From contig NZ_AZGF01000020.1 of assembly GCF_001434475.1 (NCBI RefSeq), forward strand, positions 1 through 42,521: a stretch of DNA of 42,521 nucleotides, given 5' to 3'. A model generated the notes under the pieces. It saw nothing but the letters and a program-made list of their open reading frames with translations. It was not told the origin of the DNA and made no database searches. Shown here one piece after another: positions 1 through 42,521 of the stretch (its first letter is position 1; every line of letters starts with the position of its first letter). The stretch is from Paucilactobacillus suebicus DSM 5007 = KCTC 3549. GTDB lineage: Bacteria > Bacillota > Bacilli > Lactobacillales > Lactobacillaceae. The position numbers were made by a program, and so were the translations under genes.

Positions 1-24
1 CTCAACTAGGTCTTCAAGACGAAA

Positions 25-64
25 TAAAAAAGCTTGTCATCGATATAAGATGACAAGCTTTTTT
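25..64 (-). terminator. Intrinsic terminator after rpmE2
   Basis: An 11-bp perfect inverted repeat (AAGCTTGTCAT / ATGACAAGCTT) is followed on the minus strand by a T run. It lies about 15 bp past the rpmE2 stop. A T run on the other side means it could work in both directions. Confidence 0.85.
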
Positions 65-79
65 GACAATTAGAATGAT

Positions 80-325
80 TTACTTCAAACCATACTTCTT
101 GTTGAAACGATCGACAGCACCATCGGCCTGAGTAAACTTTTGCTTACCAGTATAGAATGGGTGTGAATCTGAAGTAACTTCGACACGGATCAATGGGTAT
201 TCGTTACCGTCTTCCCATTTAACAGTTTCTTTTGAAGTGGCTGTTGATCCAGAGATGAACTTGAAGCCAGTTGATGAATCTTCAAATACAACTGTGTGAT
301 AATCTGGATGGATTCCTTGTTTCAT
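80..325 (-). CDS. rpmE2: 50S ribosomal protein L31, type B
   Basis: The protein has 81 residues and begins [10 protein letters not shown], the usual start of L31. It lacks the CxxC zinc motifs of type A L31, so it is the zinc-independent B form, a component of the large ribosomal subunit. An in-frame ATG lies 7 codons upstream, but GGAG sits between the two ATGs, 9 nt before the downstream one, which decides the start. It follows murA by about 95 bp and ends at a strong terminator, closing the rpoE-pyrG-murA-rpmE2 block common in lactobacilli. In Bacillus the zinc-free paralogue is induced when zinc is scarce; no zinc-repressor site is evident here. Confidence 0.95.
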
Positions 326-419
326 GTTTATACGCTCCTTTGCCATGAGTCATTTGCTGAGACATAGTTATTTATCATTAACCCTAACAGATTAACATAA
401 TCTATTTAAAACTGCAAGG

Positions 420-1700
420 CTATTCAATCACTTCGACACCAGACTCATCCTGGATACGAACATCAGCATTTAATCGATTTAATTTCCAAACAATGCGGTC
501 ATATCCACGCAAAATATTGTCTGCTTTAGTAATGATTGTTTGTCCATCTGCCATTAATCCAGCGATCATCAAAGAAGCCCCAGCTCGGATTTCTCCAGCA
601 GACACCTGTGCTCCATGCATGTGATGAGTACGTTCAACCATGATTAAACCGCCTTCAGCAGTGACATTCATTCCCATTTTCTGAAGTTCAATAATATGTT
701 TAGTTCTTTGCGGATAAATTGTATCAACAATCACACTAACCCCATTTGCCCGCGTTAAAAGCGGAGTTATCGGCTGTTGTAAATCAGTCGCGAACCCTGG
801 GAATGGCAATGTCTTAATGTTAATGGATTTTAAATCATCACTTTGTGGTACATAAATACTATCCTCACCAATTTGAAGATTGACGCCCATTTCAATTAAC
901 TTACTAGTAAATGCTTCCAAATGCTCAGGAATAATGTTGTGCAAAGTAATACCATCTCCCATTGCTGCAGCCAATGAGAGGTACGTTCCAGCTTCAATGC
1001 GGTCTGGAATAATAGTGTGTGTGTTTGTTGAACTGAGAGTGTCGACTCCCTCAATTCTAATTACATCCGTTCCAACGCCACGAATTTTAGCGCCCATGTT
1101 GTTTAAAAATGTTGCTAAATCAATGATTTCAGGCTCCTTAGCAGCATTTTCAATGATTGTAGTTCCGCTCGCCTTTACCGCTGCTAAAATACTATTGATC
1201 GTGGCCCCTACAGAAACCATATCTAAAAATATTCTCGTACCATGTAATCCATTTGGTGCTTCAATATGGATCGTACCGTTATTTTCTTCAACTGTTGCGC
1301 CTAATGCTTTAAATGCTTTAATATGCTGGTCAATCGGCCGGGGGCCAATGTTATCACCACCGGGAAATGTTAATGTTGCACGATGAAACCGTCCTAATAG
1401 AGAGCCCATGAAATAATATGATGCTCTGAGACTTTTAATTGCTTTACTGGGTAATTCACTTTCAACGATCTGTGTCGGATCAATGTTTAAAACGCCATGT
1501 TTGAAGCTTGAATCTACGTTCATCGACTTCAAAATGATCATTAAATTATGAACATCCAAAATATCCGGCACTGTATCAAACTGAACAGGGGTATCGGCTA
1601 AAATTGCAGCCGGGATAAGTGCGACCGTACTATTTTTTGCACCGCCAATCGTAACTTCACCTGATAGCCGGTTTCCTCCTTGAATGATCATGTTTTTCAT
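420..1700 (-). CDS. murA: UDP-N-acetylglucosamine 1-carboxyvinyltransferase (MurA), Asp variant
   Basis: MurA transfers enolpyruvate from PEP to UDP-GlcNAc in the cytoplasm, the first committed step of peptidoglycan synthesis. At 426 residues it has normal full length. The substrate-binding pair Lys22-Asn23 is present (GGAKNST). The catalytic-loop motif reads PGGDNIGPRPID, so residue 116 (codon 1353-1355, GAT) is Asp where most bacteria have Cys. A Cys-to-Asp exchange here is known from mycobacterial MurA and prevents alkylation by fosfomycin, so intrinsic fosfomycin insensitivity of this enzyme is inferred. The start is set by a GTGAGGA ribosome site about 9 nt upstream. Many Firmicutes carry two MurA paralogues; this copy sits in the pyrG-rpmE2 block. 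Confidence 0.96.
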   Translation of the reverse strand: MKNMIIQGGNRLSGEVTIGGAKNSTVALIPAAILADTPVQFDTVPDILDVHNLMIILKSMNVDSSFKHGVLNIDPTQIVESELPSKAIKSLRASYYFMGSLLGRFHRATLTFPGGDNIGPRPIDQHIKAFKALGATVEENNGTIHIEAPNGLHGTRIFLDMVSVGATINSILAAVKASGTTIIENAAKEPEIIDLATFLNNMGAKIRGVGTDVIRIEGVDTLSSTNTHTIIPDRIEAGTYLSLAAAMGDGITLHNIIPEHLEAFTSKLIEMGVNLQIGEDSIYVPQSDDLKSINIKTLPFPGFATDLQQPITPLLTRANGVSVIVDTIYPQRTKHIIELQKMGMNVTAEGGLIMVERTHHMHGAQVSAGEIRAGASLMIAGLMADGQTIITKADNILRGYDRIVWKLNRLNADVRIQDESGVEVIE

Positions 1701-1758
1701 TTTTTAAATTCCTCACTGTTAAAAAAACTATTGCATTGTTTAAAAACAATCAACTGTA

Positions 1759-1787
1759 ATAATATAGAAACCATAGTCAAATTACAA
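1759..1787 (-). promoter_or_regulatory. Predicted sigma-A promoter of murA
   Basis: On the minus strand, TTGTAA (1782-1787) and TATTAT (1759-1764) are separated by exactly 17 bp, about 60 bp before the murA start. Confidence 0.6.
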
Positions 1788-2051
1788 CCATTTAAATGGA
1801 TTCAATATCAATATTATCAGAAATTTTACGCATATATATAAAAACTCCAAAATTTACCAAATTTCTTAGTGATATCTAATTTTTTAAACGTATTTTAACC
1901 GGTAAGATTTAATTGTAAACCGAAAACATGCACATCATTTTCCTAGTCAATAATTTTTTAGTTGTTTGAAACTAATATATTAGATTTTTATCAAGACAAT
2001 CAAAAAAAATATCATAATAGAGCTCCAAATCATCATCTATATTGCTGAAAC
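1788..2051. other. AT-rich intergenic DNA between murA and the pyrG 3' element
   Basis: About 260 bp of very AT-rich sequence with no convincing ORF on either strand. I see no terminator-like hairpin or repeat here; the only structured element of the pyrG-murA gap is the hairpin at 2052-2163. Confidence 0.5.
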
Positions 2052-2163
2052 GCGAAAACAAGCACAGACGCTCATTTCATAAGAGAGCCCCAAACTGATT
2101 GCCAAAAACGCAATCAATTTGGGGCTCTCTTATGAAACAGCATCTAAACGTGCTTGTTTTCGC
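2052..2163 (-). repeat. Long intergenic hairpin after pyrG (variable-arm repeat family, copy 1)
   Basis: This is a 112-nt imperfect palindrome. The outer arms are 14 nt and perfect (GCGAAAACAAGCAC at 2052-2065 against 2150-2163). A short asymmetric core follows (AGACGCTCA left, CAGCATCTAAAC right). The inner stem is 20 bp (2075-2094 with 2118-2137) plus 7 more bp around a 7-nt loop (2103-2109). It begins 8 nt past the pyrG stop. No T run follows, so it is not a classical terminator, though it could stop transcription or protect the mRNA end. The copy after ispE has the same geometry and core but unrelated arm sequence. Confidence 0.8.
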
Positions 2164-2171
2164 TCTTATTT

Positions 2172-3809
<1,638 letters not shown>

Positions 3810-3821
3810 TTACAACAAAAA

Positions 3822-3896
3822 AAGTAAGCCCCCTATTAGTTTGTAATAGGGAGCTTATTATTAAACGAACAATTCCCAATTGGTAATTGGGAGCCC
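3822..3896 (-). promoter_or_regulatory. pyrG leader with CTP-responsive attenuator (predicted)
   Basis: Reading the minus strand, the predicted transcript starts GGGCTCCC (from 3896). It later forms a terminator whose 5' arm contains AAGCTCCCTATTA (3844-3856) and whose 3' arm TAATAGGGGGCTT (3826-3838) runs into seven or eight T residues. In Bacillus subtilis the pyrG transcript also starts GGGCUC: when CTP is low, extra G residues are added at the 5' end and pair with the pyrimidine-rich terminator arm, giving readthrough. All needed parts are visible here. A second small hairpin (CCAATT / AATTGG, about 3874-3890) lies between. Confidence 0.75.
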
Positions 3897-3903
3897 ATAT
3901 AAG

Positions 3904-3932
3904 ATAATACAAGGCAACGCCTGATTCGTCAA
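3904..3932 (-). promoter_or_regulatory. Predicted pyrG promoter
   Basis: TTGACG (3927-3932) and TATTAT (3904-3909) are 17 bp apart on the minus strand. The GGG start lies 8 nt past the -10 box. The -35 box is about 15 bp from the rpoE stop. Confidence 0.75.
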
Positions 3933-3946
3933 GAATTAAAACTCAA

Positions 3947-4534
3947 TTATTCTTCGTCGTCATCTTCATCGTCGTCATCACCGAAGTCTTCATCATCATC
4001 CAACTCAGCTAGTTGACCTTCAATTCCGTCATCAGGCACGTCTTCGTCTTCATCAACATTTTCTGAATCATAATCATCATCGTCATCATCATCTTTTGAT
4101 GACTCAAAATCATCGTCATCATCATCACTATCCAGATCATCATCTTCAGGATCATCATCATCGTAGTCAATAACGTCATCATCATCCCCAGCATCAACTA
4201 AGAATGCATTAACCTTCTTACGCTTCTTGCGCTTTGGCTGATCATCATCGTCATCATGAATTGTAGCTTCATCGATAGATTCAAATGGATACCAGGCACG
4301 AAGGCCCCATGTATTGTCACCAAGGGAAATAAAGCTGCCATCGACATTCAAATCTGTGTAGAATTGAGACAGACGTTCTCTGATTTCCTCGTCACTTTTA
4401 CCCAAATATTGTTGAACCTCGTTTGCTAGGTCAACAAACGCCATTGCATCCCCATGTTGGGCTAAAATAGCGTGTGCGACTTCGATCATTGAAAGTTCTG
4501 ATTTGTCTTGGCCGTCAAAAACTTTTAAATCCAA
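3947..4534 (-). CDS. rpoE: DNA-directed RNA polymerase delta subunit
   Basis: The delta subunit is found only in low-GC Gram-positives. It binds RNA polymerase, raises promoter selectivity and speeds recycling. The N-terminal folded domain (roughly the first 90 residues, with [14 protein letters not shown] and the WGLRAWYPF stretch) is followed by a basic patch (KRKKRKK) and a long, almost uninterrupted Asp/Glu tail that mimics nucleic acid. The start is uncertain. An ATG at 4546 touches its ribosome site (AAGGG) with no spacing, whereas the TTG at 4534 has about 11 nt and yields [14 protein letters not shown], close to relatives; I chose the TTG. It lies 33-45 bp after the YwiB-like gene and is probably co-transcribed with it. 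Confidence 0.93.
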
Positions 4535-4579
4535 ATTGGTGCACATCCCTTCAAAAAGTCTAAACTACATAATACAACA

Positions 4580-5008
4580 TTAACCATTAAATTGCAACCT
4601 AATTTGATACTTGCCGATCAACTGATCTTGACCATGCAACTCATAATCCACAACTATCTTACCGTTTCCTGTAATCAAGTCCAGATCCGACAACAATCGA
4701 TTAGTTTTAACCATCAGTTTCATCATACCGTACGCAGTGCGATAATGAGTTTCCTGTTCATTATCAGGGTTAAATATTATTCTCAGCCGATTTTCACCGT
4801 CACGGCTTAGTACAACGGTATGGTCTTCAGCGAACTTAAACGTCACCGGCACATTGCCCTGTCCTCCAGTTTCAGAATAGCGTAAATAATAAGAATTATT
4901 CATGCTCACCAATTGACCCTGCTCATCAAATTTAAAACTTTGTTTTTGTCCATCTTGTTCAATTGTCGTTTCTAATTGGACCCGAACCGGCATTGCTGTC
5001 TCGATCAC
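4580..5008 (-). CDS. DUF1934 / YwiB-like calycin-fold protein
   Basis: A protein of about 142 residues, predicted all-beta and cytoplasmic, matching the DUF1934 (YwiB) family by its DGENRLRI and YRTAYGMMK-type segments and by its place directly before rpoE. No catalytic residues are apparent and the function is unknown. Two GTG starts compete (5014 and 5008). The ribosome site AAGGAAG abuts the first, so the second, about 8 nt away, is more likely. It is transcribed away from lipL, with which it shares a 120-bp divergent region. Confidence 0.85.
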   Translation of the reverse strand: MIETAMPVRVQLETTIEQDGQKQSFKFDEQGQLVSMNNSYYLRYSETGGQGNVPVTFKFAEDHTVVLSRDGENRLRIIFNPDNEQETHYRTAYGMMKLMVKTNRLLSDLDLITGNGKIVVDYELHGQDQLIGKYQIRLQFNG

Positions 5009-5068
5009 TGTCACCTTCCTTGTTCATATCGATCATCATTATACTCGAAATTGACCGATCTGGCACGC

Positions 5069-5097
5069 TTTATGGATGTAAATGATTCATGTATAAT
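5069..5097 (+). promoter_or_regulatory. Predicted promoter of the lipL operon
   Basis: A perfect -10 box TATAAT (5092-5097) has a weak -35 box TTTATG (5069-5074) 17 bp upstream, 32 bp before the lipL ATG. Confidence 0.5.
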
Positions 5098-5128
5098 AGC
5101 ATGTAAACTGACTAAAGAAGAGATAAAA

Positions 5129-5950
5129 ATGACAAGTCAAAAATACTTCGATATAGTTGATCAGCATTTCAAGCCAACTGACAACCTACAATCGTTTGCT
5201 TACACTAATACAATACTTAATCTTTTACCGACAATTAGCAGACCTGTCCTTCACTTTTGGACATTGGAAAATACAGTGATTCTCGGTTTAAAGGATCAGC
5301 GTTTACCACATCTAGATAGCGCACTGCAACTAATTCATAGTAAAAATTATCACTATTTTGTCCGTAACTCTGGTGGCCTGGCTGTGATTAGTGACGCAGG
5401 GGTGCTAAATGTTTCGCTATTTTTGCCCAACGGCTCAGATGAACTTAGTGTAGATCAAGGCTACCAGCAGATGACTGACTTAATTCAGTCATCTTTCCCT
5501 ACACTTAATATCGAGGCCCGTGAAATACCTCATTCGTACTGTCCAGGTAAATTTGACTTAGCTGTGAACGGTGTGAAAATCGGCGGTATGTCGCAACGTA
5601 GGAATCAGACTGGTGTTGTTATCATGCTTTACATTAGTGTAAACGGACCGCAGATCTCGCGAAGCAGCTTGATTAGAGATTTTTACCTAAAGGGCCTGTC
5701 AAATGAAAAAAACACTTGGAACTTTCCTGATGTCTGGCCATCATCAATGACCACAATCAGTGAATTATCAAACGATTTAATCACAGTTGAAACAGTCAAA
5801 AAAATAATTAGCAAGCAGTTGTCTTCAATGTCAGGACGACGGATGATTACATTTAATTTCAATAAAACCAACAATAGCTTTAAAGACGCATTGAATGATC
5901 AAATTCATAAAATGCAGATTCGCCAACAGAAATTAACAACATTTAACTAA
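5129..5950 (+). CDS. lipL: LipL-type octanoyl/lipoyl amidotransferase
   Basis: A 273-residue member of the BPL/LplA/LipB fold. The motif HSYCPGKFDLAVNG followed by KIGGMSQRR matches LipL of B. subtilis (formerly YwfL), which moves octanoyl or lipoyl groups from GcvH to E2 subunits through an acyl-thioester on a Cys, here Cys138. The RNSGG segment near residue 80 is the usual family loop. The ATG at 5129 is chosen because it matches the family N-terminus and has an AGAAGAGA ribosome site; the frame stays open upstream but without such support. It is followed 14 bp later by the HD-domain gene. Lipoate-protein ligase is the alternative reading, but the Cys motif argues for transfer rather than ATP-dependent ligation. 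Confidence 0.8.
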   Translation: MTSQKYFDIVDQHFKPTDNLQSFAYTNTILNLLPTISRPVLHFWTLENTVILGLKDQRLPHLDSALQLIHSKNYHYFVRNSGGLAVISDAGVLNVSLFLPNGSDELSVDQGYQQMTDLIQSSFPTLNIEAREIPHSYCPGKFDLAVNGVKIGGMSQRRNQTGVVIMLYISVNGPQISRSSLIRDFYLKGLSNEKNTWNFPDVWPSSMTTISELSNDLITVETVKKIISKQLSSMSGRRMITFNFNKTNNSFKDALNDQIHKMQIRQQKLTTFN

Positions 5951-5964
5951 GAGAGGTCTTACCC

Positions 5965-7317
5965 ATGAACATGGATGATGAACACTTACCAAAAGAAAAA
6001 GTCCTGCGGGATCCAATTTACAACTATATCTATGTCGATAACCGCATTATTCTTGACCTAATTGATACTCCAGAGTTTCAACGACTTAGAAGAATCAAGC
6101 AGCTTGGGACAACTTCGCTAATTTTTCACGGAGCAGAGCATAGTCGCTTCGGTCATAGTTTAGGTGTTTATGAAATTACCCGCCGTATCTGTAACCTATT
6201 CCAACGAAACTATCCTTCCAAAAATCCTGGCGATGGACTATGGGACGACCATGAACGATTAGTTGCACTATGTGCGGCATTACTTCATGACGTCGGTCAC
6301 GGGCCCTTTTCACACACATTTGAACATATTTTCCATACTAACCATGAACAGATCACCACTCAAATTATTACTTCTCCTGAAACTAATATCAATAAAATAC
6401 TTAGACGAGTCTCGCCAGATTTTCCTAAGCAGGTTGCAAACGTCATTACCCACACATATTCTAATCCTCAGGTAGTTCAGATGATTTCCAGTCAAATTGA
6501 TGCCGATCGAATGGATTATTTACAACGAGATGCTTACTATACCGGTACTAACTATGGCAAATTTGATCTAGAACGAATTTTACGCGTAATGAGGCCATAC
6601 GAAGGTGGTATTACGTTTGAAATATCGGGAATGCATGCCGTTGAGGACTATATTTTAAGTAGATTTCAGATGTACATGCAGATATACTTTCACCCCGTGT
6701 CTCGTGCCATGGAAGCAATTCTAGAGCACCTGCTTGAACGCGCAGATAAACTATACAAGGGTAACGTCACTGACATTGATTTTGCTCCACAAATGTTGAC
6801 GCCATTCTTTAACGGCAGCTTCACATTACAAGATTACCTGACCCTGGACGACGGTGTATTAACTACTTATTTTGCAAGTTGGCGCAAATTTCCTGATAAT
6901 ATTTTGTCTGACCTGGCCTCACGGTTTTTAGACCGCAAGCCACTCAAATCCGTGATCTATTCTGCCGAAACGGAGCCTCTATTGCCTAAATTGCGTGATT
7001 TAATTCAGACCGCTGGTTTCAACAGTTCATACTACACGGCAGTAAATGATAGCTACAAATTGACGTATGACACCTACAATCCACAAGTAGCAAAGCCTCA
7101 AACACAAATTGAATTAATTCAGCCCAATGGTGAGCTGGTTGAATTATCACAAATCAGTACGTTGGTAGCAGCTATTTCCGGCAAAGTATCGGGAGACCAA
7201 CGATTCTTTTTCCCAAAAGAAATGTTGGAGCAACACCAAAATATTGAAATTTTTGACCCAATTTATGAAGATTTTCAAGCACACATCCATAATAATCAAA
7301 TTATTAACCCAAACTAA
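5965..7317 (+). CDS. HD-domain phosphohydrolase (YwfO / dNTPase-like)
   Basis: The 450-residue protein has a clear HD metal site: His64 (RFGHS), His108-Asp109 (LLHDVGHG) and Asp179 (SSQIDADRMDYL). The layout matches the YwfO branch of HD phosphohydrolases, related to SAMHD1 and dGTP triphosphohydrolases. Substrates are most likely nucleoside triphosphates, but this is inferred from family alone. The ribosome site AGAGAGG precedes ATG-AAC-ATG; either ATG could serve. It lies 14 bp after lipL and 12 bp before a Cof-type phosphatase, so the three probably form one operon. Confidence 0.87.
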   Translation: MNMDDEHLPKEKVLRDPIYNYIYVDNRIILDLIDTPEFQRLRRIKQLGTTSLIFHGAEHSRFGHSLGVYEITRRICNLFQRNYPSKNPGDGLWDDHERLVALCAALLHDVGHGPFSHTFEHIFHTNHEQITTQIITSPETNINKILRRVSPDFPKQVANVITHTYSNPQVVQMISSQIDADRMDYLQRDAYYTGTNYGKFDLERILRVMRPYEGGITFEISGMHAVEDYILSRFQMYMQIYFHPVSRAMEAILEHLLERADKLYKGNVTDIDFAPQMLTPFFNGSFTLQDYLTLDDGVLTTYFASWRKFPDNILSDLASRFLDRKPLKSVIYSAETEPLLPKLRDLIQTAGFNSSYYTAVNDSYKLTYDTYNPQVAKPQTQIELIQPNGELVELSQISTLVAAISGKVSGDQRFFFPKEMLEQHQNIEIFDPIYEDFQAHIHNNQIINPN

Positions 7318-7329
7318 AGGAGCATTTTA

Positions 7330-8142
7330 ATGAGTATCAAACTAATCGCCATCGATATTGATGGCACCCTTCTAAACCCACAAAGTAAACTAAATCAGGC
7401 CACCATTGATGCGGTAAAAAAAGTTCGTAGCAATGGAATTCAAATTGTCCTGTGTACTGGCCGCCCCTTAACAGGCGCCAAGCCATACTTGCAAAAATTG
7501 GGCCTTGATAATGACAGTAATCAGCATGTAATCACATTCAATGGCTCGTTAGTACAGTCAACTACTGGCAGTATCTTAGTCCGCCACACACTTGAATTTA
7601 ACGATTATATTGATATTGAAGCAGTAACTAGAAAAATTGGTGTTCATTTTCACTGTGAAACTGATCAATATATATATACGGCAAACAAAAATTTAAGCCC
7701 GTATACGATTGGAGAGGCATACCTTGTGAGAATGCCCATTAGATATCGAGAAGTTAGTGAGATGAGTCCTAAATTGTCAATTTCTAAGGGGATGATCATT
7801 GATGATCCTGAATTGATTAGTAGAATTCAAAATGAACATTTATTGCCTGACGACTTTGATGATCGATTTTATATTGTTCAAAGTGAGCCATTTTTCCTTG
7901 AAATTATGAATAAGAGTGCCAGTAAGGGCAACGCGCTGCATGATCTGTGCCAAAAATTGAACATCTCTCGTGATGATGTGATGGCAATCGGAGATCAAGG
8001 AAATGATTTAACCATGATTGATTATGCCGGCACATCGGTCGCAATGGGCAACGCAATTGATGAAGTCAAAGAACATGCTGACCAAGTAACCTTGACCAAT
8101 GCTGAAGACGGGGTCGCAGCTGTACTCAATAAACTAGTGTAA
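7330..8142 (+). CDS. Cof-type HAD superfamily phosphatase
   Basis: The 270-residue protein opens with the HAD nucleophile motif DIDGTLL and ends with GDQGNDLTMIDYAG, the motif IV acidic pair typical of the Cof/YidA subfamily with a C2 cap. These enzymes remove phosphate from small metabolites such as sugar phosphates and flavin nucleotides; the specific substrate cannot be told. The ribosome site AAAGGAG lies 7 nt before the ATG. It is last in the lipL operon and ends at a strong bidirectional terminator. Confidence 0.9.
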   Translation: MSIKLIAIDIDGTLLNPQSKLNQATIDAVKKVRSNGIQIVLCTGRPLTGAKPYLQKLGLDNDSNQHVITFNGSLVQSTTGSILVRHTLEFNDYIDIEAVTRKIGVHFHCETDQYIYTANKNLSPYTIGEAYLVRMPIRYREVSEMSPKLSISKGMIIDDPELISRIQNEHLLPDDFDDRFYIVQSEPFFLEIMNKSASKGNALHDLCQKLNISRDDVMAIGDQGNDLTMIDYAGTSVAMGNAIDEVKEHADQVTLTNAEDGVAAVLNKLV

Positions 8143-8187
8143 AAAAAGAATTAAGCCAGGAAATTTTCCAGACTTAATTCTTTTTTG
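8141..8187. terminator. Bidirectional terminator between Cof phosphatase and lipoprotein
   Basis: A hairpin with arms AAAAAGAATTAAG and CTTAATTCTTTTTT separates two convergent genes. T runs on both sides allow use from both strands. Confidence 0.85.
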
Positions 8188-8904
8188 TTAGTTAGTCTTA
8201 GTAACTGCTCCAGTTGACGAATTATATTGGTAAATACCAACTAAGTTAGCAACGTCGTTAGCCTGGTTGTTTTGACGTACTTCAATTGTGTACGTTGAAC
8301 CACTTTGGCTATCAATAGTAAATCCATAACCTGATTTACCGTACAAACCAATTGCTGAAGCAAATTTAGAAATTACACTATTATTGGTGCTGTCACTCGT
8401 TGTCGAACTAGCAGTCGAGCTTGAAGCATTATTAGCAGCCACTGTCCCAGAAGTGGAACTTGATGCAGCACTGCTGGTTTTGGCACTATCTATTTTACTT
8501 GATAAACTAGCAGCAGCATTGGAAACTTCAGTTGTATCAGACTGTTGAAGTGAATTGGTACTACTCTCAGCACTGCTATAATTGCCATTTTTATAATCAG
8601 ATTCAGATTCAATTAGTTTTTTTACGTCCTTAATTAACCTCTTATCCTGATTAGTAGGCGATTTAATTTTCTGAAGTAACGAAAGTGCCTGTTCATATTC
8701 TCCCGCAGTAATTAATTTTTTAGCTTTTTTTACTATTCTTTGTGCATCGTTTTTAGTGGTTGATTGTTCAGTTTGGGCATTAGACCCGCTAGTGTTACTA
8801 GACTTACTATCCTGTTTTCCATTACCACAACCACTGAGAACAAGCGTGCATGCTATTGCAATTACCGTGAAAATTTTCATTTGATTTCTAACTGTTTTTG
8901 ACAA
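8188..8904 (-). CDS. Putative lipoprotein with helical N-terminal repeats and Ser/Thr-rich linker
   Basis: About 238 residues. A basic N-terminus and hydrophobic stretch end in LVLSGC, a lipobox, so the mature protein should be anchored by its Cys to the outer face of the membrane. Next comes a helical region (VKKAKKLITAGEYEQALSLL) that looks like a degenerate TPR, then a Ser/Ala/Thr linker, and a beta-rich C-terminal domain of about 65 residues containing SGYGFTID and YTIEVRQNN. I do not recognise that domain by name. The start is taken as TTG at 8904 because GAGAGG lies 6-7 nt upstream; GTG at 8913 overlaps that site and ATG at 8880 is another option. Function unknown. Confidence 0.75.
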   Translation of the reverse strand: MSKTVRNQMKIFTVIAIACTLVLSGCGNGKQDSKSSNTSGSNAQTEQSTTKNDAQRIVKKAKKLITAGEYEQALSLLQKIKSPTNQDKRLIKDVKKLIESESDYKNGNYSSAESSTNSLQQSDTTEVSNAAASLSSKIDSAKTSSAASSSTSGTVAANNASSSTASSTTSDSTNNSVISKFASAIGLYGKSGYGFTIDSQSGSTYTIEVRQNNQANDVANLVGIYQYNSSTGAVTKTN

Positions 8905-8942
8905 ATTGTTCACCTCTCACTAGATCTTAACCCACTACAAAA

Positions 8943-8986
8943 CAGTATACTAGATAAACGTTAATATTTGCTTATCTGGTATACTG
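8943..8986 (-). terminator. Hairpin between two lipoprotein genes
   Basis: CAGTATAC-T-AGATAA pairs with TTATCT-G-GTATACTG, followed on the minus strand by TTTTG. It is a plausible terminator for the repeat lipoprotein, 10 bp past its stop. Confidence 0.6.
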
Positions 8987-8995
8987 CGTTCTAAT

Positions 8996-9613
8996 TCACT
9001 CACCGTCATTAGCATCATTGTTTACTTTGTTGTCAAAGCTATCGTTAGCTCCATTTTGCATCATGTTTTGATTTATATTATTTCCCGCATCAGGATCATT
9101 GTTTACTTTATTGTCGAAACTGTCGTTCACCCCATTTTGCATCATGTTTTGCGATTGGTTGATTCCTGACTGAGGATCATTATTCACCTTATCATTGTAA
9201 CTATCGTTCTTGCCGTTTTGCATCATATTATGATTAGACGACTCACTGACATAACTTTTTTCTGTGTTATTTTTTTGTTTATAAGTAGCAGATGATTGGG
9301 ACTCATTCACTTTACTATTTGATTCAACATAACTACTCTTAGTTTCGTTTAAGGATTTATTAGCAATTGCTGAATAACTACTGTCATTAATATTTTTATT
9401 ACTTTCACTAGAACTTGATTGGGAATTTTTTATACTATGTTGATCTTTTTTATGACTAACGCGACCGACCGACAAACTACTAGAATCAGCCAATTTGGTT
9501 GAGGCATGATCGCTACTATTCAAAGTATTGCTTGTACATCCACCAAGCAATACTGCAGCCATAATTGCTACACTCCCAAGTATAATTTTTTTTCGATTGT
9601 TAATGAATGTCAT
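8996..9613 (-). CDS. Low-complexity lipoprotein with C-terminal 27-residue repeats
   Basis: 205 residues. RKK, a hydrophobic helix and the lipobox VLLGGC give a predicted lipid-anchored Cys26. The mature part is a Ser/Asn/Lys-rich, probably disordered stalk (residues 30-128) followed by three near-identical units beginning NMMQNG at residues 129, 156 and 183, each with NDS(F/Y)xxKVNND. The last unit is shortened. No homologous family comes to mind. A surface spacer or ligand-binding role would be a guess. The ribosome site AAGGAGGGG is very strong and a good promoter lies upstream. Confidence 0.8.
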   Translation of the reverse strand: MTFINNRKKIILGSVAIMAAVLLGGCTSNTLNSSDHASTKLADSSSLSVGRVSHKKDQHSIKNSQSSSSESNKNINDSSYSAIANKSLNETKSSYVESNSKVNESQSSATYKQKNNTEKSYVSESSNHNMMQNGKNDSYNDKVNNDPQSGINQSQNMMQNGVNDSFDNKVNNDPDAGNNINQNMMQNGANDSFDNKVNNDANDGE

Positions 9614-9641
9614 TTTGATCCCCTCCTTGCTCTACAACCAT

Positions 9642-9670
9642 ATTATATCATTTTTTTGGATTTTTGTAAC
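9642..9670 (-). promoter_or_regulatory. Predicted promoter of the repeat lipoprotein
   Basis: TATAAT at 9642-9647 (minus strand) with GTTACA at 9665-9670, 17 bp apart. Confidence 0.55.
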
Positions 9671-9713
9671 AATGCTGTAATAATAATGTCATTGATTGTT
9701 AATATTTAATCAA

Positions 9714-9750
9714 CAAAAAACAACACTTTATTGGTAAAGTGTTGCTTTTT
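9714..9750 (-). terminator. Terminator of the purR-glmU-prs operon
   Basis: A 10-bp stem (CAACACTTTA / TAAAGTGTTG) with T runs on both sides, 13 bp past the prs stop. Confidence 0.88.
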
Positions 9751-9762
9751 GTAACTTTTACA

Positions 9763-10740
9763 TTAATATTCCGAATGAAAACGATTATTAAACAATGGAC
9801 TAACGGGCTTATTCTCGTTGATACGCTTGATAGCGGCACCTATAAGAGGCCCGACAGAAATCTGCACCAACTTATCAATTCGCTTCTCATCTGGAAGGTT
9901 GATAGAATCAGTTACAACCAATTGCTTAATTGGTGCTTTTTCTAGTCGTTCAATCGCTGGACCAGACAAAACTGGATGGGTACATGAGGCATAAACTTCC
10001 GTTGCACCCTCATCCATTAATGCCTGTGATCCAAGAGAAATAGTTCCTGCTGTATCAATCATATCGTCAATTAAAATACATTTTTTTCCCTCAACATTAC
10101 CAATAATGTTCATTATTTCAGCAACGTTTGCGCATGGACGCCTTTTATCAATAATTGCGATTGGAGCCTTTAAAAACTCAGCTAACGCACGAGCACGAGT
10201 AACCCCACCATGATCGGGGGAAACTACAACTGCGTCTTCGGCAATTCCATGATTGATAAAATAGTCAGCCAGCAAAGGGGCTCCCATCATATGGTCAAGT
10301 GGAATATCAAAGAACCCTTGAATCTGTGCCGCATGTAGATCAAGCGCAATAATTCGAGATGCACCAGCCTTCTCCAACATGTTGGCAACCAATTTTGCCG
10401 TTATTGGTTCACGCGAGCGGGCCTTACGATCCTGACGTGCATAACCATAATATGGAATTACAACATTAATCGTATTGGCACTCGCCCGTCTTAATGCATC
10501 AATCATAATCAGTAGTTCCATCAAATTATCATTAACTGGTGCTGAAGTTGATTGAATAACGTATACGTTATCCCCACGAATGCTTTCCTCAATATTAATC
10601 CGAATTTCTCCATCGCTAAAGCGATCTACGGATAACTTCCCGAGTTCGACTCCCACTGTGCTTGCAATCTTCTCCGCTAATGGCTTGTTTGAGTTAAGTG
10701 CAAAGATCTTTAGTTTGGGATCAAAATATTGCTGTTCCAT
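9763..10740 (-). CDS. prs: Ribose-phosphate pyrophosphokinase
   Basis: PRPP synthetase makes phosphoribosyl pyrophosphate from ribose-5-phosphate and ATP, for purine, pyrimidine, NAD, His and Trp synthesis. At 325 residues it is a typical class I enzyme, with [11 protein letters not shown] (regulatory/phosphate region) and the PRPP-binding motif DDMIDTAGT. The ATG at 10740 has the ribosome site CGGAGGG 6 nt upstream; an in-frame start 10 codons earlier has none. It lies 66 bp after glmU and is the last gene of the purR operon. Confidence 0.97.
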
Positions 10741-10806
10741 TAGGCCCTCCGATTTAGTTATTTGTCTCAATTATCATATAAATTCAAATTTTAAATTGCA
10801 AGTGTT

Positions 10807-12174
10807 TTACCACGGCAACTTTTTAGCATACCCTGGTTTATTCGTTTGACGGGCACGCGCAATCGCCATATCAAACTGTTTGGTTCCATCAGTAATGGTA
10901 GAACCAGCTGCCACAAACGAATCAGCAGCAATTTCTAAGGGTGCAATTAAATTACTGTTGCTACCGATAAATGCATGATCACCAACATTAGTATGATGTT
11001 TGGCCGTACCATCATAATTAACAAATACCACACCACAGCCAACATTAATATTGGCCCCTAATGTTGCATCGCCAATGTAGGTCAAATGTCCGACTTTTGT
11101 GCCTTTACCAATATAGGCCTTCTTAACTTCAACAAAGTTACCAATATGCACATTTTCGCCGATTTCTGCAGCTGGTCGTAAATGACTATATGGACCAATA
11201 TCACTGCCAGTATGCATTTCAGAATCTTCGATAGTCGATGAAGTGACCTTAACCTCATCGTGTAATGTAGAGTTGATAATTTCAGAATGAGCACCAATGT
11301 AACAATCAGAACCAATCACTGTATTGCCCTTAATCAGCACTCCACCTTCGACAACCGTATCAGAACCAATCTTCACACCAGCATCAATATAAGTACTTGA
11401 AGGATCTAACAACGTAACGCCACTAATCATTAGTTTAGTATTGATTCGCTTTCTCATAACTTCGTTAGCACGAGCCAGTGCAATTCGATCATTAACACCC
11501 ATCGATTCATCAAAGTCATCCATGCGGTATGCGCCAACAATGTCCCCACGTTGCTTCAAAATACTTATGACATCGGTCAAATAGTATTCACCTTGTGCGT
11601 TATCATTCGTCAACAAATGTAAAGCCGCAAATAGTTTTTTATTGTCAAAACAATAAACACCCGTATTAATTTCATTAATAGCTTGTTCATCACTGTTGGC
11701 ATCTTTTTGTTCAACAATTTTTTCAACAATTCCAATGTCATTACGCACAATCCGTCCATATCCGGTAGGATCAGGAGCAACGGAGGTTAAAACAGTGGCT
11801 GCAGCTTTTTTTGCTTCATGATATTCAAATAAATGGGCAAAAGTTTCCGCTGTAAACAGTGGCGTATCACCACTAACAACAATTGTTTCTCCATCTAGGT
11901 CACCTAAAATATCTTCGGCTTGCATGACGGCGTGACCGGTACCAAGTTGCTTCTTTTGTAAAACGTACTTAGTTCTCTCACCCAATTCGTCTTCAACATC
12001 TTGAGCACCAAAACCGACAACAGTCACAACATTATCCATCTTATTTTTTTCGATCTGAGTCAGAACATGGTCAACCATTGTTTTACCGCAAACTTGGTGA
12101 AGGACTTTATAAAGTTTAGACTTCATTCGGGTTCCCTTACCAGCTGCTAAAATAATTGCATTTCTTGTTGCCAT
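10807..12174 (-). CDS. glmU: Bifunctional N-acetylglucosamine-1-phosphate uridyltransferase / glucosamine-1-phosphate acetyltransferase
   Basis: GlmU makes UDP-GlcNAc for cell-wall synthesis, feeding MurA. The 455-residue protein has an N-terminal pyrophosphorylase domain ([11 protein letters not shown], residues 8-18) and a C-terminal left-handed beta-helix acetyltransferase with hexapeptide repeats and the [11 protein letters not shown] segment. The ATG at 12174 is immediately after the purR stop (TAGAATG), so translation is probably coupled; the upstream frame extension lies inside purR. Confidence 0.97.
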
Positions 12175-12175
12175 T

Positions 12176-13021
12176 CTACTTGTTCCCCATTTCCGTACCA
12201 AACACTGTACTTAAATAATTACCAGATTGAGCTGCGATTGTTTGATCATTAACATCAACAGCGTTGACTTTAATCAATGAAGTATAGTCATCAACCAAAC
12301 GATTACCATTAAATTCACCCTCAGCAAACACTGTCATCCCCACTAAGTGTGCATTAAATTCATTAATTAATGAACGAATACCGTTAAGAGTTCCACCACC
12401 ACGCATAAAATCATCAACCACTAAGACATTGGCACCCTCTTGAAGGCTACGTCGTGAAAGTTCCATTTTTTCAATACGCTTTGAAGACCCAGAAACGTAG
12501 TTAACACTAACTGTCGGTCCTTCAGTAATATGCGAATCATTACGCACGATTACAAATGGCACGTTCAGATAAGTGGCCACACTTTGAGCGATTGGAATAC
12601 CCTTAGTAGCTACCGTCATAACTGTATCAATGTCTTGGTTAAGATATTGTGTCGCGATCAGACGTCCAACCTGCCTTAGCACATCAGGACGGCTAAGCAA
12701 GTCCGATAAATAAACGTAGCCACCTGGCAATAGTCGGCTCTCATCACTAACTTCGCCAACAATTCGTTCAATGAACTCCTCTGCCTCTTCCCTTAAAATG
12801 TAAGGAATAAAGCGGGCGCCCCCAGTTGCACCAGGCAATGTTTCGAGTATTCCAGTTCCCCGGTCCTGAAATGTTCGTTTTAAAATTCCCAAATCTTCGC
12901 TAATGGACGACTTAGCAGAACCATAGCGTTCACCGAAAAATTTCAATGAGACTAACGTCCGGGGATGTTCCAGTAAGTATCGTGTCATATCGACTAAGCG
13001 GTCGCTTCGCCTGATTTTCAT
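12176..13021 (-). CDS. purR: Purine operon repressor PurR
   Basis: A Gram-positive-type PurR of 281 residues: an N-terminal winged helix ([17 protein letters not shown] onward) and a C-terminal phosphoribosyltransferase-like domain with the PRPP loop [14 protein letters not shown]. It binds PurBox DNA and responds to PRPP. The next genes make and use PRPP-linked metabolites (prs is two genes downstream). The ATG at 13021 has AAGGGG 8 nt upstream; a GTG directly before it is less likely. A PurBox-like site in its own promoter suggests autoregulation. Confidence 0.95.
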
Positions 13022-13073
13022 CACTCTTACCCCTTTACATCACGTGCTGTTATTTTGAATATTATCCTTAGAA

Positions 13074-13105
13074 ATAATACCATAAATGTTCGTGTTTTGC
13101 TCGAA
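13074..13105 (-). promoter_or_regulatory. purR promoter with PurBox-like site
   Basis: On the minus strand AACACGAACATT (within 13085-13098) matches the PurBox core CGAAC, and TTCG lies 6 nt upstream in inverted orientation (13102-13105). The -10 box TATTAT is at 13074-13079, so a bound repressor would overlap the promoter. Confidence 0.55.
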
Positions 13106-13140
13106 TAATGATAAAAAATATCAATTTAACATGTTTAATT

Positions 13141-13177
13141 AAAAAAGAACCGTTAAGAAAGAATTCTTAACGGTTCT
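13141..13177 (-). terminator. Terminator of the metal ABC operon
   Basis: A 12-bp stem (AGAACCGTTAAG / CTTAACGGTTCT) followed by a T run on the minus strand, 14 bp past the permease stop. Confidence 0.88.
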
Positions 13178-13190
13178 AAAACCACGTATG

Positions 13191-13979
13191 TTACGCCCTT
13201 CGAGCATGAATTAGTGCAGCAACAAATATAATAACTTCAATTGTGGCAATGAAAAAGCTAACCGGCCAGTTAGTTAAGTATCCTAAATATAATCCAAGCC
13301 AAGTACCAACGAGTGCAAATAGCGTTGCTAATACAATCATTTTTGCAACACCGTGAACAAAATACTTGGCACTAGCTGCCGGTAAGGTCAGCAATATAAA
13401 AATTAACAAGGATCCGACAATCTGTGCCGCTACACTGACGCTGAGCGCTAGTAGAACCAAAAATACGATTGAAATTAGTGGACCGTTCACGCCATTCACA
13501 CGGGCGCCAATTGAGTCAAAGGACTCAAATTTCAACGAACGGTACATCAATAACACAACAATCAAAACGAATATCGACAAAATCACTATCTGCCATACTT
13601 CACTAACACTAATACCAATCACACTACCAAACAGGATGCTGGTAGCAGAACTTGAAGTCTGATCAGAAATTGATAAAAATAAAATTCCTAATCCCAAAAA
13701 TAATGCCGATACAGCACTAATTACCGACTCTCTTCGAGCTGACTTAACGCTCATTTGCCCAACCATGGCAGAACTTACAATAGTAAATAGTAGCATTCCA
13801 TTGAGTGCTGGCCAGCCGGCAAACACGCCAAATGCTGCACCAGCAAAGCCAATTTCAGCTAGTGTGTGAGTTAAAAATGACATGTTACGAGCGATTACAA
13901 AAACGCCCATTATGCCGCAAATCACCGCAATAAAGGTGCTTGCAACAAACGCATGACGCATAAAATCAAAAGCAAACAT
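13191..13979 (-). CDS. Metal ABC transporter permease (ABC-3 family, Zn/Mn type)
   Basis: A 262-residue integral membrane protein with about 7-8 predicted segments, typical of the ZnuB/MntB family: early HTLAEIGFAGAAFG, and LLIFILLTLPAASAKY in the second half. It forms the channel for zinc or manganese import. Its start overlaps the ATPase stop by one base (TAATG), so the two are translationally coupled. No solute-binding lipoprotein gene is adjacent; it must be elsewhere. The metal cannot be told from the permease sequence. Confidence 0.9.
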   Translation of the reverse strand: MFAFDFMRHAFVASTFIAVICGIMGVFVIARNMSFLTHTLAEIGFAGAAFGVFAGWPALNGMLLFTIVSSAMVGQMSVKSARRESVISAVSALFLGLGILFLSISDQTSSSATSILFGSVIGISVSEVWQIVILSIFVLIVVLLMYRSLKFESFDSIGARVNGVNGPLISIVFLVLLALSVSVAAQIVGSLLIFILLTLPAASAKYFVHGVAKMIVLATLFALVGTWLGLYLGYLTNWPVSFFIATIEVIIFVAALIHARRA

Positions 13980-14662
13980 TACCGTCCCTCCACTTGTTCA
14001 ACTGGTAAATCAGCAATCGGGCCAGTTTTGTATTTAAAATGTTCCATATATAAGAAACGATCTGCATACTTTTGTGCTAACGGAAGATCATGAGTTATGA
14101 ATATTACACTCAATTGATCGCTATGTTGGAATTTAGCCACTAAATCTAATAATTCATACTTCATCTCATTATCTAAGCTAGCAGTGGATTCATCTAGAAT
14201 TAACAGCTCGGGTTTGTTGATCAGTGCCTGTGCTAGGTATGCCCTTTGTTTTTCACCACCAGAGGCTAATCCAACTGGACGGTCAGCAATTTTTTCAAGA
14301 TTTGTTTGGTTCATAATATCGTTAAGCCGTAAAACCTCACTTCGACCTAACCATGGAACCCGACGATTCATTAAGCTCAGTCCAACAAAGTCTCTGATCG
14401 ACAGCGGATATTCTTCATCTAAATTTCTAAATTGTGGTACGTAGCCGATTTTTACATTTTTTTTAGGTCCATTAAATTCTATTGATCCGCTCTTTGGTCG
14501 TAATTGACCCAGTAATGCTCTAACTAAGGTTGTCTTACCAACGCCGTTTTCTCCGACAATTACTAGGAATCCACCCGGTTGAAGATTAAAATTCAAGTCA
14601 TCAATTACGTCTTCATCACCGTACGATAGAGCAAGACGATTAACGGTTAATACATTTTTAAT
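13979..14662 (-). CDS. Metal ABC transporter ATP-binding protein, probable ATT start
   Basis: The ATPase has Walker A GENGVGKTT, signature LASGGEKQR, Walker B LLILDEST and the switch His in ITHD. The first GTG/TTG/ATG in frame (TTG, 14596) would remove the A-loop, yet the frame continues upstream with NRLALSYGDEDVIDDL, which supplies the expected A-loop Tyr. No ATG, GTG or TTG begins that extension. An ATT at 14660-14662 lies 8 nt after GGGAG and gives a 227-residue protein of normal length; I infer it is the start. It is coupled to the permease. An alternative is a 2-base insertion after an old ATG (ATG-TA-ACT at 14664-14670). Confidence 0.8.
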   Translation of the reverse strand: MKNVLTVNRLALSYGDEDVIDDLNFNLQPGGFLVIVGENGVGKTTLVRALLGQLRPKSGSIEFNGPKKNVKIGYVPQFRNLDEEYPLSIRDFVGLSLMNRRVPWLGRSEVLRLNDIMNQTNLEKIADRPVGLASGGEKQRAYLAQALINKPELLILDESTASLDNEMKYELLDLVAKFQHSDQLSVIFITHDLPLAQKYADRFLYMEHFKYKTGPIADLPVEQVEGR

Positions 14663-14696
14663 AGTTACATCTCCCAGTAAATTGTAATAATTACTA

Positions 14697-14724
14697 TTTA
14701 GTAGTTTACTAAAACAAATTTAGT
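14697..14724 (-). promoter_or_regulatory. Candidate operator: alternating ACTAAA/TTTAGT half-sites
   Basis: On the minus strand three 6-bp half-sites alternate in direction with 5-bp spacers: ACTAAA, TTTAGT, ACTAAA. The latter two extend to a perfect 7-3-7 palindrome (TTTAGTA-AAC-TACTAAA). It lies 35-60 bp before the ABC start, where a metal-dependent repressor would act. Confidence 0.5.
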
Positions 14725-14732
14725 TTAGCAAC

Positions 14733-14770
14733 AAAAAAATTCTTCCATCCTAATAAGATGAAAGAATCTT
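14733..14770 (-). terminator. Terminator of the alpha/beta hydrolase gene
   Basis: An 11-bp imperfect stem (GATTCTTTCATC / GATGGAAGAAT on the minus strand) followed by seven T residues. Confidence 0.85.
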
Positions 14771-14772
14771 AA

Positions 14773-15732
14773 CTATTTATCACTTGAAGTTGACTGAACT
14801 CTGTCTGTTAGAGCTAAAAATGATTCAACTACTCGCTGGTACTTTTCAGGATTGACATAGATTGACTCGATGTGGTCCGCGTTCGGTTCAACATATAGTT
14901 TTTTAGGTTGATTGGCCGCATGATAAAGTTCAAAAACATTTTTCACTGGTACAGTCCTGTCACGACCACCGTGAATCAGGAGCAGTGGCAATTGATTTCT
15001 CTGAACCTGTTTCAAAATGTCGCCTTCTTGAAAAGCATATCCATCATGGAATTTAGAAATTGTGCTCGCAATTGCCACAAATGGTACAGACGGAAAGTGA
15101 TACTTATGACTTAAACGATATTTGCCTTCTGAGAAAACATTACTATATCCACTATCTGCAATAATGCCAAATACGTTTTTAGGTAAATCTTCACCACTAA
15201 CGGCCAAAACTGTTGTGGCACCCATGCTAATACCAAATAACAGGATTTTTGAATCTTCACCTTGTTTTTTAATCAGTTCATTGATCCACTGAAGGTAGTC
15301 AGAGCGATCTAGCCAACCTAATCCAATCACATTGCCTTCACTCTTACCGTGGGCACGAGCATCAGGCATCAGAAGACTGAAACCCATCTTATAAAACATT
15401 CTTGCGTATACCCATACCTGTTGACGAGAATGATGAAGCCCATGAGCTAAAATAACAGCTTTCCCGGTTGAAGCCGGGTTTTGCACAAAACTAGCTGATA
15501 ATTTCAGTCCATCTTCGGTTTTAATCGACCAATCCTCTTGTTTTAATGTTTTAATCCAATCGTTATCAACCGGATTATTTTGTTCAATCGATTTAGTTTG
15601 ACCGTTAACTTTTTGTTTATCAGAAAAACCTGTGGCAAATCTGTACACCATTGCTGAACCCAAAACCAATCCGGCACCCAATGCACCGGTTGTATAGCGG
15701 GCAAGTTTAAAATTTGTCGTTTTTTTACTCAC
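14773..15732 (-). CDS. Membrane-anchored alpha/beta hydrolase
   Basis: 319 residues. An uncleaved N-terminal helix (about residues 13-32) predicts a membrane anchor with the catalytic domain outside. The fold has ILAHGLHHSR (oxyanion region), nucleophile elbow FGISMGATT, the acid in GGRDRTVP and the catalytic His in NADHIES. It resembles the AXE1/serine aminopeptidase-like S33 hydrolases common in lactobacilli (YqkD-like). Substrate unknown. A GTG start is supported by GAGAGGGTG about 8 nt before. It is separated from cysE by about 30 bp and may be read through from the cysteine operon. Confidence 0.87.
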   Translation of the reverse strand: MSKKTTNFKLARYTTGALGAGLVLGSAMVYRFATGFSDKQKVNGQTKSIEQNNPVDNDWIKTLKQEDWSIKTEDGLKLSASFVQNPASTGKAVILAHGLHHSRQQVWVYARMFYKMGFSLLMPDARAHGKSEGNVIGLGWLDRSDYLQWINELIKKQGEDSKILLFGISMGATTVLAVSGEDLPKNVFGIIADSGYSNVFSEGKYRLSHKYHFPSVPFVAIASTISKFHDGYAFQEGDILKQVQRNQLPLLLIHGGRDRTVPVKNVFELYHAANQPKKLYVEPNADHIESIYVNPEKYQRVVESFLALTDRVQSTSSDK

Positions 15733-15763
15733 AGTTTCACCCTCTCACTTATTTAACAATCTA

Positions 15764-16315
15764 TTATACACTGTTAACAACTGTTTTCGAATAAGTTCGA
15801 ACTATTTGAGGGGTGGACTGGTGAACTATATGACCTGGATTGCCAACAACTGTTGATGAAGCAGGTACATCATTTAAAACTACAGTACCCGCACCAATTT
15901 TTGCTTGTGCACCTACCGTAATATTGCCTAATAACATTGCATTGGCACCAATAAACACATGATTTCCTACCACAGGGTGTCGCCGTCCTGATTGCGCCTT
16001 TCTTGATCCTAATGTGACCCCATGTAAAATAGTCACGTAATCGCCAACAACCGCTGTTTCACCAATTACGACACCGAGCCCGTGATCAATAAAAACATGT
16101 TTCCCAATCTTGGCCCCTGGATGAATTTCAACACCTGTCATCACTTTAGACAAATGAGCCACTAGTGATGCGGACAAATACCGATGATGGCGATATAACC
16201 AGTGAGCAATCCTATGAATACCAAGTGCATGAAACCCGGAGTATGTTAGAATCACTTCCCACACACTTTTAGCCGCAGGATCTTGTTTTACAATGTAGCG
16301 TGCTGCATCAAACAT
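15764..16315 (-). CDS. cysE: Serine O-acetyltransferase
   Basis: CysE acetylates serine with acetyl-CoA, supplying O-acetylserine. At 183 residues it is the short Gram-positive form: a brief helical N-terminus, then a left-handed beta-helix with HPGAKIGKHVFIDHG (catalytic His region), LHGVTLG and the RRHPVVGNHVFIGA acyl-CoA segment. GGAG is 9 nt before the ATG. It is the last gene of the cysK-lyase-cysE operon, 22 bp after the lyase gene. Together they can make O-acetylserine, cysteine and cystathionine. Confidence 0.95.
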   Translation of the reverse strand: MFDAARYIVKQDPAAKSVWEVILTYSGFHALGIHRIAHWLYRHHRYLSASLVAHLSKVMTGVEIHPGAKIGKHVFIDHGLGVVIGETAVVGDYVTILHGVTLGSRKAQSGRRHPVVGNHVFIGANAMLLGNITVGAQAKIGAGTVVLNDVPASSTVVGNPGHIVHQSTPQIVRTYSKTVVNSV

Positions 16316-16337
16316 TCCTGGCAGCTCCTTTCTCTGA

Positions 16338-17477
16338 CTATAGTTGTGCCAATCCTTGCTTTAGATCATCAATTAAATCTTCTTCATCTTCGATACCAAC
16401 TGATAAACGAATCAATTCATCCTTAATACCACTCTTCAAGCGAATATCGCGAGGGATGGCACCATGAGTCATTACTGCTGGAATTTCAATTAAACTTTCA
16501 ATTCCTCCAAGACTTTCTGCTAAGGCAACAATGTTTAACCCTTCAACAAATTTTTTCGGGTCAAGTCCATCTTGAAGCTCAAATGAAATCATAGCACCAA
16601 AGTGTTTCATCTGTTTTTTAGCAATTTCATATCCTTCAAAGTCAGGATCACCAGGATAATATATCTTAGCAACGCGATCATCGTTTTTTAGTAGGTCAAC
16701 CACAGCTGCTGCATTTTCGTGATGAACACGCATCCGTGCCCCCAACGTTTTAATTCCTCGTTGAAGTAACCAGCTGTCGTCAGGTCCAAGAACGCCGCCA
16801 ATTGAATTTTGAAGGAATCCAATTTCTTCCGCAATTGCAGGATCGTTCGTAACTGCAAAGCCGGCAACCAAATCACTGTGACCACCAAGATACTTAGTAG
16901 CTGAGTGAACAACCACATCGGCACCCAACGCTAATGGATTTTGGTTATAAGGTGTCGCAAACGTATTATCAACAATCGTCTTGATGTTGTGACTTTTGGC
17001 AATTTTAGCAACTGCAGCAATATCTGAAATCTTCAATAATGGATTTGTTGGTGTTTCAAAATAAATCGCAACCGTATTATCTTGAATTGCCGCCTCAACC
17101 TGTTTCAGATCGCTCATATCAACGGTAGTGAATTCAAGACCAAATTTTTTCAATACTTTGTTGATTAATCTGAATGTTCCACCGTACACATCGTTACCGA
17201 CAACAAAGTGATCACCAGCAGAAAACATTGAAAATACGGTGTGAATAGCTGCAGACCCAGATGCAAAAGCAAAACCAGCAGTCCCCTGTTCCAAATCGGC
17301 AATTAATTTTTCAACGGCTGCTCGAGTTGGATTTCCAGTTCTTGAATACTCCCACTTTGGTTCCCCACCAAGTACCTTCTGATGAAAAGTAGATGCTCGA
17401 TAAATTGGCATTGAAACTGCACCCGTCTCTGAATTTTCGCTGTAACCGCCGTGAATAAGTTTTGTATTAAATTTCAT
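16338..17477 (-). CDS. Cystathionine gamma-lyase / gamma-synthase (PLP enzyme)
   Basis: A 379-residue Cys/Met-metabolism PLP enzyme. The PLP lysine lies in HSATKYLGGHSD, with YSRTGNPTR and the FASGSAA substrate region upstream. In lactic acid bacteria the gene between cysK and cysE is usually a cystathionine lyase (ctl/cgl), which splits cystathionine to cysteine in reverse transsulfuration; gamma-synthase activity cannot be excluded by sequence. GGAGG is 9 nt before the ATG. It is 23 bp after cysK. Confidence 0.92.
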   Translation of the reverse strand: MKFNTKLIHGGYSENSETGAVSMPIYRASTFHQKVLGGEPKWEYSRTGNPTRAAVEKLIADLEQGTAGFAFASGSAAIHTVFSMFSAGDHFVVGNDVYGGTFRLINKVLKKFGLEFTTVDMSDLKQVEAAIQDNTVAIYFETPTNPLLKISDIAAVAKIAKSHNIKTIVDNTFATPYNQNPLALGADVVVHSATKYLGGHSDLVAGFAVTNDPAIAEEIGFLQNSIGGVLGPDDSWLLQRGIKTLGARMRVHHENAAAVVDLLKNDDRVAKIYYPGDPDFEGYEIAKKQMKHFGAMISFELQDGLDPKKFVEGLNIVALAESLGGIESLIEIPAVMTHGAIPRDIRLKSGIKDELIRLSVGIEDEEDLIDDLKQGLAQL

Positions 17478-17500
17478 AATTGATTTCCTCCAAATTAATA

Positions 17501-18421
17501 TTAATCGTAAATGTGTTCACTCATATAACGCTCGCTTGAATCCGGAAAGATAGTCACGATTGTAGAGTGGGATGGTAATTCTGCAGCCATTTGCAAACTG
17601 GCCGCCAGTGCAGAACCGCTAGAGCTACCAGCAAACAGGCCAAGATCATGAGCTAGCATCTTAACGTTATTAAATGCATCATCATCACTAATCGTCTTAG
17701 TAACATCGATCTTTAAACCATCAAAGAACGGTGGTACAAATTCAACGCCAATACCTTCAGTTCTGTGACTGTGTGCCGTGCCACCATTCAAAATTGATCC
17801 TTCAGGCTCTACCACCACCGTTTTAATTTCTGGGTAAGCATCTTGTAATGCCTTGGCAGTACCTGCAAACGTTCCACCACTGCCAGCTCCAGCCACAAAT
17901 GCATCAATTTTTTGGTTTGCTAAATCTGCTAAGATTTCAGGCCCCAGCGTATGTTGATAAACTGATGGGTTTGCAGGATTTTCAAATTGCATTGGTACAT
18001 ATGAATTAGCAATATTTTCAGCCAGTTCACGCGCTTTTTTCATTGCCCCTTTGATGCCTTCTTCGGAAGGGGTATTAATAATTTCGGCTCCTAGCGCCGC
18101 CATCAAAGTTTGTTTTTCATAACTGAACTTCTCAGGTACAACTAGTTTGACTGGAAGGTGATATCTTTGAGCAGCAAGTGCAACTCCAATTCCTGTATTA
18201 CCTGCAGTTGGTTCAATAATTGTCGTTCCCTCACTAATTTCACCAATTTCAATTCCGCGTTGAATTAGTGCCATGCCCAAACGATCCTTAATGCTGCCAC
18301 CGGGATTAAAAGACTCCAGCTTAGCATAAATAATGCTTTCATTAGGCGTAGCAATGTTTAATTTCATTAACGGCGTGTGTCCAATCAAATCATAAACGCT
18401 ATCTACCAACATATTTAACAT
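17501..18421 (-). CDS. cysK: Cysteine synthase / O-acetylserine-dependent cystathionine beta-synthase
   Basis: A fold-type II PLP enzyme of about 303-306 residues. The PLP lysine lies in NPGGSIKDR and the carboxylate loop reads EPTAGNTG. CysK usually has EPTSGNTG; the Ala form is typical of MccA-like cystathionine beta-synthases of Bacillus, so either cysteine from sulfide or cystathionine from homocysteine may be made. With the lyase and cysE downstream, the operon would cover reverse transsulfuration. Start: ATG at 18421 lies only 3-4 nt from AAGGG, while ATG at 18412 ([14 protein letters not shown]) is about 12 nt away and fits the family better. A cysteine leader attenuator precedes the gene. 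Confidence 0.94.
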
Positions 18422-18443
18422 CTTCCCTTCGATTTATGAGGAA

Positions 18444-18486
18444 TAAAAAAAGACGTAAATTCAAAATTGAATTTACGTCTTATACG
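18444..18486 (-). terminator. Attenuator terminator of the cysK operon
   Basis: On the minus strand a perfect 15-bp inverted repeat (AAGACGTAAATTCAA at 18467-18481; TTGAATTTACGTCTT at 18450-18464) runs into seven T residues, 23-30 bp before cysK. It stops transcription before the operon, so it is regulatory. Its 5' arm and preceding bases (CGTATAAGACGT, 18475-18486) can instead pair with an upstream segment (18543-18554). Confidence 0.85.
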
Positions 18487-18520
18487 ATTCATCCCGATTT
18501 AATTGAGTGCTAGTTTAAAT

Positions 18521-18613
18521 TTAGGCACACCAACTAGTGGGTCGCATAAGACGCGATCCACAGCAACATGCAGCAGCAATACTATTATTTGCGTTGATGT
18601 ATGTTTGTGTCAT
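18521..18613 (-). CDS. Cysteine leader peptide (30 aa) controlling the cysK operon
   Basis: A 30-codon ORF with a strong ribosome site (GGAGGT, 7 nt spacing). It contains three consecutive Cys codons TGT-TGC-TGT (codons 16-18, within AAACCCGS) and a fourth Cys codon near the end (WCA, codon 29). Five nt after the Cys run lies GCGTCTTATGCG (18554-18543). That segment can be held in a protector hairpin (18559-18539) or can pair over 12 bp with the base of the terminator. A ribosome stalled at the Cys codons would mask the protector arm and free the antiterminator, so cysteine shortage should turn the operon on. The peptide itself probably has no further role. Confidence 0.85.
   Translation of the reverse strand: MTQTYINANNSIAAACCCGSRLMRPTSWCA
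18539..18559 (-). promoter_or_regulatory. Protector (anti-antiterminator) hairpin of the cys leader
   Basis: GGATCGC pairs with GCGACCC (6 bp, one A-C mismatch) around the 7-nt loop GTCTTAT. It starts directly after the third Cys codon. The loop and its flanks are the antiterminator strand, so forming this hairpin favours termination. Confidence 0.65.
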
Positions 18614-18640
18614 TCAAACTACCTCCAATTGATTGAAATC

Positions 18641-18669
18641 AGAATACCTTAGTTTTTTTAACATGTCAA
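18641..18669 (-). promoter_or_regulatory. Promoter of the cysteine leader and cysK operon
   Basis: A consensus -35 TTGACA (18664-18669) and TATTCT (18641-18646) are separated by exactly 17 bp. Transcription would start near 18634, about 20 nt before the leader ATG. Confidence 0.8.
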
Positions 18670-18798
18670 ATAAAAAAATATTATTTTTAGCTTATTTGAT
18701 GTTATTAAATATTGAATAAATACCGCTACTATCAGCTATATTGTAACCTTTTGTAAAATAAAATTTTATTTACAATACGCTGTTTTTGATGATTTCTT
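18670..18798. other. AT-rich spacer with a 25-bp near-palindrome
   Basis: There is no ORF here. A near-perfect AT-rich palindrome (TTGTAAAATA ... TATTTACAA, 18751-18775) lies about 80 bp upstream of the cys promoter -35 box. It could bind a regulator, but I cannot assign one. Confidence 0.4.
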
Positions 18799-19056
18799 CC
18801 TAGTCGTGCAATTCTCCACAGATGCTCAATATATAAGGGTCGCTAGGACATTGATCGCATAGTTCGTATTGTATTTTACTGCTGCCTAGTCGTGCAATTC
18901 CCCACAGATGCTCAATATATGAGGGTCGCCAGGACATTGATCGCATAGTTCGTATTGTATTTTACTGCTGCCTAGTCGTGCAATTCTCCACAGATGTTCA
19001 ATATATAAGGGCCACCAGGACATCAATCGCATAGTTCGCGATCAACGTCCTGGTGG
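18799..19056. repeat. Three tandem 86-bp repeats
   Basis: Units begin CCTAGTCGTGCAATTC at 18799, 18885 and 18971, exactly 86 bp apart. Each holds the outer arm, core (CACAGATG) and inner arm of the left half of the hairpin at 18978-19093. The first two units share nearly all bases. The third differs in the inner arm (CCACCAGGAC) and diverges after the loop. Confidence 0.85.
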
Positions 19057-19093
19057 CTCTTATATATCAGCATCTAACCGTGGAGAATTGCAC
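18978..19093 (-). repeat. Long intergenic hairpin after ispE (variable-arm repeat family, copy 2)
   Basis: A 116-nt palindrome: 14-nt outer arms (GTGCAATTCTCCAC at 18978-18991 with 19080-19093), left core AGATGTTCA, right core CAGCATCTAACC, inner arms of 21 nt (19001-19021 with 19047-19067, pairing except one G-T position) and a loop that can fold further. It begins 2 nt after the ispE stop. Geometry and core match the copy after pyrG, but the arms do not. Confidence 0.8.
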
Positions 19094-19095
19094 TG

Positions 19096-19950
19096 TTATA
19101 ATGCCCTAACCAAATAAACCTCGTGACAAAATCCTCGCAAACTATTTTGTAGGCGTTTTGCTCTTGATAATTTTTTGCATACTCCAAATACCGTGGGACC
19201 CGTTCCACTCATTTGGGCCGTTTCTGCCCCATGCATCAGCATTTTTTGTTTTAGTTTCGTTATTTCTGGGTATGAACGATTGGTCAGTGGTTCGAGAACA
19301 TTACCCATGGCTTTAAATAATAATTCTTCGTTGCTCGTTTCCAATCCTTCAATAATCTGATCAATATCCACATTGTGATTCAAATGTTCGTAATCAATTT
19401 TTTTTAAAATCGTAGGGGTTGATACACTAACTTTAGGTTTAGCAATTACCACTGGATAATGTGGAAATGGATCAAGGAGTTCAATTTTTTCTCCATGTCC
19501 TGTAACGTGTGCGGTTTGATTGTAAACACAGTAAGGAACGTCAGAATCAATTGTCAACGAAATAGTCGCTAATTCCTCCAGGCTCAGTCCTAAATTCCAA
19601 ACTCGATTCAGCGCACGCAATACAGCCGCTGCATCAGCTGATCCGCCACCCAGTCCTGCAGCAACTGGAATATTTTTTTTAATTTTTACCGTGACGCCAT
19701 CTCGTTGGTGAAACCTATTTCTTAAGATATGTACTGCCTGATAGGCTAAATTACGTTGATCATTGGGTAAAAAACCACTATCAGTATAAATCTTAATCTG
19801 TTTGTTTTTTTGATGGACTTCAACATTGACGTAATCTGCCAAGTCAACAGAAGTCATCACCATATTCCACTGCGGTGACCCATCCAAATAGCGCATCGGT
19901 GTATCCAGTCCCAGATTGATCTTAGCTGGTGCTTTTTCGATTACGTTCAC
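19096..19950 (-). CDS. ispE: 4-diphosphocytidyl-2-C-methyl-D-erythritol kinase (IspE) homologue
   Basis: A GHMP kinase of 284 residues with AKINLGL at the N-terminus, the ATP loop PVAAGLGGGSADAAA and the C-terminal MSGTGPTVFG motif. IspE phosphorylates CDP-methylerythritol in the MEP isoprenoid pathway. This genome also carries HMG-CoA reductase of the mevalonate route, so the role here is open. The GTG start at 19950 has AAGGAGG 8 nt upstream; more upstream starts lack a site and would overlap the promoter. It follows ksgA and veg as in many Firmicutes. Confidence 0.93.
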   Translation of the reverse strand: MNVIEKAPAKINLGLDTPMRYLDGSPQWNMVMTSVDLADYVNVEVHQKNKQIKIYTDSGFLPNDQRNLAYQAVHILRNRFHQRDGVTVKIKKNIPVAAGLGGGSADAAAVLRALNRVWNLGLSLEELATISLTIDSDVPYCVYNQTAHVTGHGEKIELLDPFPHYPVVIAKPKVSVSTPTILKKIDYEHLNHNVDIDQIIEGLETSNEELLFKAMGNVLEPLTNRSYPEITKLKQKMLMHGAETAQMSGTGPTVFGVCKKLSRAKRLQNSLRGFCHEVYLVRAL

Positions 19951-19987
19951 TGGATGCGCCTCCTTAAAAACTGTTTTATTAAAAATA

Positions 19988-20016
19988 ATTATACTAATTA
20001 AATGAGCTATCGGCAA
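19988..20016 (-). promoter_or_regulatory. Predicted ispE promoter
   Basis: TTGCCG (20011-20016) and a perfect TATAAT (19988-19993) 17 bp apart, about 38 bp before the GTG start. Confidence 0.7.
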
Positions 20017-20066
20017 CGATCGGTTACCATGAATAAAAAATTATTAAGTTTAAAATTAATAAACTA

Positions 20067-20100
20067 AAAAAACCAATGATTAAAATCATTGGCGTTTTTA
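20067..20100 (-). terminator. Terminator after veg
   Basis: An 8-bp perfect stem (CCAATGAT / ATCATTGG) with a TAAA loop and T runs on both sides, just after the veg stop. Confidence 0.85.
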
Positions 20101-20101
20101 G

Positions 20102-20350
20102 TTAAATTATTGGATCGTCTTCAAAATCAATTTCGATGTTCTTAGTCAACACATCAGTGTAACTATAAGAAACTCGTTCAAATGAATTTTCATCTTGATT
20201 TAAATCGACTACGAAAACTGCTGGGTAGGTTTCACTTAAAACGCCATGACGTTTAGTGACTTTCTTGCGCCCTGCCTGCGCAACGACTAACAACTTGTCA
20301 CCCACTCGGGCGTCAAGTTTAGCTTTGATGCTCGCAATTGTTATTGGCAT
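20102..20350 (-). CDS. veg: Veg family protein
   Basis: 82 residues beginning MPITIASIKAKLDARVGDKL, typical of Veg, a small SH3-like beta-barrel protein conserved between ksgA and ispE in Firmicutes. In Bacillus it is highly expressed and affects biofilm formation, but its molecular role is unclear. The ATG at 20350 has GAGGTG at a normal distance. The GTG three codons upstream is part of that ribosome site. Confidence 0.93.
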   Translation of the reverse strand: MPITIASIKAKLDARVGDKLLVVAQAGRKKVTKRHGVLSETYPAVFVVDLNQDENSFERVSYSYTDVLTKNIEIDFEDDPII

Positions 20351-20436
20351 CCAATTCACCTCACTGTGAAACTATTATACGCCTGTTTCACAAAAATTGC
20401 AAATTTTACCATACTTATCTAAAATTAGCAAGGTCT

Positions 20437-21333
20437 CTATTGCATTAAATTACGCTGTTTAAGTTGATTTGCCAGTAAAATAAATTGGTCAAGTGATAAC
20501 GATTCCGGTCGAATTGTTGGCGAAATATTCAAATCTTCTAGTAATTGCAGCGATTGCTTTTTAATCTCTGCACCCTTTCCAAGAACTGATTGCAGATTAT
20601 TGGACAACGTTTTACGTCGATGGCTAAAACAGCCCTTAATTAACCTAAATAAGAGTTTCTCATCATCAGGCTTGACGGCCAATTCTTTTTTTCTAGGTTC
20701 TAGCGACACAATTGCAGAATCAACATTAGGAGATGGAACGAATACTGTTCGGGGTACCTCAAAAGCTAGCTCGGCGTCCATTTTGTACTGAACAGTCAAA
20801 GATAGTGTGCCATAGGCCTTGGTGCCCGGATTAGCAGCTAGCCTCTGAGCTACTTCTTTTTGTAACATTACCACTATTTTGGACCATTTCACTTCAGTAT
20901 TTAGTAGCTGTAATAAAATTGGTGTTGTGATGTAATAAGGCAAGTTTGCCACCACTTTAACCGGTTTACTGGGGTCATCAAACTCGCGATCAATTAGCGC
21001 TGCGATATCAACATCAAGAACATCCTGATTAATTACCTTAACATTATCATATTCGCCCAGTACTTCATCCAAAACTGGTAATAAACTAGTGTCAACTTCC
21101 AAAGCGACAACTTGACCAGCAGCTAACGCTAGCTGTTCAGTTAACGCACCAATTCCTGGCCCAATTTCAATTACATTATCTTCAGGACCAACATCAGCTG
21201 CACTAACAATTTTCGACAGAACGTTGAGATCAGTCAGGAAGTTCTGTCCCAAACTTTTTTTTGCTCTCAATCCATATCGTTCCATGATCGCACGAGTTCT
21301 CACTCGGCTGCCTACTTCTGGTTTTTGATTCAT
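20437..21333 (-). CDS. ksgA: 16S rRNA dimethyladenosine transferase
   Basis: KsgA (RsmA) dimethylates two adjacent adenines near the 3' end of 16S rRNA during 30S assembly. The 298-residue protein shows GQNFLTD, the SAM loop [13 protein letters not shown] and the catalytic NLPYYITTP. The ribosome site GGAGGAATGAA lies inside the end of rnmV, whose stop is 1 bp away, so the two are coupled. Loss of this enzyme gives kasugamycin resistance in other bacteria. Confidence 0.97.
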
Positions 21334-21334
21334 T

Positions 21335-21892
21335 TCATTCCTCCGTTATTTGATCAACTGCTTGGTCAAATTTCTGTTTCTGAATTCTAAACATATTTAA
21401 CCTCTTAAGCAATTGTTTCCCGTTCCCGTACCCAATTCCTAAAATATCACCCAATTGTTCACGCCGGCGTTTAGAATCTGGATCATTAATTAACTTAGCT
21501 TGTCTGAGATCACTGGCAGTGATTTCAGGTTTTGCTTCAGAGCTTTCCTGAGTGTACAAATCGGTAAGAGCTCTCTGAATGACATCTGGCGTCGCGTGTT
21601 CAACGCCCAAGCTACCTCCCGCAAGTTCAGGTACGCCCTCACTTCTTTTAATAAATGCATGTTTAACACCTGGAATTGCCACAGCAATCATTTTTCTAAT
21701 ACGTTCACCATTAAAGTCCGGATCTGTGAACACAATCAATCCACGAGATTGCTGTAATTTCTTAAGCCTTTCAATATCTTGAGACGACAAAGCAGACCCA
21801 TTCGTTTCGAACGTGTCTGCATTGACTGCCTGCGCAATTCTTTTAGTATCATCCTTGCCTTCAACAACAAGTACTTCCTTAATTTTTTGCAT
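21335..21892 (-). CDS. rnmV: Ribonuclease M5
   Basis: A TOPRIM nuclease that matures 5S rRNA in low-GC Gram-positives. The 185-residue protein begins [15 protein letters not shown] (catalytic Glu of the TOPRIM fold) and has [12 protein letters not shown] (DxD motif). The ATG at 21892 has GGGAG 5 nt upstream. It overlaps the tatD end by 14 bp and abuts ksgA, a gene order widely conserved in Firmicutes. Confidence 0.95.
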
Positions 21893-22688
21893 TTTGACTC
21901 CCGAAAAGTTGTACGGTATTTGCAAAAGTAGCATCAGCAATTTCTTTGGGTGTCACTTCACGTAACTCAGCGATTGCATCAACCACAAACTTGGTGAAAC
22001 CAGGCTCATTTTGTTTTCCCCGGTACGGTGTGGGGGTTAGGTAAGGCGCATCAGTTTCTACCAGCATCATATCAATCGGAGTCTGTTTAACAGAATCATG
22101 GACCTCGTGTGCATTTTTAAAACTTGCTACACCACTATATGAAATATGCATCCCCAGATCTAAGAACTTCTTCAACCACTCTGGATCACCGTTAAAGCTA
22201 TGCATTACACCACCAATGTCCCGCACATCCGCAGCTTTTAATATATTGTAAGTATCTTCAAAAGCATCACGATCGTGCACAGAAATTGGCAAGTGCAAAT
22301 TCTTAGCAATCTCAACCTGTCTAGCAAAAACCTTGCGTTGAACATCCTGTGGTGATGAATCCCAGTGATAGTCAAGCCCCATCTCGCCCATTGCGACAAC
22401 CTCGTCATCATCCAGTTGAGCAATTAACTTTTCTTCAACATCCTCATTGTAATACTTGGAGTCTTCTGGATGCCACCCAACAATTGCATGTAAATTATCG
22501 TATTCATGAGCTAGTTTCAAAGCTCGTTCGTTCAAAATCGCATTTGAACCAACAATATTCATCTCGTTTACACCAAAATGCTTGGCGCGAGCCATATAAG
22601 CTGGAACTTCATCATAAAATGTGTCATCGTTCAAATGAGTATGTGAATCGTAAATATTTAGTTTTTGTTCGTGATTGTAGATTGCCAT
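21879..22688 (-). CDS. tatD: TatD family metal-dependent DNase
   Basis: A 269-residue TIM-barrel hydrolase with the metal motif DSHTHLND near the start, GEMGLDYHW in the middle and VETDAPYLTP near the end. TatD enzymes have 3'-5' exonuclease activity and are linked to repair of oxidised DNA. The ATG at 22688 follows AGAGGAG by 7-8 nt; the frame is open further upstream without a ribosome site. It lies downstream of metG. Confidence 0.94.
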   Translation of the reverse strand: MAIYNHEQKLNIYDSHTHLNDDTFYDEVPAYMARAKHFGVNEMNIVGSNAILNERALKLAHEYDNLHAIVGWHPEDSKYYNEDVEEKLIAQLDDDEVVAMGEMGLDYHWDSSPQDVQRKVFARQVEIAKNLHLPISVHDRDAFEDTYNILKAADVRDIGGVMHSFNGDPEWLKKFLDLGMHISYSGVASFKNAHEVHDSVKQTPIDMMLVETDAPYLTPTPYRGKQNEPGFTKFVVDAIAELREVTPKEIADATFANTVQLFGSQNAKN

Positions 22689-22833
22689 GGCTTGTCTCCT
22701 CTGTAATGGCCTGATTATTAGATTATTGAACCTCACTGTCCAACTATGTATAACCAAAAAATAAATTTATTTTTTGGTGATATTAAGTTCTATTGAATAC
22801 CATAAATTTCTTAATAGTTTCAAATTAACGGAT

Positions 22834-22885
22834 AAGTGTCTCTGACAACGATCATAAAGTTCATGATTAATGTCAGAGACACTGT
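22834..22885 (-). repeat. Hairpin between metG and tatD
   Basis: An 11-bp perfect inverted repeat (GTGTCTCTGAC / GTCAGAGACAC) encloses a second small stem (ATCAT / ATGAT). No T run follows, so it is an uncertain terminator. It lies about 30 bp past the metG stop and lacks the core of the pyrG and ispE hairpins. Confidence 0.6.
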
Positions 22886-22915
22886 CAAACAATATTCTTA
22901 TTACTGCAAATCTTT

Positions 22916-24973
<2,058 letters not shown>

Positions 24974-25070
24974 TTAAAATTAGTACACATTAACTAGTAG
25001 TATAGCAAATATGTAGGTAAAGTGCGAACAGAACTCCTTGATTTACTGGAACTTAGCCGAATAATCAAGA

Positions 25071-25931
25071 CTAAAATAAATCTAATTGTTCTGGTGGTCT
25101 TTTAGCCAAACCATTAAATTTGAGGTTCATCATTTTTTGCAATTGAAGTGCATTATCAGCAGCATCGTGTCCTGAATTATTATTGAAAATCACACATACT
25201 TCCTTCACCTGTGGTTTAATTTTATCAATTGCTTGCTTTAATTGTTCCAATTCTGTTTCATTGTAGCGATACAAAGTTCTCTTCTTGCGCCATTCTGGGC
25301 CGGCATTACCCCACCCCTCCAAGTTACGACCGTGTAATCTGATAAATGCTAGATGAGGACTGGTAACCGATAAATTAAATGGGACAGAACCAATTGCGGT
25401 CTGAGCCTCATCAGCGGCTACTAGCGTAAATTTAAGATCTTTAAAATATTCAGTCAACTGGTTAAAAATAACAGGATCAAACCATGATGCGTTACGAAAC
25501 TCAACTGAAATTGGCGTAGTAGGCATCATTGCCCTAATTTTTCTCAAATACGTAAAATTATCCGGTTCAGCTTTAAAATAGGGTGGAAACTGAAACAAAA
25601 CTGTTTTTAGTTGGTTTGTTGCAACCAGCGGCTGTAACATTTGCTGATAATCTTGAAATATTTTTCGCCTTGCTTCATCGGTCACTGGATCTTTCATGCG
25701 ATCGTCCTGTGGATGCATTGTCATTTCGCGATTAGCTTTTAAAATAAATTGAAATGTTTCCGGTACTGCAGTCTGCCATTGTCTAACCGTGGAAGTCGTA
25801 GGAATCCCATAAAATGGATTATCAACCTCTACAGTTGGAAATCTTGCCGCATATTCATCAAGCCTGACCTGCCTGTCTTCTTTAATCAACGACGGGTGAT
25901 CAAACCACGTTGTTAGTCCAATTGTTATCAT
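25071..25931 (-). CDS. DUF72 (YecE-like) TIM-barrel protein
   Basis: A 286-residue protein with the DUF72 pattern: ITIGLTTWFDHP at the start, FPTVEVDNPFYGIP, FRNASWF and a C-terminal IFNNNSGHDAADNA segment. The fold is a TIM barrel; no biochemical role is established. AGGAG precedes the ATG. It is transcribed towards metG and separated from the upstream gene by a terminator. Confidence 0.9.
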   Translation of the reverse strand: MITIGLTTWFDHPSLIKEDRQVRLDEYAARFPTVEVDNPFYGIPTTSTVRQWQTAVPETFQFILKANREMTMHPQDDRMKDPVTDEARRKIFQDYQQMLQPLVATNQLKTVLFQFPPYFKAEPDNFTYLRKIRAMMPTTPISVEFRNASWFDPVIFNQLTEYFKDLKFTLVAADEAQTAIGSVPFNLSVTSPHLAFIRLHGRNLEGWGNAGPEWRKKRTLYRYNETELEQLKQAIDKIKPQVKEVCVIFNNNSGHDAADNALQLQKMMNLKFNGLAKRPPEQLDLF

Positions 25932-25942
25932 AAATTAGCTCC

Positions 25943-25971
25943 TAAAAAAAGCGTGCATCTTTAGCACGCTC
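25943..25971 (-). terminator. Terminator after the small membrane protein gene
   Basis: A 7-bp GC-rich stem (AGCGTGC / GCACGCT) followed by seven T residues on the minus strand. Confidence 0.88.
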
Positions 25972-25994
25972 GATAGTTTAATATCTTCTCAATC

Positions 25995-26318
25995 TTAAAA
26001 ACGTTTCAATGCTTGAATCAATTGTGCCTCTTGATCACTCAGACGTCCAGTTAACTGTTTTGACAACGCAATTCCTTGACTACGATAATTTCTACGAATT
26101 ACAGCCAGACACAAGTCAGCCACGGAAATCAATAAAACTACAATCATAGCATCATTTTGAATGAACGTCTGGTTGAACATAACAACCCGTGCACCGCCCA
26201 TCACTACGCATATGATGCCATAAATCATCGCAAAATCGAACAATACTTGTGACATGCGGACAGCCCGCATTTTAGTCACTGTTTTGCTTAATTGTTCAAA
26301 TACCATGTCCCGAGTCAT
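25995..26318 (-). CDS. Small two-helix membrane protein of unknown function
   Basis: 107 residues with two predicted membrane helices (around VLFDFAMIYGIICVVMGG and MIVVLLISVADLCLAVI) between charged ends. I do not recognise a family. ATG at 26318 is preferred because GAGG lies 8 nt upstream; two earlier in-frame starts overlap that site. It lies between the sirtuin and DUF72 genes and ends at a terminator. Confidence 0.75.
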   Translation of the reverse strand: MTRDMVFEQLSKTVTKMRAVRMSQVLFDFAMIYGIICVVMGGARVVMFNQTFIQNDAMIVVLLISVADLCLAVIRRNYRSQGIALSKQLTGRLSDQEAQLIQALKRF

Positions 26319-26372
26319 GATCATCACCTCTTACGTCAATTGTAACCGATTTCATAGGTGAAATAAACATTT

Positions 26373-27071
26373 TCACACTTTTAGTTGATCAAAAAAATCC
26401 GTCGCATCCTGTTGAATCATTTCAAATTCAATTGGTAAGTTTAACTTTTCTTGGTTAACCGCAATTACTTGTGAATTGGGATTACGATAATTAAGTAATC
26501 CAGCAAACGGATAAACCCTCATTGAAGTTCCGACAATAACGACTAAATCTGCGCTTTGCAGATAATTTAATGAACGATTAATGGACTTTGATTCAATGCC
26601 TTCATCGTACAAAACAATGTCTGGACGCAATGGACCACCACATTCTTCATGAATTCTATTTTTCAAGTATTCATGCCAATCAACTGATTTACGACATTTT
26701 TCACAATAAACGTTAAACAAATTACCATGAAAATCAACCAAGTTTTTGGTATCAGCCTTTTCGTACAAATTGTCAATATTTTGTGTAATGACTGCAGCAC
26801 GACCCTGGTTAGTCAGAGCTGACTGCTTTTCATGAATAATGTTAGGTTTAGCATCTGGAAAGTACAAATTTTTCTTACAAAAATCGTAGAATCCATCCGG
26901 ATCGGAAGAAAAATAGGCATGACTTAAGTAATACTCAGCATTCTTATTTTGTGTGTACAGACCGTTGGCTGATCTGAAATCTGGAATTCCAGATGCTGTG
27001 GAGACACCTGCCCCTGTTAAAAACACAATGTTATGTGCTTGATCGAACTGTTCTTGAATTGCTTCATCCAT
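26373..27071 (-). CDS. cobB: Sir2-family NAD-dependent protein deacylase
   Basis: A 232-residue sirtuin with GAGVSTASGIPDFRS (NAD binding), TQNID and the catalytic His115 in FHGNLF. The zinc ribbon has Cys123-x-x-Cys126, but the second pair reads His141-x-x-Cys144 where most sirtuins have two Cys, so zinc may be bound by CCHC or not at all. It removes acyl groups from lysines using NAD. It starts 4 bp after the HExxH gene. Confidence 0.9.
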   Translation of the reverse strand: MDEAIQEQFDQAHNIVFLTGAGVSTASGIPDFRSANGLYTQNKNAEYYLSHAYFSSDPDGFYDFCKKNLYFPDAKPNIIHEKQSALTNQGRAAVITQNIDNLYEKADTKNLVDFHGNLFNVYCEKCRKSVDWHEYLKNRIHEECGGPLRPDIVLYDEGIESKSINRSLNYLQSADLVVIVGTSMRVYPFAGLLNYRNPNSQVIAVNQEKLNLPIEFEMIQQDATDFFDQLKV

Positions 27072-27075
27072 TAGA

Positions 27076-28029
27076 TTACTTCCTTACACTGTATGGCATA
27101 TTAATTTCTGTCAACAACTCTTGTACTGTCTTGTCATAAGTATCTTTAAAAAAGGTATCAGTTTTGCCCTTTGGCGGTTCAATCACAAATGAATTTTGAC
27201 GATCGCCGCGCATCAATCCAATATATGCTTTTTGATTATTATTTTTGTCAGTCATATCAGAGTGAAAAATTTCAAACAATTGGCGAACTTCAAGTCTTAA
27301 TTGTCGTTCACTAAATACGCCCGATAAAGTGGTAAATTCATTGTTATGCAATGCTGGCAAGCCCCAGTCAGCCATCTGATCATCAAACGCACGGAACAAT
27401 CTGACAATTGCCCGTCTCATAGTAAATTGAGAGTCAATCTTTTTTTGCATGAGCACAGTGTACATATTTTGAGCCGCTGCATATGCTTGCGGATATAGAT
27501 CTTGTAAATGTGTCGCTACTTTATCGATATGATTACCATAAAACACCATTGCGTCTAATAGTGTAAACAAGCGTAGTGTCCGTTCATCGTCCTCTTTATC
27601 GGACTCCTTAGTCAGAGTTTCATCGATGCCCTTCAAGTACAGTTGTTCAACTTGATCGTCAATCAAATTATGATTGCGCTGCTCTTGCACAATCAAGACA
27701 TGCATTGCAGCATTGTAAAGATCCGTCGCCATAATCATTAATTGTTCGTCAAGTTTTTCATCCCCAAAAGTCACTTGGAAAAAGATTTGAGGAAATCCCT
27801 GTAGCATCATTAATAAATGCAAAAGCTCGTGGGAGGCAGTGTAATTCGGCGCGGTAACGTCCGTAACGGTAATTTTGATTCCCCCTGATAGCCCTTCTTG
27901 CTTAGCCTGGTCATGCCTAACATAACCAGTTTTTTGGTCACCAAAATGAACAAGCACCACACCCGGGTACATTTCATTAACTTCATCCAGCAAACTCTGT
28001 GCTTCTTTATTCAAAGTAATTTCTGCCAT
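27076..28029 (-). CDS. HExxH-motif protein of the 'IpaB/EvcA' lactobacillus family
   Basis: A 317-residue, probably cytoplasmic protein with no signal or membrane segment. TASHELLHLLMML (about residues 64-76) is a zinc-peptidase HExxH motif. This type is often named IpaB/EvcA family in lactobacilli, a name without functional support. A metallopeptidase role is inferred from the motif only. It starts 1 bp after mvaA and is followed closely by the sirtuin gene, implying one operon mvaA-this gene-cobB. Confidence 0.7.
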   Translation of the reverse strand: MAEITLNKEAQSLLDEVNEMYPGVVLVHFGDQKTGYVRHDQAKQEGLSGGIKITVTDVTAPNYTASHELLHLLMMLQGFPQIFFQVTFGDEKLDEQLMIMATDLYNAAMHVLIVQEQRNHNLIDDQVEQLYLKGIDETLTKESDKEDDERTLRLFTLLDAMVFYGNHIDKVATHLQDLYPQAYAAAQNMYTVLMQKKIDSQFTMRRAIVRLFRAFDDQMADWGLPALHNNEFTTLSGVFSERQLRLEVRQLFEIFHSDMTDKNNNQKAYIGLMRGDRQNSFVIEPPKGKTDTFFKDTYDKTVQELLTEINMPYSVRK

Positions 28030-28030
28030 A

Positions 28031-29287
28031 CTATTTATCCTTTCGTAGCTTCAATAGTTCTTGTCTCACAGACTGTTTATCAACTCGAGTTAGTGCCTGA
28101 AGTCGTGTAATCAAGTCGTCAACTTCGTTTGTTTGTGCCCCAACTTCAATCGCCAGTGACCGATACTGCAACTTCATATGGCCTGATTGTATTCCTGTTG
28201 TTGCTAACGCTTTTAATGCGGCTAAATTCTGAGCCAATCCAATACTTGCCACAACAGCCGACAATTCTTTTGCATTGTCAATCTTAGTAATCTGCTTTCC
28301 TACTCCAACTAATGGCACGATGCCAATTGACCCACCTACCGTTCCGACAGGTAAAGGAATGGTCATTTCGCCATGCAAGATATCCTTATCAATCGACCAT
28401 TGGCTCAAGCCACGGTATGAACCAGACATCGCAGCAAATGCATGTGCGCCGCTTTCAACAGCTCTCCAATCATTACCAGTAGCAATCATCAAAGCGTCAA
28501 TGCCGTTCATAATTCCTTTATTATGCGTCGCAGCTCGGTATGGATCAATTTGTGCTAGATGGCTAAGTTCGGCGATTGACTGGGCAGTTTCCCGTCCACT
28601 TTTTTTATCCGTGGCCAGATCACTCGTGGCAATGTTACATGACACTGATTGTAAACTATCTGTCGCTAAATTACTGAGAATGGCCGTGATAACATGCATC
28701 CCCACATTTGATAATTCTTTGCCAATCGCTTCACACATAGTGTTAACAACATTTGCTCCCATTGAATCTACCGTATCAATCGAGATATCAACTGACAAAT
28801 AATTATCCTTTAATGATCGCAAACGTAAGTTTCGAGCTCCACCACCCCGTTTTTTCATTGATGGATGAGCAGCATTAGCTATTTCTAACAGATGTGCTTG
28901 ATTACTGGTAAACCAGGATTTCACCGCTGAATAGTCTTCAACCTGGTTTATCACGACTTGACCAATCATTAAATGTGGTTGTGCTGGAGCCAGAAAGCCA
29001 CCATTTTTTGCCACAATCTTTGATCCATTACTGGCAGCAGCAATTACTGAGGGCTCCTCAGTTACCATTGGTACACTATATTTTTTTTGATTTACTACTA
29101 AATTTAGTGCCAGTCCTTCAGGTAATGAATAGCTAGTAAAGTAGTTTTCTACCATCTGATTACCAATTTCATCACTTTTTTTGTCGATTAGATTACGTTG
29201 CTGAACGTTTAAGTCAAAAGTTCTTTCAATAATTGATTGACGTTCTGCAAGGGAGCGTCTATAAAAACCATGTTGCCAATCTGTCAT
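28031..29287 (-). CDS. mvaA: Hydroxymethylglutaryl-CoA reductase, class II
   Basis: This is the committed step of the mevalonate pathway to isoprenoids. The 418-residue protein shows EEPSVIAAAS, DSMGANVVN, THNKGIMNGIDA and GTVGGSIG, with the catalytic His in GHMKLQ. The ATG at 29287 has GGAGGATC upstream. Presence of this gene indicates that isopentenyl diphosphate is made from mevalonate, which makes the ispE copy in this window puzzling. Confidence 0.95.
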   Translation of the reverse strand: MTDWQHGFYRRSLAERQSIIERTFDLNVQQRNLIDKKSDEIGNQMVENYFTSYSLPEGLALNLVVNQKKYSVPMVTEEPSVIAAASNGSKIVAKNGGFLAPAQPHLMIGQVVINQVEDYSAVKSWFTSNQAHLLEIANAAHPSMKKRGGGARNLRLRSLKDNYLSVDISIDTVDSMGANVVNTMCEAIGKELSNVGMHVITAILSNLATDSLQSVSCNIATSDLATDKKSGRETAQSIAELSHLAQIDPYRAATHNKGIMNGIDALMIATGNDWRAVESGAHAFAAMSGSYRGLSQWSIDKDILHGEMTIPLPVGTVGGSIGIVPLVGVGKQITKIDNAKELSAVVASIGLAQNLAALKALATTGIQSGHMKLQYRSLAIEVGAQTNEVDDLITRLQALTRVDKQSVRQELLKLRKDK

Positions 29288-29415
29288 GAAGATCCTCCAC
29301 AATAGAGCTCTAAAAAAAGCAAGATTATTGCGACTAACACTGAATTAACTCATTTCAAAGTCAGAAATAGTTTAACCCACCAGTTAGCGCACATAATCTA
29401 TTAGTTTTTTACATT

Positions 29416-30333
29416 CTACTTATTTTTAACATACTCCGCGATAACGCCCTCTCTGACACCACTTTCAGAGAAAATCACACGACCGTCACTGCTCCTTTGA
29501 AGCAAACAAACAAGTGGTAACATTCCGCCGATAATTATATCCGCTCTTTCTGGTTCAAGTCCGGATATTTTCTTTCTTTGAACTAAATTTTTATTCAATA
29601 ACTCACGATAGGTGGCATACACCGCTCTTGATGAAAGTCGATATCCATGAATACTGCCCCGTGTCTTATGTCGATAATTTCGACTCATTCTTGCTAAAGT
29701 TCTGTTAGCGCCGCCCAATAAAACAATGGGCACGTGATGCGCATACTTAAGCCATGGAATTTTGGTTAGTCTTTCGTTAACAGACACTTGAGCTCTAAAC
29801 AGGTCAACGGCTTTCACGTAGCCACCTAAATGAAACTGTTCCGATAAGTTAACGGCACCAATTGGTATTGAAATTAAATTTCTGGCTTTTTGGTGCTGAA
29901 CTAATATCAGCTCACAACTTGCACCGCCTGTGTCCAAGATAAGACAATGTTCAAGTTTTAAAGTTCTAACGACTCCTAGATAATCGTAATAGGCCTCCTT
30001 AGCACCTGATAAAACTTGCAAATCCAGTCCAACTTCTTTTTTTACTCGCTCTAAAAATTCTGCTTGATTTTTTGCCTGACGAACAGCGGCTGTTGTGATC
30101 GCACGGACTTGTAGATTAGGCAAGCCAATGTATAATTTTTTGAACCGTTTCATTGCAGCAATTGTTCGTTCCATTGCCGATTCCTGCAGGATTTTTTCGC
30201 GTCCCATTCCTTCAGAAATTCGTGAATCTTCCTTAACTCGTTTAATTTCCCGGAAGCTGCCGTCAGCCGCAATTTCGGTGATAGCCATTCTCACTGAATT
30301 CGAGCCGAGATCCACAATTGCCAAATTCTCCAC
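29416..30333 (-). CDS. ppx: Ppx/GppA family phosphatase
   Basis: A 305-residue ASKHA-fold enzyme: VDLGSNSVRM at the N-terminus, LDTGGASCEL in the middle and GLEPERADIIIGG near the end. It hydrolyses polyphosphate or pppGpp; the short form without a C-terminal HD domain is usual for Gram-positive exopolyphosphatase. A GTG start with GGAGGTG 6 nt upstream. About 130 bp separate it from mvaA; no ppk gene is adjacent. Confidence 0.88.
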   Translation of the reverse strand: MENLAIVDLGSNSVRMAITEIAADGSFREIKRVKEDSRISEGMGREKILQESAMERTIAAMKRFKKLYIGLPNLQVRAITTAAVRQAKNQAEFLERVKKEVGLDLQVLSGAKEAYYDYLGVVRTLKLEHCLILDTGGASCELILVQHQKARNLISIPIGAVNLSEQFHLGGYVKAVDLFRAQVSVNERLTKIPWLKYAHHVPIVLLGGANRTLARMSRNYRHKTRGSIHGYRLSSRAVYATYRELLNKNLVQRKKISGLEPERADIIIGGMLPLVCLLQRSSDGRVIFSESGVREGVIAEYVKNK

Positions 30334-30440
30334 TATTTCACCTCCAGTACATTAAACATCAATTACATTAACTTTTTTATTCCTATTAATCATACCATTT
30401 CATCAACAAGACAGCACTCAAAATTATCGTATTTAAGCGC

Positions 30441-30484
30441 AAAAAACAGATTCAACATACCATTACTGATATAACTGAATCTGT
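30441..30484 (-). terminator. Terminator after trpS
   Basis: A 9-bp stem (ACAGATTCA / TGAATCTGT) with a 21-nt loop and six T residues, 13 bp past the trpS stop. Confidence 0.8.
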
Positions 30485-30496
30485 CATCCTTAACTA

Positions 30497-31513
30497 TTAT
30501 TTAAAGTAATTAATACCAATTGCGTCTCTAACTTCTTTGAGCGTCTGATTAGCAACAATGTTTGCTTTTTCAGAACCTTCCTTTAGGATCTGATAAACGT
30601 AATCGATATCTTGTTCGTACTGTGAGCGTCGTTCGCGAATTGGCTTTAAGGTCTCTTCCAGCACTTCATTTAAGTAACGCTTAATTTTCACGTCACCTAA
30701 ACCACCAGCCTGATACTGTTCCTTCAACTTAGCAACTTGATCTTTATCTGGATCAAAAATATCCAAATAAGTAAATACAGTATTACCCTCAACATGACCA
30801 GGGTCACTGACCTTAATATGCTCAGGATCTGTGTACATTGACATGACTTTCTTGGAAACTGTGTCTGCATCATCTGACAAATAAATGGCGTTGTTCAAAG
30901 ACTTACTCATTTTGGCATTGCCATCGAGACCAGGAATCCGGCCTTGTCCCTTGGTTGGAAAGTATCCTTCAGGTTCAACCAAGATATCCTTATCGTAAAT
31001 ACTGTTAAATGAACGGACAATTTCTCTTGTCTGCTCAAGCATCGGTTCCTGGTCATCCCCAACAGGAACTGTATCGGCTTTAAATGCCGTGATATCTGCG
31101 GCCTGACTAACGGGGTAGATGAAGAATCCAGCTGGGACGCTTTCACCAAACTTTTTCTGCTTAATTTCTGTCTTGACCGTCGGGTTTCTACTAATACGTG
31201 AGACAGTGACAATATTTAAGTAATGCATTGTTAACTCATTCAAGGCAGGAATCTGCGATTGAACTAAAATTGTTGATTTAGCGGGGTCAATTCCTACGGC
31301 TAAATAATCCAATGCAACCTGAATTAAACTATGTCTAATTTTTTCGGGATCACGTGCATTGTCAGTCAATGCTTGCTGGTCAGCAATCATGATGTATGTA
31401 TCGTAATCTCCAGAATTTTGTAATTCAACTCGATTTTTAAGTGAGCCAACATAATGACCAATGTGTAGTTTACCTGTTGGTCGATCACCAGTTAAAATTG
31501 TTTTCTTTGCCAT
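30497..31513 (-). CDS. trpS: Tryptophanyl-tRNA synthetase
   Basis: A class I synthetase of 338 residues, beginning [25 protein letters not shown] (HIGH motif) with KMSKSLNN. The ATG at 31513 has GGAGGAAG 6 nt upstream; the frame stays open upstream only because it runs through the T-box terminator. Expression is predicted to be induced by uncharged tRNA(Trp) through the T-box leader. Confidence 0.97.
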
Positions 31514-31533
31514 GCTGCTTCCTCCGATTCTAT

Positions 31534-31715
31534 AAAAAAAGCCTACTGCAATAATGCAATAGGACGTCGTCGCGCGGTACCACCTAACTTGCAGCATTCG
31601 AGCTGCCTCTCATCCCTTACGGCGGGAAACCATCTTCACCCATTTCGCGTACTTGAAGTCTTCTCACCAACTGCACTTCTCGCTGAATCGACGCTACTTA
31701 TAACTCTTTAAGTGT
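31534..31715 (-). promoter_or_regulatory. T-box riboswitch of trpS
   Basis: On the minus strand the conserved T-box GGTGGTACCGCG (31573-31584) precedes a terminator (CCTATTGCA / TGCAGTAGG plus seven T). Upstream is a Stem I region with the GGTGAGA loop. A TGG triplet in AAATGGGTG (31640-31642) is the likely specifier codon, matching Trp. The exact specifier was judged by eye. Confidence 0.9.
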
Positions 31716-31797
31716 ACCGATCAAAGCAACAAAAGTAAAGAACCCTAATTCAAATAACAAACATTCTTAATCACTAGCGGATATTTGGCTCAATTGC

Positions 31798-31826
31798 TTG
31801 CGATCATTGGTGACAGGACTTACAAT
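31798..31826 (+). promoter_or_regulatory. Predicted helD promoter
   Basis: TTGCGA (31798-31803) and TACAAT (31821-31826) 17 bp apart on the plus strand, 43 bp before the GTG start. Confidence 0.55.
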
Positions 31827-31869
31827 GAATAAACACTTTTAACGGGATTTTTGAAATGGAGGTTTTTTG

Positions 31870-34173
31870 GTGACAGAACAAGATGAACGACAGCTAGAAC
31901 AACAAAGAGTGACCAACGTTCAACATCAAATAGTAGAACAGATTGAAACCACCAAGGATCTTTTAACAAATGCTCATGATGAAACGCGTGCCGTTGAACA
32001 AAATTACAGTGACAATGCGTCTGTTAACACTTATGAAGTCGATGATGCAATGGAAACTAACGCGATGATTGAGCAACAACGGCAGTTGGTTAGAAGAGCT
32101 GTTGAAAGCGAATCGATTTTGCGGCACCAATTAGACACACTGAACAACCTGCAGGGATCACCATACTTCGGTCGAATTGACATTAAGGATCCTGGAGAGA
32201 TCAATTCAGAAAAGTTGTATATTGGCATTGCTTCGCTAATGAATGAAGAAAAATCTGAGTTTTTGATATATGATTGGCGTGCACCAATTGCTGGTGTGTA
32301 CTACAACGGTACGTTAGGTAAAGTTCATTACCAGACACCAGCTGGAAGTCAAACGACTGAATTAACAAAAAAACGCCAATTTACTATTAAAAATGGCGAA
32401 ATCACTAATATGTTCGATACCGACGAAACTGTCGGTGACGAGGTATTACAAGCGGCACTTGGCAGTCAGAACGACCAGTACATGCAAAATATCGTGGCTA
32501 CTATTCAAAAAGAACAAAATGATATTATTCGCGACACCACCAGTGATCTCTTGTTGGTACAAGGTGTCGCTGGCAGTGGTAAAACATCTGCCATTCTGCA
32601 ACGAATTGCCTACTTGCTCTATCACAGTCGGGCAAGTCTAAATGCTGATCAAATAGTACTGTTTTCACCTAACCGTTTATTCAGTCATTACATTTCTGAA
32701 GTTCTTCCAAGCTTGGGTGAACGCAATATGCGCCAAATTACTTTGGCAGAATTTCTAAATAGACGACTTGAAGGTTTGGATGTCCAAACGATTTTTGAAC
32801 GGTTTGAAACAGAACAGTCTCAAACCAACAATCAAAAAGCAGTTCAAACGGTTCTTGAAGGCGCAGAATGTATGCGGCAAGTTGCCAGATATGCCGCTCA
32901 ACTAAACATTGACGACATTCAATTTACTAACATTCTGTTCGAAGGTCAGGTATTTTTTAGTGCAGACCATATCAAAAATATTTTTGCAAAACAACCAACC
33001 GCTATCCATCTCACAGATAAAATACTAGCAACCAAGAACACGTTAATTCGTGAATTAAAACAACGAATTAAAGCCGAAGCAAAAAAAGACTGGGTGAATG
33101 AGGAATTAAATCACTTAGGTGACGAGGATATTCTTAATTTATTTGGAAAACATCGTCCAGAAGAATTCGATTCAGAAGACGATCAAGTTAGGTATCTGTC
33201 TCGGCGTTTGGCACGTAGACGACTTAGGATCGTCTATGACGCCATTTACAATAACTACTTCATTGATTTTTATGCTCAATATGGTGCATTTTTGCGCCAA
33301 TCGGATTTGACGGACAGCGTTGATTATGATGAATGGCAAACAATGATTAACCGTTATCAGCATCAAATTGAATTTCATCAAATCGAGCTGATGCATTGTG
33401 CACCCTTGCTTTACCTACGAGACCTAATTACTGGATCAGGTCAAAATCGTGCATTACAGTATGTTTTTATTGATGAAATGCAGGATTACTCGGTTGCTTC
33501 GCTGATTTATTTCAAGCATGTCTTTGCCAATGCTAAATTTACCATTCTTGGCGATAGTGAACAGGCTTTATTTAAAAATATCGAACTTCCACAGGTGATG
33601 TTAGAGCGTCTGAGCACGGCTCTTAATGCTAAACGGCCAAATTTAATTTCTCTAAACCGAAGTTATCGTTCAACAACAGAAATTACGAACTTTGCTAAGG
33701 CCATGCTGCCGGATGGTGATCAAATTACGGCATTCAGCCGCCATGGTAGCCGACCACGGATTGTTGTTCGCTATGACAGTGTAGGTGCGAACGATGCCTT
33801 GCTACAAGAGGCCACAAAACAAGCTGATGAATATAAAACAGTTGCTATTCTAACTAAGAATGCAAAACAGGCAAACGAAGTATTTCAAGTACTTCATCGT
33901 CATACTGACGTTTCTTTACTAACGGATACAGATCGAACGTTGCCAACTGGGATCCTCGTGTTACCAATCTACTTGGCAAAAGGGCTAGAATTTGATGCAG
34001 TCATTTGTTACGACGTATCTGAAAACAATTATGGTAATGATCGTTCGATCGGTATTTTATACACAATGGCTTCCAGAGCAATGCATGCGTTAACATTGCT
34101 GAGTATTGGTTCAGTGACTCCGTACATTACGGGAGCTCCTGCTGAGCTATTAGAGATTGAGCATAAAGTGTAG
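31870..34173 (+). CDS. helD: HelD-like RNA polymerase recycling helicase (UvrD/Rep superfamily)
   Basis: A 767-residue SF1 helicase-like ATPase with a long coiled-coil N-terminus, the conserved YIGIASL and IYDWRAPIAGVYY segments of HelD, Walker A GVAGSGKTS near residue 235 and Walker B FIDEMQDYS. HelD binds RNA polymerase and frees it from stalled complexes. A GTG start with GGAGG 7 nt upstream is chosen; a TTG one codon earlier is less likely. It is a single-gene unit with its own promoter and terminator. Confidence 0.9.
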   Translation: MTEQDERQLEQQRVTNVQHQIVEQIETTKDLLTNAHDETRAVEQNYSDNASVNTYEVDDAMETNAMIEQQRQLVRRAVESESILRHQLDTLNNLQGSPYFGRIDIKDPGEINSEKLYIGIASLMNEEKSEFLIYDWRAPIAGVYYNGTLGKVHYQTPAGSQTTELTKKRQFTIKNGEITNMFDTDETVGDEVLQAALGSQNDQYMQNIVATIQKEQNDIIRDTTSDLLLVQGVAGSGKTSAILQRIAYLLYHSRASLNADQIVLFSPNRLFSHYISEVLPSLGERNMRQITLAEFLNRRLEGLDVQTIFERFETEQSQTNNQKAVQTVLEGAECMRQVARYAAQLNIDDIQFTNILFEGQVFFSADHIKNIFAKQPTAIHLTDKILATKNTLIRELKQRIKAEAKKDWVNEELNHLGDEDILNLFGKHRPEEFDSEDDQVRYLSRRLARRRLRIVYDAIYNNYFIDFYAQYGAFLRQSDLTDSVDYDEWQTMINRYQHQIEFHQIELMHCAPLLYLRDLITGSGQNRALQYVFIDEMQDYSVASLIYFKHVFANAKFTILGDSEQALFKNIELPQVMLERLSTALNAKRPNLISLNRSYRSTTEITNFAKAMLPDGDQITAFSRHGSRPRIVVRYDSVGANDALLQEATKQADEYKTVAILTKNAKQANEVFQVLHRHTDVSLLTDTDRTLPTGILVLPIYLAKGLEFDAVICYDVSENNYGNDRSIGILYTMASRAMHALTLLSIGSVTPYITGAPAELLEIEHKV

Positions 34174-34282
34174 CGCCAATATACTCAAAAAATTAAGTTG
34201 GTCGAAATATGAGCAGTACTAAATTACTAATTCTTGCTTTAATTTATATAATCTAATGGTGCAATAAACGGCTGTCACTAAC

Positions 34283-34338
34283 CAAATAAGACTCACAAGA
34301 TCAAATTTCGGATTTTGATCTTGTGAGCCTTATTTTTT
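34283..34338. terminator. Bidirectional terminator between helD and the antiporter
   Basis: A 14-bp perfect stem (CTCACAAGATCAAA / TTTGATCTTGTGAG) lies between convergent genes, with T-rich sequence at 34331-34338. Confidence 0.85.
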
Positions 34339-34368
34339 CGATAAATCGCATGTTCTCGCTATCACTTT

Positions 34369-35565
34369 TTACATTACGGTTTCAACTCCAGATGTCTCCC
34401 GTTCTGTTGTTCCATGATGTTTAATAGCATGTTTCAAAACAAATGGTGCGATCACAGTTGCTAAAATAATTACCAAAATAATATCAGAATAATAAGTTGA
34501 TGACAGCAAATGAGCACTAAAGCCAATTTGAGCAGTGATCAGCGCCATTTCACCTCGAGATATCATCCCCGCACCAACTAAATAATCACTTCGCAACCCA
34601 AAGCCACTAATTGCGGCACCAAGACCACAACCAATTAGCTTGGTTAAGCATGCCAACACGGTCATTACCAGTACAAATACTACTGACTGAGACAAGTGCG
34701 ACAATGTCATATTAAGCCCAACGCTAACAAAGAACAGTGGGATAAATATGGCGTATCCGATTGGTTCCACACTTTTATCGATTACTTCTCGTTCTCTCGT
34801 GTGAGCCACCGCAATTCCAGCAAAAAACGCCCCAACAGCGCCGCTCAAACCAACATAATCTGCTGCAGCTGCCATACTAAAACAAATCACCATTGACATA
34901 ACGGTCGGAGCAAGCGTCGTTAGCATTCTTTCACTTAACCGCATTAAAATTGGCGCTAGCCATTTTACCAATAAATAAACGCCAGTGAAAAATAGAATTT
35001 GTTCAATGAAAACTAGGATCAGACTAGTAGATGGTCCACTTGTTGATATGCCTGTTTGATGCATCAAGCTGATCATGATGCTGAGTAAGATCACGCCAAT
35101 CACATCATCAGCCACCGCAGCTCCCAGAATTGTCGCTCCCTCGCGAGTTCCAAGGTAGTGGAACTCTTTCAACACGGCTACTGAAATGCTGACGGACGTT
35201 GCCGAAAAAACAACTCCAATGAACAGTGATTCCATCATTGAAAAACCAAACATTAAACTAGCAGCTCCCATTAAAACTACTGGAAAAATGACGCCGATCA
35301 CGGCCACAATAATTGCTGGCCGTAAATATTTGCGTAACAAATCCAAATTACTTTCTAATCCCCCAATAAACATCAGTAGAATGGCCCCAATATTTTGAAA
35401 TTCATTCATCATTTGATCAAGATGAATCCAGCCAAGAATGGCCGGCCCCACGATAATGCCAATCAATATTTCTCCGAGGACACCAGGTATTTCTAATCGG
35501 TGGCAAAGATGAGCGGCAATCTGCGTCAAAAGCAATAATGCTGCTAATGTTGCAATAAATTTCAT
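34369..35565 (-). CDS. CPA2-family Na+/H+ antiporter (NapA-like)
   Basis: A 398-residue membrane protein with about 11-13 segments and no RCK domain. The core motif AAVADDVIGV holds two adjacent aspartates (Asp153-Asp154), characteristic of electrogenic NapA/NhaA-type antiporters. It exports Na+ in exchange for protons. GAGGGAGG precedes the ATG. A structured 5' leader lies directly upstream. Potassium or other cation specificity cannot be excluded. Confidence 0.85.
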   Translation of the reverse strand: MKFIATLAALLLLTQIAAHLCHRLEIPGVLGEILIGIIVGPAILGWIHLDQMMNEFQNIGAILLMFIGGLESNLDLLRKYLRPAIIVAVIGVIFPVVLMGAASLMFGFSMMESLFIGVVFSATSVSISVAVLKEFHYLGTREGATILGAAVADDVIGVILLSIMISLMHQTGISTSGPSTSLILVFIEQILFFTGVYLLVKWLAPILMRLSERMLTTLAPTVMSMVICFSMAAAADYVGLSGAVGAFFAGIAVAHTREREVIDKSVEPIGYAIFIPLFFVSVGLNMTLSHLSQSVVFVLVMTVLACLTKLIGCGLGAAISGFGLRSDYLVGAGMISRGEMALITAQIGFSAHLLSSTYYSDIILVIILATVIAPFVLKHAIKHHGTTERETSGVETVM

Positions 35566-35588
35566 GTTTGCGCCTCCCTCTATGTAAT

Positions 35589-35659
35589 GTGAAAAATCGG
35601 CCTACTTGCGCTTGCTATGCCCACACTTAGCAGCTACGTAAACCGATGCCCATTTTCAC
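35589..35659 (-). promoter_or_regulatory. Structured 5' leader of the antiporter gene, candidate cis-regulatory RNA
   Basis: On the minus strand GTGAAAA...TCGG pairs with CCGATTTTTCAC to close a 71-nt domain. It contains two GGGCAT words and a short inner pairing (GCTGCTA / TAGCAAGC). It ends about 20 nt before the ribosome site. I cannot match it to a named riboswitch. Confidence 0.4.
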
Positions 35660-35670
35660 GTCTAACTTAT

Positions 35671-35676
35671 ATTATA
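35671..35676 (-). promoter_or_regulatory. Predicted -10 box of the antiporter promoter
   Basis: A perfect TATAAT on the minus strand, about 10 nt upstream of the structured leader. No good -35 box is visible. Confidence 0.4.
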
Positions 35677-35808
35677 TGTGTTTGATCGTTAAAGTACTTC
35701 GTTTCTATGTGTTTTTCTATGTGTTAATCGTTAGAATACTTCAATATGTTTTTGAAACTATGTGCTTGAATTAATATGTGATATTTCTATGTGATGTGAT
35801 TTTATGTG
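35675..35808. repeat. Dispersed TATGTG repeats
   Basis: Seven copies of TATGTG (CACATA on the minus strand) start at 35675, 35706, 35718, 35759, 35775, 35788 and 35803, at irregular spacing, between the brnQ stop and the antiporter promoter. Confidence 0.6.
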
Positions 35809-35815
35809 TGATTTA

Positions 35816-37195
35816 TTAATTTGTTTGACTCACGATTGTCTTGTTAGAACGTCCCATTGCTAATTGGAAACCTAAAATAATGAGACCCACGATGAATCCA
35901 AGAATTGCCGGAATAACCCAATCCATTCCATAACTAGCAAATGGCAAGTATGAATCAATTTTCAATAAAGCTTTAGCCCAAGCACTAGCAGAAATGATTG
36001 CAGGTGCCGAAGTGATTCCGTCAAGTAGTGCTGGAATTAACGTAAACAACGTTGTCATAATATAAACGATACGTGCCTTTTTAAATAAAGGCGATAAGAT
36101 GGAAAGTGCAATTAAAGTAATTGCGAGCGGATAAACAAACATTAACATTGGTAATGACCATGCAATGATTTGGTCAAGTCCTAGGTTGGCGATTAAAAAT
36201 GATAACAAGCAAGTAAATGCATTCCATTTGGCATAACTGATCTTTGGAAAACGTGTGTGCAATGCTTCAGCAAATGAAGTCGATAATCCAATTGATGTGG
36301 TTAAGCATGTTAGAGTTGCCATTATTGCTAAAATGATTTCACCTGGAATACCCATAAAGTGATTAGCAATTTGACTAAATGCAATTCCACCGTCAGCTGA
36401 AACCTTAAAGTATTCAAGGCTTGTAGCACCGATCCAAATGAGGATCAGATAGATAATTGCTTCAAGAGTGATACTAATTAAACCTGACTTAGCGGTTGCC
36501 TTTGCGATATTTGCTGGATCTTTTGGCCCAAGATTACGAATGATTGTAACAATTGCGATACCAAATAATAATCCTGCGATACAATCCATCGTATTATAGC
36601 CTTGCAAGAAACCATTTAAAAACGATGCATGTTGGTAAGCTGATGTTGTTGCTTGACCTGATGCTTTGCCCATTGGTGACATGAAAGAAAAACCAAAGAT
36701 GATAGCCAATAATATTAAGAACGCTGGATTTAACAACTTACCGATCGAATTAATAATTTCCCCTGGTTTTCTAGCAAATGCCCAAGTAATGCCGAAGAAA
36801 ATCAGTGAATAGATGAATAATGCAATTGGTGTTTGACTTGCTGACAAATGTTGTGCAAATCCGATCTGAAACGGTGTCGTTGCCGTCCGTGGTGTTGCAA
36901 ACAGTGGCCCAAGTGTCGCACAAAGTAAAATCATAAAAATCGTTGCATATTTCTTACTAATCGGTTTGGCCAAATCGTAAATACCATTTGACTTTGTAAT
37001 ACTAATCGCAATAATCGCTAACAATGGCAGAAGTGTTCCTGTGATTAAAAATCCAATTGCAGCTGGCAACCAGTTGCTACCAGCTAATTGACCTAAATGG
37101 ATTGGAAAAATTAAGTTTCCTGCACCGAAGAACATTCCGAACAACATTGAACCGATAAAAATATAATTACCTTTAGTTAATTTTTTGTCTTTCAT
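35816..37195 (-). CDS. brnQ: Branched-chain amino acid:cation symporter BrnQ
   Basis: A 459-residue LIVCS-family carrier with about 12 membrane segments. It begins with GSMLFGMFFGAGNLIFPIHLG and has ATPRTATTPFQIGFA, both typical of BrnQ. It imports Leu, Ile and Val with Na+ or H+. A T-box leader upstream ties its expression to charging of a branched-chain tRNA. No strong terminator is seen after it; the next gene downstream has its own promoter signals. Confidence 0.95.
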   Translation of the reverse strand: MKDKKLTKGNYIFIGSMLFGMFFGAGNLIFPIHLGQLAGSNWLPAAIGFLITGTLLPLLAIIAISITKSNGIYDLAKPISKKYATIFMILLCATLGPLFATPRTATTPFQIGFAQHLSASQTPIALFIYSLIFFGITWAFARKPGEIINSIGKLLNPAFLILLAIIFGFSFMSPMGKASGQATTSAYQHASFLNGFLQGYNTMDCIAGLLFGIAIVTIIRNLGPKDPANIAKATAKSGLISITLEAIIYLILIWIGATSLEYFKVSADGGIAFSQIANHFMGIPGEIILAIMATLTCLTTSIGLSTSFAEALHTRFPKISYAKWNAFTCLLSFLIANLGLDQIIAWSLPMLMFVYPLAITLIALSILSPLFKKARIVYIMTTLFTLIPALLDGITSAPAIISASAWAKALLKIDSYLPFASYGMDWVIPAILGFIVGLIILGFQLAMGRSNKTIVSQTN

Positions 37196-37322
37196 AATCT
37201 AATCCCCTTTGAATAAATCAATAACATCTGACTATTCTAAGAGACTGACTCGAATTATTCCGCCGTTACTACTCGCTTTGAAACATTCCATGCTTAAGCC
37301 TTCTTTCTTTAAATTTAAAGAT

Positions 37323-37600
37323 AAAAAAAGTCCTTATTAGACTATCTAGTCTAATAAGGACGCATCGCGTGTTACCACCTCATAATTGCACATTCTTCAC
37401 AGAACATGCCTCACCAGGTACGGTCACAATTGTGACGATACCTTGGCACTATAATGGGTGCACCCATTGAACACTCGAAACTCGCATTCAACTCTCAGAG
37501 ATTACTTTCAACCTGTACAAGCTCCCCATTCTCACCAATCTAGGGGTCTCTTAAGTCCTGCAAAGGCCTACTCTTCTCATCAACGTTCTAATTTATCTTT
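37323..37600 (-). promoter_or_regulatory. T-box riboswitch of brnQ (branched-chain)
   Basis: On the minus strand GGTGGTAACACGCG (37366-37379) is a T-box of the variant common in Ile/Leu leaders. It is followed by a 14-bp terminator (GTCCTTATTAGACT / AGTCTAATAAGGAC, 37330-37361) and seven T residues. Stem I with GGTGAGA lies upstream. In the Stem I 3' side, AATCTC offers ATC (37500-37502, Ile) or CTC (Leu) as specifier; I favour ATC but cannot fold it to be sure. The rest of the 440-bp gap between brnQ and the acyltransferase gene shows no ORF. Confidence 0.9.
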
Positions 37601-37637
37601 AATGTTGTAAGTAGAATAACGCGTATTTAAAGTGTTG

Positions 37638-38792
37638 TCAATAGGATTTTTTCATTTTATTCTTATTTTCTAATTTTAGGCCCACTAATAGGCGAGTAAG
37701 TCGACCTTTGGATAAGATGGCAACAAAGCCGTAAGCAACTGAGAAAACTAACGCAAATGCCAGTGGCATTGTCACTAAATAAACCCATGAAGGCCAATCA
37801 GTCAATCTTAAAAGTCCCGCCAAACCGGTCAGAAAAATTGTTTGAGTTAAATAAATGCCAAAAGTCATTTGCCCACTAAAATGAATTTGGTTTAAATACT
37901 TCACTCTTGGTACTAGCCAATGACTAAGTGCAAATAGCGCAGTGATCATCATCACATCCATTAACATAACTAGTGGTTGATGAATAGATTCTGACTTGTG
38001 GTGTGAAAATCTCAACACGTGAATATTAAACCAGTAAAGCCCAATCGTGCTAAATGATAACAACACGGCTACAAGTGTGATTGATTTCTTAAAATGGTCA
38101 ATCAGAGGAACAAGAGTTTTGTAATGATAGGCGATTGTTGCCCCCATTATAAAGTAAAGCTGGTAGAGCAAAGGATCATTCCCGTAGTGATAATAAATCA
38201 CGGATAGCATCGGATGAACATTGGCTGCCAAACTGACATACTTAGCAATATAAACTAACACCATCTGTAACACAAAACTGGCTATTAATATTAATGCGTG
38301 ATATTTTGCTAACCGATCATATACCCAAATAAAAATTGGAAAAATTAGATACAAAAGAGCCGCCAACACTAAATAGTACATATAAAATTGGCTGCCATTA
38401 AGAATCGTTGAAAGCCAATTGTGAAAATAATTTGCAGAATTGATTCGACTTGTCTTAATCAGCATAATTCCCGCTAAATACACAGTTATCCAGAACACAT
38501 ATGGAATACCTATGCGAACATACCGTTTCTGCCAAAAATTAAGCCAATTAAAGCGTCGCCTACTGTAGTTCCATGTCAACACAAACCCCGTAATAAATAC
38601 GAAGCCCATGCGAGTAAAGTGCAACATCAAATGTGAGTAGCTAAAAACCATTCGGCTCCAAGATGACGGATCGGTTGCGTTACCCATTGTCGTTTCCGTG
38701 TGAGTGAACAAGACTCCCATAATGAGTAGTAGTCTCATCAAATCAAACTCTAACAAGTATGGTGAATTAGTTCTCTTTTGTAATACCTTCAT
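37638..38792 (-). CDS. Acyltransferase-3 family membrane protein (copy B)
   Basis: A 384-residue protein of about 10 membrane segments in the Acyl_transf_3 (OafA-like) family. The conserved His in LFTHTET (first segment) and Arg in FTRMGFVF mark the active region. It is clearly paralogous to the protein two genes upstream (shared SHLMLHFTRMGF). These enzymes put acyl groups on extracellular glycans or lipids. ATG at 38792 has GGAAAG 7 nt upstream and lies 4 bp after the ligase stop. Basic C-terminal tail KLENKNKMKKSY. The acceptor is unknown. Confidence 0.85.
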   Translation of the reverse strand: MKVLQKRTNSPYLLEFDLMRLLLIMGVLFTHTETTMGNATDPSSWSRMVFSYSHLMLHFTRMGFVFITGFVLTWNYSRRRFNWLNFWQKRYVRIGIPYVFWITVYLAGIMLIKTSRINSANYFHNWLSTILNGSQFYMYYLVLAALLYLIFPIFIWVYDRLAKYHALILIASFVLQMVLVYIAKYVSLAANVHPMLSVIYYHYGNDPLLYQLYFIMGATIAYHYKTLVPLIDHFKKSITLVAVLLSFSTIGLYWFNIHVLRFSHHKSESIHQPLVMLMDVMMITALFALSHWLVPRVKYLNQIHFSGQMTFGIYLTQTIFLTGLAGLLRLTDWPSWVYLVTMPLAFALVFSVAYGFVAILSKGRLTRLLVGLKLENKNKMKKSY

Positions 38793-38796
38793 ATTG

Positions 38797-40332
38797 TTAC
38801 TTTCCAGCAGAAACGCTAAGTAATTCATCCTTTAATTTAGGACGCAAAATCTTACCGGTTGGATTACGTGGAAAATCTTCAACAAAGTAAACCTGAGTTG
38901 GTTGTTCAAACTTAGCTAAGTTAAACTGTGCATAGTCAAACAGTTTTTGCTCCATTTCATCATGATCAGCCATTGAATCTTTAGGCTTGATTACCGCTGT
39001 TACTGCTTCACCATATAAATCATCTGGCATACCAATCACAGCAACTTCTTCAATAAAGTCAAGTTGCGATAGGATGCTCTGAACTTCAGCTGGTGCAACC
39101 TTTTCACCGCCACGATTAATCATGTCCTTACTACGTCCTTTGACAAACAAGTAACCATCTTCGTCAAGATAACCTAGGTCACCAGTTAGAAACCAACCAT
39201 CCTGAAATGATGTCGGTTGTGGATCAATATAACTTGAAATGACATGATCACCGCGGACAACAATTTCACCGATCTCAGTATCGTTAGTTTCGTATTTACC
39301 ATTCACCAAAATAGCAAGTTCTGTGCCGAATGCCTTACCGGCCGATCCAATTTTTTGAGCGTTGAACGGATTGATTGTGCATTGGCTTGAAGTTTCAGTC
39401 ATACCATAGCCTTCTAAAATTTGAGTATCAAATTTATCTTGGAAAGCAATAAATTTATTTTCTGGCAGTGAGAAAGATGAGCTTCGCACAAAACGCATAT
39501 GAATTTGATCACGTAATTGTGAATAAATTAAGTTAGCTTTGTCGTTGATTAGTAAAATTGAAATAATCGTTGGAACAACTGAAACCCATGTAACACCATT
39601 GTCAGCAACTTGCTGCCAGAAACGACTAGCACTAAATTTTTGTGCAATCACAATTTTACCGCAGGACAGACGAGTCGAGAGAGTCGAGATAACTTGTGCA
39701 TTGATATGAAACATTGGCATCACAATCATTGTTGTATCATCTTCGGTCAACTCATGGGATTCAATATCATGATGAGCAGCATTGTTCAAAATACGATGTG
39801 TTAAACCCACGCGTTTCGGTTTTCCAGTGGTCCCTGACGTATTCAAAATTAATGCTAGGTCTTCTTCACCTGGTTCAGTAGGGTTTTCAATTTCGCGATC
39901 ACTAACAAGTTTAGTGTTAATAAACACTGCTAAGTTGTCTTCCGTTGTTAGGTGAATCGAAGTCCTTTCCAATTTAGAATCATTAGTTATTTGAGCAGCC
40001 AATTCTTCTTTGACAACTACTAAAGCATATTCATGTTCATTAAATTCGGACTGTAATTGTGCAATCGGCGTTGTTGCTGCCACCGGATGTTCAATGATCC
40101 CCATCTCAAAGAATGCCTGAGTAATCACCGGATAGACTGCTGAATTGTCCAAACAAACAAGTGCCAAGTCAGACTGGCGTACTTTGAGGTTAATAAAATG
40201 TTGACGTAAGGAAGCGACATCCTTAGCAATTTGACCACCAGTAAACCATTGGTCACTATTCAAATCTTTGATCATACCCTCGTTTTGGTGTAATACTAGT
40301 TGTTTTGTAAGTTGTTTTGTAAGTTTTGTCAT
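38797..40332 (-). CDS. AMP-forming acyl-CoA synthetase / acyl-adenylate ligase (ANL superfamily)
   Basis: 511 residues with the full set of ANL motifs: LNTSGTTGKPK (phosphate loop), YGMTETS, TGDLGYLDEDGYLFVKGR and the catalytic Lys in NPTGKIL. It activates a carboxylic acid as an adenylate, usually passing it to CoA. No carrier protein is encoded nearby, so CoA is the likely acceptor. AAGGAAG lies 9 nt before the ATG at 40332, giving a 77-bp overlap with the upstream acyltransferase. The N-terminus includes a repeated LTKQ caused by a 12-bp tandem repeat. It sits between two acyltransferases and may feed them. Confidence 0.88.
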   Translation of the reverse strand: MTKLTKQLTKQLVLHQNEGMIKDLNSDQWFTGGQIAKDVASLRQHFINLKVRQSDLALVCLDNSAVYPVITQAFFEMGIIEHPVAATTPIAQLQSEFNEHEYALVVVKEELAAQITNDSKLERTSIHLTTEDNLAVFINTKLVSDREIENPTEPGEEDLALILNTSGTTGKPKRVGLTHRILNNAAHHDIESHELTEDDTTMIVMPMFHINAQVISTLSTRLSCGKIVIAQKFSASRFWQQVADNGVTWVSVVPTIISILLINDKANLIYSQLRDQIHMRFVRSSSFSLPENKFIAFQDKFDTQILEGYGMTETSSQCTINPFNAQKIGSAGKAFGTELAILVNGKYETNDTEIGEIVVRGDHVISSYIDPQPTSFQDGWFLTGDLGYLDEDGYLFVKGRSKDMINRGGEKVAPAEVQSILSQLDFIEEVAVIGMPDDLYGEAVTAVIKPKDSMADHDEMEQKLFDYAQFNLAKFEQPTQVYFVEDFPRNPTGKILRPKLKDELLSVSAGK

Positions 40333-41485
40333 ATTCAGTTACTTCCTTTCGATGTTTCTTTTGGGGCCTGCCGATTAAAATACCAAACGGTGGTACCTTA
40401 TAACAGAACCAAGCGATTAAGAATGAGCCGGCTGCCACAAATACGTAGCCAAATGGCAACAGAAAAACGTACGCCCAAGAAGGCAGAGATGTTTGAGAAA
40501 TTATGCCTTTGAGAATTGACAAAGCAATGGTCTGATCAAGATATACACCAAACGAAATTTTGGCACCCATCCTAATAATCCAATCTACCTTTGCATTCAA
40601 GCCATGCTGTCGTTTGTATGCGTATTGACGACCGAGCCAGAAAACAAACGAGATCATCACAAGTGCGTAGACCATCAAGTATGGTTGGTGTACTTCTAGT
40701 GTTTTGGCCATCGTTAAGTGCAAAACATTGCGATCAAAGAAATAAAGTCCAATTGTTCCGAATGCTAAAAGTACAGTAGAAATACCTAAGCCACGGGCAT
40801 GGGCATGAACCCATTCATCGAATTCTCGGTAATGAACCGCAACATAAGAACCAAAGATAAAATAGAGTTGATATGATAATACATTGACTCCATAAGACCT
40901 GAACAAGTACCACCAGTTGCTTGTATCAATGTGTGGAAAAATATATTTGAAAGTGACTAACAAAATTAATTGGATAACAATGCTACCAATCAAAATCAAA
41001 TTATGATTTTTAACCGTTTTAAACAATTTAACAATGAGTGGATATAGTAGGTATAGTTGAAAAGTGACTAAAATATAGTACATGTAAAAACTATCGCCAT
41101 ATAAAATTGAGTGAGCCCACTTACCAATGAAACTTGAATAATTAAAGGCCACCCCAGTACCAATCATTGCCAACGCAATAAAAATAGCGTTCCATGCAAC
41201 ATAGGGAATTCCAGAACTTAAATATCTCTTTTTCCAAAACAAAGGCCAATTTTTTTTGCGATTATAATAATTCAACGTCAACACTAATCCAGTCATGAAC
41301 ATAAAGCCCATTCTGGTAAAATGAAGCATCAAATGTGAACCGTTAAAAAATAATTGGCTTGCAGAGCCACTCGTTGTTGCTCGTTCAAACGCAGTAGTTG
41401 TGTGATTAAGAAGCACCCCAAAGATGAAGATCACTCTCATCAGATCAACTTCGTATAAATATGGGCGCTTCTTTTTAGATGCCAT
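40256..41485 (-). CDS. Acyltransferase-3 family membrane protein (copy A)
   Basis: 409 residues, about 10 membrane segments. It has His in LLNHTTTAFE and Arg in FTRMGFMF, and is paralogous to copy B. The ATG at 41485 has GTGAGG 8 nt upstream. The last part (from about RPQKKHRK) is a basic tail that is encoded inside the start of the ligase gene; tail and ligase overlap by 77 bp. It is preceded by a small membrane-peptide ORF. A role in acylating a cell-surface polymer is inferred from family. Confidence 0.85.
   Translation of the reverse strand: MASKKKRPYLYEVDLMRVIFIFGVLLNHTTTAFERATTSGSASQLFFNGSHLMLHFTRMGFMFMTGLVLTLNYYNRKKNWPLFWKKRYLSSGIPYVAWNAIFIALAMIGTGVAFNYSSFIGKWAHSILYGDSFYMYYILVTFQLYLLYPLIVKLFKTVKNHNLILIGSIVIQLILLVTFKYIFPHIDTSNWWYLFRSYGVNVLSYQLYFIFGSYVAVHYREFDEWVHAHARGLGISTVLLAFGTIGLYFFDRNVLHLTMAKTLEVHQPYLMVYALVMISFVFWLGRQYAYKRQHGLNAKVDWIIRMGAKISFGVYLDQTIALSILKGIISQTSLPSWAYVFLLPFGYVFVAAGSFLIAWFCYKVPPFGILIGRPQKKHRKEVTEYDKTYKTTYKTTSITPKRGYDQRFE
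40299..40322. repeat. 12-bp tandem repeat in the acyltransferase/ligase overlap
   Basis: GTTGTTTTGTAA is repeated exactly twice, with a partial third copy. It encodes repeated residues in both reading frames (KTTYKTT and LTKQLTKQ). Confidence 0.85.
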
Positions 41486-41550
41486 GACGCACCTCACATT
41501 CAATAAATCGAATCATGATTATCCCTCTTCTCTCTATCTCTTACTAGCAA

Positions 41551-41643
41551 TTAATGTAGCTTAATAATTGCGACAACCAATGACAAAGTGGCGACGCTGC
41601 TGATGATCCATGCTGCTCTGCTTAGTTTTCGATGTTTTCTCAT
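41551..41643 (-). CDS. Small membrane peptide (30 aa) heading the acyltransferase cassette
   Basis: A 30-residue ORF with ribosome site AAAAGGAAG about 9-10 nt before ATG. It has a basic N-terminus (MRKHRKLSR) and one hydrophobic helix (AAWIISSVATLSLVVAII). It lies 65 bp before acyltransferase A on the same strand. Its position and topology recall DltX, the small protein before dltA, but the C-terminal motif of DltX is absent. No homologue is known to me. Confidence 0.6.
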   Translation of the reverse strand: MRKHRKLSRAAWIISSVATLSLVVAIIKLH

Positions 41644-41682
41644 CTTGATCGCTTCCTTTTGGTTTATTTATTTCAAGAGTTA

Positions 41683-41710
41683 AATTTACTCGTCTGTTTT
41701 GAAATGCCAA
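41683..41710 (-). promoter_or_regulatory. Predicted promoter of the acyltransferase cassette
   Basis: TTGGCA (41705-41710) and TAAATT (41683-41688) with a 16-bp spacer on the minus strand, 40 bp before the small membrane ORF. Confidence 0.45.
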
Positions 41711-41796
41711 CGATCAAAATGCGAAAAAGGAAGGATATAATATGAATATTCACGTAAATAATTTGAAGAACTAACGAATATTTGATTATTTCATGA

Positions 41797-41840
41797 AAAA
41801 GGTCACGTAACAAAGTTAGTACTTCGTTACGTGACCTTTT
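41797..41840. terminator. Bidirectional hairpin terminator
   Basis: A 15-bp perfect stem (AAAAGGTCACGTAAC / GTTACGTGACCTTTT) with a 14-nt loop, 30 bp past the end of the dehydrogenase fragment. Confidence 0.8.
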
Positions 41841-41873
41841 AATTCAACATTCTAAAAATTTATTTTCCGGATC

Positions 41874-42092
41874 TTATTTAAAATAGCGTTCCATATCTGT
41901 TAGTAAGTCAGCATGAGTTGGGACCCAGTTCAATGCTTCTCGGGTTAACTTACTTGAAGCAGGAATATCCATGGCGAACAACTGATGCGCAAAGTCTAAT
42001 TCTTGTGGGTCAGCATATTCTTCCTTTACTGGAATTTTTAATTCTTGACCAACTTTTTCTACGATGTCATGCATCTTCAGTTGTTCCTCATC
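41874..42092 (-). pseudogene. C-terminal remnant of an NAD(P)-dependent short-chain dehydrogenase/epimerase
   Basis: Only about 70 residues remain. The stretch MHDIVEKVGQELKIPV ... ASSKLTREALNWVPTH ... DLLTDMERYF matches the very end of extended SDR proteins (the segment after the substrate-binding domain). The Rossmann domain and active site are missing. A stop (42096-42098) lies just upstream of the homologous part, and the adjacent sequence belongs to a TetR-type gene on the other strand, so this is a deletion remnant. Confidence 0.65.
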
Positions 42093-42471
42093 ATTTTACG
42101 TTCATTTTACTGATAAGTATGAGTTTTTGAATGCAGTCTTCCAAAAAGTTTTGGATGAGGAGGCAATTGATACAAATTCCTTGTATGAGCATCCTTTTAA
42201 ACTATTAGCTCAAATAAAAAGTTCCGAACTTAAAGACATAATTCAATTTCAAAGTCATGATGATCAATTTATTAGTGCTTTTTTTAATTTTTTTGTAGAA
42301 CAGCTCATCAATAGAAGACAGGAAATAAGTGAATTAGATAAATGCTTTTTTGTAGGCAGAGTTAAAGCAATACCTCAATGGATTCAAAGAACAAACCAAA
42401 AATTTAATATTTTTAGCGATTACGATGAGTTAGATCGAATTTTTAGTATTGGGGTCGAAGCTCTTCGGTAA
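42088..42471 (+). pseudogene. TetR-family regulator lacking its DNA-binding N-terminus
   Basis: The readable part begins SSFYVHFTDKYEFLNAV, which is the end of a TetR helix-turn-helix (usual pattern FYxHFxxKxxLL), and continues as a helical ligand domain of about 115 residues. The first half of the HTH is absent. The frame has an ATG at 42064, but the ten residues it adds derive from the dehydrogenase fragment on the other strand. It probably once regulated the neighbouring dehydrogenase gene. Confidence 0.65.
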
Positions 42472-42498
42472 AAATCAATAATTTTTATTTATAAATAA

Positions 42499-42521
42499 AA
42501 AACCGCCAGTCTTTCGACTGG
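42499..42521 (+). terminator. Partial terminator hairpin at the window edge
   Basis: CCAGTC-TTTC-GACTGG forms a stem preceded by an A run; the outer part of the stem and any T run lie beyond the window. Confidence 0.5.

Follow-up and report, generated by a model that had tools for sequence, protein, structure and literature searches.

A poly-cysteine leader peptide with a predicted transcription attenuator ahead of cysK-ctl-cysE in Paucilactobacillus suebicus and its counterparts in the Lactobacillales

Introduction

Ahead of the cysK-ctl-cysE operon of Paucilactobacillus suebicus lies a short open reading frame (ORF) with three cysteine codons in a row, which raises the question of whether the operon is controlled by ribosome-mediated transcription attenuation, and if so, how far such control extends among related bacteria. 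The classical attenuators are those of the trp and his operons of enterobacteria. The locus was analysed within a 42,521-nucleotide stretch of contig NZ_AZGF01000020.1 (hereafter the window).

Regulation of a homologous operon has been described. According to the accessible part of PMC6004538 (2018), cysK2-ctl1-cysE2 of the cheese bacterium Lacticaseibacillus paracasei FAM18149 was expressed log2 2.9-3.2 higher in cysteine-deficient than in methionine-deficient medium. The same part of that text reports high coverage of the 5'-UTR and a rho-independent terminator, with a T-box absent; its authors called the mechanism "yet to be discovered". A palindrome, AAAGGGCGCGAA-N(11-18)-TTCGCGCCTTTT, was put forward as a potential regulatory motif by Liu et al. 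2012; as quoted in the accessible part of PMC6004538, this motif comes with no leader ORF and no antiterminator. The cysK-ctl-cysE cluster is described as highly mobile in PMC6200037, whose available text had no hit for "leader" or "terminator".

In this study, the leader of the P. suebicus operon was dissected, its counterparts were collected from the genus, the family and the order, and the reading as an attenuator was weighed against other explanations.

Results

On the minus strand, every leader element was found in sequence between 18669 and 18443, ahead of cysK-ctl-cysE. A sigma-A type promoter (TTGACA-17-TATTCT, 18641-18669, 10/12 matches) is followed by the Shine-Dalgarno (SD) sequence GGAGG (18622-18626), recognised by reading the sequence and by comparison within the genus, and by a leader ORF of 30 codons, MTQTYINANNSIAAACCCGSRLMRPTSWCA (18521-18613), which ends in a stop codon, is predicted to be translated and has counterparts in relatives. 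Codons 16-18 form a run for the product of the pathway, namely three consecutive Cys codons (18560-18568) that recur in relatives and are proposed to be the sensor, and codon 29 (18529-18527) encodes another Cys. The regulatory Cys codons are overlapped by a protector hairpin of arms 1 and 2 (18537-18561), which folds at -11.5 kcal/mol. Pairing and alignment identify arm 2 (18542-18554) as the 5' strand of an antiterminator as well, the 3' strand of which, arm 3 (18475-18487), makes use of the 5' arm of the terminator. The intrinsic terminator itself, a stem-loop of arms 3 and 4 with 14 pairs (18450-18481) seen in sequence, folding and alignment, sits between the leader ORF and cysK, and a T run follows its stem (18449-18443). 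The promoter, ribosome site, 30-codon ORF, Cys codons 16-18 and 29, protector and terminator named in the first-pass annotation are thus all borne out by the sequence. The alternative pairing of 12 bp that it had claimed, 18554-18543 with 18486-18475 (10 Watson-Crick and 2 G-U pairs), is exact, and a thirteenth pair, 18542-18487, lengthens it to 13 bp.

The predicted folding energy of the 186-nt leader lies 4.5 SD under that of its dinucleotide shuffles, none of which equals it (0/200). The TGYTGYTGY pattern occurs at 404 places in the P. suebicus genome, too many to be informative, and the covariance model R1, run on the same genome with stricter search filters, has a single match, the cysK leader. 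The first regulated gene, cysK (17501-18421, minus strand), encodes a cysteine synthase / cystathionine beta-synthase-like protein (TIGR01136 at 302 bits and TIGR01139 at 300 bits, both below cut-offs). It is followed on the same strand by ctl (16338-17477), of the cystathionine gamma-lyase / gamma-synthase family (PRK06176 at 590 bits and PRK07671 at 546 bits, both below cut-offs), and by cysE (15764-16315), a serine O-acetyltransferase (TIGR01172, 217 bits, above cut-off).

Within the genus Paucilactobacillus, a DNA search gave leader matches in all seven genomes, and in 7/7 an ORF with CCCGSR(L/F)MRPT and GGAGG stands ahead of the CysK ortholog. TTGACA with a suitably spaced -10 box was matched by regular expression in 6/7 members, and the seventh (L007) has, by eye, TATTGT as its -10 box. 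The Cys at codon 29 is at the same place in four of the seven, one codon earlier in two and absent from one, and among the leaders listed from other genera it recurs only in L049 and L051. Because of this patchy conservation, codon 29 was dropped as a second sensor. Stalling at this codon, which had been suggested to disrupt the protector, is accordingly not supported; a ribosome there would additionally cover part of the antiterminator arm.

The three stems were followed through an alignment of 45 distinct close relatives, which excludes four loci: L065 (N), and L061, L088 and L101 (different terminator). All three are kept. In the terminator, 96.7% of the cells are paired (slid controls 23.0-56.1%), in the antiterminator 92.6% (20.9-53.0%) and in the protector 90.3% (15.8-46.5%). 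The paired cells of the antiterminator are not reached by any of 500 column shuffles, and those of the protector show no excess over column shuffles. Since the rows are related, the following counts of changes are not counts of independent events: both sides have changed in 8/13 terminator pairs, in 2/13 antiterminator pairs (one G-C in 36 and A-U in 9, the second with a single two-sided change; 84/500 column shuffles match this) and in one protector pair (G-C in 39, A-U in 6). Of the covariation that the first-pass annotation had proposed to look for, there is thus much in the terminator, little in the antiterminator and a single pair in the protector. The outermost antiterminator pair is broken in 26/45 relatives and one other pair in 11/45. 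At alignment columns 17/102/134, which belong to arms 2, 3 and 4, the 45 relatives read GCG (36), ATA (7) or ATG (2), a change that replaces Arg by His in the peptide and leaves arms 2:3 and 3:4 paired.

To survey the family, 397 genomes were scanned with a degenerate CCCGSRLMRP pattern at up to 2 mismatches, giving 31 places in 27/397 genomes and 6/40 genera; a reversed control pattern had matches in at least two of the 397. Twenty-three of the places were examined; the script returned no reading for three of them (L034, L035, L044). Two others (L048, L050) were rejected as not being leaders ahead of cys genes, and the sixth genus was lost with them. The other 18 of the 23 have a poly-Cys ORF, then cysK, a lyase gene or an amino-acid ABC permease gene as the first long ORF; for L043 and L046 the first long downstream ORF lies at 699 and 1246 nt. 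Several genomes of one genus carry two leader copies, each before a different gene. A scan of named records gave 37 loci under titles of Paucilactobacillus, Limosilactobacillus, Companilactobacillus or Lactobacillus.

A CysK protein search had matches in 53 of 131 family genomes, at 30 ortholog places (at least 60% identity, 11 genera) and 28 more distant ones. A poly-Cys leader was defined as an ORF that contains at least two Cys codons in a row, and such an ORF was present upstream of all 30 orthologs in this survey, so that conservation of the Cys codons, one of the checks proposed at the outset, is established for these. The 30 upstreams comprise 6 from the genus, 3 fetched earlier and 21 newly fetched, and in the latter the leader was found by script in 18 and by eye in L102, L104 and L107; in L102 and L104 the SD is not recognisable. 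The peptides diverge beyond the Cys run (CCCEPRLTRF, CCCVPRLSRY, CCQTSRV, CCSTTRFRCC, CCLSSRH, CCCLIPRV and others). Judged from such comparisons, the leader is not a chance arrangement, and its peptide drifts outside the Cys run while the predicted RNA pairing stays.

Some loci depart from this layout. In the cysK leaders L061 and L101 (genomes G393 and G049, one lineage) and L088, the CCC codons and arm 2 are retained, but the matching terminator has given way to an unrelated hairpin that ends in a T tail; control may be lost or altered in these. Nineteen of the 28 distant CysK places were fetched, and L124, L127, L128 and L131 among them have a poly-Cys ORF and a terminator before the operon, which is a distant cysE-cysK operon. 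In the shuffle test of arm 2:3 pairing L124 passes, and L127, L128 and L131 fail. These three, with a poly-Cys ORF and terminator and no arm 2:3 pairing detected, possibly represent a second, different cysteine leader. Further two-Cys ORFs were seen upstream of distant CysK genes, e.g., at L138 and L139.

The covariance model R1 had matches at E <= 0.01 in 82/301 family genomes and 27/40 genera, many of them weak. Among 20 further R1 places that were fetched, 16 precede cysK, a lyase gene, an ABC permease gene or an apparent cysE-like gene, and L231, L232, L235 and L237 were set aside as weak matches because no leader is present. The Cys run is interrupted in four of the 16 (L225, L226, L233, L234), which are relatives of the ABC permease leader from one genus and have TGT-CTT-TGT or TGT-CCT-TGT in place of CCC, i.e., Cys-Leu-Cys or Cys-Pro-Cys with the frame taken from the start of the match. 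The genes found behind leaders, i.e., cysK, ctl, an apparent cysE-like gene and an amino-acid ABC permease gene, are genes of cysteine supply.

A search of 295 genomes of the order found CysK orthologs (E <= 1e-95) in 54, 45 of which lie outside the family. Twenty of these 45 upstreams, from five families, were fetched, and 19 contain an ORF in which at least two Cys stand side by side, including a leader with seven Cys within nine residues (L177); the remaining upstream (L180) shows no leader. Chance was assessed on 41 fetched ortholog upstreams of 500 nt each (21 from inside the family, 20 from outside), with an SD-led ORF of up to 48 aa containing consecutive Cys as the criterion. Two or more Cys occurred on the sense strand of 36/41, on the antisense strand of 0/41 and in 67/2050 shuffles; for three or more Cys the counts were 24/41, 0/41 and 1/2050, respectively. 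The arm 2:3 pairing passed the shuffle test in 8 of the 19 leaders from other families. The first-pass annotation knew of no such description for a lactobacillus cysteine operon and placed its claim to novelty on this single one; what was found is a device spread over much of the order.

The distance between Cys run and antiterminator bears on whether a stalled ribosome could operate the switch. Positions are counted here from the first Cys nucleotide. A ribosome whose A site holds the first Cys codon would cover the RNA to about +12, going by the size of its footprint. In the window, with this general footprint, the leading edge of a ribosome stalled at codon 16 would lie at ~18556-18555, just ahead of the antiterminator arm, as had been proposed, so that the stall is modelled to free this arm. 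In 20 of 22 diverged leaders, a set that includes two Lacticaseibacillus plasmids and some near copies, the best arm 2:3 duplex starts at +12 to +17 (exceptions L111, L119), close to the expected leading edge of a ribosome held up at the first Cys codon. In 20/22, with L105 and L121 as the exceptions, no more than 5 of 100 shuffles match the pairing. The best duplex of close relatives often extends 5', from about +4.

Folding predictions were made with the ribosome represented as a mask. When all of the window leader up to 18556 is masked, the predicted minimum goes from terminator to antiterminator, and the lower terminator pairs are lost. For the window RNA to the end of arm 3, the energy is equal with and without the mask, and the order of folding must therefore matter. 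Partition-function folding of 46 close relatives (L061 included) and the 22 diverged leaders at 14 mask positions showed a dip in terminator probability at masks +10 to +16, with few leaders crossing 0.5. The probability fell below 0.5 in 9/46 close relatives and 4/22 diverged leaders at mask +13, in 2/46 and 2/22 at mask -7, and in 1/46 and 0/22 at mask +22, at which arm 2 is partly hidden. Equilibrium folding thus favours the finished terminator in most masked leaders, and the switch would have to be kinetic. Given the modest effect and the few leaders below 0.5, equilibrium folding supports a switch weakly and was rejected as proof of it.

Further features were seen elsewhere in the window. 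The only Rfam match at gathering score is an L31-Firmicutes ribosomal protein leader at 335-367. Two T-box matches below the Rfam gathering score, at 31557-31717 and 37353-37592, precede what we take to be trpS and a branched-chain amino-acid transporter gene, respectively. Between cysK and the next gene, presumably ispE-like, direct repeats (by eye) and an inverted copy occupy 18790-19100; this repeat has partial matches of 62, 48, 24 and 24 nt on four other contigs of the genome and is perhaps a small mobile or REP-like element.

Discussion

Ribosome-mediated transcription attenuation in response to a shortage of Cys-tRNA is, with high confidence, the best explanation for the leader. The parts of the leader, their retention in relatives, the changes that restore pairing and, within the family, a spacing between Cys codons and antiterminator that hardly varies are all observed, and each hallmark of such an attenuator that sequence can reveal is present; leader translation, the ribosome stall and the order of folding are what we infer from them. 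In the proposed mechanism, a short transcript would begin at the promoter and a ribosome would trail RNA polymerase along the leader ORF. With ample Cys-tRNA, the ribosome would clear the CCC codons and the protector (arms 1:2) would form behind it, leaving arm 3 free for arm 4, and transcription would stop before cysK. When Cys-tRNA is scarce, the ribosome would stall with the first Cys codon in the A site, hiding arm 1 with arm 2 just exposed; arm 2 could then pair with arm 3, the terminator would be blocked and cysK-ctl-cysE would be transcribed.

Other explanations differ in what the Cys codons are for. The CCC peptide might arrest in the ribosome tunnel and there sense cysteine, a thiol, a metal or redox state and not the lack of Cys-tRNA, and CCCGSRLMRPT is indeed nearly constant in close relatives from several genera. 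This constancy is, however, explained by the two overlapping RNA pairings. Across genera, moreover, the residues around the Cys run vary widely (CCCLIPRV, CCSTTRFRCC, CCCRTTRFW, CCCTIKIV), and amino-acid changes occur at sites where RNA pairing persists: the RNA pairs survive the replacement of Arg by His and that of Gly by Glu together with Pro by Leu, for which reason peptide constraint was rejected as the main cause of conservation. Nascent-peptide arrest is therefore considered improbable. The chance is slimmer still that the ORF encodes a functional cysteine-rich peptide, e.g., a metal-binding one, co-expressed with the operon. It would account for a conserved leader ORF with a ribosome site of its own, whereas the sequence and length of the peptide vary outside the Cys run and a peptide gene would need no terminator with a competing arm.

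Equally slim is the chance that control of the operon lies with a T-box, a riboswitch or a repressor site, the leader ORF being incidental. T-boxes, which had been named as an expected mode, are common in the P. suebicus genome (34 matches, 8 above cut-off), and in L. paracasei one Cys T-box lies elsewhere in the genome, according to the accessible part of PMC6004538. Yet the scan of the P. suebicus genome gave no T-box (RF00230) covariance match ahead of cysK, and the window leader has no Rfam match at gathering score. At an E-value of 0.01, tRNA genes were all that Rfam matched in the 40 ortholog upstreams scanned out of the 41 fetched (all but L121), the T-box motif GGGTGGNACC occurred on the sense strand of 0/60 fetched regions, and the poly-Cys ORFs of the control set are confined to the sense strand.

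As a Cys-tRNA-responsive attenuator, the leader would share with the trp and his attenuators consecutive codons for the amino acid that the pathway makes, a protector, an antiterminator and an intrinsic terminator with shared arms, a likeness of generally known architecture; unlike these, it would sense cysteine, and in a host of the Lactobacillales. Work by Canestrari in 2020 reportedly described polycysteine leaderless small ORFs in mycobacterial cys operons. As far as the available text of PMC1262725 goes, the mycobacterial system likewise has a poly-Cys ORF ahead of cysteine genes and cysteine-responsive attenuation; it has no conserved terminator hairpin, with Rho suggested instead, and its ORFs are leaderless and described there with no shared arms, whereas the lactobacillus leader is SD-led and has a terminator. 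uORFC-8-2, before cysS of Rhodobacterales, is similar in its predicted ribosome-mediated attenuation, consecutive Cys codons and terminator, and differs in its target (a cysteinyl-tRNA synthetase), its alphaproteobacterial host, its two Cys codons and its two-stem model, according to the accessible part of PMC8632094. The histidine leader peptides of hisZ/hisS* in bacilli are, in the accessible part of PMC2965389, regular Firmicutes leader peptides that replace a T-box, and differ in that they concern histidine and synthetase paralogs. In the same part its authors state that no leader peptide system was known to them outside Proteobacteria and Actinobacteria, the atypical ermC leader aside. 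The kind of device is thus known; in searchable literature, which holds little subscription content and is mostly at the level of titles and the start of abstracts, no description of a cysteine leader peptide in lactobacilli was recognised, and none of the putative family was found.

The L. paracasei operon can be connected with this family through a plasmid copy. The terminator motif reported for FAM18149, AAGGGCGCGAAA-N16-TTTCGCGCCCTT, is present exactly in the L. paracasei plasmid locus L099 and absent from the L. rhamnosus plasmid locus L100. L099 has the CCC leader MSQSMFNAINCCCRTTRFWRCSAC, with the terminator starting 111 nt behind the first Cys nucleotide. Linked through this motif, the poly-Cys device probably controls cysK2-ctl1-cysE2 of L. 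paracasei. The palindrome of Liu et al. 2012 before lactobacillus cystathionine genes, as quoted in the accessible part of PMC6004538, is very probably the terminator of the poly-Cys leader family.

With less confidence than for the mechanism itself, we lean towards the view that the Lactobacillales use the poly-Cys attenuator as their standard switch for cysteine. It would then descend from a single ancient RNA whose sequence has drifted fast, with hardly more than the Cys codons and the mutually exclusive arms retained. It would have been carried as a cassette to the front of cysK, ctl, cysE-cysK and an amino-acid ABC transporter, would be plasmid-borne together with the mobile cysK-ctl-cysE, and would operate alongside Cys T-boxes in some lactobacilli. 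If true, uncharged tRNA-Cys would be one signal for two RNA devices in some lactobacilli.

The reading offers a testable mechanism for cysteine control of L. paracasei cysK2-ctl1-cysE2, and would extend classical attenuation by leader peptides to the lactic acid bacteria, a group in which control by T-boxes or repressors was expected. The drift of sequence around fixed Cys codons and arms may serve as a natural data set for the evolution of attenuators. The leaders may also open a route to predicting cysteine regulons and transporter specificity in food and gut lactobacilli, sulfur flavour pathways included.
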